Below, piece by piece: positions 1 through 64,000 of a DNA stretch of 64,000 bases. Position 1 is the first letter of the stretch; every line of letters begins with the position of its first letter. The notes beneath the pieces were generated by a model, which saw only the letters and a list, made by a program, of their open reading frames with translations, had not been told where the DNA came from and did no database searches. Where the stretch lies: contig JBBDYQ010000010.1 of NCBI GenBank assembly GCA_040901445.1, positions 1 through 64,000 on the forward strand, in the 5' to 3' direction. The translations under genes and the position numbers were made by a program. This DNA comes from Thermoleophilaceae bacterium (GTDB lineage: Bacteria; Actinomycetota; Thermoleophilia; Solirubrobacterales; Thermoleophilaceae).

Positions 1-91
1 GAACCCCAGCTGAAAAGATGGCGGAACTGTTGCGTTGACCGCCTGAAGCCGCCACGCCCAAGGCAGGATGCTTGCATCCCGCCGCTCGCGC
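1..91. other. window edge, no gene recognised
   Basis: These bases lie downstream of the nrfD stop codon. I see no convincing reading frame or complete RNA. The first bases, read on the minus strand, end in a stretch resembling the 5' half of a tRNA T-arm (CTGGGGTTC), but no anticodon arm can be folded upstream of it, so I do not call a tRNA. Confidence 0.3.
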
Positions 92-1012
92 TCAGGCTGA
101 GCGCCTGTCACGGCGCTCCCGCTGCGGGCCCACCGTGTACTTCGGGTCGCGCGCCGACTGGAACCCCGCCCGGAACACCGACCAGCGCTCCAGCAGCGAC
201 CCGGCGAGGATGGCAGCGCCGCCGGCTGCCGCCAGCCGGCGGCTGCGGCGCCCGCCGAAGAAGGTGGTGGCGGCGCCGGCGGTCGTGAGGGTCATCGCCG
301 CGCGTGAGATCCGGCCGCAGGCGCCGGACTCATAGGGCGCGGCGAGGTCACCCAGGCGATGCTTCATCACCTGGCTCGCGGCGCCCTCGGCCAGCGCGCC
401 GCCCAGCGCCAGGCGGCGGGCCGGACCGGCGTCGCGCGGCGACGTGGCGATCGCGGCCATTGCGCCCGCGCTGGCCAGCGCGCTGCCGCCGAAGATGAAC
501 GGCAGCTCGCGCCGCGCCTCGTGCCAGACCGGCACCGCCGTGTCGGCCAGGAGCGCGGCCGTGTAGGTGGCCACCGGCATGCCGAGCACGGCGGCCGCGG
601 CCCCCGCGGCGCGCCCCGCCGGCCGCGGGCCCACGCCCAGCACGTCGTGCGCGGCGGCCGCGGTGATGGCCCCACCGGCGGCGGTGAGCAGCCACGACCC
701 CACGCTCATCGGCGACGTGACCTTGAACACACGCAGCATGTTGAGGAAGCGCGAGGGCCGGCCGAGGTCGGAGATGAGCAGCGCCGGGCTCACGGCGATC
801 CCCAAGAAGGACGCGATCCAGGCGTTGCGCGCGAGCCGCTCGTTGCCGGTGACGGAGGCGCCGAAGGCAAGCCCCGCCGACGCCCCCGCGAGCCCGCCGG
901 TGAAGAAGTAGACCGGGATCTCCCAGGTCCAGACCGGCTCCTTGATCACGGGGCGGCCGTAGTAGGAGTCCGGCCGCGCCGGCTCCACCATGCGCCGCTC
1001 ACGCGTGCTCAT
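92..1012 (-). CDS. nrfD: NrfD-type membrane subunit of formate dehydrogenase
   Basis: 306 aa polytopic membrane protein of the NrfD/PsrC (polysulfide reductase membrane subunit) family. This family passes electrons between a ferredoxin-like subunit and the quinone pool without haem. The N-terminus (YYGRPVIKEPVWTWEIPVYF) and the following Gly/Ala-rich hydrophobic segments, including SDLGRPSRFLNMLRVFK, are typical. It is the last gene of the fdhA-fdhB-nrfD unit, and its ATG overlaps the fdhB stop (ATGA). E. coli Fdh-N and Fdh-O use a cytochrome b subunit (FdnI/FdoI) in this place, so this complex probably donates electrons to menaquinone through an NrfD anchor instead. Family assignment is strong; the direction of electron flow is inferred. 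Confidence 0.88.
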   Translation of the reverse strand: MSTRERRMVEPARPDSYYGRPVIKEPVWTWEIPVYFFTGGLAGASAGLAFGASVTGNERLARNAWIASFLGIAVSPALLISDLGRPSRFLNMLRVFKVTSPMSVGSWLLTAAGGAITAAAAHDVLGVGPRPAGRAAGAAAAVLGMPVATYTAALLADTAVPVWHEARRELPFIFGGSALASAGAMAAIATSPRDAGPARRLALGGALAEGAASQVMKHRLGDLAAPYESGACGRISRAAMTLTTAGAATTFFGGRRSRRLAAAGGAAILAGSLLERWSVFRAGFQSARDPKYTVGPQRERRDRRSA

Positions 1013-1875
1013 CGCCGCCCGCCGATGAAGGCCGCGGCCACGCCCGCCCCCACTGCCAGCGCCGCCGCTCCCACCGCCCGCCAGATCTCCGGCAGGTCGA
1101 AGGTGGTGTCCACCGGGTCGGGCGGCAGCCCGTACACCTCGGGCTCGTCGAGCAGGAGGAAGAAGGCGCCGGCGGCGCCGATGCCGTCGCCGGGCCCATC
1201 GAGGTAGAGGCGCGCGTCGGCCAGCCCCTGCTCCTTCAGGCTCTCAACCCGCGCGCGTGCGCGCGTGAGCAGCTCGTCGTGCTCGCCGAACTGGATCGAA
1301 TCGGTCGGGCACGCCTGCGCGCAGGCGGGCTCCCTGTCGTCCTTCAGGCGGTCGTAGCAGAGAGTGCACTTCCACACCCGGCCGTCCTCCTCGCGCCGGT
1401 CGAGCACGCCGAACGGGCAGGCCGGCACGCAGTAGCCGCAGCCGTTGCAGACGTCCTCCTGCACGACGACGGTGTCGAACTCGGTGCGAAACAGAGCCCC
1501 GGTGGGACACACGTCGAGGCAGGCCGCGTGCGTGCAGTGCTTGCAGACGTCCGAGGACATCAGCCAGCGCATGCCGCCGTCCGCCGCCATCCCGCCGTTC
1601 TCCTGCGCGAGCTCGTTGGCGGCGGCGACCTTCACGAGGTCGCCCTCGCCGTCGTCGGCGCTGAGCGGCACCCGCTGCTCCACGAACGCCACGTGTCGCC
1701 AGGTGTTGGCGTTCAGCTCGCTGGTGTTGTCATAGGACTCTCCGGTGAAGCCCTGGTGGTCGTCGGGGATCCCGTTCCACTCCTTGCACGCCACCTCACA
1801 CGCCTTGCAGCCGATGCAGACCGAGGTGTCGGTGAAGAAGCCCACGCGCTCCCGCTGTTCCGGCCCGTAGGTCAT
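1009..1875 (-). CDS. fdhB: formate dehydrogenase iron-sulfur (beta) subunit
   Basis: 288 aa FdnH/HybA-like electron transfer subunit. Four [4Fe-4S] cysteine clusters are visible: CIGCKACEVACKEWN near residue 18, CKHCTHAACLDVCP, CNGCGYCVPACPFG, and a last set made of CTLCYDR plus CAQACP. One hydrophobic segment near the C-terminus (AVGAAALAVGAGVAAAFIG) resembles the FdnH membrane anchor. I chose the ATG at 1873-1875, which overlaps the fdhA stop by four bases (ATGA); the frame stays open further upstream but that extension is only the antisense shadow of fdhA. The protein should relay electrons from the molybdopterin subunit to NrfD. Confidence 0.93.
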   Translation of the reverse strand: MTYGPEQRERVGFFTDTSVCIGCKACEVACKEWNGIPDDHQGFTGESYDNTSELNANTWRHVAFVEQRVPLSADDGEGDLVKVAAANELAQENGGMAADGGMRWLMSSDVCKHCTHAACLDVCPTGALFRTEFDTVVVQEDVCNGCGYCVPACPFGVLDRREEDGRVWKCTLCYDRLKDDREPACAQACPTDSIQFGEHDELLTRARARVESLKEQGLADARLYLDGPGDGIGAAGAFFLLLDEPEVYGLPPDPVDTTFDLPEIWRAVGAAALAVGAGVAAAFIGGRR

Positions 1876-4800
1876 GAGCGGCGCCCGCGGTACCCCGCCA
1901 CGAACGCCGGCAGCGCCGGCCCGCGCGGACGGCGCCCCGGCACGATGTCGCAGGTGGCGGCCTTGGCCTCCTGGATGTGCACGTTGGGGTCGAGCACGAT
2001 CGCGAAGAGGTCGTTGGCGGAGTCGCCCACCGACACCCCGCGCCATCCCCAGTGGTAGGGCAGGCCCACCTGGTGCACGGTGCGGCCGTCCATGCGCAGC
2101 GGCGCCATCCGCTCGGTCACGAGCACGCGCGCCTCGATCGCGCTCCGGGCGGAGACGATCGTGGCCCACTCGCCGTGCTCGAGCCCGCGCTCGGCGGCCA
2201 GCTCGGGCGAGATCTCACAGAACATCTCCGGCTGGAGCTCGGACAGGTGGGGCACGGTGCGGCTCATGCCGCCCGCGGTGTGGTGCTCGGTGAGCCGGTA
2301 GGTGGTGACCACGTACGGGAACACGCCCCCGGCGTTGTCCTCGTTGCCCGGCCGCTGGAACTGCTCGCGCGCGGGGTTGGACTGCTGGCCGTAGAGCAGG
2401 TTCTCGACGGGCGACTCATGCGGCTCATAGTGGGTCGGGAAGGGCCCGTCGGTCAGCCCCGCCGGCACGTACAGCCAGCCGCGGCCGTCCGCCTGCATGA
2501 CGAACGGCTGGTCGCCGCGCAGGGCGTCCTCCGCGCGCGAATTCCTGGACGGCTCGTAGTCCGGCGGCATGGACGCCTTGAAGTCCGGCACGTCGTAGCC
2601 CGTCCACTCGCCCTCCTCGGGGTCCCACCAGACGTACTTCTTGCGCTCCGACCACGGCTTGCCGTCGGGATCGGCCGAGGCGCGGTTGTAGATGATGCGC
2701 CGGTTCATCGGCCATGCCCAGGCCCACTCGGCCGCCACCCAGTCCTGCTCGCCCCCGGGCTTGCGCCGCGCCGTCTGGTTCACGCCGTCCGCGTAGCAGC
2801 CGGAGTAGATCCAGCAGCCGCAGGCGGTCGAGCCGTCGGCCTTCAGCGAGGTGTAGCCCGGCACGGGATCGCCGCCGGCGGTCTCGTAGCCGTTGATCTC
2901 CCGCAGCACGGCCTCGGCCTCGGGCTCGTCGTGCGGGCCGTGCGTCGGGTAGTCCCACGTGAGGTCGAGCACGGCGCGGTCCTTGGGGTCGCCCGAGGCG
3001 GCGAGCTTCTCCCGCACCCGCTTGCCGAGGTGGTACATGAACCACAGCTCGGAGCGGCAGTCGCCCTTGGGCTCCACCGCCTTGTGGTGCCACTGGAGCA
3101 GGCGCTGGGTGTTGGTGAAGGTCCCGTCCTTCTCCGTGTGGGCGGCCGCCGGCAGGAAGAAGATCTCGGTGCCGCAGTCCTCCGGCACGATCTCGCCCGT
3201 CTCGACCTCCGGGCCGTCCTGCCAGAAGGTGGCGCTCTCGATCAGCGAGGTGTCGCGCACCACCAGCCAGTCCAGCTCGGCCAGCGCCAGCCGGTGGAGC
3301 CTCGAGTTCGAGGAGCCGACGGCAGGGTTCTCCCCCATCACGAAGTAGCCGCTCACCTTGCCGTCCAGCATGTCGAGCGCCGTCTGATAGGCGGAGTGGC
3401 TGCCGTTGATCCTGGGCAGGTTGTCGAAGGCCCAGTCGGTCTCCTCCGTGGCGGCGTCTCCGTACCAGGCCTTCATCAGGCTCGTGAAGTACTCCTCCAT
3501 GTGGCCCCAGTAGCCGGCGTGCGCGGCGTTGGCCTCCACGTACCCGCGGTGGTTCTGGTGCGCATGGGGATGCGGCATGGGCAGGTAACCCGGCAGGATG
3601 TTGTAGAGCGTCGGAATGTCGGTGGAGCCCTGGATCGACGCGTGGCCGCGCAGGGCCAGGATCCCGCCGCCCGGCCGCCCGATGTTGCCCAGCAGCAGCT
3701 GGACGATGGCGGCGGCGCGGATGTACTGGACGCCCACGGTGTGCTGCGTCCAGCCCACCGCGTAGCAGAAGGCGCTGGTTCGCTCACGGCCGGAGTTCTC
3801 GCAGAGCGACTCCGCCACCTCGAGGAACGTCTCCTTCGGGACGCCGCAGATCCTCTCCACCATCTCCGGGGTGTAGCGCCGGTAGTGGCGCTTGAGCAGC
3901 TGGAACACACAGCGCGGGTGCTGCAGGGTGTGGTCCACCTCCGGCGGCTCGCCGTGCTCGAGGCGGCCCCCATGCGCGCCGTGTGACTGCTCGCCCAGCA
4001 GCGAGCCCTCCTCGCGCTTGCCCGCCGACGCGTAGGTGACCATGCCCTCGTACTGCCAGCTGTCCTGCGTGTACTGGCCGCTGTCGGGGTCCCAGCCGGA
4101 GAACAGGCCGTCGCCGTCCTCGGCGTCGGTGTAGCCCTCGTTGATGATGGTCGCGGCGTTCGTGTAGCGGTCCACGTATTCCGGGAACCAGCGCTCGTTC
4201 TCGAGGATGTAATTGACGATCCCGCCCAGGAACGCAATGTCGCTGCCGGCACGCAGCGGCACGTGCAGGTCCGCCAGCGCGCTCGTGCGCGTGAAGCGCG
4301 GGTCGACGTGGATGATCTTCGCCCCGTGCTGCTTGGCCTCCATCACCCACTGGAAGCCCACGGGGTGGCACTCGGCCATGTTCGAGCCCTGGATGACGAT
4401 GCAGTCGGAGTTCTGCAGGTCCTGCTGGAAGGTGGTGGCGCCGCCGCGACCGAACGAGGTCCCGAGACTCGGGACCGTGGAGCTGTGTCATATGCGCGCC
4501 TGGTTCTCGATCTGCACCGCGCCCATCGCCGTGAAGAACTTCTTGATGAGGTAGTTCTCCTCGTTGTCGAGCGTGGCCCCGCCGAGGTGCCCGAAGCCCA
4601 TCGTCCGGTGCAGCTTGCCGCCCTCGGGCAGCTCGTCCTCCCAGCCGGACTCACGGGCGGCAATCACGCGGTCGGCGATCATGTCCATCGCGGTGTCGAG
4701 GTCCAGGTCCTGCCAGTCGCGGGCGTTGGGCGGGCGGTAGCGCACCGTGTACACGCGCTCGGGGCTCTGGACGAACTGCTTCGAGGCCGCGCCCTTGGGA

Positions 4801-5033
4801 CACAGGCGCCCGCGCGAGATCGGCGAGTCAGGGTCGCCCTCGATCTGGGTGATCTCCCCGTCCTGCACGTAGACCTTCTGGCCGCAGCCCACGGCGCAAT
4901 AAGGGCAGATGGACTGCACCACCCGGTCCGCGGAGGCCGTCCGCGGCCTCAGCTCACGCGACCGCTCAGAGCGCGCCGCGCGGCCGAGGGCCTTCGGATC
5001 TCCGCGGAGCTGTTCCAGGAGAGGCGCGCGCAC
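1872..5033 (-). CDS. fdhA: formate dehydrogenase alpha subunit, selenoprotein (UGA = Sec)
   Basis: Molybdopterin bis-MGD formate dehydrogenase, about 1053 aa when the in-frame UGA at 4490-4488 is read as selenocysteine (residue about 182). The N-terminal half has the [4Fe-4S] motif CPYCAVGCG...GRLCPKG and ends IENQARI. After the UGA the frame resumes with HSSTVPSLGTSFGRGG and SNMAECHPVGF, collinear with E. coli FdnG/FdoG, whose Sec lies in the same ARV-U-HxPTV context. Conventional gene calling would split this gene or start it at an internal ATG (4379). The start is uncertain: GTG at 5033 or TTG at 5042, 6-15 bases after the sigma factor stop. I see no twin-arginine signal, so the subunit may face the cytoplasm. 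Needs SelABCD from elsewhere in the genome. Confidence 0.9.
4458..4476 (-). promoter_or_regulatory. SECIS-like hairpin downstream of the fdhA UGA
   Basis: Eleven bases after the UGA, the coding strand carries a perfect inverted repeat: stem GGTCCCG / CGGGACC around a loop AGTCT. The loop begins 18 bases after the UGA and contains GU, the feature SelB recognises in bacterial SECIS elements such as E. coli fdhF. Position, stem length and loop all fit a bacterial SECIS; function is inferred. Confidence 0.75.
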
Positions 5034-5047
5034 GCCGGGCAAGCTTC

Positions 5048-6103
5048 TCAGGCCGCGTCGCGCAGCGCCTCGAGCTCGCGCTCCTCCGCGAGCTGCATGA
5101 GCGCCTTGCGCTCGATCTTGCGGACGCCCTCGGCCGACATGCCCAGCTTGCGGCCGGCCTCGCGCAGCGGCGTGGGCTCGTCCCCGTTGATGCCGTAGCG
5201 CAGCTTCACCACCTTGCGCTGGATGTCGGGCAGGCGCTGCAACGCGCGCTCGATCACCTCTCCGCGCAGGCCGATGGTGAGCTCCTCGTAGGGCGATGCC
5301 GCCTCGCCAGGCAGCAGGTCGCCGAGGCTCGTCTCCTCGTCCTGACCCACGGGCCGGTCGATGCTCGTGACCACGCGCGCCATCTCGTGCACCTCGCGCA
5401 CCTGCTCCAGCGACAGCTCGGCGGCCGCCGCCACCTCCTCGTCGGTGGGGTCGCGGCCCAGAGTCGCGGAGAGCTCGCGCTGCGCGCGCTCCACCTTGCG
5501 CTCGCGCTGGCCGACGTGCACCGGCAGTCGGATGGTGCGCGCCTTGTTGGCCAGCGACCGCTGGATCGACTCGCGGATCCAGAAGGTCGCATAGGTCGAG
5601 AACTTGTAGCCCTTGCGGTAGTCGAACTTCTCCGCCGCCCGGATGAGGCCGAGGATGCCCTCCTGGATCAGGTCGAGCAGCGGCAGCTCGGTGCCCTGGT
5701 GCTTCTTGGCGATGGAGACCACCAGGCGGAGGTTGGAGTTGACCATGCTCTCCTTCGCCTCGAGGTCCCCGCGCTCCACGCGCTTGGCCAGCTCGACCTC
5801 CTCCTCCCTGGAGAGCAGCGGATGGCGGCGCACCTCGTTGAGGAAGAGCTGCATCGCATCGGTGGTGCTCACGGCCAGCTCTGCGTTGACGTAGCGGGCG
5901 GTCTCGACCTCGGTGCGGCCGCAGTCGTCGGAGACCTCGAGCCCGAGCGCGGCGATGCGCTCGCTCACCTCTTGGGCGGCGTCGTCGTCCGCGCCGGCCT
6001 CCTCGACCAGCTCGCTGAGCTCGGACAGGTTCACACAGCCCTCCTCGCGCCCATGCGCGAGAAGGGCCTCGACGCGGGAGTCGAAGTCGGATGTGGCGGG
6101 CAT
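5048..6103 (-). CDS. RNA polymerase sigma factor, RpoD-like (group 1/2)
   Basis: 351 aa sigma-70 factor. A short N-terminal part ([20 protein letters not shown]) resembles region 1.1. It is followed by region 1.2 ([20 protein letters not shown]), region 2 ([46 protein letters not shown]), region 3 ([12 protein letters not shown]) and region 4 with its helix-turn-helix ([19 protein letters not shown]). ATG 6103 begins MPATSDFDS, just before the conserved N-terminal part. It lies directly upstream of fdhA on the same strand with about 14 bases between, so the two are probably cotranscribed. Whether it is the housekeeping factor or a group 2 paralogue cannot be told here; its place at the head of an fdh operon suggests an alternative factor. 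Confidence 0.9.
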
Positions 6104-6154
6104 TGAGCGGGCTGTACCCGCATGACCATCGCAGCCAACCCCGGCTTCGAGCGG

Positions 6155-6160
6155 TAGCGT
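6155..6160 (+). promoter_or_regulatory. -10 element of fdhD (leaderless)
   Basis: TAGCGT ends 7 bases before the GTG at 6168, so transcription should start at or next to the start codon. No ribosome binding site is present. Confidence 0.55.
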
Positions 6161-6167
6161 CCGCCAG

Positions 6168-6914
6168 GTGAGCCAGGACGTCGAGATCCGCCGCGACGGC
6201 CTGGCGGACCGGGTGGCGGTGGAGGAGCCGCTCGAGATCCGCGTGGACGGCCGGCCGCTCGCGGTCACCATGCGCACGCCCGGCCACGACGACGAGCTCG
6301 CGGCCGGCTTTCTGCACGGCGAGGGACTGGTCACCGAGGCGCCCGCCGTGGGGCTCGCCGCCGACCTCGCGGCCAACGTCGTCGAGGTGGGCGGCCCGCT
6401 CGCGTTCGAGCCCGGCGAGCGGCGCTTCTACACCACCTCGTCCTGCGGCGTGTGCGGCAAGGGCGCCCTGGAGGAGGTCGCGGTGCACGCGCCGCCGCTG
6501 CCGCCCGGGCCCGTGCTCGCCCGCGACCTGCTCGCCGCCCTCCCCGAGCGCCTTCGGCAGCCCGCCTTCGAGCGCACCGGTGGCGTGCACGCCACCGGGC
6601 TGTTCGACGCCTCCGGCGAGCTGCTGCTCGCGCGCGAGGACGTGGGCCGCCACAACGCGATGGACAAGGTCGTCGGGCGCTGCCTGCTCGACGGCGCGCT
6701 GCCCCTGCACGAGCAGGTGCTGTGCGTGAGCGGCCGGCTCTCCTTCGAGCTCGTCCAGAAGGCGGCCGTCGCGGGCTGCCCCGTGCTCGTGGGCGTCAGC
6801 GCCCCCACCTCGCTGGCGGTGCGCCTCGCGGCCGACCGCGGAATGACGCTGTGCGGCTTCGCCCGCGACGCGCGCATCAACGTGTACGCGGGCGCCGAGC
6901 GGGTGGCCGGGTAG
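6168..6914 (+). CDS. fdhD: formate dehydrogenase accessory sulfurtransferase FdhD
   Basis: 248 aa FdhD. In E. coli this protein carries sulfur from IscS to the bis-MGD cofactor, making the Mo-S ligand that formate dehydrogenase needs. The catalytic CxxC loop is visible ([15 protein letters not shown], about residues 89-103), as are the family blocks [17 protein letters not shown]-like, [12 protein letters not shown]-like, [15 protein letters not shown] and [14 protein letters not shown]. It starts with GTG and is transcribed divergently from the sigma factor-fdh operon. Together with the selenocysteine alpha subunit this shows a complete local maturation set apart from selenium and cofactor synthesis. 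Confidence 0.95.
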
Positions 6915-7012
6915 AGGGCTGATGCCGGTTCCGCGTCCGGCGGGCCTGGGCGCCGGGGCGGGCGTCGGCGGGCACGATCATCGTGTCGAGGAGTTGGGAC
7001 CGGGCCTGTGAC

Positions 7013-7399
7013 CTAGGCTGGGGCCAGCACGTTCGCGCCCGCCTCCGCCGCGGCCTCCTGCATGCGGCGGTCGTACGTGAAGATCGCCCCGAGGTCGTCC
7101 CCGAGCGAGAGCGCGGTGGCGACGTGGATGGCGTCGAGGGACTTCACGCTCGCCGGCTCCAGCCATGCGGCCGCGCCGAGCACGCGGTCATCCATCGGAA
7201 CGAGCAACAGCGATCGCATCAAGGCGCCGGCAGCTCCCTCGGCGACATCCAGCAACCGAGCCGTCCGCAGCACCTCCACCCGCGCGAGGACGCTCGATGC
7301 CCGATTCGGCCACGCCGCCAACTCGCGTGCGAGTGCGGGGCTCTCACCCTCCGGGAAGATCAGCTTGACGAGAGCCGAGGAGTCCAGATAGGCGATCAA
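7013..7399 (-). CDS. PIN-domain toxin, VapC type
   Basis: 128 aa PIN-domain ribonuclease. Acidic residues expected for the metal site are visible: YLDSSALVKL at the N-terminus, E in RVEVLRTARLL, D in LDAIHVATAL and D in FTYDRRM. I start it at the TTG at 7399, which overlaps the stop of the antitoxin gene (TTGA); the family normally begins (M)IAYLDSSAL, exactly as here. It forms a two-gene toxin-antitoxin module with the upstream gene. VapC toxins cleave tRNA or rRNA; the target here is unknown. Confidence 0.88.
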   Translation of the reverse strand: MIAYLDSSALVKLIFPEGESPALARELAAWPNRASSVLARVEVLRTARLLDVAEGAAGALMRSLLLVPMDDRVLGAAAWLEPASVKSLDAIHVATALSLGDDLGAIFTYDRRMQEAAAEAGANVLAPA

Positions 7400-7683
7400 C
7401 CCGTGGGGTCGCGCTGCTGGCGCAGCTCCTCCAGCACGTCGCTGGCCGTCCTCGATCCGGGCGGGAGCTCGATCGGCTCGACGTCGAGGAGATCGCCCAC
7501 GGGCCGCGTGGCCCCCCGGTCGGCCACGAGGCGGTCGATCGCGGTGCGCCGCCCGGGAGGCGGGCCGAGCACAGCCACCTCCTCGCCGCGCTTGGTCACG
7601 GAGAGGGTCTCGCCGGCCTCGACCTTGCGGAGATAGACGCTGAGGTTCTGCCGCAGCTCGCGAACGCTGACGGTACCGGCCAT
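7396..7683 (-). CDS. antitoxin, Phd/YefM-like (VapB)
   Basis: 95 aa. The N-terminus (MAGTVSVRELRQNLSVYLRK) and following VEAGETLSVTKRGEEVAVL are typical of the Phd/YefM DNA-binding antitoxin fold; the C-terminal half is less conserved and probably wraps the toxin. It precedes and overlaps the PIN toxin gene. Its ATG (7683) is preceded by TACATT at a 7-base distance and no ribosome binding site, so the module is probably transcribed as a leaderless mRNA that these antitoxins usually autorepress. Confidence 0.87.
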   Translation of the reverse strand: MAGTVSVRELRQNLSVYLRKVEAGETLSVTKRGEEVAVLGPPPGRRTAIDRLVADRGATRPVGDLLDVEPIELPPGSRTASDVLEELRQQRDPTG

Positions 7684-7690
7684 GTGCGTC

Positions 7691-7696
7691 AATGTA
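7691..7696 (-). promoter_or_regulatory. -10 element of the vapBC operon (leaderless)
   Basis: On the minus strand TACATT is followed by 7 bases (GACGCAC) and then the ATG of the antitoxin. Confidence 0.55.
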
Positions 7697-7806
7697 GCAC
7701 TCTGGCCTCGGCAGCGTACGGCGAGCACGACCAGCCGCGCGCCCCCCCCGCGACGCGCGCGGCACCCGCCGGCTGCGGACGTCGCGTGGAGCCCGAGCCC
7801 ATCGGG

Positions 7807-7812
7807 TAGGTT
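7807..7812 (+). promoter_or_regulatory. -10 element of the acetyl-CoA synthetase gene (leaderless)
   Basis: TAGGTT preceded by GGG lies 7 bases before the ATG at 7820. The gap (CCCCCGC) has no purine-rich ribosome binding site. Confidence 0.6.
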
Positions 7813-7819
7813 CCCCCGC

Positions 7820-9784
7820 ATGGCCGGCCAGGAGCGCGACCTCGAGGTGCTGATGGCGGACGAGGAGCGCTTCGCGCCGCCGCCGGAGTTCGCCAAGGAC
7901 GCGCTGGTCTCCGACCCCTCGATCTACCACGAGGCCGAGGCCGACCCCGAGGCCTGGTGGGCCAGGTGGGCCAACGAGCTCGACTGGTTCGAGCCGTTCG
8001 AGACCGTGCTCGAGTGGGACGCGCCGTGGGCCAAGTGGTTCAAGGAGGGCAAGCTCAACGCCTCGCACAACTGCCTCGACCGCCACGTCGACGCCGGCCG
8101 CGGCGACAAGGTGGCCTACCACTGGATCGGCGAGGACGGCGCCACGCGCGACGTCACCTACAACGAGCTGCTCGACATGACCCAGCGCTTCGCCAACGTG
8201 CTCAAGTCGCTGGGCATCGGCAAGGGCGACGTGGTGGGCATCTACATGCCGATGCTGCCCGAGACGCCCGCGGCCATGCTCGGCTGCGCCCGCATCGGCG
8301 CCACCCACAACGTGGTCTTCGGCGGCTTCTCGGTGGAGTCGGTGCGCGAGCGGATGGAGTTCTCGGGCGCCAAGGCGCTCGTGACCGCCGACGTGAGCAT
8401 GCGCCGCGGCAAGCCGATGCCGATGAAGGAGGGCGTGGACGGCATCCTCGGCGCGCTGCCCGAGCTCGAGCACGTCGTCGTGGTGCGCCGCGGCGGGCAG
8501 GACACGCCGATGACCGAGGGGCGCGACGTCTGGTGGCACGAGGCGTGCGAGGCGGCGGATGCGGAGTGTTCCGCGGAACCGCTTGACGCCGAGCACCCCC
8601 TCTACATCCTCTACACGTCGGGCTCCACCGCCAAGCCCAAGGGCATCCTCCACACCACCGGCGGCTACCTCGCGGGCGTGGCCGCCACCCACAAGCTGGT
8701 ATTCGACCTCGATCCCGACCGCGACGTGTACTGGTGCGCGGCCGACATCGGCTGGGTCACCGGCCACAGCTACATCGTCTACGGGCCGCTGTGCAACGGG
8801 GCCACCTCGGTGATGTACGAGGGCGCGCCCGACTTCCCGGACAAGGACCGCTGGTGGCAGATCGTGGAGGAGTACAAGGTCTCGATCCTCTACACGGCGC
8901 CCACCGCCATCCGCGCCTGCATCAAGTGGGGACGCGAGCATCCGGACAAGCACGACCTCTCCTCCCTGCGCCTGCTCGGCTCGGTGGGCGAGCCCATCAA
9001 CCCGCGCGCGTGGGTCTGGTACCACAAGGTCATCGGCGGGGAGCGCTGCCCGATCGTGGACACCTGGTGGCAGACCGAGACGGGCATGATCATGATCACT
9101 CCGCTCCCGGGCATCACCGAGACCAAGCCGGGCTCCGCCACGCGGCCGTTCCCCGGCGTGTCGGCGGCGGTGGTGGACAAGAACGGCGACGTCGTTGAGG
9201 AGGGCGGCGGCTTCCTCACCCTGCGCCGGCCGTGGCCGGCCATGGCGCGCACGCTCTACCGCGAGGAGGAGCGCTACGTAGAGACCTACTGGGACAAGTG
9301 GGGGCGCGAGACCTACGTGGTGGGCGACGCGGCGAAGATCGACGCCGACGGCTACTTCTGGATCGTGGGCCGCACCGACGACGTGATCAACGTCTCGGGC
9401 CACCGCATGTCCACGATGGAGATCGAGTCGGCCATCGTCTCCCACGAGCGGGTGGCAGAGGCAGCCGTCGTCGGGCAATCCGACGAGGACACCGGCCAGG
9501 CCATCGCCGCGTTCGTCACGCTCGAGGGCGGCGGCGACCCGCCCGAGGGCTTCGACGCCGAGATCCGCGCCCAGGTAGCCGCGAAGATCGGCAAGCTCGC
9601 CCGCCCCAAGCGGATCATCTACGCCGACGACCTGCCCAAGACTCGCTCCGGCAAGATCATGCGCCGCCTGCTCAAGGACATCGCGGAGGGCCGCGAGCTG
9701 GGCGACGTCACGACGCTGCGCGACCCCGGCGTCACGGAGCTGATCAAGGAGAAGGTGGCGGCGGGCTCCGCCGACGAGGGCTGA
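7820..9784 (+). CDS. acsA: acetyl-CoA synthetase (AMP-forming)
   Basis: 654 aa, normal length for Acs. It activates acetate (or a short acyl group) to acetyl-CoA via acetyl-AMP. Motifs: P-loop YTSGSTAKPKG near residue 267; WWQTETG near residue 421; the hinge/adenylate motif GRTDDVINVSGHR; and the C-terminal PKTRSGKIMRR, whose lysine is the acetylation switch controlled by Pat/CobB-type enzymes. The N-terminal WFKEGKLNASHNCLDRH is characteristic of true acetyl-CoA synthetases. The ATG at 7820 is at leaderless distance from a -10 hexamer. Toxin-antitoxin modules flank it on both sides. Confidence 0.93.
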   Translation: MAGQERDLEVLMADEERFAPPPEFAKDALVSDPSIYHEAEADPEAWWARWANELDWFEPFETVLEWDAPWAKWFKEGKLNASHNCLDRHVDAGRGDKVAYHWIGEDGATRDVTYNELLDMTQRFANVLKSLGIGKGDVVGIYMPMLPETPAAMLGCARIGATHNVVFGGFSVESVRERMEFSGAKALVTADVSMRRGKPMPMKEGVDGILGALPELEHVVVVRRGGQDTPMTEGRDVWWHEACEAADAECSAEPLDAEHPLYILYTSGSTAKPKGILHTTGGYLAGVAATHKLVFDLDPDRDVYWCAADIGWVTGHSYIVYGPLCNGATSVMYEGAPDFPDKDRWWQIVEEYKVSILYTAPTAIRACIKWGREHPDKHDLSSLRLLGSVGEPINPRAWVWYHKVIGGERCPIVDTWWQTETGMIMITPLPGITETKPGSATRPFPGVSAAVVDKNGDVVEEGGGFLTLRRPWPAMARTLYREEERYVETYWDKWGRETYVVGDAAKIDADGYFWIVGRTDDVINVSGHRMSTMEIESAIVSHERVAEAAVVGQSDEDTGQAIAAFVTLEGGGDPPEGFDAEIRAQVAAKIGKLARPKRIIYADDLPKTRSGKIMRRLLKDIAEGRELGDVTTLRDPGVTELIKEKVAAGSADEG

Positions 9785-9804
9785 ACCCGGGATCGGGCGG
9801 ATGG

Positions 9805-9810
9805 TACCCT
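9805..9810 (+). promoter_or_regulatory. -10 element of the second toxin-antitoxin operon (leaderless)
   Basis: TACCCT lies 7 bases before the GTG at 9818. The adjacent sequence (CCTACGTAGG) is a 10-base palindrome straddling the predicted transcription start, a plausible autoregulatory operator for a ribbon-helix-helix antitoxin. Confidence 0.5.
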
Positions 9811-9817
9811 ACGTAGG

Positions 9818-10042
9818 GTGAAGAAGACGAGCCTGTACCTCGATCCCGAGCTCGACCGAGGGCTCGCGCGGCGCGCGGCGGCGCAGGGGATCACGAAGGC
9901 GGAGCTGATCAGGCGGACCCTTTCGGCCGCGGCGGGTGGGGCTCACAGCCGCCGTCCCAGCGCCGGGGTGTTCGACGGACCGGCCGACCTCGCCGCGAAC
10001 GCGGACCGCCACCTCGGCGAAACCGGCTTCGGCCGCGCGTGA
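9818..10042 (+). CDS. ribbon-helix-helix (CopG-type) antitoxin
   Basis: 74 aa. The N-terminal KKTSLYLDPELDRGLARRAA followed by GITKAELIRRTL is the classic ribbon-helix-helix pattern: a beta strand with alternating residues, then two helices. The C-terminal half is likely the toxin-binding tail. It starts with GTG, is followed by a PIN toxin gene overlapping by four bases (GTGA), and has its own promoter after the acsA stop. Confidence 0.83.
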   Translation: MKKTSLYLDPELDRGLARRAAAQGITKAELIRRTLSAAAGGAHSRRPSAGVFDGPADLAANADRHLGETGFGRA

Positions 10043-10461
10043 TCGTCGTAGACACGTCGTTCGTCGTCGCCCTGCTCAACCGCGGCGACGCGCATCACGC
10101 CGAGGCCCGGAATTGGATCGCGACCACCGATGACGAGCTCGTGACCACGCCGCTGGCGGTGGCGGAGATAGACCACCTCGTTGCGCGCTTCGGCCGATCC
10201 GACGGAACGGCGGCGCTGTGGCGCGATCTCGACGAGGGCGCCTACACGGTCGACTGGTGGCCCGGCGCTGTCGGAGAGACGATCGCCGTGGCCGCGGGCC
10301 ATGAGCGCCCGTGGATCGGCCTGACCGACGCTTCCCTCGTCGCACTCGCGGCTCGCGTCCACACCACGCTCATAGCGACCTTGGACGAGCGCCACTTCCG
10401 GGCGCTCGCGCCGCTCACCGGCGAGCCGGCGTTCACGCTGCTGCCCGCGGACGCGAGCTGA
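10039..10461 (+). CDS. PIN-domain toxin, VapC type
   Basis: 140 aa. Begins MIVVDTSFVVALLNRGDAHH with the first catalytic Asp; E in AVAEIDHLVARFG, D in LTDASLVALAAR and D in IATLDERHFRAL supply the remaining metal-site acids of PIN ribonucleases. GTG start overlaps the antitoxin stop. Second VapBC-like pair in the window; its antitoxin is of a different fold from that of the first pair, so they were probably acquired independently. Confidence 0.87.
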   Translation: MIVVDTSFVVALLNRGDAHHAEARNWIATTDDELVTTPLAVAEIDHLVARFGRSDGTAALWRDLDEGAYTVDWWPGAVGETIAVAAGHERPWIGLTDASLVALAARVHTTLIATLDERHFRALAPLTGEPAFTLLPADAS

Positions 10462-10509
10462 CGTCAGGGCCGGGCGCGCCGGCAGTCGCGCTGCGGCCCG
10501 GGGCCACTG

Positions 10510-10546
10510 TGTTGCCCTGCCCCGACATAGCCGGGGTAGAGCAACA
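10510..10546 (+). terminator. hairpin downstream of the second TA module
   Basis: Arms TGTTGCCCTGCCCCG and CGGGGTAGAGCAACA can pair at 13 of 15 positions around a 7-base loop. No T-tract follows, so an intrinsic terminator of the usual type is not shown. The rest of the gap up to 10650 holds nothing I can identify. Confidence 0.4.
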
Positions 10547-10650
10547 CGCTTGCTCGGCGGGCCGCGACGAGGGCACTCGCGCGGCTGCTCATCTGTAACC
10601 AAGTTCTGAACAGTCTGCCCGAAGGGGTGGCGCAGACAGCGATTTGGGCT

Positions 10651-10656
10651 CACACT
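10651..10656 (+). promoter_or_regulatory. -10-like CACACT upstream of the first PKD protein
   Basis: CACACT lies 7 bases before the ATG at 10664. A related CATACT occurs in front of both following paralogues, each preceded by GGGT or GGGCT and followed by a GG pair. Confidence 0.4.
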
Positions 10657-10663
10657 GGCGCAC

Positions 10664-12781
10664 ATGATCCGCGGCCTGGGGGGATTGCTGCCGGCAGGAC
10701 TCGCGCTCGCGGCGTTGATGCTGCCCGCCGGCGCGGGCGCGCAGAGCATCACCACGCCGTCGCCCGTGCTCATCGACGGAAGCCCCCTCAACATCTTCCT
10801 CGGCGACAGCGGGTCGCAGCAGGCGCGCTTCGACGGCACCACGTCCGGTGAGTTCTTCAGCCCCGGTAATGACGAGCCGAACGCCGGCTTCCAGCTCGTC
10901 GTGGACGTCGACGAGACCAACGCCGACCACATCTCCGCGAACACCTTCATGCCGGTTTCCCAGGCCCCTGTGACCGGCAGCGGCACCCAGGCCGACCCGT
11001 TCAGCCAGGTCACGCACTTCAGTACGGACGCCAACCCGGAGCAGACACCCGACACGATCCTCATCACCCAGACCACGACCTACGTCGAGGGCACGTCGTT
11101 CTACAACCTCAGGTGGGACGTGACCAACCAGGGAGACGAGGGCACCATCATCCGGCCCCAGCTCTACGCGGACCTCGTGGTCGGCGGTAACGACCGCGGC
11201 GTCGGCTTCTTCGAGCCGGGCCCTCCGGCGGTCGTCGGCGGCGTCAACCAGGAGACCGGCGCCAGCGGCGGCATCGTGCAGATCACGCCGTGGGCGAAGT
11301 TCGAGGAGGACCGCTTCAGCACCGTTTTCAGCCACACGCAGGATTTCACCGGCCCGGGCCTCGACAACTCCATCTCCCCCGAGCTCGAGGACAACGGCGT
11401 GGCGGTGCAGTTCCAAGACACCAACCTTGGCCCCAACCAGACCGCGACCTTCGAGGCCGCCTGGCGCTTCGCTCAGACCGCCGCAGCCCCGCCGCCGCAG
11501 GAGACGCCCCAGCAGCAGGCGCCCCCCGCAAACCTCGCCCCGGCCGCCTCCTTCACGCTGAGCCCGCCGTCCCCGAACACCGGTGAGCAGGTGTCCTTCG
11601 ACGGCTCGTCCTCGGCCGACCCGGAGGGGCCGATCGCCTCGCACACGTGGGACTTCGGCGACGGAACGCCGGCGGCGACCGGCGCCCGGGCGTCGCACGT
11701 CTACACCCGCGAGGGCAGCTACGAGGTGAAGCTCACGGTGACCGACGCGCAGGGTGCCTCCTCCACGGCCGCGGCCACGCTGCGGGTGGGGTCGGGCCTC
11801 CCGCCGGGCACCCCGACCGGGCGGACGATCGCCGACCTCCCCCGGCCGGAGACCGGCCAGACCATCAACGTGGGCAGAGTGAGCGGCGAGGTGCTCGTCG
11901 AGTTCCCGGAGGAGGAGGGCGCGCGGGCGAGCCAGTCCACGGGCGGAACGAACGGCTTCGTGCCGCTCGACGGCTCGGCGCAGATCCCGGTCGGCTCGAC
12001 CATCAACACGAACAAGGGCGTGCTGCGCCTCCAGTCCGGCAGCAACAGCAGCGGCTCCCGCACCCAGACCGCCACGTTCTTCCTCGGCATGTTCGAGCTG
12101 CGCCAGGCGCGCTCCTCGCGTCCGGTCACCGAGATGGTGCTCAAGGGCGGCAGCTTCCGCAGCAGCTGCCGCTCCGACAGCAGCGCCTCCGCCAGCGCAA
12201 GCGGTCCGACGGCCGACGATGCGCGTCGCCGCCGCCGCAGCGGCCGGCGGGTGCGCCGGGGCAAGCGCGTGCGGCGCCTGTGGGGCAGCGGGCGCGGGCG
12301 CTTCCGCACCCGCGGGCGCTACAGCTCCGCCACCGTACGCGGCACCAAGTGGGTCGTGGAGGAGACCTGCAACGGCACCTTCACCCGCGTGGCGAGGCGC
12401 CCCCGCAACAGCCGCGTCGCCGTGCGCGACCTCGTGAGCCGCAAGACCATCACGCTGCGTTCCGGCGACAGCTACTTCGCCCCCAGGGGTCGAGTCCGGG
12501 ACGCTCGCATCAGCCTTCGTCCGAGCAGGCTGTCTCCCGGCGGCCGCACCACCGTCACCGGCAGGGGCTGGGGCGCGCGCCGTTTGGTGACGCTGCGCGT
12601 GAGGGCCGACGGCGACGGGTCGCTCACGCGCGTGGTCCGCGTCAGGGCCAGCCGCCGCGGCGGCTTCAAGAAGCGAGTGCGGCTGGCGCGTGACGCGGGC
12701 ACCGGCCGCTACACGGTGCAGGCCTGCAGCAGCCGCTGCGGCACCGAGAGCACTGCCCCGCTCTCGCTCCGCGCCCCGTAG
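10664..12781 (+). CDS. secreted modular protein A: N-domain, PKD, conserved C-terminal domain
   Basis: 705 aa, exported. A signal peptide is clear (LAALMLPAGAGAQS). Residues about 35-275 form a beta-rich domain (SPLNIFLGDSGSQQARFDGT onward) almost duplicated in the third paralogue at 14697. A PKD domain follows (about 290-370: PAASFTLSPPSPNTGEQVSF, WDFGDG, HVYTREGSYEVKLTV). Next comes a segment of FecR-like appearance (INVGRVSGEVLVEFP, IPVGSTINTNKGVLRL), then a basic low-complexity linker and the RRLWGSGRGRFRTRGRYSS domain. An extra Ig-like tail ends the protein. No sortase motif or anchor was seen. Probably a cell-surface or extracellular protein; function unknown. Confidence 0.85.
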   Translation: MIRGLGGLLPAGLALAALMLPAGAGAQSITTPSPVLIDGSPLNIFLGDSGSQQARFDGTTSGEFFSPGNDEPNAGFQLVVDVDETNADHISANTFMPVSQAPVTGSGTQADPFSQVTHFSTDANPEQTPDTILITQTTTYVEGTSFYNLRWDVTNQGDEGTIIRPQLYADLVVGGNDRGVGFFEPGPPAVVGGVNQETGASGGIVQITPWAKFEEDRFSTVFSHTQDFTGPGLDNSISPELEDNGVAVQFQDTNLGPNQTATFEAAWRFAQTAAAPPPQETPQQQAPPANLAPAASFTLSPPSPNTGEQVSFDGSSSADPEGPIASHTWDFGDGTPAATGARASHVYTREGSYEVKLTVTDAQGASSTAAATLRVGSGLPPGTPTGRTIADLPRPETGQTINVGRVSGEVLVEFPEEEGARASQSTGGTNGFVPLDGSAQIPVGSTINTNKGVLRLQSGSNSSGSRTQTATFFLGMFELRQARSSRPVTEMVLKGGSFRSSCRSDSSASASASGPTADDARRRRRSGRRVRRGKRVRRLWGSGRGRFRTRGRYSSATVRGTKWVVEETCNGTFTRVARRPRNSRVAVRDLVSRKTITLRSGDSYFAPRGRVRDARISLRPSRLSPGGRTTVTGRGWGARRLVTLRVRADGDGSLTRVVRVRASRRGGFKKRVRLARDAGTGRYTVQACSSRCGTESTAPLSLRAP

Positions 12782-12860
12782 GGCACCCTGGCCCGCGCGC
12801 CCGCGCTGAAGGATTCCTGAACAACCCGGTTGGGGGGTGGCCTTATCCCCGGTCGGGGGT

Positions 12861-12866
12861 CATACT
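12861..12866 (+). promoter_or_regulatory. -10-like CATACT upstream of the second PKD protein
   Basis: CATACT is 7 bases before the GTG at 12874, in the context GGGGGTCATACTCGGTCACGTG. No ribosome binding site is present, so the mRNA is probably leaderless. Confidence 0.5.
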
Positions 12867-12873
12867 CGGTCAC

Positions 12874-14583
12874 GTGACTCGCTCGGTCACGGGCATCGCG
12901 CTCGCCACGCTCGCGCTGGCCGCTGCGCTGGCGGCGGCACTGCCGGGCGCCTCGAGCGCCGACCACCAGACGGCGAAGAACGGCTGCACGTCGCTGGCGC
13001 CGCAGAGCGGGTCGCTGACGTCGGGGGCCCTGCCGTCGCCGCAGACCACAGATGAGCTCCGCTTCCGGACCTGGTGGGAGACCCAGAGCCTGGACCCGCT
13101 GAACCGCGACAGGCTCCACGTGCAGACCAACGTCAACGGGAACGGCTTCCAGACCGTCCTCACGCTCAACGAGCCGTACCCGTCCGGGGCCCCCGTCCCC
13201 GCCGCGCCGGACGTGCCGCTCTCGAACCTGGGTCCTCAGCAGAAGCCGGCCTTCGGTAGCTTCGTCACGCTGCCCGTCAACGCCTTCTCCCTTCAAGTGA
13301 GATTCGTCTTCGAGAGCGTCGACCCCCTCCACAACGGGTTCCGCGGCTGGGGCATCGACCAGTTCGAGCTCCTCCAGTCCGGCACTCCCACCTTCCTTGA
13401 GGGCTTCGAGGCGGGCTTCGGGATCTTCACTCCGGACGGCCAGTGGACCCGTGTCTCCAACTCCGCCCTCCCCGCAATCCTCTCCCCGGCCATCAACCCG
13501 AACCTGATCACGCTCGGGGCCGGCGACGACGGTCGTCTCCCTCCCGCCGCCGAGGGCAGCAGCTACGCCTGGTTCGGACAGGCCGCCACGGGCACCTACT
13601 GCGGCGCCGGCGCCGACCACCCGCTGCCAAACGTGGCGCCCACCGCGGCCTTCAACGTGAGCCCGCCTATCACGCAGACCGGTGACGCCGTCGGCTTCGA
13701 CGGCTCCCCGTCCTCTGACCCCGAGGGGGCGCTCGCCTCCCACACGTGGGACTTCGGGGACGGCTCGCCCACCGCCACCGGCCCCGCCGTCAACCACACG
13801 TACACCAAGAAGGGCACCTACACCGTCCGGCTGACCGTGGCCGATGCCCAGGGAGCCACGTCCACGGCCAGCTACTCCATGGAGGTGAGGTCCAACCTGC
13901 CGAGCGGGATCCCGGTGGCCGACACCCTCGACGAGCTGCCCAACCCCAGGCCGTTCACCAACGTCAACATCGAGCCCACCGAGGGAGAGGTATTCGTCCA
14001 GATCCCCGGTCGCGGCGCCCGTGCCGCCCAGGTGCCCGGCGCGCCGCGCGGGTTCATCCCGCTCACCCAGGCCGCGCGGCTGCCGATACGTGCGGTGATC
14101 GACACCAGCCAGGGCAAGGTCATGCTCGAGTCCGCGCTCGATCGCCGCGGCCGCCGCGCCCAGCGGGCCGAGTTCTTCGACGGTCGCTTCTCGATGCGCC
14201 AGCGCCGCGCGGCCCGCCCCACCACAGAGATCCTGCTCAAGGGCGGAAGCCGCCGCGGGTGCCCGGCCACGCCGAGGCCTCGGAGCTCCGGCGCTCCGGA
14301 GGCCGGCGACTCCCAGCGCAGCCGCCGCCGGAGCCGCCGCAGCCGCGTCAGGCGCCTGTGGGGCAACGGCCGCGGCCGCTACCGCACCCGCGGGCGCTAC
14401 AGCGCCGCCACCGTGCGCGGCACCCAGTGGCTGGTGGAGGACCGCTGCGGCGAGACACTCACCCGCGTCGCGCGCCGCCCGCGCACGAGCGTGGTGGACG
14501 TACGCGACTTCGGCCGCCGGCGAACGGTTCGCCTCCGCGCCGGGCGCAGGTACGCCGCCCTCCCCTCGAGCCCGCGCCGATAG
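12874..14583 (+). CDS. secreted modular protein B: unique N-domain, PKD, conserved C-terminal domain
   Basis: 569 aa with a signal peptide (LALAAALAAALPGASSAD). The N-terminal domain (about residues 30-245) has no similarity that I can see to that of its neighbours; it contains FRTWWETQSLDPLNRDRLHV and GFRGWGIDQFELLQSG, reminiscent of extracellular beta-sandwich domains. The PKD domain (PTAAFNVSPP to YSMEV, about 250-333), the FecR-like stretch (NVNIEPTEGEVFVQIPG, LPIRAVIDTSQGKVML) and the RRLWGNGRGRYRTRGRYS terminal domain match the paralogues. Same strand, 92 bases after protein A. GTG start, leaderless promoter. Confidence 0.84.
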   Translation: MTRSVTGIALATLALAAALAAALPGASSADHQTAKNGCTSLAPQSGSLTSGALPSPQTTDELRFRTWWETQSLDPLNRDRLHVQTNVNGNGFQTVLTLNEPYPSGAPVPAAPDVPLSNLGPQQKPAFGSFVTLPVNAFSLQVRFVFESVDPLHNGFRGWGIDQFELLQSGTPTFLEGFEAGFGIFTPDGQWTRVSNSALPAILSPAINPNLITLGAGDDGRLPPAAEGSSYAWFGQAATGTYCGAGADHPLPNVAPTAAFNVSPPITQTGDAVGFDGSPSSDPEGALASHTWDFGDGSPTATGPAVNHTYTKKGTYTVRLTVADAQGATSTASYSMEVRSNLPSGIPVADTLDELPNPRPFTNVNIEPTEGEVFVQIPGRGARAAQVPGAPRGFIPLTQAARLPIRAVIDTSQGKVMLESALDRRGRRAQRAEFFDGRFSMRQRRAARPTTEILLKGGSRRGCPATPRPRSSGAPEAGDSQRSRRRSRRSRVRRLWGNGRGRYRTRGRYSAATVRGTQWLVEDRCGETLTRVARRPRTSVVDVRDFGRRRTVRLRAGRRYAALPSSPRR

Positions 14584-14696
14584 TTCCTGGTTCGGTTATA
14601 GCCGTATCGCCCGATCGGGTGCATACTGGTCCGCGGTCGCCTCGCCTCACCTCGCGGCTCAATCTTTTCAATGCCCCTCCGGAAGGACTCTCGCCG

Positions 14697-16463
14697 ATGA
14701 ACTCCGCTCGCCGTCTTGCGCTCGCCTGCTGCACGGTCATCGCCGCCCTCGCCGCGCCCGCCACGGCCGGCGCACTCGTGCAGATCGACTCGGCGCCGCT
14801 GAACATCTTCCTCGGCGCCGCCGGCTCCCAGCAGGCGCGCTTCGACGGCGCCACCTCCGGTGAGTTCTTCAGCCCGAGCAGCGACGAGCCCGGCGCGGGC
14901 TTCATGATGCTCGTCGACGTCGGTGAGACCAACGCCGACCACAAGTTCGCCAACAACTTCACGCCGGTGGACGCCGGCCCGGTCACCGGGAGCGGCACCC
15001 AGGCCGACCCGTTCAGCCAGGTGACCTTCTTCAGCACGGTCGCCAACCCGGAGCAGACAGCCGACACGATCCTCATCCGCCAGACCACCACCTACGTCGC
15101 CGGCACGAGCTTCTACAACCTCAGGTGGGACATCACCAACCAGGGCGACGAGAGCACGGTCATCCGGCCCCAGCTGTACGCCGACCTCTACGTGAGCGGC
15201 AGCGACAGCGGCGTCGGCTTCTTCGAGAGCGCCCCCCAGGCCGTCGTCGGCGGCATCAACCAGAACGCGGGCGCCAGCGGCGGGATCGTGCAGATCACGC
15301 CGTGGGCGAAGTTCGAGGAGGACAGCTTCTCCATCGTCTCCAGCCACGCCCAGGACCGCACCGGCCCCGGCCTCGACAACTCCATCACCGGCGAGCTCGT
15401 GGACAACGGCGTGGCCGTGCAGTTCCACGACACGCCGCTCGCGCCCGGTCAGACCGCGACCTTCGAGACCGCCTGGCGCTTCACCCGCTTCGAGGGCCTG
15501 GCCGTCGACCCGCTGGAGTCGAACAAGCCGGTCGGGGACGTCCACACCGTCAGGGTCACCGCCCAGGGCAACGCGGGCGCCCCCGCGGCGGGCGTCCCCA
15601 TCCGCTACTCGATCTCCGGCGTCAACCCCACCGACGCCGAGCAGTCGACGGTCACCGGGCTCGACGGGTCGGCCGAGATCAGGTGGCGCGGCCGCAACCC
15701 CGGCACCGACACGCTCAGCCTCACGGCCGATCTCAACGGCGACGGCGTGGCCGCCGGCAACGAGCCGCAGCGCACCGCCACGGTGGAGTTCCTGGCTCCG
15801 CAGGTGGCCCGGACGGCCGTCGTCGAGCCGGTCAGCGGAGCGGTGTTCGTGCGGCTCCCGCCCGGCGCCAGCCCCGCCAGCTACGGGCTGGATGCCAAGA
15901 GTGCCCAGACCACGCCCGGTACGCCGCGCGGGTTCATCCCGCTCACGGGCACCGCCACCCTGCCGGTGCGCACGATCGTGAACACGAACGACGGCAAGAT
16001 CAGGTTGAAGAGCGCCGCCGCGCTCTCGGGCAGCCGCACCCAGGCGGCAAACTTCACGTTCGGCACGTTCCAGATCATTCAGAAGCGCGCGCGCCGCCCG
16101 ATCACCGAGATGGTGCTCAAGGGCGGCACGTTCCGCGGCTGTCCGCGCACCCGCGCCCGGCGCTCCTCAGGCGTGGACGCCGACGACTCGCAGCGGCGCC
16201 GCCGGCGCACCAGCCGCTCCCGGGTCCGCCGGCTCTGGGGTGACGGGCGCGGCCGCTTCCGCACCCGCGGGCGCTACAGCTCGGCCACCGTGCGCGGCAC
16301 CAAGTGGATCGTGGAGGACCGCTGCGGCGGCACGCTCACCCGCCTGCCGCGCCGCCCGCGCAACAGCCGCGTGGACGTGCGCGACAACGTTCGGCGCAAG
16401 ACCATCCGCCTGCGCGCCGGCCGGAGCTACCTGGCGCGGCCGCGCGCCGCCCGCCGGCGTTAG
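14697..16463 (+). CDS. secreted modular protein C: A-type N-domain, Ig-like, conserved C-terminal domain
   Basis: 588 aa with signal peptide (ALACCTVIAALAAPATAGAL). The N-domain (about residues 27-265) is closely similar to that of protein A, including SQQARFDGATSGEFFSPSSD and GGIVQITPWAKFEED. The PKD is replaced by an invasin/bacterial Ig-like domain (VHTVRVTAQGNAGAPAAGVP, WRGRNPGTDTLSLTADLNGD). The FecR-like part (EPVSGAVFVRLPPG) and the RRLWGDGRGRFRTRGRYSS domain follow. Unlike A and B, this gene has a 5' leader with a ribosome binding site (GGAAGGA at 14681-14687) 10 bases before the ATG. Confidence 0.85.
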   Translation: MNSARRLALACCTVIAALAAPATAGALVQIDSAPLNIFLGAAGSQQARFDGATSGEFFSPSSDEPGAGFMMLVDVGETNADHKFANNFTPVDAGPVTGSGTQADPFSQVTFFSTVANPEQTADTILIRQTTTYVAGTSFYNLRWDITNQGDESTVIRPQLYADLYVSGSDSGVGFFESAPQAVVGGINQNAGASGGIVQITPWAKFEEDSFSIVSSHAQDRTGPGLDNSITGELVDNGVAVQFHDTPLAPGQTATFETAWRFTRFEGLAVDPLESNKPVGDVHTVRVTAQGNAGAPAAGVPIRYSISGVNPTDAEQSTVTGLDGSAEIRWRGRNPGTDTLSLTADLNGDGVAAGNEPQRTATVEFLAPQVARTAVVEPVSGAVFVRLPPGASPASYGLDAKSAQTTPGTPRGFIPLTGTATLPVRTIVNTNDGKIRLKSAAALSGSRTQAANFTFGTFQIIQKRARRPITEMVLKGGTFRGCPRTRARRSSGVDADDSQRRRRRTSRSRVRRLWGDGRGRFRTRGRYSSATVRGTKWIVEDRCGGTLTRLPRRPRNSRVDVRDNVRRKTIRLRAGRSYLARPRAARRR

Positions 16464-16477
16464 GCAGGACCGGCTTT

Positions 16478-16508
16478 CAGCGCCGCCGTCGCCTGTTGCG
16501 GCGGCGGC
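16478..16508. terminator. hairpin between convergent genes
   Basis: GCGCCGCCG and CGGCGGCGC form a perfect 9-bp stem with a 13-base loop between the stop of the third secreted protein and the stop of the kinase-GAF gene. No T-tract; a bidirectional termination role is inferred from its position. Confidence 0.4.
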
Positions 16509-16536
16509 GCGACTGCGCCCTGCGACGAGTCCGAGC

Positions 16537-17832
16537 TCAGCCGCTGCCGAGCGACGTCTGGCCCAGGCTCGTGAAAGCGGCCGGGTCGACGTCGAGGGCG
16601 GCCAGCGCGAGCTCCGCGAACAGGCCGGCCCGCATCACGTCACTGGGCCCGTAGGGCTCACCGCTGCGGCGGTCGAGCAGCGACATCACGCCCAGCGGCG
16701 TCTCGCCTCGCCGCAGGGGAACCACGAGCATGGTGTGGGGCACGTAGCCCGTGCCCTTGGCGATCTGGGCGGCGAAGCGGGGGTCGGTGCGGCAGTCGGC
16801 CACCGCCACCCCGTCGCCGGTTTCCACGACCGAGCCGGCGATGCCCACGCCGGCCGGCAGGCGCACGCCCACGATCTCCTTCGCACCCGAGCCCCAGGAA
16901 GCCTGGTACACCAGCTCGCGCGTGGTTCGGTCCACCAGCGCGATCGAGGCCGCCGCAGCCTCGAAGATGCCGGCCGCCGTGCGCACCACCGACTCGATGA
17001 GGGTGCGCGGCGCGTCCGGGGTGGGCACCGAGAGCACGAGCGAGGCCCCGCGCGAGTCCTTGAGCGGCGCGCCGAGCGCGCGGGCGAAGGAGGACGCCGA
17101 GGCCACACGCCGCTCGGGCACCATCTCGAGCCCGGCCCGGATGGTCTCCTCGAGCTCCGGAGTCACGCCGGGCACGGTCTCGGCCAGCGGGAGGTCGTCC
17201 GCGTACACGGGCGGCTTGCCGGCGAGCAGGGCCCAGAGCGTGGCCGCCAGGCCGAAGACGTCGCTGCGCGGGGAGAGCGCGCCGCCCGCGAACACCTCGG
17301 GGGCCATGTAGCGCGGCGTGCCGATGCCCACGGTGCCCGACTCCTCCTCGCCGATCTCGCGCGCCACGCCGAAGTCCACGAGCACCACGCCGTCGGTCCC
17401 GACGATCAGGTTCTGCGGCTTGACGTCGCGGTGCACGATCTGCTGCTCGTGCACGTACTGGAGCGCCTCGCAGGACTGGAGTGTGTACTCGATGGCCTCG
17501 CGGGGCCCGATGCCCGGGGATCCCTGCTGCTTGAGCAGCTCCCCCAGGTCCACGCCCTTCACGAGGTCCATCACGATGAAGTAGGCGCCCGTGGGGTCCT
17601 GGAAGTGGTCGATCACCTTCACCACGCGCGGGTGCTCGAGCTGGGTGAGCAGGCGCGCCTCGATCTCGAAGCGGGTGGCATGGCGGGGGTCGAGCAGCCG
17701 CTTGACCGCCACCTCCTCGCCCGTGACGCCGTTGCGGGCCCGGTACACGGCGCCCATGGCGCCCTTGGACAGGGGCGCGGTGATCTCGTAGCGTCCGAGC
17801 CGATGCCCCTCCGGGAGGGTCGCGTCCGTCAC
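16537..17832 (-). CDS. Ser/Thr protein kinase with C-terminal GAF domain
   Basis: 431 aa cytoplasmic Hanks-type kinase (residues about 13-265) followed by a GAF sensor domain (about 275-420). Kinase motifs: VAVKRLL lysine, HRDVKPQN catalytic loop, DFG magnesium loop and GTPRYMAPE. The glycine-rich loop reads LSKGAMGAVY, so the first Gly of GxGxxG is Ser. The GAF part (AAASIALVDRTTRELVYQAS, PHTMLVVPLRRGETPLGVMS) likely binds a small molecule and tunes activity. There is no transmembrane segment. GTG start preceded by TACCCT at 6 bases; divergent from the DUF3307 gene. Confidence 0.88.
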   Translation of the reverse strand: MTDATLPEGHRLGRYEITAPLSKGAMGAVYRARNGVTGEEVAVKRLLDPRHATRFEIEARLLTQLEHPRVVKVIDHFQDPTGAYFIVMDLVKGVDLGELLKQQGSPGIGPREAIEYTLQSCEALQYVHEQQIVHRDVKPQNLIVGTDGVVLVDFGVAREIGEEESGTVGIGTPRYMAPEVFAGGALSPRSDVFGLAATLWALLAGKPPVYADDLPLAETVPGVTPELEETIRAGLEMVPERRVASASSFARALGAPLKDSRGASLVLSVPTPDAPRTLIESVVRTAAGIFEAAAASIALVDRTTRELVYQASWGSGAKEIVGVRLPAGVGIAGSVVETGDGVAVADCRTDPRFAAQIAKGTGYVPHTMLVVPLRRGETPLGVMSLLDRRSGEPYGPSDVMRAGLFAELALAALDVDPAAFTSLGQTSLGSG

Positions 17833-17838
17833 ACTCCG

Positions 17839-17844
17839 AGGGTA
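17839..17844 (-). promoter_or_regulatory. -10 element of the kinase-GAF gene (leaderless)
   Basis: TACCCT on the minus strand, 6 bases before the GTG at 17832. Confidence 0.5.
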
Positions 17845-17848
17845 ACGA

Positions 17849-17854
17849 TACGCT
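17849..17854 (+). promoter_or_regulatory. -10 element of the DUF3307-cyclase operon (leaderless)
   Basis: TACGCT on the plus strand, 7 bases before the ATG at 17862. It lies only 4 bases from the opposing -10 of the divergent kinase gene, so the two promoters must compete for polymerase. Confidence 0.5.
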
Positions 17855-17861
17855 CGGCCCC

Positions 17862-18263
17862 ATGGACTGGTCGGAGGTCTTTGTGGCGTTGGTGGTCTGT
17901 CACGTCGTCGGGGACTATCTGCTGCAGACGGACTGGCAGGCGCGCAACAAGCACGGGGGCCTCATGCGCGGGCCCGGGACCGCCGAGAGCCGCCGCGCGC
18001 TGTTCGCCCACGTCGCGATCTATACGCTCGCGTTCGTGCCCGTGTTCGCCGCCCTCTGGGACTCGCTCGGCGCCGGCGTGCTCGGCGTGGCGGCGCTGGT
18101 CGCGGTGCCTCACCTCATCCAGGACGACGGGCGCGGCCTGATGGTCTACATCCTGCGCGTCAAGCGCTGCGACGCCGACACCGCCCGCCAGATCTTCACC
18201 CCGGTGGACCAGAGCTTCCACCTGGTCGCGCTCTTCCTCGTCGCGCTGGTGGCGGGCTCATGA
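17862..18263 (+). CDS. DUF3307 family membrane protein
   Basis: 133 aa hydrophobic protein. The N-terminus (VFVALVVCHVVGDYLLQTDW) carries the conserved HxxGDxxLQ signature of DUF3307; later segments (HVAIYTLAFVPVFAALWD, HLIQDD, FHLVALFLVALVAG) are membrane helices with conserved His and Asp. The function of the family is not established. The stop overlaps the start of the cyclase gene (ATGA), so the two are translationally coupled. Confidence 0.82.
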   Translation: MDWSEVFVALVVCHVVGDYLLQTDWQARNKHGGLMRGPGTAESRRALFAHVAIYTLAFVPVFAALWDSLGAGVLGVAALVAVPHLIQDDGRGLMVYILRVKRCDADTARQIFTPVDQSFHLVALFLVALVAGS

Positions 18264-19972
18264 GGCTGTTCCTGCTGGTCGGCATCGTGGCCACGGCGCT
18301 CGGCGTCGCCGGCTACCTCACCGACGCCCTGCGGCCGCAGGAGCTCGACACCGTCGACACGCGCTTCTCGGTGCGCGGCACCGAGGAGCCGCCGCCGGAG
18401 CTCCTGATCGTGGCGATCGACGACGTGACCTTCGACGAGCTCGGGGTGCAGTTCCCGTTCCCGCGCAGCATCCATGCCGACCTGCTCGACCGCCTCCGCG
18501 AGGACGGCGTGCGCACGGTGGCGTTCGACGTCCAGTTCACCGAGCCCACCGAGCCGGAGGAGGACGGCGCGCTCATCGAGGCGGTGGCGGCGCTGGAGGG
18601 CAAGGTCGTGCTGGCGGCCACCGAGGTCGGGGAGATGGGGGGGACGCGCGTGTTCGGCGGCGGCGGGATCCTCGACGAGATCGGCGCCCGAGCCGCCAAC
18701 GCCAACACCGTCCTCGACGAGGGCGTGCTGCGCCGCATGAGCTTCGAGATCGACGGGCTGAAGACCTTCGGCGTGGTCGCGGCGGAGGTGGCGGAGGGCG
18801 CCACGATCAGCCGCGACGACGTGGGCGGCGACACCGCGTACATCGACTACCACGGCCCGCCTGGCACCATCCCCGCCGTCTCCTACTCCCGCGCGCTCGA
18901 GGGGGAGACGCCGCCGGGCACCTTCCGCGACAAGATCGTGATCATCGGCGCATCCGCGCCGTCGCTGCAGGACAACGAGGACACCTCCACCAGCGGCGAC
19001 GGGCAGATGTCGGGGCCCGAGATCCAGGCCAGCGCCATCTCCACCGCGCTGCGCGACTTCCCGCTCCAGTCCGCACCCGGGGTGCTCGACATCGCGCTCA
19101 TCGTGCTGCTCGGGATGGTGGTCCCGGTGGGCAGCCTGCGCCTCTCCCCGCTGCGCTCGCTCGTGCTGGCCGGAGCCGTGGCGGCGGTCTTCACCGTCTT
19201 CACCCAGCTCATGTTCGGCGCCGGGCTGATCACCGCTTTCCTCTACCCGCTCGGCGCGCTCGCGCTCGCCACCTTCGGCGCGCTGGCCGTGAACCTCGTC
19301 ACCTCGGCGTTCGAGCAGCAGCGCCTGCGCAGCCTGTTCAGCCGCTTCGTGCCCGAGGCGGTGGTCGACGACGTGCTGGCGCGCACCGATGGCCTGCGCC
19401 TGGGGGGAGTACAGCGCGAGGGCACCGTGATGTTCAGCGACCTGCGCGGCTTCACCTCGTTCGCGGAGGCGCTCCCGGTGGAGCGGGTGATCGACGTCCT
19501 CAACCGCTACCTGTCCGAGATGTCGGACGCCATCCTCGACCAGGGCGGCACCCTCGTGGCCTACATGGGCGACGGGATCATGGCCGTCTTCGGCGCGCCG
19601 ATCGAGCAGGACGACCACGCCGACCGCGCGCTGGCGGCCGGACGCGAGATGCTGGAACGGATGCACGGCTTCAACGGGTGGCTGGCGGAGCAGGAGCTCG
19701 GCGACGGCTTCAAGATGGGCATCGGGCTCAACTCGGGCCCGGTGATGTCGGGCAACGTGGGCTCGGAGCGGCGCCTGGAGTACACGGCGATCGGGGACAC
19801 CACCAACACGGCCTCGCGCATCGAGGGCATGACCAAGGGCACTCCCTACCAGCTGTTCCTGGCGGACTCCACGCGCGAGCTGCTGCACGAAGCGCCGGCC
19901 GAGCTCGAGGACACGGGCGAGCACGAGGTGCGCGGCCGCACCACCGGCATCCGGCTCTGGGGCCTGGAGTGA
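18260..19972 (+). CDS. CHASE2-domain class III nucleotide cyclase
   Basis: 570 aa membrane-bound receptor cyclase. After an N-terminal membrane helix comes an extracellular CHASE2 sensor (LDTVDTRFSVRGTEEPPPEL to about residue 275). Three membrane helices (VLDIALIVLLGMVVPVG onward) and the catalytic domain (about 390-565) follow. Metal-binding Asp residues are in MFSDLRGFTSF and YMGDGIMAVFG, and the transition-state Asn/Arg in GDTTNTASRIEG. The lysine that usually selects adenine (KxxGD) is Ala here (LVAYMGDG), so the substrate cannot be assigned from sequence alone. Coupled to the DUF3307 gene. Confidence 0.88.
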   Translation: MRLFLLVGIVATALGVAGYLTDALRPQELDTVDTRFSVRGTEEPPPELLIVAIDDVTFDELGVQFPFPRSIHADLLDRLREDGVRTVAFDVQFTEPTEPEEDGALIEAVAALEGKVVLAATEVGEMGGTRVFGGGGILDEIGARAANANTVLDEGVLRRMSFEIDGLKTFGVVAAEVAEGATISRDDVGGDTAYIDYHGPPGTIPAVSYSRALEGETPPGTFRDKIVIIGASAPSLQDNEDTSTSGDGQMSGPEIQASAISTALRDFPLQSAPGVLDIALIVLLGMVVPVGSLRLSPLRSLVLAGAVAAVFTVFTQLMFGAGLITAFLYPLGALALATFGALAVNLVTSAFEQQRLRSLFSRFVPEAVVDDVLARTDGLRLGGVQREGTVMFSDLRGFTSFAEALPVERVIDVLNRYLSEMSDAILDQGGTLVAYMGDGIMAVFGAPIEQDDHADRALAAGREMLERMHGFNGWLAEQELGDGFKMGIGLNSGPVMSGNVGSERRLEYTAIGDTTNTASRIEGMTKGTPYQLFLADSTRELLHEAPAELEDTGEHEVRGRTTGIRLWGLE

Positions 19973-19977
19973 GCGGG

Positions 19978-19983
19978 TAGAGT
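19978..19983 (+). promoter_or_regulatory. -10 element of a TetR gene (leaderless)
   Basis: TAGAGT preceded by GGG, 7 bases before the ATG at 19991. Its TAG begins just after the stop of the cyclase gene. Confidence 0.5.
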
Positions 19984-19990
19984 CGCCCCG

Positions 19991-20653
19991 ATGGCTTCGG
20001 GCGACGCGGTGCGCCGGCGGCCCCGGGGGGAGCGGCGCCGCCACGAGATCCTGCTTGCCGCGCTGCGGATAGTCCGCGAGCGCGGCACCGCCGCGGTCAC
20101 CCACCGAGCCGTGGCCGAGGTGGCGGACGTGCCCCCGGCCACCACCACGTACTACTTCGACTCCATCGACGAGCTGCTCGAGGAGGCGCTCAAGCTGTTC
20201 GTGGACGAGGAGGTGGAGCGACTCGGGCACCTCGCGGCCAGCCTGCGCTCGGCCACCGTCAGCCCGCACACGATCAGCGAGCTGTTCGCCGAGGAGCTGC
20301 TGCGCGGGAACGAGTCGGGGGACAACGTGGCCCAGTTCGAGCTCTACCTGGAGGCGTCCCGGCGCCCGCGGCTGCACGAGGCCGCCGCCGCCTGCCTGCG
20401 GGCCTACGCCGAGGCGGCCGAGGCGGCCCTGGCCGCCGCCGGCGCAGCGCGGGCCTCGGAGGGCGCCCGCACGTTCGTCGCGCTCGTCGACGGCTTGGCG
20501 CTGGCGCGCACGGCCGCTCCCGACTCCCACCACGACGCCGACGAGCTGGCCCGCGCCATGCGCGACCTCTTCATCGGGTTCGCGATGGACGAGGACGAGC
20601 GCGCAGCCTGGGAGCGGCGCATGGGCGAGCCCACCGCTCAGGGCGAGAGATAG
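19991..20653 (+). CDS. TetR-family transcriptional regulator
   Basis: 220 aa. N-terminal TetR helix-turn-helix: RRHEILLAALRIVRERGTAAVTHRAVAEVADVP followed by TTTYYFDSIDELLEEALKLF. The C-terminal ligand-binding half is not similar enough to a characterised member to predict the ligand. Has its own leaderless promoter. Its 3' end overlaps the convergent TetR gene by 16 bases. Confidence 0.9.
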   Translation: MASGDAVRRRPRGERRRHEILLAALRIVRERGTAAVTHRAVAEVADVPPATTTYYFDSIDELLEEALKLFVDEEVERLGHLAASLRSATVSPHTISELFAEELLRGNESGDNVAQFELYLEASRRPRLHEAAAACLRAYAEAAEAALAAAGAARASEGARTFVALVDGLALARTAAPDSHHDADELARAMRDLFIGFAMDEDERAAWERRMGEPTAQGER

Positions 20654-21201
20654 CCGTCGAGCATCACGCGGAACTCCTCGAGCAGGGCGTCCCGCTCGGA
20701 GGCCAGCGCGCGGGTGGCGAACACCACCCCGCGTAGCGACAGCTCGACAACGCGGGCCAGCAGCAGCGGATCGGCGTCGCGGATCGTGCCGTCCTCGATG
20801 CCGGCGGCCAGCAGAGCCTCGAAGGCCTCGAGCGCCCGCCGCTGGAACTCCCCCACGCGCGTGGTCACGTACGGCAGCAGCAGCTCGGGGTCCACGTCCA
20901 CGATCCGCTCGAACAGTGGGTGGGCCGCCAGGTCCGACGCCGTGCGCACCGCCGCCTCCACCGCACGCTCACGCCCGCCGGGGAGGCCCGCCACCGCCTC
21001 GGTCGCGCCATCCACCACGGACTGGAACTCGCGCGTCATGAGCGCCTGGATCAGCGTGGGCACGTCCGGATAGCGCCGGTAGAGGGTCATCCGGCTCACG
21101 CCGGCGCGCCGGGCCACGTCCGTGGCGGTCATGCGCCGCACCCCCACCGCCATGACCGCGTCGCGGGCGGCGTCGAGGATGGCGTCGGGGTCGGTGGCCA
21201 T
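20638..21201 (-). CDS. TetR-family transcriptional regulator
   Basis: 187 aa. The helix-turn-helix is clear: ILDAARDAVMAVGVRRMTATDVARRAGVSRMTLYRRYPDV-like, with the canonical TLYRRYPD turn. I start at ATG 21201 (MATDPDAIL), 13 bases after the stop of the membrane protein gene; the frame is open upstream but encodes only Arg-rich shadow sequence. It is the last gene of a four-gene minus-strand group (CBS, 68-aa protein, membrane protein, TetR). Confidence 0.88.
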   Translation of the reverse strand: MATDPDAILDAARDAVMAVGVRRMTATDVARRAGVSRMTLYRRYPDVPTLIQALMTREFQSVVDGATEAVAGLPGGRERAVEAAVRTASDLAAHPLFERIVDVDPELLLPYVTTRVGEFQRRALEAFEALLAAGIEDGTIRDADPLLLARVVELSLRGVVFATRALASERDALLEEFRVMLDGYLSP

Positions 21202-21214
21202 GCTGGCCGGACCC

Positions 21215-22087
21215 TTAGCGCTTGTTCCGCTTCTTGCGCTTGCGCGAGCGCGGGCGCGGCACGTCCGGGTCCGCGCTCTCGGGCGCGTCACCGCTGCCGC
21301 GTCCGTTCTCGGAGCGGGCGTCCGCCGACTGCTCCTCGCGGTTTCGCGCCTGCTCGGCGGCCGAGGGCCAGGGCACGGCCTCGCCCGCCTCCCAGGCGGG
21401 CCCGCGCCCGCCCGGCCAGCGGCCGAAGAAGAGCGCCGCGAGCGCGCCGAGCCAGAACAGCTGGACGATCTGCGGCCCGCCGGTCAGCGGAAGCACGTAC
21501 AGCACGCCCACGATGATCCCGATGACCCCGAGAAAGCGACTGACCAATCCGGCGCGCATCGCGTTGAGTGCGATGAGGACCACGCCCAACCCCAAGGCCA
21601 GGTTGCCGGCGAGGCCGATCTGCTGGAGCACCGGCAGAGCGCTGTCGTCGATGGCGTCCTCTGCGCGGTCCTCACGCGTCATCCCGGGGACTGACGTGCC
21701 GTCCACGAAGTCCGAGGCAGCGTCCGTGAAGGCCACCGCTGTCGCCACGGCGATGACCGCGGCGAGCGTCGCGCCGAACACGAGCCCGATGATGGCCACG
21801 ACCCGGAGCTGCTCCCGGCGAAATCGGGTTGCGCGGTAGAGGTACCCGAGCAGCGGGATCAAGAGCAGCAGGCTGGCGCCCGTCAGAGCGCTTGCCGCGA
21901 TGAAGCTCCCCGATTCTCGCTCCACCACGACGAGCGTGCCGGCATCGCCGTCCGGCCGGTCGGACAGCGCCGACGCGAGGAGCACGTTGCCGGCGATCCC
22001 GAGCAGCATCGTCGCGACGGCGGCGGCCGCCGCGGGCCGTCCGGCCCGCGCCTCCCAGTCGAGCTGCTCGGCGCGCGTCTGCGTCAC
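21215..22087 (-). CDS. multi-pass membrane protein, unknown function
   Basis: 290 aa. About six hydrophobic segments (VATMLLGIAGNVLLASAL; LTGASLLLLIPLLGYLY; VVAIIGLVFGATLAAVIAVA; LAGNLALGLGVVLIALNAM; FLGVIGIIVGVLYVLPLTG; FWLGALAALFFG) precede an acidic then very basic cytoplasmic tail ending RSRKRKKRNKR. The pattern recalls DUF4386-type proteins, but I cannot assign a function. GTG start immediately after the TAA of the preceding small gene. Confidence 0.75.
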   Translation of the reverse strand: MTQTRAEQLDWEARAGRPAAAAAVATMLLGIAGNVLLASALSDRPDGDAGTLVVVERESGSFIAASALTGASLLLLIPLLGYLYRATRFRREQLRVVAIIGLVFGATLAAVIAVATAVAFTDAASDFVDGTSVPGMTREDRAEDAIDDSALPVLQQIGLAGNLALGLGVVLIALNAMRAGLVSRFLGVIGIIVGVLYVLPLTGGPQIVQLFWLGALAALFFGRWPGGRGPAWEAGEAVPWPSAAEQARNREEQSADARSENGRGSGDAPESADPDVPRPRSRKRKKRNKR

Positions 22088-22294
22088 TTACTCGTCGCGG
22101 TTGGCCGTCTCGGGCGCGGGGGGAGGCTCCACCGGAGTGGTGCGCGGCGGGTAGTACTCGTGGTCCTCGGGCTCCACCAAACGCGAGATGCGCTCGCCCA
22201 CGGCCAGCACGAGGCTCAGACCCGGCGACATCAGGCGGATGACCGACTCCATGCGCCCGCGGTTGCGCGCCTGCTGCGGTGTGAGAGCGCCCAT
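22088..22294 (-). CDS. small hypothetical protein (68 aa)
   Basis: 68 aa with a central amphipathic or membrane-skimming stretch (SPGLSLVLAVGERISRLV) and a Pro-rich tail. Supported by a strong ribosome binding site (GGAGG, 7 bases before the ATG) that overlaps the end of the CBS gene, and by tight packing with both neighbours (TAAGTG junction with the membrane protein gene). I do not recognise a family. Confidence 0.6.
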   Translation of the reverse strand: MGALTPQQARNRGRMESVIRLMSPGLSLVLAVGERISRLVEPEDHEYYPPRTTPVEPPPAPETANRDE

Positions 22295-22297
22295 CTC

Positions 22298-22744
22298 TCA
22301 GCCTCCGCGCTGGTGGAAGTAGAACTCGGGCAGCGCGGCACGCGCCACCTCCGCGGTGATCTGCTGCGCGGCGTTGAGGTCGCCCGCACGCACGGCCACG
22401 TCGTCGATCGTGACGATGCCGGCCAGCTCCTCGCCGCGGAGCACCGGCAGGCGACGGATGCGGTGCTGGACCATCAGCGCGGCCGCCTCCTCGAGGTCCA
22501 TCTCCTCACGCCCCGAGACCAGCGGCCGCGTGGCGTAGGAACCGGCATGCTCGCCCGCGTCAACCCCGTCGGCCACCGCGGTGAGGGTGACGTCGCGGTC
22601 GGTGAGCACGCCCACCGGCAGCCCCTGCTCGCACAGGACCACGGAGCCCACGTTGCGGTCGCGCATCAACTCTGCGACCTCGCGCAGCGTGGCACCGACG
22701 TCTGCCGTGACGACGGGCGCGGTCATGACGTCGGCGATCCGCAT
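22298..22744 (-). CDS. CBS-domain pair protein
   Basis: 148 aa consisting of two CBS domains: ADVMTAPVVTADVGATLREV with GVLTDRDVTL, and TRPLVSGREEMDLEEAAALM with GIVTIDDVAV. Such stand-alone Bateman modules bind adenosine nucleotides and regulate partners. First gene of the minus-strand group; its ATG lies 8 bases from a -10 hexamer that is shared with the divergent beta-lactamase-fold gene. Confidence 0.88.
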   Translation of the reverse strand: MRIADVMTAPVVTADVGATLREVAELMRDRNVGSVVLCEQGLPVGVLTDRDVTLTAVADGVDAGEHAGSYATRPLVSGREEMDLEEAAALMVQHRIRRLPVLRGEELAGIVTIDDVAVRAGDLNAAQQITAEVARAALPEFYFHQRGG

Positions 22745-22752
22745 GAAGACGG

Positions 22753-22762
22753 ACGATATCGT
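22753..22762. promoter_or_regulatory. bidirectional promoter: palindromic -10 ACGATATCGT
   Basis: The 10-base palindrome reads TATCGT on both strands, the two hexamers sharing the central TA. The plus-strand copy ends 6 bases before the ATG at 22769, the minus-strand copy 8 bases before the ATG at 22744. Confidence 0.65.
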
Positions 22763-22768
22763 CCGGGC

Positions 22769-23500
22769 ATGGCACGCATCGCGGCGGGCGTGCACCGCCT
22801 CGGCACCCGGCTGGTCAACTGGTACCTCGTCGAGGAGGGGGACCGGCTCACGATCGTCGACGCCGGGATGCCGCGCTACCGCGGCCAGCTCGACACCGCG
22901 CTCGCCGAGCTGGGCCGCTCGCTCTCGGACGTGGAGGCAATCGTGCTCACCCACCCCCACCCCGATCACGTGGGCTTCGCGGAGGGCGTGCGCGCCGAGG
23001 CCGGCGTGCCCGTGCTCGTGCACGAGGCCGACGCCGAGATGGCCCGCACCGCCAAGGCCCCGCTCGGAGAACGCGGCCTGCGGCCCTACCTGGTGAAGCC
23101 GGCGTTCTGGGGGCTGATCGGCCATATGGCGACCCAGGGCATGCGCCCGCGCAAGATCGCCGAGGTCGCGACCTTCGCCGACGGCGAGGCGCTCGACGTG
23201 CCGGGCCGCCCCCGCGTCGTGCACGCCCCCGGCCACTCGGCCGGCTGCTGCGCGTTCCACCTGGCCGACCGCGGCGTCCTGCTCACCGGCGACGTGCTCT
23301 GCTCCCGCAACCCCATGACCGGGCGCGACGGGCCGCAGATCATGCCGGGCTCGTTCACCGCGGACGTCGCGCAGGCGATGGACTCCCTGGGCCGCATCGA
23401 AGGGCTCGACGCGGGCGTGCTGGGCTTCGGCCACGGCGACCCGTGGACTGACGGCCCCGCCTCGGCGGTGGCGCGGGCCCGCGAGCTGGGCCCGAGCTGA
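22769..23500 (+). CDS. metallo-beta-lactamase-fold hydrolase
   Basis: 243 aa. The metal motif HPHPDHVGF (HxHxDH) is near residue 69; later ligands are HAPGHSAGCC and the Asp in LLTGDVLCS, with a final His in GFGHGDPW. The overall pattern is that of the glyoxalase II-like/MBL hydrolases acting on thioesters or lactones. The substrate is unknown. Leaderless start. Confidence 0.87.
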   Translation: MARIAAGVHRLGTRLVNWYLVEEGDRLTIVDAGMPRYRGQLDTALAELGRSLSDVEAIVLTHPHPDHVGFAEGVRAEAGVPVLVHEADAEMARTAKAPLGERGLRPYLVKPAFWGLIGHMATQGMRPRKIAEVATFADGEALDVPGRPRVVHAPGHSAGCCAFHLADRGVLLTGDVLCSRNPMTGRDGPQIMPGSFTADVAQAMDSLGRIEGLDAGVLGFGHGDPWTDGPASAVARARELGPS

Positions 23501-23513
23501 CCCACCCCACACG

Positions 23514-23561
23514 ACGAACGTCGCTCGCCGGCCCCTATGGGGGGCCACGCGCGACGTTCGT
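23514..23561. repeat. interrupted inverted repeat between convergent genes
   Basis: ACGAACGTCGC (23514-23524) and GCGACGTTCGT (23551-23561) form an 11-bp perfect stem. The loop itself can pair (GGCCCC with GGGGCC). Lies between the stops of the MBL-fold gene and the hydrolase gene and may act as a two-way terminator. Confidence 0.5.
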
Positions 23562-23566
23562 GGTGG

Positions 23567-24364
23567 TCAGGGGGCGGCCAGCTCCCGAATCGCCGCGGCC
23601 ACGCCCGCCGGGTCGTCCAGCGGGCCGATGTGGCCGGCGTCGAGCTCGCGCAACTGCGCCGAGCCCATCACCTCGGCGATCGCCGCCGCCACGTCGCGGT
23701 AGACCGGCGTGCTGCGTGAGCCGCGCAGCACCAGCACCGGCGCCGAGGTCGCACGCAGCTCGCGGCGGCTGAACTGCCAGGCGTTGGCCGCGCCGAAGTC
23801 CGCGAACGCGGCGCGCGCCGACGCCCGGATGGCGCCGGCCCGATCGGCACCGATGGAGTCCAGCAGGCTCGGCCCGTCCTGGCTCTCCACGAACGCCTCC
23901 ACCCCCGCCTCCGGCCCGCCCTCGCGCGCGGCGGCCTCCACGCCCTCGCGGATCGCGCTCAGGGTCTCGGCCCCCGACGGGGAGAGCGAGAGCAGCGGCG
24001 GCTCGATCAGGACGGCGCCGCTCACGAGGCCCGGATGGCGCAGGAGCAGGTCGAGCGCCACGATTGCGCCGGCCGAGTGCCCGCACACCACCGCCGGTGC
24101 CACCTCGAGCCCGTTCAGGAGCAGCGCGGCGTCCTCGGACTGCTCCTCGATCGTCGTTCCGGCGTAGGGCTCGGGGGCGCCACTGTCGCCATAGCCGCGG
24201 CGGTCGTAGGCGATCGACCGCACGGTTCCGCCGAGCTCCTCCACCGTCTCCCTCCACGACAGCCGCGTGAGCGCTGTTCCGTGCACGAGCAGCAAGCTCG
24301 GGCCGCTGCCCGCCTCGTCGTAGGCAAGCTCGACGCCCGCACCCTGCACGCGGGCGGGGCTCAT
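23567..24364 (-). CDS. alpha/beta hydrolase
   Basis: 265 aa. Features of the fold: LLLVHGTALTRLSW oxyanion region, the nucleophile elbow CGHSAGAIV (Ser about residue 97), Asp after VLVLRGSRSTPVY and the catalytic His in LDAGHIGPLDDP. Resembles non-haem haloperoxidase/esterase-type members. ATG overlaps the stop of the upstream SDR gene (ATGA), so the two enzymes are coexpressed. Substrate unknown. Confidence 0.88.
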   Translation of the reverse strand: MSPARVQGAGVELAYDEAGSGPSLLLVHGTALTRLSWRETVEELGGTVRSIAYDRRGYGDSGAPEPYAGTTIEEQSEDAALLLNGLEVAPAVVCGHSAGAIVALDLLLRHPGLVSGAVLIEPPLLSLSPSGAETLSAIREGVEAAAREGGPEAGVEAFVESQDGPSLLDSIGADRAGAIRASARAAFADFGAANAWQFSRRELRATSAPVLVLRGSRSTPVYRDVAAAIAEVMGSAQLRELDAGHIGPLDDPAGVAAAIRELAAP

Positions 24365-25167
24365 CGGCGGCCGACGGGGGAGAGCCGCCGCGCCAGCGCC
24401 AGCACGAGAGCACGTGGCGCGTGCTGGCCGGCGATGGCCCCGGCGAGGTTCTTCACCCCCGGCACCACCACGCGGCGACCGCGCTCGAGGCCGCGCACGC
24501 CGGCGCGGGCGGTGTCCTCGGAGCTCATCCAAACGAATCCCGGCGTGTCGGCGGCCTGCTCGAACCCGGGCGAGTCGGCGAACTCGGTGCGCACCGGTCC
24601 GGGACAGAGCACGGTGGCGGTCACACCTGTGCCGGCGAGATCCGAGTGCAGCGCCTCGGTGAAGGAGAGCACGAACGCCTTGGAGCCGCCGTATGTGGCC
24701 TGCCGGGCGAGCGGCTGGAACGCGGCGGTGGACGCCACGTTGAGCACCGCGCCGCGCCCGCGCTCCACCATCGCGGGCACCCAGCGGGCGCACAGGTCCA
24801 CGACCGCCTCGACGTTCAGCCGGATCATCTCCAGCTCGCGGGGGTGGTCGATCTCCTGGAAGCGCCCACCGCTGCCGAAGCCCGCGTTGTTCACGAGCAC
24901 CTCGACCTCGAGGCCGCGCTCGGCCACCGCGCCCGCCAGCCGGTCGCGCGCGGCGGCCTCGCCGAGGTCGCAGGCCACGACCTCCGCGCGCACGTTGTGG
25001 TCCACGTTCAGCTCGGCTGCCAGCTCCCGCAGCTTCTCCTCGCGACGGGCCACCAGCGTGACGCCGTGGCCGCGCGCCGCCAGCTCGCGCGCGATGTCCG
25101 CGCCGATCCCCGACGAAGCCCCCGTGACGAGGCAGGTCCCCGAGGGCGACGGAGGCGGGAGGGCCAT
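24361..25167 (-). CDS. short-chain dehydrogenase/reductase
   Basis: 268 aa classical SDR. Cofactor motif TGASSGIG near residue 15; VNNAGFG; catalytic Ser in NVASTAAFQPL, and YGGSK for Tyr and Lys (YxxxK). The Arg in VARREEK after strand 2 suggests NADPH preference. The C-terminal part (PGFVWMSSEDTARAGVRGL) is typical of the DltE/Sadh-like branch. Divergent from the 92-aa gene. Confidence 0.9.
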   Translation of the reverse strand: MALPPPSPSGTCLVTGASSGIGADIARELAARGHGVTLVARREEKLRELAAELNVDHNVRAEVVACDLGEAAARDRLAGAVAERGLEVEVLVNNAGFGSGGRFQEIDHPRELEMIRLNVEAVVDLCARWVPAMVERGRGAVLNVASTAAFQPLARQATYGGSKAFVLSFTEALHSDLAGTGVTATVLCPGPVRTEFADSPGFEQAADTPGFVWMSSEDTARAGVRGLERGRRVVVPGVKNLAGAIAGQHAPRALVLALARRLSPVGRR

Positions 25168-25172
25168 GTCCG

Positions 25173-25178
25173 TAGAAT
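25173..25178 (+). promoter_or_regulatory. -10 element of the 92-aa gene (leaderless)
   Basis: TAGAAT 7 bases before the ATG at 25186. Confidence 0.5.
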
Positions 25179-25185
25179 CGCATGC

Positions 25186-25464
25186 ATGTCCTCAGAGGAT
25201 CCCTTCGGCATGTTCGGCATGGACCCCGACGAGCTGCGCCGGCGCATGGCGGAGTTCGCCGAGCAGATGCAGGGCGCCCAGCGCGTGGCGTGGGCGGACA
25301 ACGCCATCAAGCTCGCCGTGGACATGACCGTGGCGAGCATCAACCGCCTCAACCTCCAGGGCAACGCCGAGCAGCAGGCCGCCGAGGTGCGCCAGGCGAT
25401 CGGGCTGATCTTCCCGGAGGCCGTCACGCTGGTGCGCGAGGCGCGCGAGGGCTTCGGGACCTAG
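25186..25464 (+). CDS. small conserved-looking protein, unknown (92 aa)
   Basis: 92 aa, mostly alpha-helical and amphipathic: MFGMDPDELRRRMAEFAEQM, WADNAIKLAVDMTVASINRL, VRQAIGLIFPEAVTLVREAR. No membrane segment or known motif. A leaderless promoter and tight spacing to the phosphatase gene (8 bases) support it as a real gene. I do not recognise the family. Confidence 0.65.
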   Translation: MSSEDPFGMFGMDPDELRRRMAEFAEQMQGAQRVAWADNAIKLAVDMTVASINRLNLQGNAEQQAAEVRQAIGLIFPEAVTLVREAREGFGT

Positions 25465-25472
25465 ATGGTGGG

Positions 25473-26063
25473 ATGACCGAGCTCTGGCTCGCGCGGCACG
25501 GCGAGACCGAGTGGACGCTGTCGCGGCAGCACACGAGCGTCACCGACATTCCCTTGACCGATGACGGCCGCCGGCAGGCGGGGGCGCTGGGCTCCCGGCT
25601 CGGCGGCGAGTCGTTCGACGTGGTGATTTCCAGCCCAGCGCTGCGCGCCCGGAGCACCGCGGAGCTGGCCGGCTTCGCCGCCTCGCTGGAGGTCGACGAG
25701 GACTTCCGCGAGTGGCGCTACGGCGAGTACGAGGGCGTCACCACCGCCGAGATCCGCCAGACCCGGCCCGACTGGGAGCTTTGGCGCGACGGCTGCCCCG
25801 GCGGCGAGCAGCTCGCCGAAGTGGTGGACCGCGCCGACGCGCTGGTCGCACGCCTGCGCGAGCGGGCGCCCTCGCGAGCGCTGCTGTTCGGCCACGGCCA
25901 CACCTCACGCGTGTTGGCCGCGCGCTGGATGGGCCTCGACGGGGCGTTGGGCCGCCACCTCGTGCTCGGTACCGCCACCCTCTCGATCGTCGCCGTTGAA
26001 CACTCTCACCCCGCGATCGTGCTCTGGAACGACGCGAGCCACCTCAGTGCCGGCGGAACGTAG
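25473..26063 (+). CDS. histidine phosphatase (phosphoglycerate mutase-like)
   Basis: 196 aa. Catalytic LARHGETEWTLSRQHTS (RHGE motif at residues about 8-11), second-site Arg in SSPALRARSTAEL, E in EWRYGEYEG and the second His in LLFGHGHTSRVL complete the active site of the branch-1 histidine phosphatases. True glycolytic mutases are longer, so this is probably a phosphatase for a small phosphorylated metabolite. Confidence 0.88.
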   Translation: MTELWLARHGETEWTLSRQHTSVTDIPLTDDGRRQAGALGSRLGGESFDVVISSPALRARSTAELAGFAASLEVDEDFREWRYGEYEGVTTAEIRQTRPDWELWRDGCPGGEQLAEVVDRADALVARLRERAPSRALLFGHGHTSRVLAARWMGLDGALGRHLVLGTATLSIVAVEHSHPAIVLWNDASHLSAGGT

Positions 26064-26116
26064 GCGATGCCGCGGGCGCCGGGCCGGCTGGAGCGTCGCA
26101 CGTGCGCCGCCGGCGC

Positions 26117-27103
26117 CTAACCCGGCGCCTTGGCGTCGGCCGCCCGCTCGTCCTGCCCGCGGGCGATGACCTCCTTGAAGCTGCGGATGCGGAAGATGAA
26201 GACGAGCGCGAAGAAGCCGAGGCCGAAGGTGAGGGCGGCCAGCGTGATCTGCTGAGCCACCGAGTAGGCCGCGACCGTGGACGCCGGGGCCTCACCCGCG
26301 AACACCGTGACCAGCAGCGCCTGCGCCACACCCGCCCCCTGGGGCGTGAACGGCACGGCGGCGGCCACGGCGTTCACCCCGAGCACGAGCAGCACGTTCT
26401 CCACCGATCCCCCCACGTTGAACGCCTCCAAGAGGAAGAAGAAGGCAGCGAAGCGAAACAGCCAGCCCACGAGCTGGACCGCGAAGACCTCGCGCAGGTA
26501 GCGCTCGCGGTCGAACGCGATCGTCACGCCCTGGCGCACACGCGCCCAGAACGCCTTCGCGCGCACGGAGAGCACGGCGAAGCCCACCAGCGAGGCGATG
26601 CCGATCGCCGTGAGGACGAACAGCGTGAAGCGCGGGTGGGAGGCGAAGTAGGAGAGGTCGAAGGCGTTGAGGTTCGCGAAGTCGGGCGGCTTGGGGAACA
26701 CGCCCTGCGTGAAGGCGAAGAGCAGAATGAGCGAGCCCATCGCGACGTCGAAGCCCACCTCCACCACGAACGAGGCCCCAACCGCCGGATACGTGGAGTT
26801 CGGCACGGAGCGCTTGGTGAGGAAGAGGCGGACCACGTCGCCGCCGCGGGCGGGTACGACGCTGTTGAAGCCGTAGCCGGCGAAGTAGGCGCCCCAGACG
26901 TCGCGCCAGCGGAAGCGCTCCGCCGGATATGCGGCGCGCAGGATGTTGAATGACGCTCGCGAGCGCAGCGTGAGGTAGGTGGTGAACGCGAGCACGGCGA
27001 TGAACAGCGAGCCGAAGTTGACGTCGGCCAGGCTGGAGAAGAAGTTCTCGACCGCGTCGAAGAACGAGCGGAAGGATTCGCCGAGGGTGGCGGGCGGCGG
27101 CAC
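26117..27103 (-). CDS. UPF0104/LPG synthase-type flippase domain protein
   Basis: 328 aa integral membrane protein of the lysylphosphatidylglycerol synthase TM-region family (AglD/MprF flippase-like). Family features include FAGYGFNSVVPARGGDVVR, ASFVVEVGFDV and a later FTPQGAGVAQALLV loop. About eight hydrophobic segments. No synthase domain is attached, so it likely moves a lipid or polyprenyl-linked sugar. GTG start at 27103; shares a promoter region with the divergent SnoaL gene. Confidence 0.82.
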   Translation of the reverse strand: MPPPATLGESFRSFFDAVENFFSSLADVNFGSLFIAVLAFTTYLTLRSRASFNILRAAYPAERFRWRDVWGAYFAGYGFNSVVPARGGDVVRLFLTKRSVPNSTYPAVGASFVVEVGFDVAMGSLILLFAFTQGVFPKPPDFANLNAFDLSYFASHPRFTLFVLTAIGIASLVGFAVLSVRAKAFWARVRQGVTIAFDRERYLREVFAVQLVGWLFRFAAFFFLLEAFNVGGSVENVLLVLGVNAVAAAVPFTPQGAGVAQALLVTVFAGEAPASTVAAYSVAQQITLAALTFGLGFFALVFIFRIRSFKEVIARGQDERAADAKAPG

Positions 27104-27108
27104 GGGGA

Positions 27109-27115
27109 TAAGGTA
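27109..27115. promoter_or_regulatory. bidirectional promoter: overlapping -10 hexamers
   Basis: Plus strand TAAGGT (27109-27114) lies 6 bases before the ATG at 27121. Minus strand TACCTT (27115-27110) lies 6 bases before the GTG at 27103. The hexamers overlap by five bases, leaving only 17 bp between the two start codons. Confidence 0.6.
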
Positions 27116-27120
27116 CGGCC

Positions 27121-27636
27121 ATGCCGCCGGACGCAGCGCTGCGCGAGGCCCGCGAGGCCATCGTGCGCGAGCACATGGAGTCGGAGAACCGCCACGAGTT
27201 CGACGTCACCATGGCCACGTTCCACCACCCGCGCTACGAGCTCGTCGCCACCGGCGAGGTCTATGACGGCCCCGAGGAGGTGGCCGCCTACTTCGAGGCC
27301 ACGCGCACGGCGTTCCCCGACCAGCGCAACGAGCTGGTGGTGCTCCACCACGCGGACGACGCCGTGATCGTGGAGTTCGACCTCAAGGGCACGCACCTCG
27401 CGCGGCTGCGCGGGCTGCCGCCCACGGGGCGGGAGTTCACCGTCCGGATGACCTCGTTCTTCCTCTTCGAGGAGGACCGGCTGGTGTGCGAGCGGGCCTA
27501 CTTCGACTCGGGCTCGATCCTGCGCCAGCTCGGCATCGCGCACGACCCCGCCTCGCTGCGCGGGCGGCTCGCCACGGTGGCCAACCACCCGCTCACCGTG
27601 GGCAGGGCGGTCGTGCGCGGGCTCACCGGCCGCTGA
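27121..27636 (+). CDS. SnoaL-like/NTF2-fold protein
   Basis: 171 aa. The central part (HHPRYELVATGEVYDGPEEVAAYF, FPDQRNELVVLHHADDAVIVEF, TSFFLFEEDRLVCERAYFD) is the SnoaL polyketide-cyclase-like NTF2 fold, a cone with a ligand pocket. Its role is unknown. Six bases separate it from the following FAD oxidase gene, suggesting cotranscription. Confidence 0.82.
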   Translation: MPPDAALREAREAIVREHMESENRHEFDVTMATFHHPRYELVATGEVYDGPEEVAAYFEATRTAFPDQRNELVVLHHADDAVIVEFDLKGTHLARLRGLPPTGREFTVRMTSFFLFEEDRLVCERAYFDSGSILRQLGIAHDPASLRGRLATVANHPLTVGRAVVRGLTGR

Positions 27637-27641
27637 CGCGC

Positions 27642-28538
27642 ATGCGGGCTACCGTCGTCGGCTGCGGCTTCTCAGGCCTTTCCTGCGCCGTGCGGCTGCT
27701 GGAGGCCGGCTTCGAGGTGACGGTTGTGGCCCGGGAGGCGCCGGGCGAGACGGTGTCCGCCGTGGCCGGCGGCCTGTGGCTGCCATACGAGGTGGGGCCG
27801 CTGGATCGGGTCGCCGCCTGGGGCGCCGCCACCTACCGCGAGCTCGAGGCGCGCGGCGCGGAGCTCGTGGACGCGCTGCTTCTGGGCGCCGGGCCGCCGT
27901 GGTGGGCCGACGCGCTGCCGGCCGGGCGCGTGCGCGTGGTCCCCGAGGGCGTGCTGCTCACGGCGCCGCTCGTGGAGACGCCGCGCTACCTCGACGGACT
28001 CCTGGCCCAGGTGCGCGAGCTCGGCGGGGGCTTCGAGCGCCGTGTCCTCGGCGAGCTCGGCGAGGCCACCGGCGACCTCGTGGTGAACTGCGCCGGGCTC
28101 GGCGCGCGAGAGCTGTGCGGCGACGCGGCGCTCGAGCCTGTCCGCGGCGTGGTGGTGCACGTGCGCCCCCGGGCCGGGGCGCGGCCGCGGACGCTCGTGC
28201 GCGAGCAGGACCTCGCCTACGTCCTGCCCCGGGGCGACGTCTGCATCCTCGGAGGCAGCGCCGAGCGCGGCGCGCGCGAGGCGACCACCGATTCCGAGAC
28301 GGTGGCCGGCATCCTCGAGCGCTGCCGCGCGCTCGAGCCGGAGCTGGAGGGCTGCGAGGTCCTGGGCGCCCACGCGGGGTTGCGCCCGGCGCGAACGGAG
28401 GTGCGGCTCGAGGCCGAGCGCATGCCGGATGGCCGCCCGCTGATCCACGACTACGGCCACGGCGGCGGCGGGCTCACACTGTCGTGGGGCTGCGCCGACG
28501 AGGTGGCCGGGCTCGCCGCCGGTCTCACAGGTCGCTGA
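27642..28538 (+). CDS. FAD-dependent oxidoreductase, D-amino-acid oxidase type
   Basis: 298 aa. N-terminal dinucleotide-binding motif MRATVVGCGFSGLSCAVRLL (GxGxxG). It then follows the DAO family: SAVAGGLWLPYEVGPLDRV, VNCAGLGARELCGD, RGVVVHVRP and the C-terminal LIHDYGHGGGGLTLSWGCA. The last motif is characteristic of D-amino acid and D-aspartate oxidases. Substrate not determinable. 3' end overlaps the convergent DUF2007-like gene by 14 bases. Confidence 0.87.
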   Translation: MRATVVGCGFSGLSCAVRLLEAGFEVTVVAREAPGETVSAVAGGLWLPYEVGPLDRVAAWGAATYRELEARGAELVDALLLGAGPPWWADALPAGRVRVVPEGVLLTAPLVETPRYLDGLLAQVRELGGGFERRVLGELGEATGDLVVNCAGLGARELCGDAALEPVRGVVVHVRPRAGARPRTLVREQDLAYVLPRGDVCILGGSAERGAREATTDSETVAGILERCRALEPELEGCEVLGAHAGLRPARTEVRLEAERMPDGRPLIHDYGHGGGGLTLSWGCADEVAGLAAGLTGR

Positions 28539-28794
28539 GCCCGGAGAGCAGCTCCTCGGCCTCGCTCCAGCGGCCGGGCGCGACACAGATTGCGACGTCG
28601 CCGCGGCCGAAGCGGTCCGGCTCCCAGTCCGCCGTGACGGCGGCCTCGATCCCGGCCTCGGTCAGGTGCTGGGCCCACGCCTGCGCCGTGGCCACGTCCT
28701 CGAACTCGCGCACCGTCTCCCAGTCGTCGAAGCGCGGGTCACCCACGTGCACCGCAGGGGCTCGGGCCGGCCGGCGCCTGCGCCGGAAAATCAC
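28525..28794 (-). CDS. small DUF2007-like protein (89 aa)
   Basis: 89 aa. After a basic N-terminus (RRRRRPARAP) the body DWETVREFEDVATAQAWAQH, LTEAGIEAAVTAD, GDVAICVAPGRWSEAEELL resembles the 'putative signal transducing protein' (DUF2007) fold, where a short beta-alpha-beta unit senses an unknown signal. GTG start overlaps the GST stop (GTGA). Confidence 0.65.
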   Translation of the reverse strand: MIFRRRRRPARAPAVHVGDPRFDDWETVREFEDVATAQAWAQHLTEAGIEAAVTADWEPDRFGRGDVAICVAPGRWSEAEELLSGLSDL

Positions 28795-29402
28795 GCCCGC
28801 TCCCCCACCCGCCGGATCCAGTCCGCAACGCGCGGGTGGCCTTCGAGCGGCAGGTACTCGACGAGCACGGCGTGGAAGGGGTCGTCGTCGCCGGGCTCGA
28901 GACCCAGCAGTCCGTACTTGAGGAAGGGGTAGGCGCAGAGGTCGGCGGCGGAGAAGTCGTGGCCCATCAGATGGTCGCGCCCGTCGAGCAGCGCCTCGAA
29001 GCGGTCGAGCGAATCGCGCATGTCGGCCACCCAGGCGCCGATCGCGACGCGGTCGGGATCGGACCTGCCGCGCTCGTCCGCGATCGCGTTCGGCGGGCCC
29101 TTCCAGACGCGGTTGAACCAGTCCTCGAAGACGTGCACCTCCGCCCGCGGCGAGGCGGCGGCGGGATAGAGCGGCGGGTCCGGCTGCCATGCCTCGAGCC
29201 GGCGGACGATGCGCGTGGAGTCGGCCAGCACCTCGCCATCGGCCTCCACCACCGGCACGAGCTCCTGGCCGCTCACCCGCATCACCTCGGAGCGGTCGGC
29301 CGGATCGACCCAGACCGACTCGAACTCGACGTCCTTGTGGGCGAGCGCGAGCGTCACGCGCTCGACGTTGGTGGAGTAGGGGAAGCGGTAGAGGCGGATC
29401 AC
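28791..29402 (-). CDS. glutathione S-transferase-like protein
   Basis: 203 aa. Thioredoxin-like N-domain (MIRLYRFPYSTNVERVTLAL; cis-Pro in GQELVPVVEADGEVLADSTRI) and all-helical C-domain (LMGHDFSAADLCAYPFLKYG) as in GSTs. The Ser/Thr after FPYS could act as the catalytic hydroxyl. Actinobacteria generally use mycothiol rather than glutathione, so the thiol substrate is open. GTG start just after the fpg-like gene. Confidence 0.87.
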   Translation of the reverse strand: MIRLYRFPYSTNVERVTLALAHKDVEFESVWVDPADRSEVMRVSGQELVPVVEADGEVLADSTRIVRRLEAWQPDPPLYPAAASPRAEVHVFEDWFNRVWKGPPNAIADERGRSDPDRVAIGAWVADMRDSLDRFEALLDGRDHLMGHDFSAADLCAYPFLKYGLLGLEPGDDDPFHAVLVEYLPLEGHPRVADWIRRVGERA

Positions 29403-29408
29403 GGGCCT

Positions 29409-30246
29409 TCACTTCAGCAGCCGCGACAGCCGGCGATCCTTCAGCACCCGCCCACCGGTCTGCTCCCGCGGGCAGTAGCACATGACGTAGTCCTTGAAGA
29501 AGACCGCCTCGATGGTGGCGCCGCAGCGGGGGCAGGGCTCGCCGTTGCGGCGGTGCACGGACAGCGGCATCGGAGCCTTGTCCGGCACGGTGTCGCCGAT
29601 AACCTCCTCGTAGTGCTCGAGGGGCCCCCCCGAGCACCGACTCGCAGGCGCCGCGCAGGCGCTCGACCTCCTCCTCGCCCAGCTCGTCGCCCCGCTTGAA
29701 GGGGGAGAGCTCGGCGGTCCAGAGGATCTCGTCCACCCACGAGCGGCCGATGCCCGCGATCGTGCGCTGGTCGCGCAGCAGAGGGTGGAGGTGGCGCGGC
29801 TGAGCCACGCGCTCGGCGAAGTCCGGCGGCGGCGGCAGCGCGTCGGGCGCCAGCGTGACCACCGCCTCGTCGGCGTCCGGGTCGGCCAGCAGCTTCGCCC
29901 AGGCGCGCTGCTGCGTGCCGAACTCGCGCAGTCGCAGCTCGCGCCCGTCCTCGATCCGCACGAGCACGCGCGACGCCTTGTCGCGCAGGGACGCGCGCTT
30001 GTCCCACAGCTGCAGGCGACCCGCCGACATGAGATGCACGAGCAGCGACAGGTCGCCGAACTCGGCGATCAGCATCTTGCCCCGGCGGCGCACTCCGGTG
30101 ACCTCGCGCCCGGCCAGCGCGTCCAGCGGGGGGTCGAACGTCTTCATCGTCACCAGGCCGGGCGCGAGCGCGGACTCCACGAGCGCGCCGCGCAGCGCCC
30201 GGTCCAGCCGCCGGGCCGTGATCTCGACCTCGGGGAGCTCAGGCAC
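29409..30246 (-). pseudogene. Fpg/Nei-type DNA glycosylase, frameshifted
   Basis: Formamidopyrimidine-DNA glycosylase family gene (base excision repair). The N-terminus has the catalytic Pro-Glu (PELPEVEITARRLDRAL). The first frame runs to about 29630 (WVDEILWTAELSPFKRGDEL, LRGACESVLGG). There a run of seven C on the plus strand (29625-29631) shifts the frame. A one-base change restores LEHYEEVIGDTVPDKAP, the zinc finger CPRCGATIEAVFF...CYCPREQTGG and RVLKDRRLSRLLK ending at 29409. Either a real frameshift or a homopolymer sequencing error; everything else is intact. The last zinc-finger pair reads CxC with E replacing the usual final Cys. Confidence 0.85.
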
Positions 30247-30670
30247 CGATCTGCGCGAGCTCGCCGGGCCGCAGCAGCAGCACGAGCTCGCCCTTCGCCA
30301 CCGCCGCCAGTCCGCCCTTGCTCATCCGCACCTGGGCGCCTGTGAGGTCGTGCACCGCGGTGGAGAAGTCCGGGTCGTGGCCCACCAGCAGCACCTCGTC
30401 GCCGCGGCCGGCCGCCAGCGTCCGGGCGTCGAACGGGCCGCCGTTGAGCTGCGCGTCGATCTCCACGTCCACCCCGAGCGGCTCGCACACCAGCGTGGCC
30501 GTCTCCACGGCGCGCACCCGCGGGCTCGTGAGGCAGGCGTCCAGCTCCACCCCGAGCGCCCGCAGCGCCGCGCTCACCGCCCGCGCCTGCCCGCGGCCGC
30601 GCTCGCTGAGCGGGCGCTCTGCGTCGGGCGAGCCGTCGGCGGCGTGGGCGTGCCGTAGGAGCCAGATCAC
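30239..30670 (-). CDS. SixA-like phosphohistidine phosphatase
   Basis: 143 aa. RHG-type motif WLLRHAHAADGSPDAERPLS, second motif CLTSPRVRAVETA and LLVGHDPDFST match the SixA branch of histidine phosphatases, which remove phosphate from phosphohistidine domains. GTG start at 30670 lies 8 bases from a -10 shared with the divergent RpiB-like gene. Its 3' end overlaps the glycosylase start by 8 bases. Confidence 0.87.
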   Translation of the reverse strand: MIWLLRHAHAADGSPDAERPLSERGRGQARAVSAALRALGVELDACLTSPRVRAVETATLVCEPLGVDVEIDAQLNGGPFDARTLAAGRGDEVLLVGHDPDFSTAVHDLTGAQVRMSKGGLAAVAKGELVLLLRPGELAQIGA

Positions 30671-30678
30671 GGGCGCCA

Positions 30679-30688
30679 AGGCTACCCT
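30679..30688. promoter_or_regulatory. bidirectional promoter sharing one TA
   Basis: Plus strand TACCCT (30683-30688) is 7 bases before the ATG at 30696. Minus strand TAGCCT (30684-30679) is 8 bases before the GTG at 30670. Both hexamers use the same central TA pair. Confidence 0.65.
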
Positions 30689-30695
30689 GGCGGCG

Positions 30696-31130
30696 ATGAG
30701 GATCTCGGTTTCGGCAGACGAGCGCACGGGCATCGCGGACGCCGTGGTGGAGGAGCTGCGCCGGCGCGGCCACGAGCCGATCGTGCACGGCGCCCTCGCC
30801 GAGGGCGAGCGCGACGACTGGGCCTGGGCAAGCGAGGCCGCGGCCCGCGACGTGGCCGAGGGCCGCGCCGACCAGGGCGTGGTGTGCTGCTGGACCGGCA
30901 CGGGCGCCTCGATGGCCGCGAACAAGGTGGACGGCGTGCGCGCGGCCCTCTGCGCCGACGCCGAGACGGCCGGCGGCGCCCGCAAATGGAACGACGCGAA
31001 CGTACTCGCCCTCTCGCTGCGCAGCACCAGCGAAGCGCTGCTGAGCGAGATCCTGGACGCCTGGTTCTCCGCTACACGAAGCAAGGATCGGCAGGACGCC
31101 GCCAACGTGTCGCACCTAGACGAAATCTAG
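30696..31130 (+). CDS. RpiB/LacAB-family sugar-phosphate isomerase
   Basis: 144 aa. Typical opening MRISVSADERTGIADAVVEEL, the active-site Cys loop GVVCCWTGTGASMAANKV and the substrate loop WNDANVLALSLRS. In canonical RpiB the last motif is HNDANVLALG; the His that opens the sugar ring is Trp here, and GTGIG is GTGAS. The protein may therefore act on a different sugar phosphate or be catalytically changed. Leaderless start. Confidence 0.82.
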   Translation: MRISVSADERTGIADAVVEELRRRGHEPIVHGALAEGERDDWAWASEAAARDVAEGRADQGVVCCWTGTGASMAANKVDGVRAALCADAETAGGARKWNDANVLALSLRSTSEALLSEILDAWFSATRSKDRQDAANVSHLDEI

Positions 31131-31137
31131 GAGCCCG

Positions 31138-31213
31138 TGAAGGGCGTCAGGTAATGCCCTGCAACGGAACTCGAGCGAAGCTCCCGGTGCAGGGCATTAC
31201 CTGACGCCCTTCA
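31138..31213. repeat. 26-bp perfect inverted repeat (REP/MITE-like)
   Basis: Arms 31138-31163 and 31188-31213 are exact reverse complements (26 bp), with a 24-base loop. The right arm includes the stop codon of the histidine kinase gene. Core GTCAGGTAATGC resembles the core of the second long repeat at 56559. No T-tract. Confidence 0.75.
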
Positions 31214-32431
31214 GCCACGCGGCACGGTGAACCGGATGCGCGTGCCCCCGTCCGATTCGGCCAGCCAGATCTGCCCGCCGTGCGCCTCCACGATGGCGCG
31301 GCAGATGGTGAGGCCGAGGCCCGCGCCCTTGCGCGTGCGCGGACCCTCGCTGCCGCCGCGATAGAAGGGCTCGAACACCCGCGCGCGGTCGGACGCGCCG
31401 ATGCCCTCGCCGGTGTCGTACACCTCCACGCAGATGGCGCGGCCGCTCACGCTGGCCGCCACGGTGACGCTGCCGTCCGCGGGCGTGTGGCGAATGGCGT
31501 TCTGGATCAGGTTGAAGAGCACGCGCTGCAGCTTCTCGGGGTTGGCGCGCGCCGGCGCGAGGTCGCCGGGCACGTCCGCCCGCACGGCGATGCGCTTGGC
31601 CTCGGCCTGCACGCCCACGGCCTCCACCGTCTCCTCCACGAGCTGGTCGAGGTGCACCTGCTGCATCGACCACTGGATGTCGCCGGCCTCGAGGCGAGAG
31701 AGCTCGAAGAGATCCTCGATGAGGTTGCCCAACGAGCGGATGTTGAGCGACATCTGCTCGAGGTAGCGACGGTGGGTCTGCTCGTCCACCATGCCGTCCT
31801 CGATTGCCTCGGCGAGCACCTGGAGCGAGGCCAGCGGCGTGCGCAGGTCGTGGGAGATGGCCGCGATGAGGTCGCGCCGCGCGCTCTCGGCGGCATCGCG
31901 CTCGACCCGCCGCTCGTCGAGCTTGCGGATCATGCTGTTGGTGCGCTCGGCCAGCTCGCCGATCTCGTCGCCCTCGGCCCATGGCAGGGCCGGCCGCTCG
32001 GTGCCCTCGCCGACGGCGACCAGCGCGGCGCGGACGTCGTCGATGTCGCGCATGACCGCACGCGCGATCACGCTCGACGCGTAGGCCACGAGGCCGCCCG
32101 CGAACACCAGCAGGATGACGTTGGCGATGGCGTCGTGGGTGGAGCGGAACATGAACGCCGCCGCCACGGACACGCCCACGATCGTGAGGCCCATGCCGAG
32201 CGCCGAGCCGATCGCGAACTGGCGCGCGAGCGAGCCGGCGCGCCTGCGGTGGCGGGCGAACAGGTGCGAGAGCGCGAGCACCGGCGCCCCGCAGGCAAGG
32301 AAGAACAGGCCCATGGCCAGCCCCTCCGTCCAGTCGTAGACGGCGCCCATGGCGACGCCGCCGGCGAGAGCCCCGGCGGCGAGCAGCAGGGCGCTGCGCC
32401 CTACGGTTGGAAGCGGTACCCGACGCCCCAT
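31211..32431 (-). CDS. sensor histidine kinase
   Basis: About 406 aa. Membrane segments near the N-terminus (ALLLAAGALAGGVAMGAVYD; AMGLFFLACGAPVLALSHLF; ALGMGLTIVGVSVAAAFMF; NVILLVFAGGLVAYASSV) are followed by a HAMP-like linker. Next come the HisKA domain (ISHDLRTPLASLQVL, phosphorylated His) and the ATPase (NLIQNAIRHT, DTGEGIGASD, GAGLGLTI). I choose ATG 32431, which overlaps the response regulator gene by about 30 bases; the true start could be nearby. Signal unknown. The 3' end lies in a long inverted repeat. Confidence 0.88.
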   Translation of the reverse strand: MGRRVPLPTVGRSALLLAAGALAGGVAMGAVYDWTEGLAMGLFFLACGAPVLALSHLFARHRRRAGSLARQFAIGSALGMGLTIVGVSVAAAFMFRSTHDAIANVILLVFAGGLVAYASSVIARAVMRDIDDVRAALVAVGEGTERPALPWAEGDEIGELAERTNSMIRKLDERRVERDAAESARRDLIAAISHDLRTPLASLQVLAEAIEDGMVDEQTHRRYLEQMSLNIRSLGNLIEDLFELSRLEAGDIQWSMQQVHLDQLVEETVEAVGVQAEAKRIAVRADVPGDLAPARANPEKLQRVLFNLIQNAIRHTPADGSVTVAASVSGRAICVEVYDTGEGIGASDRARVFEPFYRGGSEGPRTRKGAGLGLTICRAIVEAHGGQIWLAESDGGTRIRFTVPRG

Positions 32432-33096
32432 ACCGTCTGGAGCCAGCGCGGCTCGGATGGGTTCACCTCGATCTTGGCCCGCAGGCGGCGGATGTGCACG
32501 GTGACGGTGGACGTGTCGGTGTAGAAGGAGTACTGCCACACGGCGTCCATGAGCTGGTCACGCGAGAAGACCTGCCCGGGGTGGCGCGCGAAGAAGAGCA
32601 GCAGGTCGTACTCGCGCGCGGTGAGCTGCATCTCCTCGCCGCGGACGGTCACGCGCCGGGCGGCCGGGTCGATGTGGAGGTCGTCGAACTCGATCTCCTC
32701 GTCGACCTCGGGCGCGGTGTCCACGCGGCGCAGCACCGCGTCCACGCGGGCTACGAGCTCCGCGGGCGAGAACGGCTTGACCACGTAGTCGTCGGCGCCG
32801 AGGCGCAGGCCGATCACGCGGTCGGTCTCCTCGCCCTTCGCGGTGAGGAGGATGACCGCGAGCCTCTCGGACTCGCGCAGGCGACGCATGACCTCGAGCC
32901 CGTCCATGCCGGGCAGCATGAGGTCGAGCACGACCAGGTCGGGACGGCGGACACCTGCGAGGCGCAGGGCGTCGGCGCCGGTGGCGGCCACGCGGGTGCT
33001 GTACCCGGCCCGCTCGAGATAGCGCGACACGACCTCGGAGATGGTGGGCTCATCGTCCACCACCAGGACGTCGCCGCGGGAATGACCATTGTCCAC
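32401..33096 (-). CDS. OmpR/PhoB-type response regulator
   Basis: 231 aa. Receiver domain with acidic pocket VLVVDDEPT and phospho-acceptor Asp in LVVLDLMLPGMDG, Lys in VVKPFSP. The winged-helix domain ends with LTAREYDLLLFFARHPGQVF and VDVHIRRLRAKI-like recognition region (TVTVHIRRLRAKIEV). GTG start at 33096 (VDNGHSRGDVL) is 6 bases from CAGAAT, a possible leaderless -10. First gene of the two-component operon. Confidence 0.9.
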   Translation of the reverse strand: MDNGHSRGDVLVVDDEPTISEVVSRYLERAGYSTRVAATGADALRLAGVRRPDLVVLDLMLPGMDGLEVMRRLRESERLAVILLTAKGEETDRVIGLRLGADDYVVKPFSPAELVARVDAVLRRVDTAPEVDEEIEFDDLHIDPAARRVTVRGEEMQLTAREYDLLLFFARHPGQVFSRDQLMDAVWQYSFYTDTSTVTVHIRRLRAKIEVNPSEPRWLQTVWGVGYRFQP

Positions 33097-33169
33097 GAAC
33101 CGATTCTGCCAGCGCCGCCCCCACATGGGGGACGAATGGCGGCCTCCGTTGGCAGGTCGTAAGGAGTGA

Positions 33170-35146
33170 TCAGCGGGTGGGCTCGAGCCGCACGGCCCGA
33201 TCCTGATCCCTGATCGCGACCCACGCGAACCCGTCATCCGCGCGCACACCCGCGGGCGTGGCGCCCACCGGCACGGGCCCGCCCACGAGCTCGCCGCTGT
33301 CGGGATCGATGAGGGTCACGGCATCCGCGTTCTCGTTCGTCACCCAGACCACGTCGTCGCCGACCCAGATGCCGTAGGGGCCGTCTTCCACCCGAATCGG
33401 CTCGCCGATCCGCCGCCCGGTGCGGTTGTCGTGCCGCGTGACGGTGTTGCCCGTGTTGTTGGCCACCCAGATCACGCCGTCCCTGATCGCGATGCCCTCC
33501 GGGCCCGACCCGGTCTCGACCGGCTCGTCGGCCTCGCCGCTTGCGACGTCGATGCGCGTGAGCGTGTCGTCCTCGAAGTTGGCCACCCAGACGCTGGACT
33601 GCGTGGTGCCGATCCCGCGCGGCATGCTTCCCACCTCGATCTCGTCCACGACCTCGCCACTGCCCAGGTTCACCCGCGAGACCGTGCCCGCCGCGTTGTT
33701 GGACAGCCACAGCGACCCGTCGCCGACTCCGAGCGCGATCCAGCGGGAATCGGCGCCGGCCTGGATCTCGCGTTCGGGCTCGCCGGTCCCGGCATCGAGC
33801 TGGGAGACCGTGCCGTCGCCGGTGTTGGTGACGAACACCGAGCCGCGGCCGACGGTGACGCCGTGGGGGCCGGCGCCCACGGGGATCGGGTCCCGGCGCG
33901 CCTCACCGGTCTCGGCGTCGAGCCACGAAACGGTGTCGTCACCCTCGTTGGCGACCCATACCGAGCCATCGCGAATGGCCACGCCGGCCGGGCCGGAGCC
34001 CACCGCGACCGGCTCGGCGGCCTCAGCGGCCGGCGGCTCCCGCTCCTCGGGCGCGTCCGTGGTCTGCTCGCCCGCGGGCTCGGCGCCGGGGTCCTCCGAG
34101 CCGCCGGTGGCGAGTACCACGGCCACGACGATGGCGGCGGCGACGGCCGCGGCGCCGGCGAGCGCGAGCGGCGGCCGGCGCCGCATGCGCTCCGGGAGCG
34201 TGCGCGTGGGCGCGCTGACCGGCTCGCTCAGCGGCGCGGTGGGCCGGTCGGCTGGACGGTCGGTGGGCGGCGCGGCGGCGGCCGCGCGGGTGGGCGCGGC
34301 CGGCGGGGCCGGCGCGGCCGGCACCGGCGGCGGGACCTCCGTGTCGGGCTCCTCCACCACGTCCCGGGCCTCGGCGACCAGCGCCGCGCACGTGGCTTGG
34401 CGGTCGGCCGGGTCCTTCGCCAGCGCACGCGCGATGACGGTGTCGAGCGCGGGAGGCAGGCCCTCGGCACTCGGCCGCGGCGGCGGCTCCTCGAGATGCG
34501 CGTACAGCACCGCCACGCTCGTATCGCGCGGGAACGGCCGCGCCCCGGTGAGGCACTCGTGCAGCACGCAGCCGAGCGCGTAGACGTCCGTGCGGGAGCT
34601 GAGGTCCCCACCGCGGATCTGCTCGGGCGCCACGTAGTCGATCGTGCCCACGAACTGCCCCGTCTGCGTGAACGCCGTGCCGGCCTCCGTGCGCTTGGTG
34701 AGCCCGAAGTCGGTGAGGTACGCGCGATCGGCCTGCAGGAGGACGTTGCCCGGCTTCACGTCGCGGTGGACCAGGCCGTGCGCGTGTGCCGCGTCGAGCG
34801 CGGAGCCCACCTGATCGAGAATGCCGAGGGCCCGCTCCGGAGCCAGCCGGCCCTCGGCGCGGAGGAGCGTGGCGAGGTCCGAGCCCTCCACGTAGCGCAT
34901 GGCCAGGTACAGCTGGCCGTCGGCCTCGCCGGCGTCGTAGACGGTGACGATGGCCGGATGGTCCACGCCCGCCGCCACCCTGGACTCGTGCACGAAGCGC
35001 TCGCGGAACCCCTCCGCGTCCGCGACCTCGGGCGCCAGCACCTTGAGCGCCACCGTGCGGCGCAGATGCACGTGCTCGGCGCGGTAGACGACTCCCATCC
35101 CGCCACGGCCGATGACCTCGTCGATGCGGTAGCCGGCGATCTCCAT
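33170..35146 (-). CDS. Ser/Thr protein kinase with extracellular beta-propeller
   Basis: 658 aa. Kinase domain residues about 5-265: GRGGMGVVYRAEH P-loop, VALKVLAP Lys, HRDVKPGNVL, DFGLTKR, APEQIRGG. A Pro/Ala-rich juxtamembrane region and one membrane helix (LALAGAAAVAAAIVVAVVLA) follow. The outside part is built from about seven repeats of roughly 42 residues (GxGPxGVAIRDGSVWVANEGDDTVSWLDxxTGE pattern), a YVTN/Vgb-type beta-propeller. This is the PknD layout of M. tuberculosis, where the propeller is thought to sense an extracellular ligand. Divergent from the R2lox-like gene. Confidence 0.9.
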   Translation of the reverse strand: MEIAGYRIDEVIGRGGMGVVYRAEHVHLRRTVALKVLAPEVADAEGFRERFVHESRVAAGVDHPAIVTVYDAGEADGQLYLAMRYVEGSDLATLLRAEGRLAPERALGILDQVGSALDAAHAHGLVHRDVKPGNVLLQADRAYLTDFGLTKRTEAGTAFTQTGQFVGTIDYVAPEQIRGGDLSSRTDVYALGCVLHECLTGARPFPRDTSVAVLYAHLEEPPPRPSAEGLPPALDTVIARALAKDPADRQATCAALVAEARDVVEEPDTEVPPPVPAAPAPPAAPTRAAAAAPPTDRPADRPTAPLSEPVSAPTRTLPERMRRRPPLALAGAAAVAAAIVVAVVLATGGSEDPGAEPAGEQTTDAPEEREPPAAEAAEPVAVGSGPAGVAIRDGSVWVANEGDDTVSWLDAETGEARRDPIPVGAGPHGVTVGRGSVFVTNTGDGTVSQLDAGTGEPEREIQAGADSRWIALGVGDGSLWLSNNAAGTVSRVNLGSGEVVDEIEVGSMPRGIGTTQSSVWVANFEDDTLTRIDVASGEADEPVETGSGPEGIAIRDGVIWVANNTGNTVTRHDNRTGRRIGEPIRVEDGPYGIWVGDDVVWVTNENADAVTLIDPDSGELVGGPVPVGATPAGVRADDGFAWVAIRDQDRAVRLEPTR

Positions 35147-35172
35147 CGTCGGCTTTCTATCACGCCCCGCCC

Positions 35173-35202
35173 TTGACATTAATCAGTCGATCAGTTAAGA
35201 AT
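35173..35202 (+). promoter_or_regulatory. promoter and candidate operator of the R2lox-like gene
   Basis: TTGACA (35173-35178), 17-base spacer, then TAAGAA (35196-35201) 6 bases before the ATG at 35208. The only clear TTGACA -35 in the window. The spacer is AT-rich and contains two direct TCAGT copies (ATCAGTCGATCAGT), a plausible binding site for the downstream TetR regulator. Confidence 0.6.
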
Positions 35203-35207
35203 TGCCC

Positions 35208-36128
35208 ATGTTCAAGACCGACGACGACGCGCTCTCCGTCCTCCTCGACGCCGACATCGACAAGGTCATGGCCGGGCTCGACCGGATCGTCGAGGCCGCC
35301 CCCTCCTACGCCAAGCTCTTCTCGCGCTGGGAGAACCAGCCCTGGAGCTCGGAGCAGTTCGACTTCTCGGCGGACGCCGAGCAGTGGGCGTCGGGCGCGT
35401 TCGACGACACCGAGCGCGAGTACATGCAGTGGAGCCTGTCCTCGTTCTTCCTCGGCGAGGAGCGGGTCACCACCGAGCTGCTGCCGTTCGCCATCGCGGC
35501 GCCGTCGCACGAAGCGCGCGCGTTCCTCGCCACCCAGATATCCGACGAGGCCAAGCACATGGTCTTCTTCGACCGCTTCTACCGCGAGGTGTTCGGCGTC
35601 GACGCGGCCACGCTCTCGGCCAACCTCAAGGCCCAGCGCCCGCAGATGAACGACCACTGGGGAGAGCTGTTCGACGGCATCCTCCACGACTGCGCCGAGA
35701 CGCTCCGCAGGGACCCCTCGGACATGACCGCGCTGGTGCGCGGCGTCACCGTCTACATGATCGTGATCGAGGGCACGCTGGCGCTCACCGGCGCGCGCTT
35801 CATCATCCGCACGCTCAAGGAGCGCGACCGCCTGCCGGGCTTCCGCCAGGGCTTCACCGCGGTCAACCGCGACGAGTCGCGGCACGTGGGCTTCGGCGTG
35901 AAGTTCCTCGCGGACGCCGTCAAGGAGGACCGCGGCCACAAGGACACCATCGCCGAGACGATCAAGGAGACGCTGCCCATCGGCACGCTCGCGCTCGCGC
36001 CGCCGATGGTCGACAACCCCTACGACTTCGAGACGCCCTTCGGCTACCACTCGTCCGAGATCTTCGAGTACGCCGCCAGGTCGCTCTCCAAGAAGCTTGC
36101 AGCCATCGGGATCGATCCAGAAGGCTAA
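35208..36128 (+). CDS. R2-like ligand-binding oxidase (ribonucleotide reductase R2-like)
   Basis: 306 aa ferritin-like di-metal carboxylate protein. Metal ligands follow the R2lox/R2 pattern: E in FFLGEERVTTELL, ExxH in ISDEAKHMVFF, E in IVIEGTLALTG and ExxH in RDESRHVGFG. Length and spacing match R2lox (e.g. M. tuberculosis Rv0233) more than catalytic NrdF, and no nrdE is nearby. R2lox proteins bind a Mn/Fe site with a long fatty acid; the natural reaction is unknown. The gene is cotranscribed with TetR, whose frame overlaps its 3' end by 32 bases. Confidence 0.82.
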   Translation: MFKTDDDALSVLLDADIDKVMAGLDRIVEAAPSYAKLFSRWENQPWSSEQFDFSADAEQWASGAFDDTEREYMQWSLSSFFLGEERVTTELLPFAIAAPSHEARAFLATQISDEAKHMVFFDRFYREVFGVDAATLSANLKAQRPQMNDHWGELFDGILHDCAETLRRDPSDMTALVRGVTVYMIVIEGTLALTGARFIIRTLKERDRLPGFRQGFTAVNRDESRHVGFGVKFLADAVKEDRGHKDTIAETIKETLPIGTLALAPPMVDNPYDFETPFGYHSSEIFEYAARSLSKKLAAIGIDPEG

Positions 36129-36675
36129 GCCGGGCCGCCCGTCCACCGGCGCCCGCGAGCGGATCCTCGCGGCGGCGATGGAAGTGCTCAAGGCCGACGG
36201 CTACGCCGGCCTCACGACGGCGAAGGTGGCCGCGCGGGCGGGGCAGAACAAGGCGCTGATCCAGTACCACTTCGGCTCCAAGCAGGGGTTGGTGGCCGCC
36301 GCCGCCCGCGAGGTCAGCGCGCTGATCACCGCGGAGCTGCTCGCCGGGATCGAGGAGGACGACGTCATCCCCGGCCTGGTCGAGGGGCTCGAACGCATCC
36401 TCGACCGCGACGAGGGCCTGGCGCGCGTGTACTTCGACCTCGCGTCGCAGTCCATCGTCGAGCCCGAGATCCGGGCGATCATGGCGGAGGTCAAGGCGGG
36501 CTACCGCGCCGTGCTCGCCGAACGGCTCGACGTACGCGATCCACAGGCCGCCGCGGTGTACCTGATCGCGGCGCTCGAGGGCTTCACGCTCGAGCGGCTG
36601 GAGCGGGGCGAGACAGCGGAGCTGCGCCGCGCGCGCGACTGGTTCCTGGAGAGCGCCCCGCGCATCATCGCCTAG
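36097..36675 (+). CDS. TetR-family transcriptional regulator
   Basis: About 192 aa. Helix-turn-helix: GARERILAAAMEVLKADGYAGLTTAKVAARAGQNKALIQYHFGSK, containing the IQYHFGSK turn. The likely start is TTG 36097, overlapping the oxidase gene; no ATG or GTG occurs before helix 1. By position it probably autoregulates the R2lox-like operon, possibly responding to a fatty acid or its derivative; that is inference. Confidence 0.87.
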   Translation: MQPSGSIQKAKPGRPSTGARERILAAAMEVLKADGYAGLTTAKVAARAGQNKALIQYHFGSKQGLVAAAAREVSALITAELLAGIEEDDVIPGLVEGLERILDRDEGLARVYFDLASQSIVEPEIRAIMAEVKAGYRAVLAERLDVRDPQAAAVYLIAALEGFTLERLERGETAELRRARDWFLESAPRIIA

Positions 36676-36678
36676 GAT
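36673..36678 (+). promoter_or_regulatory. -10 element of the APH-like kinase gene
   Basis: TAGGAT, 9 bases before the ATG at 36688; it includes the stop codon of the TetR gene. A second internal promoter or readthrough from the TetR gene are both possible. Confidence 0.4.
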
Positions 36679-36687
36679 CCCGCGGCG

Positions 36688-37701
36688 ATGGACGAGACGC
36701 CGCTGATCGCGCAAGAGCCGCTGGAGGCGTACTTCGACTCGCGTGGGCTGGGCTCCGGGCCGATCGAGTTCGAGCGCATCGGCGAGGGCCACTCGAACAT
36801 CACGTTCCTGATACGCCGAGGCGGAGAGGACTTCGTGCTGCGCCGGCCACCGCGTCCGCCGCTACCGCCGTCCGCACACGACGTGCTGCGCGAGGCGCGG
36901 CTGCTGAGCGCCGTGCGCGGGGTGCGCACTCCCGAGGTGCTCGACGCCTGCGACGACGAGTCCGTGCTGGGCGTGCCCTTCTATGTCATGGAGTACATCG
37001 AGGGCACCGTCATCACGGGCGAGATCCCGCAGCCGCTCGACACGCCGGAGGAGCGGCGCCGGATCGCGTGGGAACTGGTCGACGCGCTCGTCGAGGTCCA
37101 TGCCGTCGACTGGCGGGCATGTGGGATCGACGGCAGGCCCAGCGGCTACCTGGAGCGCCAGCTGCGCCGCTTCAACGGGCTGTGGGAGCACAACAAGACG
37201 CGCGAGGTGCCGGTCGTGGGCGAGGTGGGCGAGTGGCTCGCCGCCAACATGCCCGACTCCGGCGACGCCACGATCGTCCACGGCGACTACCGCCTGGGCA
37301 ACACGATGGTGGCCGACGACGCGCCCGCCCGCCTCATCGCGATCTTCGACTGGGAGCTGTCCACGATCGGCGACCCGCTCGCCGACGTGGGCTACCTGAC
37401 CGTCACCTGGGTGCAGCCCGACGACGCGGACGACACGATGTTCTCCAACCTCACGTCGGTCACCCGCCGCGAGGGCTTCCCCACCCGCCAGGAGATGGTC
37501 GCGCGCTACGAGGAGCGCAGCGGCCGCTCGATGGCCGCGCTGCACTGGTACCAGGCGCTCGCGCTCTGGAAGGCAGCGGTCTTCATGGAGGGCAACTACA
37601 AGCGCTTCATCCAGGGCAACTCCGACGACCCCTACCTTGGCCTCTTCGACGAGGGCGTGCCCGCGCTGGCCGACAAGGCGCGCGAGATCGCGCTGTCGTG
37701 A
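36688..37701 (+). CDS. APH-fold kinase of the ACAD10/ACAD11/LvaA type
   Basis: 337 aa aminoglycoside-phosphotransferase-fold kinase. Motifs: IGEGHSNITFLI, DFVLRRPPRPPLPPSAHDV, PFYVMEYIEGT, catalytic loop IVHGDYRLGNTM and metal loop IFDWELSTIGDPLADVGYL. This matches the kinase domain of ACAD10/11 and bacterial homologues such as LvaA, which phosphorylate 4-hydroxyacyl-CoA during 4-hydroxy acid breakdown. It is not expected to be an antibiotic kinase. Overlaps the HAD gene by four bases (GTGA), recreating the HAD plus kinase pairing of ACAD10. The acyl-CoA dehydrogenase partner is not in the window. Confidence 0.85.
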   Translation: MDETPLIAQEPLEAYFDSRGLGSGPIEFERIGEGHSNITFLIRRGGEDFVLRRPPRPPLPPSAHDVLREARLLSAVRGVRTPEVLDACDDESVLGVPFYVMEYIEGTVITGEIPQPLDTPEERRRIAWELVDALVEVHAVDWRACGIDGRPSGYLERQLRRFNGLWEHNKTREVPVVGEVGEWLAANMPDSGDATIVHGDYRLGNTMVADDAPARLIAIFDWELSTIGDPLADVGYLTVTWVQPDDADDTMFSNLTSVTRREGFPTRQEMVARYEERSGRSMAALHWYQALALWKAAVFMEGNYKRFIQGNSDDPYLGLFDEGVPALADKAREIALS

Positions 37702-38303
37702 AGGGCCTGCTGGTGGACTTCGGCGGCGTGCTGACGACCAACGTGTTCGAGTCCTTCCGCTCGTTCTGCGAGGGAGAGGGCCTGGACCCGGAGGCGTTCC
37801 TGGACCTCTTCCGCGAGCGCTCCGAGGCGCGCTCTGCCCTGCGCGAGGTCGAGACCGGCCGCATCTCCGAGGACGAGTTCTCCACCCGCCTCGGGGCGAT
37901 GCTCGGCGTGAAGGAGACGAACGGCCTGATCGACCGGTTGTTCGCGGGGATGGCGCCCGACGGCGCGATGGTGGCGGCGGTCCGGCGCGCGAAGGGCTCG
38001 GGCGTGCGCACGGGGCTGATCTCGAACTCGCTGGGCGAGGGGCGCTACGACCGCTCCACGTTCCCCGAGCTCTTCGACGGCGTGGTCATCTCGGGCGAGG
38101 AGGGCATGCACAAGCCCCAGCCCGAGATCTACCTGCTGGGCGCCGAGCGCGTCGGCCTCGCGCCCGAGGAGTGCGTGTTCGTCGACGACCTGCGCGAGAA
38201 CTGCGCGGGCGCGGAAGCGGTGGGGATGACAGCGGTGCTGCACCGCGGCGCCGACGCCACGATCGAAGAGCTCGAGCAGCTGCTGGATGTCGCGCTCCAC
38301 TGA
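37698..38303 (+). CDS. HAD-superfamily hydrolase (ACAD10/sEH N-domain type)
   Basis: 201 aa. Nucleophile Asp in LLVDFGGVLTTNVF, Ser in LISNSLG, Lys in HKPQPEIYLLG and Asp pair in CVFVDDLRENC. These define a phosphatase of the type fused to epoxide hydrolase and to ACAD10. GTG start translationally coupled to the kinase gene, so it probably acts in the same pathway, for instance by removing phosphate. Inference. Confidence 0.87.
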   Translation: MKGLLVDFGGVLTTNVFESFRSFCEGEGLDPEAFLDLFRERSEARSALREVETGRISEDEFSTRLGAMLGVKETNGLIDRLFAGMAPDGAMVAAVRRAKGSGVRTGLISNSLGEGRYDRSTFPELFDGVVISGEEGMHKPQPEIYLLGAERVGLAPEECVFVDDLRENCAGAEAVGMTAVLHRGADATIEELEQLLDVALH

Positions 38304-38973
38304 GCGACTCGTCCTCTGGGACATCGACGGAACGCTCGTCCACACGGCGGGCCTGGGGCGCGCTGCCTTTGCGGAGGCCTTCGAGGCCGTCTACGGGCTC
38401 GCCCCGGAGCTCGTGCCGATGGCGGGGCGGACGGATCACGAGATCGCGCTGGCCATCCTCGAGCGCAACGGGATCGAGCAGGGCGAGGACCATCTGCCGG
38501 CATTCGCCGAGGCCCTGGCCGATCGCCTCGCGGCGATGGAGCCGGAGATCCGCGCCCGCGGCCACGCGTTCCCGGGCGCCGCGGAGGTGCTGGCCGAGCT
38601 GGAGCGACGCGGGGTGAGGCAGTCGCTGCTGACGGGCAACATCGAGCCCAACGCGGCACTCAAGCTCGCCGCCTTCGGCCTCGGCGCGGAGCTGGACTTC
38701 GAGATCGGCGCGTACGGCTCCGACCACCGGGTGCGGCCCGAGCTCGTGGGCATCGCCCGCCGCAGGGCCCGGGAGAAGCACGGCATGGACTTCGACGTCG
38801 TGCTGGTGGGCGACACCCCGCTCGACATCGCGGCCGCCCGCGGCGGCGGCGCGGCCGTGGTGGCGGTCGCCACCGGGCCGCACTCCGTGCAGGAGCTCGC
38901 GGCCGCCGACGCCGTGCTTGCCGACCTCACGGACACCCCGGCCGCCGTCGAGGCCATCCTCAACCCGCGCTGA
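38287..38973 (+). CDS. HAD-superfamily phosphatase, phosphoglycolate phosphatase-like
   Basis: 228 aa. LVLWDIDGTLVHTAGLG nucleophile motif, cap domain with AGRTDHEIALAIL, QSLLTGNIEPNA (motif II), and VVLVGDTPLDIAAARGGGAA (motif IV). Resembles Gph-type phosphatases. ATG lies inside the 3' end of the preceding HAD gene. Its 3' end overlaps the convergent transporter gene by 14 bases. Confidence 0.88.
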   Translation: MSRSTERLVLWDIDGTLVHTAGLGRAAFAEAFEAVYGLAPELVPMAGRTDHEIALAILERNGIEQGEDHLPAFAEALADRLAAMEPEIRARGHAFPGAAEVLAELERRGVRQSLLTGNIEPNAALKLAAFGLGAELDFEIGAYGSDHRVRPELVGIARRRAREKHGMDFDVVLVGDTPLDIAAARGGGAAVVAVATGPHSVQELAAADAVLADLTDTPAAVEAILNPR

Positions 38974-39811
38974 TCAGCACCACGCCGGCGACGGCCGCCG
39001 CCGCTCCGCCCTGCTGGAGCCGCCGCACGCGCTCGCCGAGCAGGGCGTGCGCGAGCACCACGACGACCACCGGATAGAGCGACGCGAGCACGGCCGCGAC
39101 GCTGACGAGCCCCTCGTTGGACGCGACGGCGAACAGGCCGTTGGCCGTGATGTCGAGCGTGCCGGCCGCGACCAGCGCCCGCGCGCTGGCGGCACCGACC
39201 GCGAGCCGGGGGCGCAGCAGGAGCGCCCCGAGCGCGAGCAGCGACACGCCGGTGATGCGGTTCGCGAGGATCGCCCAGAAGACGTCCTCGTCGCTCGCCC
39301 GGTCCATCGCGACGAAGAAGCAGCCGAATCCGGCGGCGGCCACGAGCGCGAGGCCGGCGCCGGCGGCCATGCGCCCGCCACGGGCCGCGCCGCCTTCCTT
39401 CGGAGCCTCGCGCGAGGCGAGCACGATGCCCACCATCGCCACCGCGAGCCCGGCCGCCTGCATCCCGCTCGGGCGCTCGCCGCCGGCGAGCCCGACGACC
39501 ACGGGGATCACCGCGGCGGTGGCGGAGATTGGCGCGACCACGGCCATCGCGCCGATTGCGAGCCCGCGGTAGAAGGCCATCAGCCCCGCGACGCCGGCGA
39601 CGCCGGAGGCGCACGCCACGGCGAGGTGCTCCACCGGAGGCGGGCCCTCCGCGCGCACACCGACGATCGCGACCACGAGCACGAGCCCCGCCGCCTGCGA
39701 CAGCAGCACCACGGCGAGCAGGTCGACGCGGCGGCTCTGGAGCCCGCCGAGAAAGTCTGCGATGCCCCAGGCAAGCGCAGACCCCAGGCCCAGTGCGACG
39801 GCGAGCGAGGC
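38960..39811 (-). CDS. EamA/DMT-family transporter, start codon unclear
   Basis: Two EamA repeats, about ten membrane helices (for example ALGLGSALAWGIADFLGG, LLSQAAGLVLVVAIVGV, GVAGVAGLMAFYRGLAIG, AVIPVVVGLAGGERPSG, ALVAAGTLDITANGLFAVA). Homologous sequence begins right after an in-frame stop at 39812-39814, but no ATG, GTG or TTG occurs before GTG 39712, which would delete helix 1. A CTG (39793 or 39787) may be the start, or an upstream start has been lost. A purine-rich AAGGGAG lies at 39821-39815. Coordinates give the open reading frame. Substrate unknown. Confidence 0.72.
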   Translation of the reverse strand, partial: ASLAVALGLGSALAWGIADFLGGLQSRRVDLLAVVLLSQAAGLVLVVAIVGVRAEGPPPVEHLAVACASGVAGVAGLMAFYRGLAIGAMAVVAPISATAAVIPVVVGLAGGERPSGMQAAGLAVAMVGIVLASREAPKEGGAARGGRMAAGAGLALVAAAGFGCFFVAMDRASDEDVFWAILANRITGVSLLALGALLLRPRLAVGAASARALVAAGTLDITANGLFAVASNEGLVSVAAVLASLYPVVVVVLAHALLGERVRRLQQGGAAAAVAGVVLISAG

Positions 39812-39835
39812 CTACTCCCTTGCGGCTAGTCGCAC

Positions 39836-41368
39836 TCAGCGGCCATAGAGCAGCACCATGACGCGCTCGAGCAGCTTCGACCGCCGCGGCGTGTACGGGA
39901 AGAAGTAGAGCTCCCTCTTGCCGGCGAAGCGGGTGACCATCAGCGACTGCGTGCGGCAGTACTTCTGGATGCCCGCCGCGCCGTGGCGCACGCCGATGCC
40001 CGACTCGCCGACGCCCCCGAACGGCAGCTCCTGCGCGGCGTAGTTGCTCACGCAGTCGTTCACGCACGCGTTGCCGGCGTCGATCCGCCGTGCGATGGCC
40101 TCGCCCTTCTCGAGGTCCTTGGTGAAGACGCTCGAATTGAGGCCGTAACGCGAGTCGTTCGCGAGCTCGAGCGCCTCCTCCTCGTCGCGCACCTTCATGA
40201 TCGGGAGGATCGGGCCGAACGTCTCGTCGGTCATGACCTCCATCGAGTGGTCGACCTCGGTGAGCACGGTGGGCTCGAAGAAGCGCCCGCTGCCCTCGCG
40301 CGCCTTCCCGCCCACGCGCACCGTGGCGCCCTTCTCCAGCGCGTCCTCGAGGTGGCGCTCCATGATCTCGAGCTGCGGCCCGAAGGTGACGGCGCCGACG
40401 TCCACGCTGCCCTGCGCACGCGGCTCGCCCTGGCGCAGCGCGCCCGCCTTCTCGATCACGCGGGCGACGAAGTCGTCGTAGACCGGCTCCTCGACGTACA
40501 CGCGCTCGACCGCCTGGCAGATCTGCCCGCCGTTGGACATGCTCCAGTAGACCGCGGTGTTGGCCGCGCGCTCCACGTCGGCGTCGCGCAGCACGATCAT
40601 CGGGTCCTTCCCGCCCAGCTCCAGCGACACCGGCGTGAGCGACTCGGCCGCCTCCGCCATGATCTTCCTGCCGGTGGCCGTGGAGCCCGTGAACATGAGC
40701 ATGTCCGCCTGGCCCACGAGCGCGGCACCCGTCTCGCCGCGGCCGGTGACGACGATGAAGACGTCCTCGGGGATGCCCGCCGCCTTCATGCCCTCCTGCA
40801 TCAGCAGCGAGGTGAGCGGCGTGACCTCGCTCGGCTTGAGCACGACGGAGTTGCCCGCCATGAGCGCGGCGATCGCGTCACCGAAGGAGTTGGTGAGCGG
40901 GTAGTTCCACGGCCCGATCACGCCCACGACGCCCATGGGCCGGTAGCGCTTGACGAACCTCTTGCCGAAGAGCAGCGGCGAGTGGCTCCGCACGCGCTCG
41001 TCCTTGAGGTACCTGGGCGCCGACTTGGCCCAGAAGCCGAGCGAGTCGGCCACGAAGAAGATCTCCGCGAGCATGGCGTCCTCACGCGTCTTGCCGGTCT
41101 CCTCGACGATCGTGGAGACCATCCGGTCGCGATTCTCCACGAGCCACTTGCGCGCGGCTTTCATCACCTCGCCTCGGCCGTCGTAGCCCATCGCCTCCCA
41201 GCCGGGCTGCGCCGCTCGGGCGCGCCTGACGGCGTCGGCCACCTGCCCGGCCGAATGGTCCGGCACGTGCGCGACAACCTCGCCGGTGGCCGGGTTCTCG
41301 ACGGGTATCTGCGCCGCCCCGGCGGCGCCGTTCTCATGGACTGGCGGCGTGGTCTCGACGGTGGACAT
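39836..41368 (-). CDS. aldehyde dehydrogenase
   Basis: 510 aa NAD(P)-dependent ALDH. Motifs: GPWNYPLTNSFGDAIAAL, FTGSTATGRKIM, catalytic Glu in LELGGKDPMIVL, catalytic Cys in GGQICQAVERVYVEE, and TDETFGPILPIM. The C-terminus (FFPYTPRRSKLLERVMVLLYGR) recalls fatty-aldehyde or succinate-semialdehyde members. ATG 41368 has a strong ribosome binding site (AGGAGG, 4 bases upstream), unlike the leaderless genes around it. Substrate undetermined. Confidence 0.92.
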   Translation of the reverse strand: MSTVETTPPVHENGAAGAAQIPVENPATGEVVAHVPDHSAGQVADAVRRARAAQPGWEAMGYDGRGEVMKAARKWLVENRDRMVSTIVEETGKTREDAMLAEIFFVADSLGFWAKSAPRYLKDERVRSHSPLLFGKRFVKRYRPMGVVGVIGPWNYPLTNSFGDAIAALMAGNSVVLKPSEVTPLTSLLMQEGMKAAGIPEDVFIVVTGRGETGAALVGQADMLMFTGSTATGRKIMAEAAESLTPVSLELGGKDPMIVLRDADVERAANTAVYWSMSNGGQICQAVERVYVEEPVYDDFVARVIEKAGALRQGEPRAQGSVDVGAVTFGPQLEIMERHLEDALEKGATVRVGGKAREGSGRFFEPTVLTEVDHSMEVMTDETFGPILPIMKVRDEEEALELANDSRYGLNSSVFTKDLEKGEAIARRIDAGNACVNDCVSNYAAQELPFGGVGESGIGVRHGAAGIQKYCRTQSLMVTRFAGKRELYFFPYTPRRSKLLERVMVLLYGR

Positions 41369-41691
41369 CCGGCCTCCTGAAGGGATCTGGCGCAATCCGC
41401 CTGACACGGTGTCAAGCGGGCGAGCCGCCGAGTCTACCGAGCCCGCGATGCCGACTGGCCGCGCGGCCAGTTCGGGGCGGCCGGCCACCATCGCGCCGCC
41501 GAGAGGCGAGGCACGGGTTCCCCTCCCAGAGCCCGCTGGGGATTGTGCGCACAAATCGTGCGTGGGAGGCAACGGACATGCGTGGCACGCACATTTGTTG
41601 CGCACAATCCCGAGCGACGTTTTACGGGCACACACGGACTCTGCCCGTCGACCGGGGGCGAGATCCGGCAGCCGGAGGCCTTCACCTCGCG
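41369..41691. other. 323-base intergenic region
   Basis: Separates the divergent aldehyde dehydrogenase and XRE regulator genes. It contains the ALDH ribosome binding site at its left edge and the large inverted repeat at 41541-41609; otherwise I see no reading frame with a credible product. Confidence 0.6.
41541..41609. repeat. large inverted repeat with two TTGTGCGCACAA-like palindromes
   Basis: Arms 41541-41564 and 41586-41609 are near-perfect reverse complements (one inserted base in each), 21 bases apart. Each arm contains a smaller palindrome: TTGTGCGCACAA (41543-41554) and TTGTTGCGCACAA (41596-41608). Paired operator-like sites about 80-150 bases upstream of the XRE regulator gene. 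Confidence 0.7.
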
Positions 41692-42114
41692 ATGAGCCTG
41701 TACCAGTTCGAGAAGAAGCCCCACGGCGCCTTCCGCGGCGGCGAGTTCCCCTTCGACAAGCGCTATCTGGAGGTCGCCGTGGTGGTTGGGGACCGCATTC
41801 GCCGGCTCAGGCTGGATCGGGACGTGACGTTGATCGACCTGGCCCGGCGGGTGCGCAAGCCGGCCGGAGGCGGCTACAGCGCCAGCTACTTCTCCCGGCT
41901 GGAGCGAGGCTGGGCCAACGCGCCGCTCTACACCTACCACCAGATCGCCCGGGCGCTCGAGGTCGATCCCTGGATCCTGTTCGCCAGCGACGAGGCCCGG
42001 CACGACCCGAACCCGGGCGAGGTCCTGCTGCTGCGCTTCCTCAGGCGGGCCGGGATCGCCCCGGACGACGCGCTCGCGCGGATCGTCAGTCCCGAAGCTC
42101 GACCCGCTCGATGA
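41692..42114 (+). CDS. XRE-family helix-turn-helix regulator
   Basis: 140 aa. The HTH lies at about residues 30-90: [23 protein letters not shown], then [34 protein letters not shown]. The N-terminal part ([19 protein letters not shown]) is unusual. ATG 41692; a GGAGG sits rather far upstream. The large inverted repeat upstream is a candidate autoregulatory operator. 3' end overlaps the convergent cyclophilin gene by 29 bases. Confidence 0.82.
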
Positions 42115-42544
42115 CGGCGTCGGAGACCGGCTTGTCGCGCGCGCCGGTCTCGGCGCCCTCGATTGCGTCCACCGCCTCCATGCCGGAGGTCACCTGGCCG
42201 AAGACGGTGTGCTTGCCGTCGAGCCACGGCGCCGCGTCGATGGTGACGATGAAGAACTGGCTGCCGTTGGTGTCGGGGCCGGCGTTGGCCATGGCCAGGG
42301 CGCCGCGGACCACGTTGTGCTCGTTGAACTCGTCCTCGAACTGGTAGCCGGGGCCACCGGTGCCGGTGCCCTCGGGGCAGCCGCCCTGGACCATGAAGTC
42401 GGGTATCACGCGGTGGAAGATCAACCCGTCGTAGAAGCCGTCGCTCGACAGCTTCCTGAAGTTCTCGACGGTCTTCGGCGCGTCCTCATCGAACAGGTCC
42501 AGCTCGATCGCGCCGTGGTTCGTGTGCATGACGGCCTGGCTCAT
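42086..42544 (-). CDS. peptidyl-prolyl cis-trans isomerase, cyclophilin type
   Basis: 152 aa cytoplasmic PpiB-like cyclophilin. Catalytic Arg in [13 protein letters not shown]; substrate-groove residues in [13 protein letters not shown] and [14 protein letters not shown]. No signal peptide. ATG overlaps the helicase stop (ATGA), giving a three-gene operon oxidoreductase-helicase-cyclophilin. Confidence 0.93.
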
Positions 42545-43965
42545 CGCTTCGACACCTCCAGTCGGAGCTCCACGCCCCGGACATTCTGACCGGACACCTT
42601 CTCGACGACCTCGCCCGCGCGCGCGGCGGGCACCTCGACGATGCTGAAACGGTCGAGCACGCGCACGTTGGCCACGTCCTCGCCCTCGAGATGGGAGTGG
42701 TCGACGATCGCGCCGACGATGTCCGCCGGCTCCAACCCCTGGGCGCGACCGGCGCCCACGAACAGCTTGGCCGCCGGCCCGTCCGCGCGGCCGCGCGGCT
42801 TGGTGTGGCGGCGGCGGCGGACCTCGCGCGGCTCGCGCTCCTTGGGCGCGGCCTTCGGCGGCTCTCCCCACGGGGCGATCTCGGTGTTCGCGTTCCGCTC
42901 GATCGCGTGCAGGTCCTCGCGCTGCTTGGGAGTGATGAACGTGATCGCCCGTCCCGACCGGCCGACACGGCCCGTCCGTCCGATCCGGTGCACGTAGACG
43001 TCCGGCGAGTTGGGCGGGTCGAAGTTGATCACGTGGGTCACGCCGGAGATGTCGAGCCCGCGCGCCGCCACGTCCGTGGCCACCAGCAGCCGCTCGCGGC
43101 CGCCCTTGAAGGCGATCATCACGCCATCGCGCTGGCCCTGCGACATGTCGCCGTGCAGGGCCTTGACGCGGATGCCCTGGCGGTCGAGGTCCCGCGCCAG
43201 CCGGTCGGTGCCGATCTTCGTGCGCGCGAAGATGATCGCCTGGTCGGGTCGCTCGGCCTTCAGGACGCGCGCGAGCGCGTCCACCTTCTCGCGCGGCGGC
43301 ACCTCGATGAAGAACTGGTCGACCGTGTCGATCGTGAGCTGGGCCGACTTCACCTTCACCGTCTCCGGGTCATACATCTGCGTCTCGGCGAGCTTCCTGA
43401 TCGGCGGCGGCATCGTGGCCGAGAACAGCGCCGTCTGGCGGCCGGACGGGCAGCGGGAGAGGATCGTCTCGACATCCTCGAAGAAGCCGAGGTCGAGCAT
43501 CTCGTCCGCCTCGTCGAGCACGACGTAGCGGGCGTCGCTGAGCATGAGCGCGTGGCGGCTCATGAGGTCCATCACGCGTCCGACGGTGCCGACCACGACC
43601 TGGGCGCCCTGACGGAGCTGGGCGATCTGCGAGGGGATCGGGGCGCCGCCGAAGACCGCAACCACGCCGATGCCCTTGCGCTCGCCGTAGGCGCGCAGCG
43701 CCTGGGTGACCTGGATGCAGAGCTCGCGCGTGGGGGTGAGCACCAGCGCCTGCACCTCGGCGTCGCGCGGATCGACGAACTGGAGCAGCGGCAGCCCGAA
43801 TGCGGCCGTCTTGCCCGTGCCGGTCTGGGCCTGGCCGATAACGTCGCGGCCCTCCAGCAGCAGCGGGATCGTCTGCTCCTGGATCGGCGTCGGGCGCTCA
43901 TAGCCGAGGTGCGTCAAGGCGTCCAGCAACGGCTCGGAGAGCCCAAGGTCGGCAAACGTCGTCAT
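42541..43965 (-). CDS. DEAD-box RNA helicase with DbpA-type RNA-binding domain
   Basis: 474 aa. Q motif (TPIQEQT), motif [13 protein letters not shown] box VLDEADEM, motif III SATM, motif [11 protein letters not shown], motif [10 protein letters not shown]. Motif Ib, usually TPGR, reads TVGR ([13 protein letters not shown]). After a basic linker the C-terminus ([20 protein letters not shown] to VELRLEV) is the DbpA RNA-binding domain of CsdA/DeaD helicases. Likely role in ribosome assembly or cold response. Confidence 0.93.
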
Positions 43966-44855
43966 GCCGCGGGGTTCAGCAGCTGCTTGCCGCTCGTGCG
44001 CCGGGCCTGCAGGTCCTCGTGGGCGCGGCGCACCTCGGACATCGGGTAGGTCTCGCCGACCACCACCCTCAGCCCCATCTCGAACAACTCGTCGAGCGGC
44101 TCCCGCAGCCGGTCGAGCGCGTGCATGAGCCAGAAGCCGACGACCGCGCGGCTCTTGCGCATGAGCGCGCCGCTCTGCACCGTGTTCGGTTCTCTCCCGG
44201 CAATCCCGTAAGCGACGAGTCGCCCGAAGGGAGCCAGTGCATTCAACGAGTCCTCGAACACCTGGCCGCCGGCCATCTCCAACACCACGTCGAAGGGGCC
44301 CTCGATGTCCTCGGCGGAGATAGCCTCATCCGCTCCGAGCTCGAGGCAGAGCAGCCGCTTCTCCTCGCTGCTGGCGGTGGCGACGACATGGCCCCCGAAC
44401 CGCTTGCCGAGCTGAACGGCGAGGCTGCCGACGCCGCCGGCGCCGGAGATCACCAGCACGCGCTCTCCCTCGGCCAGCCGCGCACACGTCTTGTAGAGAT
44501 GCCAGGCAGTGGTGCCCTGGATCAGGAGCGCCAGCGCGTGGCCGTCGTCCACGCCGTCGGGGATCGGGAAGACCATCGACCGCGGCGCAACCGCGTATTC
44601 CGCATATCCCCCGGAGCGCAGCAGCCCGATCACGCGCTGCCCGTCCTCCGTGACACCGGCAACCTCCCCACCGGGGATCAGCGGAAGCTCGAACTTGGAG
44701 AGGTAGGAGTTCTCGCGCTGATGGGTGTCGGCAAAGTTGACCCCGCAGCGGGTGACCTCGATCAGCGCCTCATCCGGGCCCGGCTCGGGCACCGGGACGT
44801 CCTGCACCTGCAGGACGTCCACCCCGCCGAACTCCTCTATCTGGATGGCGCGCAT
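43962..44855 (-). CDS. quinone oxidoreductase-like MDR protein
   Basis: 297 aa medium-chain dehydrogenase/reductase without zinc ligands. MRAIQIEEFGGVDVLQV start, GVNFADTHQRENSY, nucleotide-binding GAGGVGSLAVQLGK and the C-terminal VVVGETYPMSEVRRAHEDLQ identify the QOR branch (NADPH:quinone or enone reductases). First gene of the operon; its stop overlaps the helicase ATG. -10 TACCCT at 9 bases. Confidence 0.9.
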   Translation of the reverse strand: MRAIQIEEFGGVDVLQVQDVPVPEPGPDEALIEVTRCGVNFADTHQRENSYLSKFELPLIPGGEVAGVTEDGQRVIGLLRSGGYAEYAVAPRSMVFPIPDGVDDGHALALLIQGTTAWHLYKTCARLAEGERVLVISGAGGVGSLAVQLGKRFGGHVVATASSEEKRLLCLELGADEAISAEDIEGPFDVVLEMAGGQVFEDSLNALAPFGRLVAYGIAGREPNTVQSGALMRKSRAVVGFWLMHALDRLREPLDELFEMGLRVVVGETYPMSEVRRAHEDLQARRTSGKQLLNPAA

Positions 44856-44864
44856 CGGCCGGGG

Positions 44865-44874
44865 AGGGTAGCCT
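44865..44874. promoter_or_regulatory. bidirectional promoter sharing one TA
   Basis: Plus strand TAGCCT (44869-44874) precedes the ATG at 44886 by 11 bases. Minus strand TACCCT (44870-44865) precedes the ATG at 44855 by 9 bases. The same TA is used in both directions. Confidence 0.55.
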
Positions 44875-44885
44875 TCCGCGCCTTC

Positions 44886-45797
44886 ATGGGCGTCACGGTG
44901 GTCGGATCAATCGCGTACGACGCGGTCAAGACCCCCTTCGGGGAGCGCGAGCGCATGCTCGGCGGGTCGGCCGTGCACTTCGCCCTGGCCGCCTCCTTCT
45001 TCACGGACGTGCGGGTGGTGGGGCCGGTCGGAGACGACTTCGACGGCTACGAAGTCCTCCAGGGGCGCGGCGTCAACACGGACGACATCGAGCGGGTGGA
45101 GGGCGGCAAGACCTTCTTCTGGTCGGGCGAGTACGAGTGGAACCTCAACATCCGTCACACGCACGACACCCAGCTCAACGTCTTCGGGGAGTTCGAGCCC
45201 AAGCTGTCCGAGGCCTCGCGCGCGGCGGACCTGCTCTTCCTCGCCAACATCCAGCCCGATCTTCAGCGCGAGGTGCGCGAGCAGTGCAGCCCGAAGGTGT
45301 CCGGGCTCGACACGATGAACCTCTGGATCGAGACCGCGCGCGAGTCGCTCGTGCGCACGATGGGCGGCGTGGACGTGGTCTTTCTGAACGACGACGAGGC
45401 GCGCATGCTCACCGAGCAGCCCACACTGCTGAAGGCCGCGCGCGACATCATGGAGATGGGCCCGCGCACGGTGGTCGTCAAGCAGGGCGAGTACGGCGCC
45501 GCGCTGATCACCGAGGAGGGGTTCTTCTCGCTGCCGGCCTACCCGCTCGAGACCGTTCTCGACCCCACCGGCGCGGGCGACAGCTTCGCCGGCGGCTTCC
45601 TCGGCTACGTGGCCGCGCAGGGGTGCGCCTTCGACGACGCCACCCTGCGCCGCGCGATGACCTACGGCTCGGTGCTCGCCTCCCACAACGTGGAGGAGTT
45701 CGGCACCGAGCGCATCCAGCGCCTCACCCGCGACGAGATCGACGAGCGCTACGCCGAGTTCAAGCGGATGACGTCGTTCGAAGAAGTCGTGGCCTAA
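44886..45797 (+). CDS. PfkB-family carbohydrate kinase
   Basis: 303 aa. N-terminal VVGSIAYDAVKTPFG with GGSAVHFALAASFF (PfkB signature 1 region), C-terminal DPTGAGDSFAGGFLGYVA with the catalytic Asp in GAGD. Sugar or nucleoside substrate cannot be read from sequence; the lid (FFWSGEYEWNLNIRHTHDT) is unusually polar. Followed by a hairpin. Confidence 0.88.
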   Translation: MGVTVVGSIAYDAVKTPFGERERMLGGSAVHFALAASFFTDVRVVGPVGDDFDGYEVLQGRGVNTDDIERVEGGKTFFWSGEYEWNLNIRHTHDTQLNVFGEFEPKLSEASRAADLLFLANIQPDLQREVREQCSPKVSGLDTMNLWIETARESLVRTMGGVDVVFLNDDEARMLTEQPTLLKAARDIMEMGPRTVVVKQGEYGAALITEEGFFSLPAYPLETVLDPTGAGDSFAGGFLGYVAAQGCAFDDATLRRAMTYGSVLASHNVEEFGTERIQRLTRDEIDERYAEFKRMTSFEEVVA

Positions 45798-45813
45798 ACC
45801 TCTGATTTGCAGC

Positions 45814-45833
45814 CGGGTCAGTGCGCTGACCCG
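45814..45833 (+). terminator. hairpin after the PfkB gene
   Basis: CGGGTCAG and CTGACCCG, perfect 8-bp stem with TGCG loop, 17 bases after the stop codon. No T-tract follows; a terminator role is inferred. Confidence 0.45.
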
Positions 45834-45913
45834 CGTTCGACAACCCCTCGACCTGCCCTGCATGTCCGCGTTCCAGCGGGCAGGGAGCAGGCAACGCAAC
45901 GAGGGGGACCGGC

Positions 45914-46999
45914 ATGTCGAGCAGGGGATCTTGGAGCGCGATCGCGCTTGCGGCGGCCACAGGCACGCTGCTGTTCGCGGGAGGCGCGATCGCCGACCGC
46001 GGCGGAGTGCCGACCGGGGGTCGCGAGGACCGACCGCAGCCGCAGGGCCCACCGGCCGAGCGGCCACAGGGACCGCCTGCGGAACAGCAGCAGCCGCAGG
46101 AGAAGGCCACGCCGCCGGGTCAGGAGAAGCGGCCGGACACCGCGCCCACGCCGCCCGGCCAGGAGCGGCGTTCCGCGCCGCGCCCGCGGCGGCCGGAGCC
46201 GGAGGCGCGCCCGCAGGCCGCGCCGCGCTCGAACGCCGCACCGCAGTCGCGCGCGCGGCCGCGGCAGAGCCAGTCGCCCAACGGGCCCCCCGGCACGGAG
46301 GGAAACCCGGGCGGCGGCCAGGACAAGACGACGATCTGCCACGCCACCGGCTCGGACACCAACCCCTACGTGGAGATCACGATCGCCAACCCGGCTCTGC
46401 CCGCGCACCGGCGCCACGGTGACATCGTCCCGGCGCCCGCGGGAGGCTGCCCCGGCGGCGCCGACCGCTCGCGCGAGCGGATCGACATCTGCCACGCGAC
46501 GGGGTCCGACACCAACCCGTACGTGCTGCTCGAGGACATGCCGCTCCCCTCGCTGAACGGCCACGGCGGGCACGAGGGGGACATCATCCCTGCCCCGGCC
46601 GATGGCATCTGCCCGACCGTGGAGCAGCCCGCGGGCACGCTCACGGAGGAGATCCCGCCGAGCGCATTCGCGCCGCGCAGCGTCGACGATCCGCCGCCGG
46701 GCGCGCTCGGCGCGCCGGGCGCCACGCCCGTCGGCACCCCCGAGCTCCGCTCGGCCCCGGGCAGCGGCGGCGACGTCGCCGTGCCGGTGAGCGGGGTGCT
46801 CGGGACGACAGCCGAGGCACCCGCGCAGGGATCGCTGCCGGCGGGCGCCACCGGGAACGGGAGCGGGAGCGACCCGGCCGCCCCGGGCGGGAACCTCCCG
46901 TTCACCGGCCTGCAGCTGCTGGTGCTGCTGGCGCTCGGCGTGACCGCGCTGAGCGCCGGCGTGGCGATCCGGCGCGGTGGTGCGGTGCATCCCGCCTGA
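45914..46999 (+). CDS. LPFTG-anchored surface protein with duplicated CHATGS repeats
   Basis: 361 aa. Signal peptide (AIALAAATGTLLFAGGAIAD), then about 95 residues rich in Pro, Gln and Arg. Two copies follow of a Cys/His motif: TICHATGSDTNPYVEITIAN...HRRHGDIVPAP and DICHATGSDTNPYVLLEDMP...HGGHEGDIIPAP. After a Gly/Ala/Pro spacer, LPFTG plus a membrane helix (LLVLLALGVTALSAGVAI) and RRGG form a sortase sorting signal. The Cys and His residues could bind metal. Ribosome binding site GAGGGGG before the ATG. Function unknown. Confidence 0.8.
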   Translation: MSSRGSWSAIALAAATGTLLFAGGAIADRGGVPTGGREDRPQPQGPPAERPQGPPAEQQQPQEKATPPGQEKRPDTAPTPPGQERRSAPRPRRPEPEARPQAAPRSNAAPQSRARPRQSQSPNGPPGTEGNPGGGQDKTTICHATGSDTNPYVEITIANPALPAHRRHGDIVPAPAGGCPGGADRSRERIDICHATGSDTNPYVLLEDMPLPSLNGHGGHEGDIIPAPADGICPTVEQPAGTLTEEIPPSAFAPRSVDDPPPGALGAPGATPVGTPELRSAPGSGGDVAVPVSGVLGTTAEAPAQGSLPAGATGNGSGSDPAAPGGNLPFTGLQLLVLLALGVTALSAGVAIRRGGAVHPA

Positions 47000-47004
47000 C
47001 GTTT

Positions 47005-47021
47005 ACGCCCCGGGAGGGCGT
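47005..47021 (+). terminator. short hairpin between the two surface protein genes
   Basis: ACGCCC and GGGCGT around a 5-base loop, just after the stop of the LPFTG gene. Weak evidence. Confidence 0.3.
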
Positions 47022-47039
47022 GGGTAGGGCTGGGGTTCG

Positions 47040-47675
47040 ATGCGCGCTGCGATCCGACTCGCCGCGGCCCTGTGCGCAGGCGCCGCCATGCTCCTGCCCG
47101 CCCTCCCGGCGTGGGCGGACCGCCCCGATCACGCGGGCCCGCCGGAGGAGCGCGAGCAGGACCGCGACCGTGACCGCGACCGGGATCCAGAGCGTGATCG
47201 CGAGGACGACGAAGACGCCTTCGTCCCTGCCCCGCCGCCTCCGCCGCCTCCGGCCGAGCCGCGCGAGCGCGGTCGGGAGCGGGAGCCGGAGCCGCGGTCC
47301 AGGCGCGAGCCGCGGCAGCGCGAGCGTCCCCGGGCGCCGCGTGGCGCGGCTCCCGAGCCGGCTCCGCGGACCGAGACCGAGACACCTGCGGGACCCGCGC
47401 AGGCGCCCGAGCCGCCGGGGACCGGGAGCGGGCCGGACGACCGTGCCGAACAGGACCCGGCCGACTGTCCCGACGCCGCCGGCGCGGAACGTGGGGACGA
47501 GCTTCGCTCCATGGAGGCGCTCTGCTCGGGCGCCGCGGCCGCGGACGAGGAGGGCGGGGCCGCACGCGCGAGCAGCTCCGGCAGCGGTCCGCCCACGGGC
47601 CCGATCGCGGCCTTCGCCGCGTTCGCCCTCCTGGCCGGCCTGGGGATGCGGGCGCTCGCGTCCCGGACGCGCTGA
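47040..47675 (+). CDS. secreted low-complexity protein with C-terminal membrane helix
   Basis: 211 aa. Signal peptide (AAALCAGAAMLLPALPAWAD), then a highly charged Asp/Arg/Glu/Pro-rich region (RDRDRDRDPERDREDDED, PPPPPPP) and two Cys (about residues 138 and 157), ending in a hydrophobic helix (GPIAAFAAFALLAGLGMRAL) and a basic tail. It has the layout of the preceding LPFTG protein but no sortase motif. Codon composition is as biased as its neighbours. Unknown function. Confidence 0.65.
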   Translation: MRAAIRLAAALCAGAAMLLPALPAWADRPDHAGPPEEREQDRDRDRDRDPERDREDDEDAFVPAPPPPPPPAEPRERGREREPEPRSRREPRQRERPRAPRGAAPEPAPRTETETPAGPAQAPEPPGTGSGPDDRAEQDPADCPDAAGAERGDELRSMEALCSGAAAADEEGGAARASSSGSGPPTGPIAAFAAFALLAGLGMRALASRTR

Positions 47676-47676
47676 C

Positions 47677-49071
47677 CTACGGGTCGCGCGTGACGTGCGG
47701 GTAGGCCAGCCGCTCCCCGCGGAACTCGAACGGCTCCTGCACGCGGCAGGGCGGCGCGGGCTGGCTGGCGGCGTTGTGCTGGTTGAGGCAGTCGAATGAC
47801 TCCAGCCCCTGCGCGAGCTTTTCGAGCGCGCGCGGCGCGAGATACGGGTTGTGGCGGTTCGAGCCGAAGCGCTCGCCGGCCACCGCGAGCCCCTCGAGCG
47901 TGAACGGGACGAGCGCGCGCAGGTAATGGACGGGCTCGTCGCCCGGGCCGGTGCGCTCACTGCCCTGGGTGGCGGCCGCCAGGCCCGCGAAGGCGGCGGC
48001 CACCTCCGGCTCGAACATCCCGAGGTAGTCGAGGATCGGGACGACGTCGGCGAGGGTGGGGTCGATGATGCGGAAGAGCGGGTGCGCCGCGTCCACCACG
48101 CTCGTGGTGTCCGGCAGCGCCCGGCGCGACACCGACGTGACGCGGTCGACGTCGAGCAGCAGCCGGCGCAGCTCCGGGGCGAGCTCGGCGGCGTCGGTGA
48201 GCGCCGGCCCGAGGGCCCGCCCCGCGGGGCGCAGCTCGCGCACGAGCGGCCCGGCGTCGCCCGACACGTCCTCGATCCGGCTCAGCGTGGGCCGCAGCTC
48301 GCGCAGCGTGGTGGGCAGGATTCGCAGCGTCTCCTCGAGCTCGCGGTCGCGGCTCGCGATGGTGCGCAGCAGCGTGTCGGTGGAGGCGACGAGGGAGGAG
48401 AGCTGCCCCTGGCGGCTACCGAGGGCGTCGAACACGACGCCGGTGTCGTGGACGAGCCGCCGCACGGCCGCCCGCTGGCCGTCGAGGATCTCGAGCGCGC
48501 TGCCCGTGTCCTCGGCGAACGGCGCGAGGTTGCCGAGCGCGGCGTTGAAGTCCTCGGCGCGGCCGTCGAACGCCGCCGCCGTGCCCCGCAGGAAGCGCTG
48601 CAGCGCCTTGCGCGTGCGCGGGTCGAAGGCGCTGAGCACCTCGTCCAGCTCCACCGTGGGGCGCACCTGCCCGTCCGGCAGCCGGCCGCCGTCCTCGAGC
48701 ATCCCCGAGCGCGGGCTTCCCGGCGTGATCTCCACGTAGGTCTCGCCGAGCAGCGTCTTCAGCCGCAGCATCGTGCGCGTGTCCTCGGGGATGGGGGCGT
48801 ACTCGTCCTCGATCTCGATCGTGGCGAGCGTGCGGTCGCCGTCCAACTCCGAGCTCACGACGCGGCCCACGTTGACGCCCGAGATGCGCACGTCGGCGTT
48901 GTCGGCGAGCTGGGTGGCCTCGTCGAAGCGGGCCTCCACCCGGTAGCCCTGCGGCGCGAGCGGCACCGAGCCGCCGAACGTCGTCCACAGGTAGAGCAGG
49001 AGCCCGAAGCAGGACAGCGCGAACGCCGCCATGATCGCCAGCCGGCTGACGGAGGGGGCCTGCTTCTGCAT
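47677..49071 (-). CDS. Mce-family protein (sixth of six)
   Basis: 464 aa. N-terminal membrane anchor (LAIMAAFALSCFGLLLYLWT), MCE domain at about residues 38-120 (YRVEARFDEATQLADNADVRISGVNVGRV...GETYVEITPGS) and a long helical region with the repeated ELxPxLR heptad-like pattern that forms the tunnel in Mce complexes. The C-terminus contains two Cys (ESFDCLNQHN, PPCRV). Mce proteins bind and shuttle lipids through the envelope. Last gene of the operon, overlapping the previous stop by one base (TGATG). Confidence 0.9.
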   Translation of the reverse strand: MQKQAPSVSRLAIMAAFALSCFGLLLYLWTTFGGSVPLAPQGYRVEARFDEATQLADNADVRISGVNVGRVVSSELDGDRTLATIEIEDEYAPIPEDTRTMLRLKTLLGETYVEITPGSPRSGMLEDGGRLPDGQVRPTVELDEVLSAFDPRTRKALQRFLRGTAAAFDGRAEDFNAALGNLAPFAEDTGSALEILDGQRAAVRRLVHDTGVVFDALGSRQGQLSSLVASTDTLLRTIASRDRELEETLRILPTTLRELRPTLSRIEDVSGDAGPLVRELRPAGRALGPALTDAAELAPELRRLLLDVDRVTSVSRRALPDTTSVVDAAHPLFRIIDPTLADVVPILDYLGMFEPEVAAAFAGLAAATQGSERTGPGDEPVHYLRALVPFTLEGLAVAGERFGSNRHNPYLAPRALEKLAQGLESFDCLNQHNAASQPAPPCRVQEPFEFRGERLAYPHVTRDP

Positions 49072-50357
49072 CAGCCGCCCTCCTCCGGGTCGGCCGGGCA
49101 GAAGGGGAGGTCGAGGAGGGGCGCGAGCGCCGGGGTACCCCCGAGGATCTGGCCGATCGACGAGCAGCCCACCATGACGAGGCCGCGCCAGGCCACGCCG
49201 TGAGCGTCCTCGACGGACAGCAGCGAGGCGGAGTTGTGGAAGAACCAGGAGGTCCAGAACAGGTAGCCCTCCTCCTTCCCCGGCGGGTTGTAGCCCAGCT
49301 CGTTGGCCACGTAGTTGCCCTCGACCGAGGCCTGGACGAGGTCGGGCGCGGCCTCGCCGAGATCGTCCACGGCGGGACGCAGGTCGCGCAGCAGCGGGAC
49401 GGCCTCGCGCACGAGCGGGCGGAGGTCGTCACGCAAGATGGGGGTGGCCTCGCGCAGGAGGGGGCGCACGCCGGTGAGCGCGGGCTCGAGCTCGCGCGCC
49501 AGCGGCCCGAGCTCGGCGAGCGCGGGCGCTGCCTGACCGGCCAGCTCGCGCGTCTCGCGCAGGGCCGTGCGGGTGGCCGAGAGTGCGCCGGGCAGCCGCT
49601 GCACCGCCTCGGCCAGCTCGCTCTCGCGCCCGCCGATCGTGCCCAGCACGGTGGCGGACGCGTCCACGAGGCTCGCCAGCTCCTCGTCCTTGGAGGCGGC
49701 GGCGCGAGAGAGCCGGCCGAGGTTGCTCACGAGGCGCGCGAGCTCCTCGCGCCGCGCGGCGACCGCCTCGGTGATCTGCTCCGTGCGCTCGAGCGCGGGC
49801 TGCGACGCCTCGAACACCTGGCGCAGGAGCTCGCCCTGGTCACGCAGCCCCTCGCCGCCGGCGTCGGCCACGATCGCCAGGTAGCGTCGCGCGTCGGCGT
49901 CGAGCGCGGCCAGCACCTCGTCCGGATTCACGTTGGGCAGGGTGCCGGCGGCCGGCAGGCGGTCGCCGTCCTCCACCCGCGGCGCGTCCGCGGTGCCCGG
50001 GTCGAGCTGGAGCGACATGTCGTTGAGGCCGGTCTTGGGCCGCAGCAGGATCGTGGCGTTGCGATACACGGGGCCGACGTCGTCGGGCACCAGCTCCATC
50101 GTCACGATCGCGCGGCCGTCCTCCAGCCGGACCTCGGCCACCTCGCCCACCTGCACGCCGGAGATCGTCACCGTCTGCCCCTGCCCGGGAGTGACCGACT
50201 GCGCGGTGTCGAAGCTCGCCTCCACCCGCACGAAGTCCTCCCAGGGCCACTTCAGCCGCTGGTGGTCGAGGATGTACGCGGCCACGACGCTGGCGAGCGC
50301 GATGAAGCCCACGATGGCCACGAGCTCGCGGATGTAGCGGCGCACGCGCGGGCTCAC
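49071..50357 (-). CDS. Mce-family protein (fifth of six)
   Basis: 428 aa. Anchor helix (LVAIVGFIALASVVAAYIL), MCE domain (VRVEASFDTAQSVTPGQGQTV, ISGVQVGEVAEVRLEDGRA, PKTGLNDMSLQLDPGT), then a long helical region with repeated PxLxxLxPLxRELEP blocks. C-terminal Cys pair (VGCSSIGQI, FCPAD). GTG start overlapping the preceding stop (GTGA). Confidence 0.9.
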   Translation of the reverse strand: MSPRVRRYIRELVAIVGFIALASVVAAYILDHQRLKWPWEDFVRVEASFDTAQSVTPGQGQTVTISGVQVGEVAEVRLEDGRAIVTMELVPDDVGPVYRNATILLRPKTGLNDMSLQLDPGTADAPRVEDGDRLPAAGTLPNVNPDEVLAALDADARRYLAIVADAGGEGLRDQGELLRQVFEASQPALERTEQITEAVAARREELARLVSNLGRLSRAAASKDEELASLVDASATVLGTIGGRESELAEAVQRLPGALSATRTALRETRELAGQAAPALAELGPLARELEPALTGVRPLLREATPILRDDLRPLVREAVPLLRDLRPAVDDLGEAAPDLVQASVEGNYVANELGYNPPGKEEGYLFWTSWFFHNSASLLSVEDAHGVAWRGLVMVGCSSIGQILGGTPALAPLLDLPFCPADPEEGG

Positions 50358-51766
50358 TCGCCACCCTCCGGAAGGTCCGACACGGGGATCTGCAGGGGCG
50401 CGGGGCCGGTCTCGGCCTCGAGGTCGGGCGGGTCCTGCGAGACGCACGGCACGTCCGGGCGGAACGGCGGCTGGGCACCCGGGAAGCGCGGGCGGGAGCC
50501 GAGCAGCGGCGTGTCGGTGAGGCCGAAGATCAGCTCGTTGGTGCCCGGCAGCCTGCCGGTGGTGATGGTCTGTTCGCCCAGACCCGCGTGGTAGCGCACC
50601 GCGGGACCGTTGCCGTCGAAGTTCTGCGACGCGCTCGCGAGCCCCACAAGCGAGTAGAGCAGCTCGCGGTAGACGGGCTCGTCCGTGGTGTGCGGCGGGT
50701 CGTCCACCGGCTGCTTGAGCGTCGGCAGCGCGTTGCGCCGCAAGCACTCCGTGATGGGCGTGACGCGCTCGAACAGGTCGGTGAGGTCGGGCACCAGGGC
50801 CGCGAGCGAGCGCAGCGCCGGGTCGAGCTCCGAGCGCAGCGCCGGCAGCTCGCCGGCGCGCAGCAGGCCGGCGACCTGGTCGAGCAGGGGCACCGCCAGG
50901 CGCAGCGTGGCCGGTGCCTCCTGGATGCCCGGCCGCACGTCCGCCACGAAGCGGCGGGCGGGCGGCACGAGCTCGTTGACCGCGGCGAGCGTCGGGCCCG
51001 CCACCTCGAGCACGCCGTCGAGCTCGTCCACCGCACGCGCGAGGTCACCCTGCCCGGCTGCGAGGCCGCGCACGGTGCGGTTGAGGCCCGTGACCAGCTC
51101 GGCGAGGCGCTCGTCGTCGCGCGACAGCGCGGCGGCCGCCCGGCCGCCGTCCTCCACGAGCCTCGGAAGGTCGCCCGCTTCGAGCCCGCGCGCGCCCTCG
51201 GCCACCTGCGCGACGCCGGAGAACGCGCCGGCCGAGTGCTCGGCGCCGCCCGCGATGGCCTCGGCGCCGCCGTCCTCGAGCGCCGCGCGGTACTGCTCCA
51301 CCAGCTCCTTCAGGTTCTCGCGGGTGCCGGTCTCGAGGCTGGAGAGGATCTGGTCGAGCTGGACCGGGATGGCGGTCTGGGCGAGCGGGATCGTGCCGCC
51401 CTTCTCCAGCTCCGGTCCGCCCGGGGTGCCGGGCTCCAGGTCCACGAAGAAGTTGCCCTCCAGGAAGATGCGCGGCCGGATCTTGACCTCGGCGTCGCGG
51501 TGGAGCGGCAGGCCCTTGTCGTCGATCTCCATCGTCACGACCGCCGTGCCGCCGGGCCCGCGCTCGACGCCCGTGACCTCGCCCACTTCGACGCCCGCGA
51601 TCCGTACCGGCGAGCGCGAGCCGACCTCGTTCGCGCTGGCGAACACCGCGCGGAACTCCGTACCGCCCGTGAACGGCACGTCGATGAACGCGAGGTAGAA
51701 CGCGAGCACGGCCGCTCCGACGGTGAGCAGGCCCGCGACGGCGTTGGGCAGGCGCGGTCGCCTCAT
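50354..51766 (-). CDS. Mce-family protein (fourth of six)
   Basis: 470 aa. Anchor helix (AVAGLLTVGAAVLAFYLAF), MCE domain (TEFRAVFASANEVGSRSPVRI, AGVEVGEVTGVERG, IRPRIFLEGNFFVDLEPGT), helical tunnel region, and a C-terminal part ending acidic (DPPDLEAETGPA). ATG overlaps the preceding stop (ATGA). Confidence 0.9.
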   Translation of the reverse strand: MRRPRLPNAVAGLLTVGAAVLAFYLAFIDVPFTGGTEFRAVFASANEVGSRSPVRIAGVEVGEVTGVERGPGGTAVVTMEIDDKGLPLHRDAEVKIRPRIFLEGNFFVDLEPGTPGGPELEKGGTIPLAQTAIPVQLDQILSSLETGTRENLKELVEQYRAALEDGGAEAIAGGAEHSAGAFSGVAQVAEGARGLEAGDLPRLVEDGGRAAAALSRDDERLAELVTGLNRTVRGLAAGQGDLARAVDELDGVLEVAGPTLAAVNELVPPARRFVADVRPGIQEAPATLRLAVPLLDQVAGLLRAGELPALRSELDPALRSLAALVPDLTDLFERVTPITECLRRNALPTLKQPVDDPPHTTDEPVYRELLYSLVGLASASQNFDGNGPAVRYHAGLGEQTITTGRLPGTNELIFGLTDTPLLGSRPRFPGAQPPFRPDVPCVSQDPPDLEAETGPAPLQIPVSDLPEGGE

Positions 51767-53151
51767 GGCTGGGGCACCCCCGGCGGCGGGCCCGTGGGCA
51801 GGGTCGTGCGCCCCTGGTTGCCCTCGGGGTTGCCGATCTGCTGCCCCGGCTCATAGCCCTCGTTGCCCGCCTCGCACTCGCCGTCCTGGCCCGGGGCGGC
51901 GGTGTTGGGATAGGGGTTCACGTGCAGCGTGTCCGACGGCGTGGCCGAGGGCAGCATCTCCGGCAGGCCCAGCACCACGAGCGTGCGGAACCACGTGCCC
52001 GCGTTGTCGCCCTCGGAGATCGTGGAGCTCACGTTGCGCGTCCAGAGCCCGAGGTAGTTGCACTGGATCTGGAACGGCGCCAGGTACTCGATGGTGGGCG
52101 CGATGGAGTCCGCGGTGGCGATCAGGCGCTCGATCGCGGAGCGGGTGAGCGGGTCGGAGGAGAGCTCCTCCACCGAGTCGAGCGTGTCGTCGAGCCGGCC
52201 GGCGAGCGCGGTCGTGCGCCGCAGCACCGGGATGCCGGTCTCGAGCGCCCGGTGCAGCTCCGCGCCCGCGGTGTCGAGCACGCGCGTGCCCGGGCGGATG
52301 TCGCGGGCGAGCGCCGCGGCGTCGCGCAGCACCGGCTCCGCGGCCGCGAGCGCGGTGGTGGCCGCGGCCTGCGTGGCCGGCAGCTCGCCGAGCGTCTCGG
52401 CCAGGTGGTCGCGAGCGTTGGCGAAGGCCCCCGCGGTGCTGTCCGCGTTCTCCACCACCGGGCCCAGGCGGGCCGCCTCGGCGGCCAGCTCGCTCGCGAA
52501 GCGGTCGGCGCCGCGGATGAAGCCGCGCAGGGCGGTGCGCTCGTCGGAGAGGTTGCGCGCCACGCTCTCGAAGCGGCGCAACAGCGGCGGGGCTTCCTCG
52601 ATCAGGGCGTTGACGTCGGCGCCGCGGCCGGCGAAGGCCAGGCCGGCGCCGTCGAGGGTGCCCTGGAAGGCCCGGCGCGTGGCGTCGTCGAAGGCGTTGA
52701 TCACGTCGTCGAGCTCGACGACCGGTGATGACTGCTCGAGCGCGAGCTCACCCCCGGTCGGAACGGCCGTTCCCTCGGTGCCGGGCGTGATCTCGAGGTA
52801 TTTCAGCCCCAGCGTGGAGCGCGGGCGCACCTGCACGCGACTGTCGTCGGCGATGGGCTCGACCTGCTGCTCGAGCTTGAGCGACAGCTCGGCCACCGGC
52901 AGGCCGTTCTCGTCCCCCACCGGCTCGATCTGCGACACCACCCCCACCCGCTTGCCGCCGATCCGCACCTCGTTGCCGGGGATCAGGTTGGCGGCATCGG
53001 GCACCGTCACCGTCACGTCGTAGGTGGGCACGAACGGCAGGCCGGTGTTGGCGTTGTAGGAGAGGAAGACCCCGACGACCCCCACGAGCACGGTGACCGC
53101 TCCGACCAGGATCGGGCTGGCGAAGAGGGATGTGGGCGCGCGCCGGCTCAT
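51763..53151 (-). CDS. Mce-family protein (third of six)
   Basis: 462 aa. Anchor helix (LVGAVTVLVGVVGVFLSYNA), MCE domain (YDVTVTVPDAANLIPGNEVRI, GGKRVGVVSQIEP, RSTLGLKYLEITPGTEG), a PVVELDDVINAFD block shared with the other members, then the helical region and a Pro/Gly-rich tail. ATG 53151 gives MSRRAPTSLFASP; overlaps the preceding stop (ATGA). Confidence 0.9.
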   Translation of the reverse strand: MSRRAPTSLFASPILVGAVTVLVGVVGVFLSYNANTGLPFVPTYDVTVTVPDAANLIPGNEVRIGGKRVGVVSQIEPVGDENGLPVAELSLKLEQQVEPIADDSRVQVRPRSTLGLKYLEITPGTEGTAVPTGGELALEQSSPVVELDDVINAFDDATRRAFQGTLDGAGLAFAGRGADVNALIEEAPPLLRRFESVARNLSDERTALRGFIRGADRFASELAAEAARLGPVVENADSTAGAFANARDHLAETLGELPATQAAATTALAAAEPVLRDAAALARDIRPGTRVLDTAGAELHRALETGIPVLRRTTALAGRLDDTLDSVEELSSDPLTRSAIERLIATADSIAPTIEYLAPFQIQCNYLGLWTRNVSSTISEGDNAGTWFRTLVVLGLPEMLPSATPSDTLHVNPYPNTAAPGQDGECEAGNEGYEPGQQIGNPEGNQGRTTLPTGPPPGVPQP

Positions 53152-54449
53152 GGTTCGAGGAGGAAGCCGAGAAGCCGGGCCTGCGTGTCGCTCATGCGCG
53201 AGCGCGCCTCCCGCTGCGAGATCGAATGCTGCGCGCCCCGCTCGCGGCCGGGCTCGAAGTGCGCGTCGCAACCCTCCACCGGCTCCGCGGCGTGGCCCTG
53301 GCAGGTGGAGGCGACCTGGTAGCTCGGCAGGACGTGCGAGACCTGGTCGAAGCGCGAGATCGCGGAGGCGGCGTAGAACGGGAAGGTCTGGAGCCCCTCG
53401 ACCGTGCCGGTCTCGCGCAGGTTGACCAGCAGCTGCGTGGTGATGTCCACGAGCGGGGTGAGCTTCTCGGCGAGCGGGCGCAGGCGGTTCGCAACCGGCG
53501 TGGCGGCCCGCACCGCACGGCGGCCCGTCCGGGACGTGTCCGCGAGCGCCGCCAGCGCCGGGCGAGCGGCGTCGGCCAGCGGGTCGAAGTCGCCCACCAG
53601 GTCGTGCGCGGCCGGGGCGGCCGCGCGCAGGTCGCGCACCACCGGCGTGCCGTCGCGCGCCAGACGGGCGAGGCTCGTGGCCGCGGGCTCGAGCTCCTCG
53701 AGCATCCGCGGCAGCGTGCGAACGGCCTCGTCGAGGTGGTCGCGCCGCCCGGCCGCCGCGGTGGCCGCGCTGTCGGCGCGCTCGATGAAGCTGGCCGTCT
53801 CTCGCTCCTTGGCCGCGAGCTCGGCCAGCACGGCGTCGGAGCGGTCCACGAGCCGTGCCAGCGTGCGCCGGTCGCCGTTGAGCAGCTCGAGCAGCTCGTT
53901 GGCCTCCTCGAGCGCCGGGTTGGCGCGGCGGATGGCCTCGCTCAGCTCACGCGGGCGCCCGGCGAGGCCGGTGCCGAGCTCGTTCACGACGAGCGCCAGC
54001 CGCTCGCTGTAGGGGCGCCGCAGCGCGGCGAACACGAGGTCGAGGTCCACCGGCGAGCTGGTCTGGTCGAGCCCGACGACGGGGGTCCCCCCGGCGTCGG
54101 CGCGCAGCGGCCGCGCGTCCGGGGTGCCCGGCTCGCACTGGATGTACTTCTCGCCGATCAGGCTCTGCGGCTTGATCGTGCAGGAGGCGTCCGAGCGGAA
54201 CGGGGCGAAGCCCGTCTCGATCTCCATCTCGATGCGCGCGTGGCGCTCGTCGGTGAGCTCGATGTCGGTGACGCTGCCCACGCGCGCCCCGGCGACCTTG
54301 ACGTCCTGGCCGGGGATCAGGTGCGCGGCGTTGTCGAAGATCGCCGCCACGCGGTAGGTCTCGCCGCTGCCGCTGCCGCCGGCGCCGCTGACCACGAGGC
54401 CGGCCGCCGCCGCGACGGCGATCCCGAGAGTCGAGAGCAGGCGCCTCAT
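53148..54449 (-). CDS. Mce-family protein (second of six)
   Basis: 433 aa. N-terminal hydrophobic segment (LLSTLGIAVAAAAGLVVSGAGGSG) has a lipobox-like shape but no cysteine, so it is an anchor or signal peptide and not a lipoprotein signal. MCE domain (YRVAAIFDNAAHLIPGQDVKV, GARVGSVTDIELTDERHARI, LIGEKYIQCEPGT), helical region, C-terminus with CQGHAAEPVEGCD. ATG overlaps the preceding stop. Confidence 0.9.
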   Translation of the reverse strand: MRRLLSTLGIAVAAAAGLVVSGAGGSGSGETYRVAAIFDNAAHLIPGQDVKVAGARVGSVTDIELTDERHARIEMEIETGFAPFRSDASCTIKPQSLIGEKYIQCEPGTPDARPLRADAGGTPVVGLDQTSSPVDLDLVFAALRRPYSERLALVVNELGTGLAGRPRELSEAIRRANPALEEANELLELLNGDRRTLARLVDRSDAVLAELAAKERETASFIERADSAATAAAGRRDHLDEAVRTLPRMLEELEPAATSLARLARDGTPVVRDLRAAAPAAHDLVGDFDPLADAARPALAALADTSRTGRRAVRAATPVANRLRPLAEKLTPLVDITTQLLVNLRETGTVEGLQTFPFYAASAISRFDQVSHVLPSYQVASTCQGHAAEPVEGCDAHFEPGRERGAQHSISQREARSRMSDTQARLLGFLLEP

Positions 54450-55810
54450 CGGGGGTCGTCCTCGCGGTCGCAGACGTCGTCCTGCCCGTCGGTGAACGGG
54501 TTGGAGCCGTCGGGCGCGGGCTGCGTGGCGGCGCCGGGGCAACGCTTGGTGACGCCCTTGCGGTAGCCGAACAGGCCCTGCGGCCCATCGGGGATGGGGA
54601 TGAGGGTGCCCTCGTTGTTGAGCGTGTAGGGCGTGCCCTGGAACGAGATGCGGGCGTAGTGGCCGTTGGCGTCGTAGTAGCCGCCGGTGGCGCCGCCGAA
54701 GCCGTTGAGCAGGCCGCCCACGACGTCGGGCGTGTACGGCCGCGCCTCCTGCAGGATCGGCAGCGCGTCCTCCACCGTCTGGACCGTGGAGGAGAAGGCG
54801 GGCACGGCCACGTCCTCGAGGTCGCTGAGGCGGCGCAGCACGCCGAGCAGGTCGTCGGAGCGGCCGGGCCGGTCGATCGTGGCCTGCAGGGCGCGGGTCT
54901 CGGGCAGCGCGTCACGGGCTATCGGCTGGAGGCGGGTGAGCACGCGCGAGAGGTCGGGCGCGGCCGGACGTGCCTCGTTGATCACGGGCTGCAGGTCGTC
55001 GAGCAGCGCGCGCACGTTCACGAGCGTCGTGTTGGTGCGCCGCAGCGTGGGCGGGAGCCGGCGCAGCGACGCGTCGAGCGCCTCGCTCTCGCTCGCCAGC
55101 TCACCGGTGGCGGCGAGCGCGTTGCTGACGAGCTGGTCGAGGTCCTCTGGCCGCGACGCCACGGCGGAGACCACGTCGGCCGACTCGACCACGAGGCGCT
55201 CGAGCGCCCGCTGGTCCTCCGTGAGCTCGCGCGCCGTGGCGGCCGATTGGGACAGGGCCGGGTTGAGGTACTCGAGGCCGGCGTTGATGTCCTCTGCCGC
55301 GCCGTCGTCGAAGACGTGGGCCGACGCCCGCGTGGCGGCGCGGAGATCGGCCTGGGTGGAGGGGTCCAGCGTGTTGAGGACCTGGTCGAGGTCCACGATC
55401 CCGCGAGCGTCCTCGGCCGGGATGGCGCCGCCGTCCTCGATCTCGGGGGCGTCGTTGGGGCCGAGCTCGAGCGCGACGTACTTGTTCGCGATGCCCGACA
55501 GCGAGCTCGCGCGCACGGTCGCGACCGTGCCGCGGGGCAGCGGCGTGAGCTCGTCGTCGGAGATCGAGAGCTCGATGCGCGCGCGCGCGTCGTCGGTCAG
55601 CTCGATGTCCTCGACGAGCCCGACCGGCACGCCGCCGACCTTCACCTCGTTGCCGTTCACGAGCTGGCCGGCGTTGGGCAGCTCGATGTTCACGCGGTAG
55701 CCGCCACCGCCGCCGAACATGAGCAGCGCGACCACCGCCACGGCGAGGATCAGCGACGCGGTTGTCAGACCGCGGACGAAATTGCGGCTCCCTCTCCCCC
55801 CTCCTCCCAG
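54446..55810 (-). CDS. Mce-family protein (first of six), probable CTG start
   Basis: About 454 aa. Anchor helix (VRGLTTASLILAVAVVALLM), MCE domain (YRVNIELPNAGQLVNGNEVKV, GGVPVGLVEDIELTDDARARI), IVDLDQVLNTLD block and helical region; C-terminus GVTKRCPGAATQ...DVCDRED. No ATG, GTG or TTG lies upstream of the anchor; GTG 55741 would cut into it. CTG 55810 is preceded by AGGAGG at a 5-base spacing, so I take it as the start. Confidence 0.8.
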   Translation of the reverse strand: MGGGGRGSRNFVRGLTTASLILAVAVVALLMFGGGGGYRVNIELPNAGQLVNGNEVKVGGVPVGLVEDIELTDDARARIELSISDDELTPLPRGTVATVRASSLSGIANKYVALELGPNDAPEIEDGGAIPAEDARGIVDLDQVLNTLDPSTQADLRAATRASAHVFDDGAAEDINAGLEYLNPALSQSAATARELTEDQRALERLVVESADVVSAVASRPEDLDQLVSNALAATGELASESEALDASLRRLPPTLRRTNTTLVNVRALLDDLQPVINEARPAAPDLSRVLTRLQPIARDALPETRALQATIDRPGRSDDLLGVLRRLSDLEDVAVPAFSSTVQTVEDALPILQEARPYTPDVVGGLLNGFGGATGGYYDANGHYARISFQGTPYTLNNEGTLIPIPDGPQGLFGYRKGVTKRCPGAATQPAPDGSNPFTDGQDDVCDREDDPR

Positions 55811-55843
55811 CTGGTCCTCCTCCCTTGAAGGAGATTCAAGCTA
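55811..55843 (-). promoter_or_regulatory. leader and ribosome binding site of the mce operon
   Basis: TAGCTT (55843-55838) may be the -10. The leader can form a small hairpin (CTTGAA/TTCAAG, loop TCTCC), followed by AAGGGAGGAGG (55826-55816) and the CTG start. This operon is therefore leadered, unlike most others here. Confidence 0.5.
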
Positions 55844-55926
55844 TACGGACACGGTCGCGCCCCGCAAGGAGGAACCGTCGCCGGCGGGGGCGCCCAACGG
55901 CCCGCATGACGGTGCGCCAGTACGGG

Positions 55927-55932
55927 TAGGAT
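55927..55932 (+). promoter_or_regulatory. -10 element of a small membrane protein gene (leaderless)
   Basis: TAGGAT preceded by CGGG, 7 bases before the ATG at 55940. Confidence 0.55.
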
Positions 55933-55939
55933 CGCGCTG

Positions 55940-56200
55940 ATGGGCTGGGTCTACCTGTACATGTTCGTGATCTTGAAGATCCCGGTCGTCGCGGCCATCT
56001 GGCTGCTGTGGTGGGCCGCCAAGGAGCCGGAGCAGTCACCCGACACCGAAGCCGGAGGCGGCGGCTCCGACCGCGACCATCCGCGCGACCCGCGCCACCC
56101 GCGCCCGCCGCGCCGCGGCCCCCACGCCGCGCCGCCTCCGCGGTCGCCGGAGCGGGTGCGCGTGCACGCCGCCCCGCCGGACCGGGTGCACGCCGGGTGA
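55940..56200 (+). CDS. small membrane protein (86 aa)
   Basis: 86 aa: one membrane helix (WVYLYMFVILKIPVVAAIWL LW-type, residues 3-24) followed by a charged, Pro/Arg/His-rich cytoplasmic tail. No family recognised. Divergent from the mce operon and coupled by GTGA to the next gene. Confidence 0.6.
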   Translation: MGWVYLYMFVILKIPVVAAIWLLWWAAKEPEQSPDTEAGGGGSDRDHPRDPRHPRPPRRGPHAAPPPRSPERVRVHAAPPDRVHAG

Positions 56201-56547
56201 CGCCCCCGATCGACGACGGCCACGCCGTGCATTACACGGCGGTGGAGCGCGGCACGACCGTGTACAGCTCCGACGAGGTCGAGGTGGGCACCGTCGAGCA
56301 GGTCCTCGACAACTACCGCGAGCACATCTTCGACGGCATCGTGCTGCTCACGACCGCGGGCGACCGCCGCTTCGTGGACGCGCCCGAGGTGGCCCGCACG
56401 GCCGAGCGCGCGGTCACGCTCACGATCGTCGCGGCCGAGGTGGAGGGGCTGCCGCCGCCCGAGCAGGGACCGCCGGTGTTCGGGCCGAAGCGCGGCGGGG
56501 GCAAGCTGTCGCGCTTCCTGGGCGGCGGCGGCTGGAAGAAGCGCTAG
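56197..56547 (+). CDS. small PRC-barrel-like protein (116 aa)
   Basis: 116 aa. The body VERGTTVYSSDEVEVGTVEQV...IFDGIVLLTTAGDRRFVDAPEV has the beta-rich pattern of a PRC-barrel/DUF2171 domain, found in proteins that bind other proteins or stress factors. The C-terminus is basic and Gly-rich (KRGGGKLSRFLGGGGWKKR). GTG start. The convergent MFS frame runs into its 3' end. Confidence 0.65.
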   Translation: MTPPIDDGHAVHYTAVERGTTVYSSDEVEVGTVEQVLDNYREHIFDGIVLLTTAGDRRFVDAPEVARTAERAVTLTIVAAEVEGLPPPEQGPPVFGPKRGGGKLSRFLGGGGWKKR

Positions 56548-57820
56548 GCGCCCCTCCAGGGGTCAGGTCTTGCAATCCAGCATCGCTCACGGCCCCTCGG
56601 GGCCGGATGCTGGATTGCAAGACCTGACCCCATCCTCCGCGGGCGAGCGCGACCAGCGCGGCGCCCGTGGCGAGCGTCGCGGCCGCGCCCATCAGCCAGG
56701 CGGCGCGGGTCCCGCCGTGCGCGGCCGCCCAGCCCGCCAGCGGCCCGCCGATCGGCGTGGAGCCGAGGAACACGACGCTGTAGAGCGCCATCACCCGTCC
56801 GCGCATCCCGGGCGCGACCGCGAGCTGCAGCAGCGAGTTGACCGTGGCGGCGAAGGCGGTGGAGACGGCGCCCAGCGGGACGAGCACGGCGATCGCGACA
56901 GGCACGCTGGGCGCCAGCGCCACCCCGCCCATCAGCACACCGAAGGCCACGGTGAGCCCCGCGAGCCGGCCCAGCCCGGGGTCGCGGCGCCACGAGCTTG
57001 CGAGCGCCCCGGCCACCGCGCCCGCGCCCATCGCCGCGCCGAGGGCGCCGTACACCGACGCCCCGGCGTCGAAGTCGACCTCCGCCATCAGCGGCAGCAG
57101 CACCCGGAAGTTGAAGGCCAGCGTGCCGACGACCGCCATCGCGAGCAGCGGCACGAGCAGCTCCGGGGTGCCGCGCACGTAGCGCAGGCCCGAGCGCAGC
57201 TGTCCGCGCGCCCGCGCGACGGGCTGGGCCTCGTGCAGCGCCGCGGCGTCCATCCCCCTCAGTGCCCACACGACCGCCGCGAACGAGACCGTGTTCAGGG
57301 CGAAGCAGGGCGCCACGCCCGCCAGGGCGATGATCACGCCGCCGACGGCCGGGCCGGCCAGGCGCGCGCACGAGACGAGCGCCGCGTTGAGCGAGACCGC
57401 GCCGGCCACCTGCGCCGGCCCGACCATCTCCATGACGAAGGACTGGCGGACCGGGTGGTCGACCGCGTGGCCGAAGCCGCGCACCAGCACGAGCGCGTAG
57501 ACCATCCAGAGCTCCACGGACCCCGTGGCGGTGAGCGCGAACAGCGACAGTGCCGGCACGGCCATGCCGAGCTGGCAGGCGATGAGGATGCGCCGCTTTG
57601 ACAGACGGTCGGCCAGGATCCCCGCCCACGGGCCCACGAGCAGCATGGGCGCGAACTGGAGCGCGCTGACGAGGCCGAGCGACACCGCGCTGCCTGTGAG
57701 CTGGAGCACGAGCCACAGCTCCGCCACGGTCTGGATCCAAGTCCCGGTGAGGGAGACGAGCTGCCCGTTGAAGAAGCGGCGGTAGTTCGCTACCCGGAGC
57801 GGCGCGAAGGCGCGCGTCAC
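56420..57820 (-). CDS. MFS transporter, EntS-like; 3' end altered by a repeat
   Basis: About 466 aa as read. Twelve membrane helices of the MFS_3/EntS family (LVSLTGTWIQTVAELWLVLQ; GPWAGILADRLSKRRILIACQL motif A; HPVRQSFVMEMV; GAMRGRVMALYSVVFLGSTPIGGPLAG-like). The family-like sequence ends at ALVALARGG. The next about 25 codons come from the inverted repeat at 56559-56631, after which the frame runs antisense into the neighbouring gene to a stop at 56420. GTG start overlaps the MarR stop (GTGA). Probably exports drugs or metabolites under MarR control. Confidence 0.8.
   Translation of the reverse strand: MTRAFAPLRVANYRRFFNGQLVSLTGTWIQTVAELWLVLQLTGSAVSLGLVSALQFAPMLLVGPWAGILADRLSKRRILIACQLGMAVPALSLFALTATGSVELWMVYALVLVRGFGHAVDHPVRQSFVMEMVGPAQVAGAVSLNAALVSCARLAGPAVGGVIIALAGVAPCFALNTVSFAAVVWALRGMDAAALHEAQPVARARGQLRSGLRYVRGTPELLVPLLAMAVVGTLAFNFRVLLPLMAEVDFDAGASVYGALGAAMGAGAVAGALASSWRRDPGLGRLAGLTVAFGVLMGGVALAPSVPVAIAVLVPLGAVSTAFAATVNSLLQLAVAPGMRGRVMALYSVVFLGSTPIGGPLAGWAAAHGGTRAAWLMGAAATLATGAALVALARGGWGQVLQSSIRPRGAVSDAGLQDLTPGGAPSASSSRRRPGSATACPRRASARTPAVPARAAAAPPPRPRRS
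56559..56631. repeat. 26-bp perfect inverted repeat (REP/MITE-like)
   Basis: Arms 56559-56584 and 56606-56631 are exact reverse complements (26 bp); the 21-base loop contains its own stem (GGCCCC/GGGGCC). Outer sequence GGGGTCAGGTCTTGC resembles termini reported beside RAYT transposases, and the core matches the repeat at 31138. It lies in the 3' end of the MFS frame. Confidence 0.8.
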
Positions 57821-58239
57821 GCGTCCTCGTCCAGCAGCCGCTCGAGCACGTCGGCGGCGCGCTCCAGCGCCGCGCGGTCCGCGGTGTCGAGCCGCTCCAG
57901 GCGGCGCGCCAGATAGGCGGTCTTGCGCGTGCGCAGCGCCTTGAGCACCCGCCGGCCCTCGCCGCTGACGGCCAGGCGCGCCACGCGCGCGTCGTGCTCG
58001 TCGGAGCTGCGCTCGATCAGCCCGGCGTCGGCGAGCCGCGCCGCCAGGCGTGTGACGGTGGGGCGCTGCACGCGCTCGGCCTCGGCCAGCTCGGACGGCG
58101 TGAGCGGGCCCAGGCGCTCGATGGTGGAGAGGGCTGCGACGAGCGAGGGAGAGAGCGCGGGGTCGCCCTGCTGGCGCAGCCGCCGCGCCATGCGCGTGAT
58201 GGCCAGCCGCAGGCGGGAGGCGAGCTCAGGATCGTTCAC
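57817..58239 (-). CDS. MarR-family regulator
   Basis: 140 aa. Winged helix: LSPSLVAALSTIERLGPLTP, ELAEAERVQRPTVTRLAARL (recognition helix), ADAGLIERSSDEHDARVARL (wing). I prefer GTG 58239 to the longer frame from TTG 58254, because it places two symmetrical operator-like sites just outside the gene. Stop overlaps the MFS start, so regulator and exporter are cotranscribed. Confidence 0.87.
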   Translation of the reverse strand: MNDPELASRLRLAITRMARRLRQQGDPALSPSLVAALSTIERLGPLTPSELAEAERVQRPTVTRLAARLADAGLIERSSDEHDARVARLAVSGEGRRVLKALRTRKTAYLARRLERLDTADRAALERAADVLERLLDEDA

Positions 58240-58241
58240 CG

Positions 58242-58260
58242 TGCTAATTAGCAACGCTAA
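58242..58260. promoter_or_regulatory. candidate MarR operator
   Basis: Two overlapping symmetric sites: TGCTAATTAGCA (58242-58253, perfect palindrome) and TTAGC-AAC-GCTAA (58248-58260). AT-rich and next to the marR start; typical size and symmetry for MarR autorepression. Confidence 0.6.
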
Positions 58261-58276
58261 TCACCATAGCAGGGTC

Positions 58277-58292
58277 GCATTCGCCAGAATGC
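58277..58292 (+). other. small hairpin in the citrate synthase upstream region
   Basis: GCATTC and GAATGC around GCCA. May lie in the promoter or the leader; role unknown. GAGGAG 6 bases before the citrate synthase ATG is its ribosome binding site. Confidence 0.35.
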
Positions 58293-58322
58293 GGGTAGGG
58301 AACTCCGACAGAGGAGACTGCA

Positions 58323-59654
58323 ATGGCCGAGGAGCGACAGGAGAGCGAGCAGGGTGGCGTAGCCACAGCCGGTGAGACGCTGTCCGTCACGGACAACCGC
58401 ACCGGCGAGAGCTACGACCTCGAGATCACCAACGGCACCGTCAAGGCGATGGACCTGCGCCAGATCAAGGTCTCCGACGACGACTTCGGGCTGATGGCGT
58501 TCGACCCGGCCTACACGAACACGGCGTCGTGCCGCAGCGAGATCACCTTCATCGACGGCGAGGCCGGCATCCTCCAGCACCGCGGCTACACGATCGAGGA
58601 TCTCTGCGAGCACGCCACCTACCTCGAGGTCGCCTATCTGCTCATCCACGGCAACCTGCCCACGGAGGACCAGCTCGGCGAGTGGATGCACGAGATCACG
58701 ATCCACACCTATGTCCACGAGAACCTCAAGCAGTTCATGCAGGGCTTCCGCTACGACGCCCACCCGATGGGAATGCTGCTGGGCTGCATGGGCGCCCTCT
58801 CCACCTTCTACCCGGACGCCAAGCGGCTGGACGACGGGGAGGAGCGGCGCATGGCGGCGGTCCGGTTGATCGCCAAGCTCCCCACGCTCGCCGCCTTCGC
58901 CTACCGGCACAACCTCGGCCTGCCCTACATCTATCCGGACAACGACCTGAGCTACCCGGGCAACTTCCTCTCGATGCTCTACAAGATGACCGAGGTCAAG
59001 TACGAGCCCGACCCGCGGCTCGAGCGCGCCCTCGACGTCCTCTGGATCCTCCACGCCGACCACGAGCAGAACTGCTCCACGAGCGCGGTGCGGTCGGTCG
59101 GCTCCTCCGACGTGGATCCCTATTCGGCGGTGGCCGCGGGGGTGGCGGCGCTGTACGGGCCGCTGCACGGCGGCGCCAACGAGGCGGTGCTGCGGATGCT
59201 CGACCGGATCGGCACGAAGGAGAACATCCCGGACTTCCTCCAGGGCGTGAAGGACCGCAAGGAGAAGCTCATGGGCTTCGGTCACCGGGTCTACAAGAAC
59301 TACGACCCGCGCGCCCGCATCATCAAGAAGAACGTCGAGGAGGTCTTCGAGGTCACCGGGCTGAACCCCAAGCTCGAGATCGCCGTCGAGCTCGAGAAGC
59401 ACGCCCTCGACGACGACTTCTTCGTGGACCGCAAGCTCTACCCGAACGTGGACTTCTACTCGGGCCTCATCTACGAGGCGCTGCAGATCCCCACCGCGAT
59501 GTTCACGGTGATGTTCGCCATCCCGCGCACGTCGGGCTGGATCGCCCAGTGGCTCGAGATGCGGCGCGACGACGAGACCAAGATCGCCCGGCCGCGGCAG
59601 ATGTACGTGGGCGAGCGCGACCGCGACTGGTCGCCGCTCGAAGGCCGCTCCTAG
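58323..59654 (+). CDS. gltA: citrate synthase
   Basis: 443 aa type II citrate synthase; joins acetyl-CoA and oxaloacetate in the TCA cycle. Catalytic residues are visible: His in HADHEQNCSTSAVRSVGSS, His in PLHGGANEAVLRML with MGFGHRVYKNYDPRA, and Asp in the C-terminal KLYPNVDFYSGLIYEAL. The N-terminal extension (ETLSVTDNRTGESYDLEI) is typical of the hexameric, NADH-sensitive Gram-negative and actinobacterial forms. Clear ribosome binding site (GAGGAG). Its stop overlaps the convergent kinase gene by four bases. Confidence 0.95.
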   Translation: MAEERQESEQGGVATAGETLSVTDNRTGESYDLEITNGTVKAMDLRQIKVSDDDFGLMAFDPAYTNTASCRSEITFIDGEAGILQHRGYTIEDLCEHATYLEVAYLLIHGNLPTEDQLGEWMHEITIHTYVHENLKQFMQGFRYDAHPMGMLLGCMGALSTFYPDAKRLDDGEERRMAAVRLIAKLPTLAAFAYRHNLGLPYIYPDNDLSYPGNFLSMLYKMTEVKYEPDPRLERALDVLWILHADHEQNCSTSAVRSVGSSDVDPYSAVAAGVAALYGPLHGGANEAVLRMLDRIGTKENIPDFLQGVKDRKEKLMGFGHRVYKNYDPRARIIKKNVEEVFEVTGLNPKLEIAVELEKHALDDDFFVDRKLYPNVDFYSGLIYEALQIPTAMFTVMFAIPRTSGWIAQWLEMRRDDETKIARPRQMYVGERDRDWSPLEGRS

Positions 59655-61681
59655 CCGCCGCCCTCGCCCGGATCGACCTCCACGACCACGTCGCCGTTGG
59701 GGTGCGCCACCCAGACGGACTGCTCGCCCACGATCACGCCGCCGGGTGAGCGCTCGACCTCGATCGGCTCGCCCACCGGCTCGCGCTCCGACAGCGAGAA
59801 GCGGCGCAGCTCGTTGGCGATCGGGAACGTGATCCAGAGGCTGTCCTCGCCGATGTCGAAGAAGCTGGCGCCGCTGGGGAACTGCACCGGCTCGCCCACG
59901 ACGCCCGACGCGACGTCGATCTCCCGCAGCTCGCGGTTGCGGGCCGCCACGTACAGGCGCCCCTCCACGAAGCCGACCCCGCCGAGGTCGTCCACGCCCA
60001 CCTCCAGCGGGCGCCCCACGACCTCCTGAGTGGTAGGGGAGATGAAGACGATCTCGCCGTTCTCGCGGGCCACGAACACGAAGTCGGTGCCCACCGCGAG
60101 GCCGCTGGCGCCCGCACCGACGTCGATCGGCTCGGACACCTCGTCGGAGGCGGCGTCGATGCGAAGGACGCGCTCGTTCTCGGAGTCGAGGATCCAGGCG
60201 GCTCCTGCACCCGCCTCCAGCAGGACGGCGTCGCCGAGCGGCGGGATGGTGATGTCGCGCGTCTCGTTGGTCTCGGGGTCGATCCGCGTGATCGTCTCCG
60301 AGAAGGTGTAGGCCCACACCCCGTCGTCGCTGGCCGCGATGGCCGACGGCGCGGAGCCCTCGATCGTGATCGGCGTGACGCCGCCCGACGCCTCATCGAG
60401 CTTGCTCACCGAGCTGTCGGACAGGTTGGCGATCCAGATCGTGCCATCGAGCGAGGTGGCCATGTCGAACGGCTGGTCGCCCACGTCGATCGGGCTGCCC
60501 ACGACGTCGCCGGCCGGGTTGCCGGGATCGGCCTCGTCGCCGCCGCCGAGCACGAACACGCCGAGGATCACGGCGAGCACCGCCACGAGCCCCACCCCGC
60601 CGAGCACGAACGGGAGCGGCGAGCGCTTCGCCGGCTGCGCGACTCCCGGGTAGGGCGACGGCGGCGGCGTGACCGCGGGGAAGCCGCTGGGCGGCGTGTC
60701 CCCCAGGCCCGGGCCGGCAGGCGCGGTGGCCCCGGCGGGCACGGCCTGCGTGGCGCCGGCGGATGCCACCGCGGTGGCTCCCGAGCCCGGCTGGCCCGCG
60801 GCGGCGCCCACGGCCACGCTGCGCTCGGGCTCGGCCACGTTCTGCCCTCCGGCCGCGGCGAGCGCCGCGCGGCCGAGGTCGCCGGCGGAGGGATAACGCT
60901 GCTCCGGCTCCTTGGCCATCGCCCGGCCGACGACCTCCTCGAAGTCGCGCGGCACTCCCGGAGCCGTCTCGGCGAGCGACGGCGGCGGCTCCCCCATGTG
61001 GGCCCAGATCTTGGCCGGCTCGCTGTCGCGCGGGTATGGGACCTGACCGCTGAGCGCCTGGTAGAGCACGCAGCCGAGCGCGTACACGTCCGAGCGCGCG
61101 TCGACCGGCTTGCCCTGCAGCTGCTCCGGCGCGATGTAGTCGAGCGTTCCCACGAACATCCCGGTGCCGGTGAGCCCGCTCTGGGATGAGGCCTTCTTGG
61201 TGAGCCCGAAGTCGGTGAGGTAGGCGCGGGCCTGGCCGTCGGAGCCCTCGATCACCACGTTCCCCGGCTTGATGTCACGGTGCACCAGGCCGCGGGCATG
61301 GGCGGCGTCGAGCGCGTCGCCCACCTGGGACACGAGCCCGGCGGCCTCGGCGGGGGGCAGGCCGCCCCTGGAGACGATCAGGTCCTTGAGGTCGGTGCCC
61401 TCGACGAGATACATCGTGATGTAGAGGAGCCCGTCCTCCTCCCCGGCGTGGTAGATGGGGATGACGTTGGGGTGGTTGATGGACGCCGCGGTCTTGGACT
61501 CGCGCTTGAAGCGCTCGCGGAAACCGGAGTCCTCGGCGTACTGGGGCGTGATGACCTTGAGCGCCACCCGGCGGTCGAGCGCGAGGTGGGTGGCCACGTA
61601 CACCACGCCCATGCCGCCGCGCCCCGCGACGCCCTCGATGCGGTGGCCGGCGAACTCCGAGCCAGTTGCGAGCTCCGACAT
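59651..61681 (-). CDS. Ser/Thr protein kinase with extracellular beta-propeller
   Basis: 676 aa. Kinase domain about residues 10-270 (GRGGMGVVYVATH, VALKVITP, HRDIKPGNVV, DFGLTKK, APEQLQGK). An Ala/Pro/Gly-rich linker and membrane helix (FVLGGVGLVAVLAVILGVFV) lead to about six repeats (PFDMATSLDGTIWIANLSDSSVSKLD pattern) forming a YVTN-type propeller. Paralogue of the kinase at 33170. ATG 61681 with TATAAA 7 bases upstream (possible leaderless -10). Divergent from moaA. Confidence 0.9.
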   Translation of the reverse strand: MSELATGSEFAGHRIEGVAGRGGMGVVYVATHLALDRRVALKVITPQYAEDSGFRERFKRESKTAASINHPNVIPIYHAGEEDGLLYITMYLVEGTDLKDLIVSRGGLPPAEAAGLVSQVGDALDAAHARGLVHRDIKPGNVVIEGSDGQARAYLTDFGLTKKASSQSGLTGTGMFVGTLDYIAPEQLQGKPVDARSDVYALGCVLYQALSGQVPYPRDSEPAKIWAHMGEPPPSLAETAPGVPRDFEEVVGRAMAKEPEQRYPSAGDLGRAALAAAGGQNVAEPERSVAVGAAAGQPGSGATAVASAGATQAVPAGATAPAGPGLGDTPPSGFPAVTPPPSPYPGVAQPAKRSPLPFVLGGVGLVAVLAVILGVFVLGGGDEADPGNPAGDVVGSPIDVGDQPFDMATSLDGTIWIANLSDSSVSKLDEASGGVTPITIEGSAPSAIAASDDGVWAYTFSETITRIDPETNETRDITIPPLGDAVLLEAGAGAAWILDSENERVLRIDAASDEVSEPIDVGAGASGLAVGTDFVFVARENGEIVFISPTTQEVVGRPLEVGVDDLGGVGFVEGRLYVAARNRELREIDVASGVVGEPVQFPSGASFFDIGEDSLWITFPIANELRRFSLSEREPVGEPIEVERSPGGVIVGEQSVWVAHPNGDVVVEVDPGEGGG

Positions 61682-61717
61682 TGCCCCGTTTATAGCGGTT
61701 GTCCCCGTCGACCGGGG

Positions 61718-61723
61718 TAGTCT
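61718..61723 (+). promoter_or_regulatory. -10 element of moaA (leaderless)
   Basis: TAGTCT preceded by GGGG, 7 bases before the ATG at 61731. Confidence 0.6.
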
Positions 61724-61730
61724 TCGTCCC

Positions 61731-62726
61731 ATGGCGCTCGACCCCCTCGTCGACGGCCACGGCCGCCAGATCGGCGATCTGCGCGTGTCGGTCACCGACC
61801 GCTGCAACTTCCGCTGCCAGTACTGCATGCCCGCCGACGGGCTGCCGTGGCTCGAGCGCGCCGAGGTGCTGAGCTTCGAGGAGATCGAGCGCCTCGTGAC
61901 CCTGCTCGCCGCCATGGGCGTGGCCGACGTGCGCCTCACGGGCGGCGAGCCGCTGGTGCGCCGGCACTTCCCGCGGCTCGTGGCCATGCTCGCGCGCGTG
62001 CCCGGCGTCCACGACCTGTCGCTCACCACCAACGGCTACCTGCTCGAGCGCGACGCGGACGCCCTCGTGGAAGCCGGCATCGGCCGCGTGAACGTCTCGC
62101 TCGACTCGCTCCAGCGCGACCGCTTCTTCGAGATCACCCGCCGCGACGCCCTCCCGCAGGTGCTGCGCGGCTTGGAGGCGCTCGGGCGCCACCCCGAGGT
62201 GCAGCCCGTCAAGGTCAACGCCATCGCCATGCGCGGGTTCAGCGAGCACGAGGCGCTGCGCTTCGCCGAGTTCGCGCGCTCCACCGCCTACCAGGTGCGC
62301 TTCATCGAGTTCATGCCGCTCGACGCCGACCACAGATGGACGCCGGACTCCGTGCTCACGGGCGAGGAGCTGCGGCAGATGATCGACGCGGTCCATCCGC
62401 TCGAGGAGCGCCCGCGCCAGCCCTCGGCCACCGCGCGCGTGTTCCGCTTCCGCGACGGCCAGGGCGAGATCGGCTTCATCAACCCGGTGTCCGAGCCGTT
62501 CTGTGCGGACTGCAACCGCGTGCGCCTGACGGCCGACGGCAAGCTGCGCACCTGCCTCTTCTCGCTGCACGAGACCGACCTGCGAGGCCCCCTGCGCGAC
62601 GGCGCGGGCGACGCGGAGCTCGAGCGGGTCATCCGGGACGCCGTCTGGCGCAAGGAGCTCAAGCACCACGTGGGCGAGGAGGGCTTCCGCCAGCCCCCGC
62701 GCACCATGAGCGCCATCGGGGGGTGA
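61731..62726 (+). CDS. moaA: GTP 3',8-cyclase MoaA (molybdenum cofactor)
   Basis: 331 aa radical SAM enzyme that starts molybdopterin synthesis. N-terminal cluster motif RCNFRCQYCMP (CxxxCxxC); C-terminal second cluster FCADCNRVRL...CLFSLHE. GGEPLVRRHF, TTNGYLL and NVSLDSL are SAM-site motifs. The final residues (RTMSAIGG) contain the Gly-Gly tail that enters the active site in MoaA. It serves the formate dehydrogenase at the other end of the window among other Mo enzymes. Confidence 0.95.
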   Translation: MALDPLVDGHGRQIGDLRVSVTDRCNFRCQYCMPADGLPWLERAEVLSFEEIERLVTLLAAMGVADVRLTGGEPLVRRHFPRLVAMLARVPGVHDLSLTTNGYLLERDADALVEAGIGRVNVSLDSLQRDRFFEITRRDALPQVLRGLEALGRHPEVQPVKVNAIAMRGFSEHEALRFAEFARSTAYQVRFIEFMPLDADHRWTPDSVLTGEELRQMIDAVHPLEERPRQPSATARVFRFRDGQGEIGFINPVSEPFCADCNRVRLTADGKLRTCLFSLHETDLRGPLRDGAGDAELERVIRDAVWRKELKHHVGEEGFRQPPRTMSAIGG

Positions 62727-63061
62727 GCACCCTAAAGGGCACGGGCGTCAAGGTCCTCGTACGCCGCGGCCCGAAGGTCGAGCGCCGGCGCTTCGACGAT
62801 CTCGGGGCGGCGCTCGCGTTCGTGGAGGGGCGCGGGCGGGAGCTCGAGGAGGGAGTGGACACCAAAGCGGTCTCGCTCCCGCTCGGGCGCTCATTCGAGC
62901 CCGTGCAGCGGGTCGTGGCTCGCATCGAGGTGGGCGGCGGCGGGGTGGACATCCGCGGCGACGGCTCCTGCGAGGCCTGGACCGGCCGCTTCCGCCGGCG
63001 GCTCGTGGAACAACGCGACGGCGAATCCCCCTACGACGCGCTGCGGCGGGCCCTGACGTGA
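62723..63061 (+). CDS. hypothetical protein (112 aa)
   Basis: 112 aa, GTG start overlapping the moaA stop (GTGA). Basic N-terminus (VKVLVRRGPKVERRRFDDLG) and a beta-rich middle (RVVARIEVGGGGVDIRGDGS) followed by EAWTGRFRRRLVEQRDGESP. No family recognised. Tight coupling suggests a role linked to moaA or simple cotranscription. Confidence 0.6.
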   Translation: MSTLKGTGVKVLVRRGPKVERRRFDDLGAALAFVEGRGRELEEGVDTKAVSLPLGRSFEPVQRVVARIEVGGGGVDIRGDGSCEAWTGRFRRRLVEQRDGESPYDALRRALT

Positions 63062-63372
63062 TCTCGCGCGTGAAGCTGCCGCGCGGCTCCAACCACCGGG
63101 TGTTCGTCAACGGCGTCCCCCAGGTCGAGGGGCGCGACTACTTCATCCGTGGCGGCGAGCTGCAGTTCGAGCGCGAGCTGAAGAAGGAGGGCAGGCTCGG
63201 ATTCTGGCGCTGGACAGCGATGTTCCTGGCGCTGTTCGGCACATACCGCCAGAACGACTCGGTGGACGTGCAGTACGAGGCAGACGGTGAAACCAGGCTT
63301 GCGATCGGGCTCGACATCCTGGCGCCCCCGGTACCCTCAGCCGATGCGCATCGACCAGATCCTCGCCGATAG
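63058..63372 (+). CDS. hypothetical protein (104 aa)
   Basis: 104 aa, GTG start overlapping the previous stop (GTGA). Contains NHRVFVNGVPQVEGRDYFIR and, in the middle, a hydrophobic stretch (FWRWTAMFLALFGTYR), with a beta-rich remainder. The 3' end overlaps the metF start region by 29 bases. No family recognised. Confidence 0.55.
   Translation: MISRVKLPRGSNHRVFVNGVPQVEGRDYFIRGGELQFERELKKEGRLGFWRWTAMFLALFGTYRQNDSVDVQYEADGETRLAIGLDILAPPVPSADAHRPDPRR
63332..63337 (+). promoter_or_regulatory. -10 element of metF (leaderless)
   Basis: TACCCT 6 bases before the ATG at 63344, inside the 3' end of the preceding small gene. Confidence 0.5.
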
Positions 63373-64000
63373 GCGCCCGGTCTTCTCGTTCGAGTTCTTC
63401 CCGCCGAAGACCGACGAGGGCATGGACAACCTGCGAGCCGCGCTGGCCGAGCTCAAGAAGGACGGGCCGGACTTCGTGTCGGTCACGTACGGCGCCCTGG
63501 GCACCACCCGCGGGCGCACCGTGGAGATCACGCGCCACATCAAGCAGGACCTCGGCATCGAGGCCATGGCGCACATGACGTGCGTCGGAGCATCGAAGGA
63601 GGAGGTCTGCGGCGTGCTCGACCAGGTGCGCGACGCGGGCATCGAGAACGTCATGGCCCTGCGCGGCGACCCGCCCCAGGGCGAGACCGAGTGGAAGCCG
63701 CATCCCGGCGGGCTCATGTACTCCACCGAGCTCGCGCAACTCATCCGCGCGGACTACGACTTCGCCGTGGGCGCCGCGTCGTTCCCCGAAGTCCACCCCG
63801 ACGCCCCCGACATGGCGCACGACCTTCGCTTCCTCAAGGAGAAGGTGGAGTCCGGGGTCAACTTCCTCATCACCCAGCTCTTCTTCGACAACGACCTCTA
63901 CTTCGACTTCGTCGAGCAGGCGCGGGCGGCCGGGATCGACGTGCCGATCGTGCCGGGCATCATGCCGATCACGAACTTCGCCCAGATCAAGCGCATCACC
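63344..64000 (+). CDS. metF: methylenetetrahydrofolate reductase (partial)
   Basis: First 219 residues, cut by the right edge. Reduces 5,10-methylene-THF to 5-methyl-THF using FAD. Family motifs: FSFEFFPPKTDEGMDNL, SVTYGALGTTRGRTVEI, MAHMTCVGAS, LRGDPPQGE, GAASFPEVHPD, FLITQLFFDNDLYFDFV and GIMPITNFAQI. About 290 residues are usual, so about a quarter is missing. Confidence 0.95.
   Translation, partial: MRIDQILADRRPVFSFEFFPPKTDEGMDNLRAALAELKKDGPDFVSVTYGALGTTRGRTVEITRHIKQDLGIEAMAHMTCVGASKEEVCGVLDQVRDAGIENVMALRGDPPQGETEWKPHPGGLMYSTELAQLIRADYDFAVGAASFPEVHPDAPDMAHDLRFLKEKVESGVNFLITQLFFDNDLYFDFVEQARAAGIDVPIVPGIMPITNFAQIKRIT

Follow-up and report, generated by a model that had tools for sequence, protein, structure and literature searches.

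A formate dehydrogenase alpha subunit gene with a conserved in-frame UGA, predicted to encode selenocysteine, in a Thermoleophilaceae bacterium

Few bacterial selenoproteins are as widespread as formate dehydrogenase (FDH), and actinobacteria are known to have selenium-dependent FDHs. In an early survey, the FDH alpha subunit FdhA was present in 67 of 75 organisms that use selenocysteine (Sec) (PMC1794560). For the actinobacterium A. chiangmaiensis DSM 45062, the Sec-FDHs were linked to selenium-dependent formate removal in culture, and FDH, SelA, SelB and SelD were detected by proteomics (PMC7176365). Here we analysed a window of 64,000 nucleotides, the whole stretch of DNA examined, from a Thermoleophilaceae bacterium. 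The locus resembles that of A. chiangmaiensis DSM 45062, which has a Sec-containing FdhA with FdhB and FdhC and which expresses SelA, SelB, SelD and FdhD; it differs in that the listing for that strain groups SelA and SelB with its FDH1 cluster (PMC7176365), whereas in the genome studied here fdhA is on contig C10 and both selA and selB are on C15. We conclude that fdhA almost certainly encodes the catalytic subunit of a bis-MGD formate dehydrogenase, and that the UGA at 4490-4488 is almost certainly decoded as Sec, via SelB, tRNA-Sec and a putative SECIS element. The features of the window are as follows.

92..1012, minus strand: fdhC, NrfD-family membrane subunit (PF03916, 41.1 bits)
1009..1875, minus strand: fdhB, iron-sulfur beta subunit (Fer4 domains), its ATG overlapping the fdhA stop (ATGA)
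about 1872..5033, minus strand: fdhA, formate dehydrogenase alpha subunit, 1053 aa through one UGA (NF041513; PF04879, PF00384, PF01568)
4458..4476, minus strand: SECIS-like hairpin GGUCCCGAGUCUCGGGACC, 8 bp stem with a GUC loop, from 11 bases past the UGA (predicted fold; covariation)
4488..4490, minus strand: UGA codon, predicted selenocysteine, residue 182 counted from GTG 5033 (alignment with the X of 1kqf and 1h0h; homologue codons)
5048-6106, minus strand: sigma-70-family gene with regions 1.2, 2, 3 and 4 (domain matches)
6168..6914, plus strand, opposite to fdhA: fdhD, formate dehydrogenase accessory sulfurtransferase (PF02634, 219.5 bits)

The fdhA reading frame and its family

Nucleotides 4490-4488 read TGA on the minus strand (TCA at 4488-4490 on the plus strand). 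When minus-strand positions 4976 to 1872 were translated with Sec at TGA, the protein was continuous; its one internal UGA lies in the context ...IENQARI-U-HSSTVPSLGTSFGRGG..., and the frame reached its terminal stop only at TGA 1874-1872. This confirmed the initial annotation, which had the frame ending IENQARI-UGA and then continuing. We propose GTG 5033-5031 as the start of fdhA, with TTG 5042 as a possible alternative. The initial annotation had further predicted that automatic annotation would yield two fragments or an internal ATG start, and the ORF list made under standard rules does break the gene, with one frame stopping at 4488 and another ORF, of 835 aa, opening at ATG 4379. Software that treats UGA as a stop would likewise split fdhA and drop its N-terminal Fe4S4 domain and metal ligand.

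The split in this mechanical list is what two genes would give, the first coding for a short N-terminal product that stops at the UGA and the second starting from an internal codon, e.g. ATG 4379. We regard that arrangement as extremely improbable: the PF00384 molybdopterin match (residues 127-577) crosses the break, an internal start would cost the protein its Fe4S4 domain and metal ligand, and the stretch from the UGA to ATG 4379 is conserved in homologues.

Read through the UGA, FdhA is a single chain with Fe4S4, molybdopterin and dinucleotide-binding domains (Pfam PF04879, PF00384 and PF01568). It matched the NCBIfam actinobacterial formate dehydrogenase model NF041513 (formate_DH_Act; curated cut-off 1400 bits) at 1904.8 bits over model positions 7-1065, with exactly one TGA inside. 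This full-length match is far above the cut-off, the TGA falls at the Sec site, and we saw no difference of substance from the family. The 80 relatives that we fetched were 65–73% identical to FdhA over their best segments.

Among solved structures E. coli formate dehydrogenase N (1kqf) ranked first, ahead of further formate dehydrogenases, several of them named selenocysteine-containing. Both halves of FdhA aligned to the FdnG subunit of 1kqf, and in the printed alignments with 1kqf and 1h0h alike the UGA faced X, the Sec position, so that the placement of the UGA claimed at the outset holds against FdnG. The alignment with FdnG covers nearly the whole chain, and the Fe4S4 cysteines match as does the Sec position. 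Unlike FdnG, FdhA has no twin-arginine (Tat) signal evident by eye at its N-terminus. The systems also differ in the membrane subunit, which is of the NrfD type (PF03916) here, whereas FdnI of E. coli formate dehydrogenase N is a cytochrome b. Judged by these comparisons, FdhA is of the actinobacterial FDH type (NF041513) and no copy of E. coli FdnG.

Conservation of the codon and of a hairpin downstream

Across 88 sequences (87 homologues and the window), the codon at the UGA site was TGA in 75, TAG in 12 and TGT (Cys) in one. This bears on the possibility that the TGA arose by a sequencing error or by recent nonsense mutation, in which case fdhA would be a pseudogene or the gene of a Cys enzyme. 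The assembly is in 25 contigs and single-base errors do happen, but 74 of the 87 homologues, from independent assemblies, carry TGA at the same codon and another 12 carry TAG, the remaining fdhA frame is intact, and Sec machinery is present in the genome. With the stop codon conserved across genera, an error or nonsense mutation is strongly disfavoured, and we give it next to no probability.

The TAG codons were found in Blastococcus, Modestobacter and Geodermatophilus. The hairpin is kept at these loci (L042-L044, L048, L049, L051, L052, L061, L062, L068, L080 and L086). Geodermatophilaceae have already been described as using UAG for Sec, in formate dehydrogenases and with a tRNA-Sec whose anticodon is CUA (PMC5330540, citing Mukai et al. 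2016). At the single Cys locus (L104, in genome G066 of the same order), the orthologue is full-length and the hairpin sequence is altered. No SelA was found for G066 among the matches listed; a Cys orthologue with no listed SelA match is the pattern expected of a Sec-to-Cys replacement, which is the likely history of this locus.

Downstream of the UGA, the predicted hairpin has a fold energy that is ordinary for its base composition (z -0.18), and an Rfam scan of the window at gathering scores gave no matches; the case for it consequently rests mainly on covariation. Numbering from the U of UGA, pair 18-30, at third codon positions of Val and Gly, could form in 85 of the 88 sequences as C-G, U-A, U-G, G-C or G-U. 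Pair 21-27, at third codon positions of Pro and Leu, could form in 87/88; it is C-G, but G-C in the window and three others. For both pairs, none of 5000 shuffles reached the observed counts, where shuffling ignores relatedness and the set includes a few near-duplicate sequences. Pair 15-33 was paired in just 43/88, without support from covariation. The apex was GGUCU, AGUCU or AGUUU in every one of the 88 sequences, and the apex of the E. coli fdhF SECIS likewise has GGUC. That these synonymous sites pair in several ways is good evidence of a selected RNA structure, and a hairpin with a GU-containing apex downstream of the UGA suggests a putative bacterial SECIS.

Sec machinery in the genome and across the order

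The genome spans 3.54 Mb in 25 contigs, with a tool estimate of 100% completeness and 2.66% contamination. The initial annotation had stated that a genome without selA, selB and selC would refute the Sec reading. We found all of these genes, and selD, in the same genome.

C1:53610-53701: tRNA-Sec (selC), anticodon TCA (UCA), 68.7 bits
C15:181203-182459: SelA, 473.9 bits
C15:180136-181161: SelB, directly adjoining selA, 306.6 bits
C2:187483-188406: SelD, 379.8 bits

Weaker matches to the tRNA-Sec model (43–48 bits), considered as second selC copies, were tRNA-Ser genes by ARAGORN, and weaker SelB matches were taken as other translation GTPases. By eye, the SelD segment SHGAGCACK has Cys codons where some SelD proteins have Sec.

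The residue inserted at a UGA is not readable from sequence alone, and it might be an amino acid other than Sec, through genome-wide reassignment or leaky read-through. Reassignment is disfavoured by fdhA's own stop at 1874-1872, which is itself UGA. The presence of tRNA-Sec (UCA), SelA, SelB and SelD in the genome and of a SECIS-like hairpin after the UGA further argues against a non-Sec residue, which we hold to be most improbable. The selenoprotein reading of FdhA offered in the initial annotation is supported by the alignment of the UGA with X, the conservation of the codon, the covarying hairpin and the four sel genes; frame, homology, codon, hairpin and machinery are each observed here, and from the family we infer, with high confidence, that Sec is inserted in the Thermoleophilaceae FdhA.

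Among 101 genomes of the order, FdhA matched above the cut-off in 25, each with one TGA save the Cys case, and SelA was above its cut-off in 32. Agreement between the two was good but not perfect. Four of the 101 genomes had a TGA-containing FdhA match and no SelA match (G058, G070, G076 and G027), and these may have missing contigs; completeness is 72–87% for the first three and 97%, in about 110 contigs, for G027. The TGA-containing fdhA of G027 lies at C24:24329-27421. No strong tRNA-Sec match was found in G027, where the best, at 47.1 bits, is within the range of tRNA-Ser genes; either contigs are missing or its fdhA is no longer decodable. Seven genomes (G010, G025, G040, G001, G039, G069 and G052) had SelA above cut-off and no FdhA of the NF041513 family above its own, which points to further selenoproteins or to gaps in the assemblies.

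Neighbouring genes and the predicted role of FdhA

In related loci, fdhB was found near fdhA in 69/88 and an NrfD-type gene in 71/88, some loci being truncated by contig or locus ends. Upstream on the same strand, some 14 bases separate the end of the sigma-70-family gene from the proposed fdhA start. Sigma matches near fdhA in related loci were only distant (28–30% identity in those inspected), so this arrangement does not look conserved. Co-transcription of fdhA with the sigma-70-family gene, by which sigma factor and selenoprotein would be regulated together, is unlikely.

We envisage that FdhA would act as the catalytic subunit of a formate dehydrogenase whose bis-MGD cofactor carries molybdenum or tungsten. 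SelB and tRNA-Sec(UCA) would decode the UGA at 4490-4488 as Sec, with the hairpin just downstream directing insertion as a SECIS. Selenium would then coordinate the metal where formate is oxidised, and electrons may pass from FdhA to the iron-sulfur FdhB, on to the NrfD-type membrane subunit and probably to quinone. Here the metal and the electron acceptor are those suggested by the family.

Given the early survey, the actinobacterial Sec-FDHs already studied and an existing NCBIfam model for this exact family, the finding is correct and ordinary: fdhA is a textbook selenoprotein gene from a family that is well known, with nothing novel at the UGA itself. For this Thermoleophilaceae organism, it means that formate is probably oxidised in a selenium-dependent manner, and that the Sec machinery is retained for FdhA at least.

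Follow-up and report, generated by a model that had tools for sequence, protein, structure and literature searches.

Bidirectional promoters in which a single -10 element is shared by both directions are known in bacteria and archaea (Warman, Grainger and colleagues; PMC12825309, PMC10268837). Common start-to-start distances at these promoters are 18, 10, and 23 bp with small variations, and opposing RNA polymerases are unable to bind together (PMC12825309). For five tested promoters of E. coli the basal activity was too low for mutual hindrance, and interference appeared once one direction was strongly activated (PMC12825309). Already known as well are the leaderless TANNNT genes of Actinobacteria, which make up 19% of the genes on average and whose start codon is preceded by TANNNT at a distance of about 12 bp (Zheng et al. 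2011, PMC3160421).

The locus presented here is located within the window, i.e., the whole stretch of 64,000 nucleotides that was analysed, and separates a CBS-domain protein gene from a divergent gene for a metallo-beta-lactamase-fold hydrolase (Table 1). As in the described shared -10 promoters, there is a pseudo-symmetric -10 that can be read on both strands, the nominal distance is 23 bp, and mutual exclusion of the polymerases is expected. It differs from them in that both directions lead into apparently leaderless protein genes, whereby the -10 would fix both start codons and the promoter would fill the 24-bp gap, and in that the element is a perfect palindrome whose promoter activity is predicted. 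As in the actinobacterial leaderless genes, TANNNT is found at the same distance from the start codon, and about a fifth of the genes are of this kind; unlike in that survey, which treated genes singly and left divergent pairs unmentioned (PMC3160421), one TANNNT core would here serve two genes. From the observed sequence geometry, genome-wide enrichment, and conservation, we read the palindrome as very probably a bidirectional core promoter, from which mRNAs that are leaderless or nearly so would be transcribed in both directions.

Table 1. Coordinates of the two divergent genes and of the elements located between them.
Feature	Position	Strand	Remarks
CBS-domain protein gene, 148 aa, ATG at 22744	22298..22744	-	CBS pair PF00571, E=2.2e-24
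Metallo-beta-lactamase-fold hydrolase gene, 243 aa, ATG at 22769	22769..23500	+	Lactamase_B PF00753, E=2.3e-30
Intergenic region of 24 bp, GAAGACGGACGATATCGTCCGGGC, entire space separating the two start codons	22745..22768	.	
Perfect 16-bp palindrome CGGACGATATCGTCCG, holds both -10 hexamers	22750..22765	.	
Predicted -10 hexamer TATCGT of the metallo-beta-lactamase-fold gene	22757..22762	+	ATG 6 nt on; at the genome-wide peak of TANNNT-to-start spacing
Predicted -10 hexamer TATCGT of the CBS-domain gene	22753..22758	-	ATG 8 nt on; TANNNT in 30/30 orthologues

Start codons and palindrome in the divergent gap

A chaining gene caller that was trained on codon usage selected exactly ATG 22744 and ATG 22769 as start codons. 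For the lactamase-fold gene, the aligned parts of the homologues begin at this start or within a few residues of it, and the CBS orthologues have a GTG or ATG start at the same residue. The sequence ACGATATCGT at positions 22753-22762 forms the core of the longer perfect palindrome CGGACGATATCGTCCG, and the central T22757-A22758 is common to the TATCGT hexamers of the + and the - strand. An earlier note on this DNA had described a symmetric palindrome that supplies TATCGT to each strand with a shared TA, and genes that start 6-8 bases off. The palindrome was even understated there, since it comprises 16 bp and not 10, and the distances to the two ATGs agree with those in Table 1. The “34-bp region” that was given for the whole arrangement has to be corrected to a gap of 24 bp, or 30 bp if both ATGs are counted.

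ACGATATCGT occurs once in the window, compared to 0.02 occurrences expected from dinucleotide shuffles, and once in 864 kb of the genome. Because the window contains ten perfect palindromes of at least 16 bp, palindrome length alone is weak evidence, and an argument for rarity from length alone was dropped. TA-centred palindromes of 16 bp are rare, with two cases in 864 kb. ACGATATCGT matches the pattern ANNNTANNNT, in which -10 elements of opposite strands overlap in a recognised bidirectional-promoter register with a nominal distance of 23 bp. Among the 47 such shared-TA sites in 864 kb, CGGACGATATCGTCCG is the only one that forms a perfect 16-bp palindrome, and its symmetry, which extends 3 bp past each -10 hexamer, exceeds what a promoter needs.

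It could therefore be that the symmetry originates from protein binding and not from two -10s, and that the palindrome serves chiefly as an operator, to which a dimeric repressor, e.g., of the TetR family, binds and thereby blocks both promoters. Two TetR-family genes at a distance of 1.6-2.8 kb (19991-20653 on the + strand and 20638-21201 on the - strand) would fit such a reading. However, the 16-mer is unique in the genome and has no copy with one mismatch and five copies with two mismatches, so that neither the TetR genes nor any other place in the genome offers a second operator site. A TetR-like regulon would be expected to have additional sites, either at other promoters or at the gene of the regulator itself. 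None was found genome-wide at 0-1 mismatches, and a regulon operator as the main reading was rejected for this lack of near copies. It also speaks against an operator that the CBS orthologues retain the -10 and not the palindrome, and that palindromes of at least 16 bp are as numerous in the window as stated above. Overall, we consider it unlikely that the palindrome is mainly an operator; a repressor site that is overlaid on the promoter is possible. As an aside, the two TetR-family genes are convergent, and their 3' ends overlap by 16 bp.

TANNNT spacing and shared-TA sites in the genome

The genome statistics cover 864 kb of the 3.54-Mb genome. In this part TANNNT is scarce and strongly depleted, with 802 copies on both strands together. 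TANNNT motifs that end 6, 7, 8, 9, and 10 bases ahead of an ATG were counted 37, 48, 36, 29, and 31 times, respectively (both strands), compared to a background of about 7 per position outside this peak, and a similar peak is present in front of GTG at 6-8 bases. Roughly a quarter of all TANNNT copies are located at leaderless spacing from an ATG or GTG. As the motif is depleted overall and so many copies are found at this spacing, TANNNT on its own can serve to predict promoters in this genome. Among the 711 called genes, 140 (about 20%) have a TANNNT 6-9 nt upstream of the start. At the 22744/22769 locus this spacing is seen on both strands, with 6 nt on the + strand and 8 nt on the - strand, whereby the latter value is on the long side and none of the other shared-TA orthologues of the CBS gene exceeds 8.

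Of the 94 sides of the 47 ANNNTANNNT occurrences, 40 have an ATG or GTG 6-10 bases off, and at nine sites there is a start codon 6-10 nt away on both sides, compared to about 0.9 expected if start-codon frequency alone (about 13.8% per side) is taken into account. Among called divergent pairs whose starts are separated by 20-32 bp, 7 of 14 contain the pattern, and when other intergenic DNA is divided into 26-bp tiles, 6 of 2954 do so. Leaderless promoters whose divergent neighbour is at most 32 bp away contain the A needed to complete the hexamer of the other strand in 12 of 23 cases, and the remaining leaderless promoters do so in 11 of 131 (Fisher P=3e-6; the two members of each pair enter the test separately, so that the effective number is smaller). 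The shared-TA arrangement is not unique to 22744/22769, since several pairs of this kind exist in the genome, four of which are located in the window (starts at 17832/17862, 22744/22769, 30670/30696, and 44855/44886). Thus, the element at 22753-22762 is one of a class. The pair 17832/17862 consists of a protein kinase and a DUF3307 gene, and the pair 30670/30696 of a histidine phosphatase and an RpiB-like gene. A further divergent pair in the window, 27103/27121, has 17 bp between its starts and contains TAAGGTA, which corresponds to the 18-bp register.

The CBS gene and its divergent partners

The relatives of this genome place it among Thermoleophilaceae-like genomes. A TANNNT motif is located 6-10 bases upstream of the CBS start codon in all 30 orthologous loci (window included), which come from three families of the order Solirubrobacterales. 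The shared-TA form is present at 10 of these loci, all ten of which have an ATG or GTG on the opposite strand at a distance of 6-7 bases, compared to one divergent start codon at that distance among the 20 loci without the shared-TA form; these counts are not phylogenetically independent, since the ten shared-TA cases come from about four lineages. At four further CBS loci the hexamers overlap as TANNNTA (nominal distance of 18 bp), and the divergent start codon is 7-8 bases away.

The divergent partners of the CBS gene fall into several unrelated families. In the window the partner is the lactamase-fold gene, at locus L096 a saccharopine-dehydrogenase-like gene, and at L097 a gene with a glycosyl-hydrolase-31 N-terminal match near the cut-off. 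Five genomes (L173, L178, L180, L181, and L182) share a partner family that is related to the DUF4386 gene of the window (42% over 186 residues). In the window this gene is located downstream of the CBS gene (21215-22087, - strand), whereas its relatives are divergent upstream partners, so that this neighbour has changed its position and orientation. Another four genomes (L164, L175, L176, and L177) have a cysteine-containing protein of about 210 aa without a Pfam match as partner and share the sequence TAGCGTA in the 18-bp register, while the partner at L167 is a doubtful frame of 82 aa. L095 also has a saccharopine-dehydrogenase-like partner, which starts as in L096 and whose frame breaks after 23 codons, either by an assembly error or because the gene is decayed. 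The exact pair of the window was not conserved among the lactamase-fold homologues examined, all of which come from outside the genus, as none of them adjoins a CBS gene.

From this distribution it might be deduced that leaderless promoters in this GC-rich order can take up new divergent genes owing to the symmetry inherent in TANNNT. The -10 of the conserved CBS gene would then have been converted into a shared bidirectional promoter on several independent occasions, for partners that are unrelated to one another and in the 18-bp as well as the 23-bp register, and both start codons would have been fixed on each occasion. We regard this scenario as evenly balanced between right and wrong.

Since the motif is conserved on the CBS side across the order, it might also be that only this -10 is functional, whereas the other one is a by-product of the palindrome and the lactamase-fold gene has its promoter elsewhere. 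Most of the lactamase-fold homologues have no TANNNT at the corresponding place, which is in agreement with such a one-sided use. However, two of the homologues (L003 and L002) do have their own TANNNT 7-8 nt ahead of a start, the + strand hexamer of the window is located at the preferred spacing of 6 from its ATG, an alternative + strand promoter would fall within the CBS coding region, and shared-TA sites are associated with divergent start codons. A single functional -10 is therefore quite unlikely in our view. That the palindrome arose by chance and has no promoter function, with both genes being transcribed from starts within the adjacent genes and translated from mRNAs that have leaders, is highly improbable: perfect palindromes of this length are common in the GC-rich window, but the rare TANNNT is at the preferred spacing on both sides, and three families of the order retain the element on the CBS side.

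Proposed two-way transcription and its meaning

In the bidirectional core promoter that we favour, the housekeeping sigma factor would read TANNNT on either strand of ACGATATCGT, with the central TA being part of both hexamers. With transcription assumed to begin, as is usual, 7 bases past the last base of the -10, the nominal starts are predicted at 22769, i.e., at the A of the ATG, and at 22746, two bases before the other ATG, which gives a distance of 23 bp. In one orientation, RNA polymerase would produce the metallo-beta-lactamase-fold mRNA from or next to the A of the ATG (22769), and in the other orientation the mRNA of the CBS operon at its ATG or at most two bases from it (22744-22746). 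Both mRNAs would have no leader or almost none, and their translation would not depend on a Shine-Dalgarno sequence. The earlier note had proposed two opposed leaderless promoters, for which the genome-wide spacing, the gene-call statistics, and the 30 orthologous promoters provide good support. One reservation concerns the minus-strand mRNA, which may carry a leader of 1-2 nt, because the - strand spacing of 8 places the nominal start two bases upstream of the ATG. A classic promoter with a -35 plus a -10 was also considered, and nothing of this kind was found, as there is no -35-like hexamer on either strand. In genomes of this type, the -35 is often degenerate or absent.

A polymerase that is bound in one orientation would exclude the opposing one, so that both genes would draw on a single binding site. 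The claim that the two promoters cannot be used at the same time would accordingly hold for one DNA copy at one moment, and it does not imply that a cell expresses only one of the two genes at a time (PMC12825309). Since basal firing was too low for interference at the promoters studied in E. coli (PMC12825309), the exclusion is not a switch between the genes. Whether a competition between the two genes becomes measurable would depend on how strongly each direction fires.

The literature search, which was judged by titles and abstracts and had the founding 2021 paper on bidirectional promoters outside its range, returned no description of one element that sets both start codons or of its recurrence at one gene with changing partners. 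Should both starts be confirmed, the locus would represent about the smallest possible divergent promoter, with 24 bp between the start codons, one two-base step that is common to both -10s, and a coupling of promoter and translation start in either direction. As there would be no leader and the gap has no room for other elements, it would constitute a clean test case for polymerase competition. Furthermore, the series of orthologues, in which the same gene has a shared or an unshared -10 and different partners, would allow the origin of bidirectional promoters to be traced.

What the first reader, a model, noticed from the sequence alone, without database searches (positions are those of the whole stretch)
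41541..41609. Large inverted repeat made of two TTGTGCGCACAA-type sites upstream of an XRE regulator
24-base arms separated by 21 bases, each with its own palindrome, lie in the only gap over 300 bp. Two spaced sites suit cooperative or looping repression of the XRE gene or of the divergent aldehyde dehydrogenase.
Basis: inference. Interest (0 to 1): 0.55.

Follow-up and report, generated by a model that had tools for sequence, protein, structure and literature searches.

The report
Dispersed palindromic operator arrays of XRE regulator
A long palindrome beside a small gene regulator in this bacterium is one of five matching copies in its genome, and related bacteria carry their own differently spelled sets beside the same regulator gene, which suggests a regulator and a scattered set of binding platforms that change together.

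Summary
The inverted repeat is real, but it is not a local oddity. It is a 73-bp element (41539-41611) with perfect 13-bp inverted ends, and one of five copies in this genome. The four intact copies have exactly the same length, invariant ends (26 of 26 columns), GCA/TGC triplets every 10 bp (11 of 12 invariant) and a variable remainder (8 of 35). No match to its sequence was found in the other genomes searched, but related genera carry the same architecture in other letters. A dyad element lies just 5' of the XRE gene in 9 of the 11 closest XRE homologues (one doubtful, one without). Genomes G015, G022, G014 and G010 also have their own dispersed sets. Inside 23 elements I count 62 exact CAA-N5-TTG dyads (0.4 expected); 85 of 88 spacings are 12, 20, 32, 40, 52 or 60 bp. 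In two congeners the elements sit at orthologous places (XRE, eno, HAD genes), yet each genome has its own end sequence. Best reading: multi-dimer operator arrays of this XRE protein, autoregulatory at its own gene and dispersed as a small co-evolving set. Binding is inferred. Chief rival: a REPIN-like mobile repeat, but no RAYT-type transposase was found.

The parts
41539..41611 (.). 73-bp palindromic element, one of five copies in the genome (symmetry extends to CTG...GAG, 41536-41614)
41539..41551 (+). left terminal inverted repeat GGGATTGTGCGCA, identical in all five copies
41599..41611 (-). right terminal inverted repeat, identical in all five copies
41549..41561 (.). operator position 1, GCACAAATCGTGC (GCA-N7-TGC; CAA-N5-TTG with two mismatches)
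   Evidence: binding inferred
41569..41581 (.). operator position 2, GCAACGGACATGC (one mismatch to CAA-N5-TTG), at the dyad centre 41575
   Evidence: binding inferred
41589..41601 (.). operator position 3, GCACATTTGTTGC (one mismatch to CAA-N5-TTG)
   Evidence: binding inferred
41692..42114 (+). XRE-type regulator, 140 aa, Pfam HTH_31
39836..41368 (-). divergent aldehyde dehydrogenase (neighbour; no evidence that it belongs to the system)

Best explanation
The element is a multi-dimer operator array for the XRE protein encoded 80 bp downstream. The protein would bind as dimers to palindromic 13-bp sites (CAA-N5-TTG class; GCA-N7-TGC in this genome) set two helical turns (20 bp) apart, so that 3 to 6 dimers lie on nearly one face of the DNA between genome-specific inverted ends. 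The copy before the XRE gene would give autoregulation; the other ~4-5 copies per genome, all intergenic, would form a small dispersed set where the bound array represses the next promoter or blocks passing RNA polymerase. Shown: the copies, invariant ends, lattice, position before XRE genes, and three shared sites in two congeners with genome-specific ends. Inferred: that this XRE protein is the binder, that binding is cooperative, and the transcriptional effect.
For: Five copies with identical ends, the four intact ones of fixed length. A dyad element 5' of the XRE gene in 9 of 11 of the closest XRE homologues: 7 by score alone (17-25, against at most 15 for 78 other genes), 2 by ends shared with other copies of the same genome. 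Own dispersed sets in G015 (5), G022 (5 plus a fragment), G014 (4) and G010 (at least 4 counting two XRE copies). In 23 elements, 62 exact CAA-N5-TTG dyads (shuffled mean 0.4, max 3), with 85 of 88 spacings at 12, 20, 32, 40, 52 or 60 bp. The dyads were found without using that motif. XRE, eno and HAD sites are orthologous in G022 and G014, each with its own genome's ends. The protein carries an XRE-type HTH.
Against: No binding data. In the window's own copy none of the three positions is an exact CAA-N5-TTG. One XRE homologue (G016, L061) has no element and one (G025, L057) only a doubtful one. G006 (L058) has a dyad element but no exact CAA-N5-TTG. The set of neighbouring genes is not shared between genera, apart from XRE and a loose eno neighbourhood. 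Four of 18 copies lie between converging genes (two of these calls weak), where no promoter is expected. Fixed length with invariant ends is also what REPINs show. Whether genomes without the XRE gene lack such elements was not tested.
Confidence: 0.66

Rival explanations
1. REPIN- or MITE-like non-autonomous mobile repeat: the inverted ends are recognised by a transposase, the interior needs only length and hairpin capacity, and the XRE gene is a bystander.
For: Invariant ends, exactly constant distance, variable interior and intergenic placement match the REPIN anatomy in PMC3116915 (section 10 part 1 read: invariant 16-mers 71 bp apart with a length-constrained spacer). Some copies lie inside operons or between converging genes. 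Strong predicted hairpins, -32 to -50 kcal/mol.
Against: No Y1_Tnp (RAYT-type) protein in the genome, while the control rings in 5 of 14 named genomes. Only about five copies per genome. No target-site duplication of 5 bp or more in the five own copies; longest flanking direct repeat 4 bp, once. Sites conserved between congeners while the ends differ. The XRE-type operator lattice and the position at XRE genes are unexplained.
Confidence: 0.22
2. A structured RNA, terminator or attenuator hairpin in transcripts.
For: Very stable predicted folds; copies often lie 12-130 bp after a stop codon.
Against: No Rfam match above gathering score. The base-paired partners change from copy to copy, whereas many small dyads in direct 20-bp register are constant. 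No T-run was seen after the element (read by eye).
Confidence: 0.06
3. A purely local operator pair of the XRE gene or of the divergent aldehyde dehydrogenase, as first proposed.
For: Position between the divergent starts.
Against: Four more copies elsewhere in the genome; relatives keep the element with the XRE gene but not with the dehydrogenase.
Confidence: 0.06

Closest known systems
Stoperators of Cluster A mycobacteriophages (L5 clade repressor; PMC6550527, passages read)
   Same: One repressor gene with a binding site upstream of it, plus a set of dispersed sites, many not at promoters; site motif and repressor diverge together between genomes.
   Different: There up to 30 short 13-bp sites lie mostly in one orientation in a phage genome; here about five long symmetric multi-site arrays lie in a bacterial chromosome. 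No relative of this XRE protein was found in IMG/VR. Elongation block here is untested.
REPINs / REP-RAYT systems (PMC3116915, section 10 part 1 and passages; PMC3733652, passages)
   Same: Invariant inverted ends, constant length, variable palindromic spacer, intergenic copies, one copy near a partner gene.
   Different: The partner gene is a small HTH regulator; no Y1 transposase family protein found; few copies; an internal operator lattice.
XRE/C-protein autoregulatory operators and roadblocks (Kpn2I controller protein, PMC6237814, title and start of abstract in a search listing only; 434 repressor operators recalled)
   Same: Small XRE protein, palindromic sites with half-sites one turn apart, site at its own gene.
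   Different: Three to six sites in a rigid lattice with long inverted ends, and dispersed copies.

Membership tests
XRE autoregulatory operator | XRE-type HTH protein encoded next to the site | tested here: met
   HTH_31 in 10 of 10 homologues; element 5' of the gene in 9 of 11
XRE autoregulatory operator | palindromic sites with half-sites about one helical turn apart | tested here: met
   62 exact CAA-N5-TTG in 23 elements; only near-matches in the window copy
XRE autoregulatory operator | binding of the protein to the site | not testable with these tools
   needs EMSA or DAP-seq
REPIN / REP-RAYT | two invariant inverted ends at constant distance with a variable spacer | tested here: met
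REPIN / REP-RAYT | RAYT (Y1_Tnp) transposase in the genome | tested here: not met
   PF01797: 0 matches in G000; control rings in 5 of 14 named genomes
REPIN / REP-RAYT | high copy number (hundreds) | tested here: not met
   5 copies
MITE | target-site duplication | tested here: not met
   longest flanking direct repeat 4 bp in one of five copies
MITE | cognate transposase other than Y1_Tnp | not tested
   not searched
Stoperator | many short sites in one orientation relative to transcription | tested here: not met
   sites are symmetric, about five arrays per genome
Stoperator | bound repressor blocks elongation | not testable with these tools
   needs a transcription assay

The most novel reading that the evidence does not exclude
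A chromosomal regulator-array system in which a small XRE protein and about five dispersed, REPIN-shaped operator lattices form a concertedly evolving unit. The ends of all copies change together between species although the sites stay in place, so that either the protein drives the replacement of its own sites (homing or conversion) or the arrays serve as chromosome-scale roadblock or anchoring platforms.
Probability: 0.25. Interest if true: 0.82.

Novelty: new variant of a known kind. Interest (0 to 1): 0.62.

Why it matters
It ties a small uncharacterised regulator to a repeat family that sequence search alone cannot connect between genera, and gives an exact lattice (20-bp steps with a 12-bp central step) that can be tested by binding assays. 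The concerted change of the ends at sites that stay in place poses a clear evolutionary question: how do all copies of a chromosomal element switch sequence together? It is also a bridge case between repressor operators and REPIN-type repeats.

Tried and rejected
RAYT/REP family: no Y1_Tnp in the genome. Rfam: nothing above gathering score. Tyrosine-recombinase site: the only hit of the end pair in the collection of 84,980 species genomes was a Xenorhabdus contig with a XerC-like gene. Its relative in a Shigella plasmid shows a dif/cer-like site (recalled motif) without the 10-bp lattice, so I treat the shared end sequence as coincidence. Phage origin: no relative of the XRE protein and no matching element in IMG/VR. 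A four-operator lattice pattern hit two viral contigs, which turned out to be simple 20-bp tandem repeats without inverted ends. Plasmids and phages by blastn: only short matches with E-values of about 9-10. A structure model of the XRE protein alone had pLDDT 41 and was not used.

Mistake corrected: for two loci at contig edges (L058, L072) I first looked at the wrong coordinates; one search gives the right ones. For minus-strand loci I first took the element to be downstream; it is 5' of the gene.

Rows dropped: of 21 XRE rows I used the 11 best. Three of the ten weaker rows (L063-L065) were also scanned and showed no lattice element; the other seven were not scanned. One search used 23 elements and left out own C17 (assembly gap), the G022 C116 fragment, the second G010 XRE copy (L072), G006 (L058), G025 (L057) and the 19-bp G014 C81 match. 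Of seven relatives' XRE elements only two were searched as DNA for dispersed copies, and of the G022/G014 site comparisons only XRE, HAD and eno were made.

Full report
The observation. Its core is 73 bp, 41539-41611, with perfect 13-bp inverted ends. TTGTGCGCACAA itself occurs exactly once; the right-hand version has two mismatches.

It is a repeat family. A DNA search of the window's own genome returned further copies, the three best at 76-81% identity. The exact 13-mer GGGATTGTGCGCA occurs ten times in 3.54 Mb, always as an inverted pair. Four pairs span exactly 73 bp (contigs C10, C15 twice, C2) and the fifth (C17) is interrupted by a poly-G/N/poly-C assembly artefact. Among the four intact copies, with one of them turned round, 26 of 26 end columns, 11 of 12 columns of the GCA/TGC triplets that recur every 10 bp, and 8 of 35 other interior columns are invariant. 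The letters are confined to this genome in everything searched: 1 of 61 genomes by blastn (own only), 1 of 232 of the order by the triplet skeleton with up to 2 mismatches (own only), 1 of 396 of the phylum by the end pair with up to 3 mismatches (own only), and none in the species-genome or viral collections by exact skeleton.

The architecture is shared where the letters are not. The XRE protein has matches in 19 of 61 genomes searched (own included) at E up to 0.001; with a profile, 13 of 399 genomes of the class at E up to 1e-12, 11 of them in the window's family. I examined the 11 best rows. In seven the 300 bp upstream hold a dyad with score 17-25, centred 69-129 bp before the start codon; 78 other genes of the same genomes, after setting aside nine that adjoin an element, reach at most 15. 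Two more (G014, second G010 copy) are recognised by ends shared with other copies of their genome. One is doubtful (G025) and one has none (G016). These elements do not align with the window's.

Each genome tested has its own set. Searching with the G015 and G022 elements gave five copies in G015 and five plus a fragment in G022, with weak matches in G010 and G014 that proved to be further copies, apart from a 19-base match in G014. All 18 copies examined for context are intergenic by my simple gene caller: 11 between co-directional genes, 4 between converging genes (two of these with weak gene calls), 3 between diverging genes. In G014 the truncated XRE gene was not called, so its copy is counted by other neighbours. 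Neighbours include argJ/argB, nadA/nadC, eno/ftsB, asparagine synthase and glycosyltransferase genes (my reading of the translations, not a family search).

The interior is an operator lattice. In 23 elements from seven genomes the dyad CAA-N5-TTG, the form of many XRE/434-type operators (recalled), occurs exactly 62 times, against a mean of 0.4 and a maximum of 3 in base-shuffled elements. Of 88 spacings up to 62 bp, 85 are 12, 20, 32, 40, 52 or 60 bp: a 20-bp lattice, with one 12-bp central step in the long G022/G014 forms. The window's own copies keep the same register but weaker letters. With one mismatch allowed they have sites at the 20-bp positions (plus one off-register site in C2), and the window copy has two of the three.

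Concerted change. In the congeners G022 and G014 the XRE, eno and HAD-gene sites are orthologous and all carry an element, but the ends follow the genome, not the site...CCGATTCG in G022 (CCGACTCG in the left end of its eno copy)...CCGACTYAG in G014 (CCGAGTTAG in one end of its nad copy). This argues against plain insertion history and for co-evolution with a trans-acting factor, or for replacement of copies.

Mechanism. I take the array to be bound by several XRE dimers on nearly one face of the DNA, autoregulating its own gene and acting at the dispersed copies as a repressor or roadblock. Precedents: dispersed repressor sites that block elongation in mycobacteriophages (PMC6550527, passages) and an XRE-type controller protein reported as an elongation roadblock (PMC6237814, listing only). 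Not shown: binding, cooperativity, effect. The REPIN comparison is close in anatomy (PMC3116915, section 10 part 1) but lacks the RAYT family here and the copy number, and does not explain the lattice or the XRE position. No target-site duplication of a MITE was seen.

Literature. Searches for Thermoleophilia with palindromic repeats, XRE with dispersed palindromic intergenic operators, Solirubrobacterales with inverted repeats, XRE with REPIN and XRE operators with 20-bp cooperative inverted repeats gave nothing describing this in their listings.

Noticed in passing
L008 1529-1693 (own genome C17:51647-51811): The fifth copy is broken by poly-G, ten N and poly-C, as if the hairpin had stopped sequencing reads; similar artefacts may hide palindromic elements in other draft genomes.
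   Followed up: no
L048 1-115 (Xenorhabdus lircayensis NZ_JACOII010000002.1) and L049 2501-2616 (Shigella plasmid NZ_CP055112.1): A roughly 100-bp imperfect palindrome with arms resembling dif/cer (recalled) beside a XerC-like recombinase gene; in the Xenorhabdus contig a CHC2-primase-like gene lies next to it.
   Followed up: partly
L161 2540-2610 and L162 8671-8741 (IMG/VR contigs): Exact tandem 20-bp repeats holding the CAA-N5-TTG motif, without inverted ends; unrelated to the XRE elements as far as seen.
   Followed up: partly
L107 3080-3162 (G015) and L111 3058-3198 (G022): Elements lie in the same csrA-to-eno neighbourhood in two genera but in different intergenic gaps.
   Followed up: partly
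L055 and L072 (G010): This genome has two XRE paralogues, each with its own upstream element; copies C122 and C93 share the short TACGACAACG ends.
   Followed up: partly
L004 about 1640-1720 (own C2): GC-rich tandem repeat (unit about GCCGGGCCCGAGCGGCTGAGCG) shortly after the C2 element.
   Followed up: no
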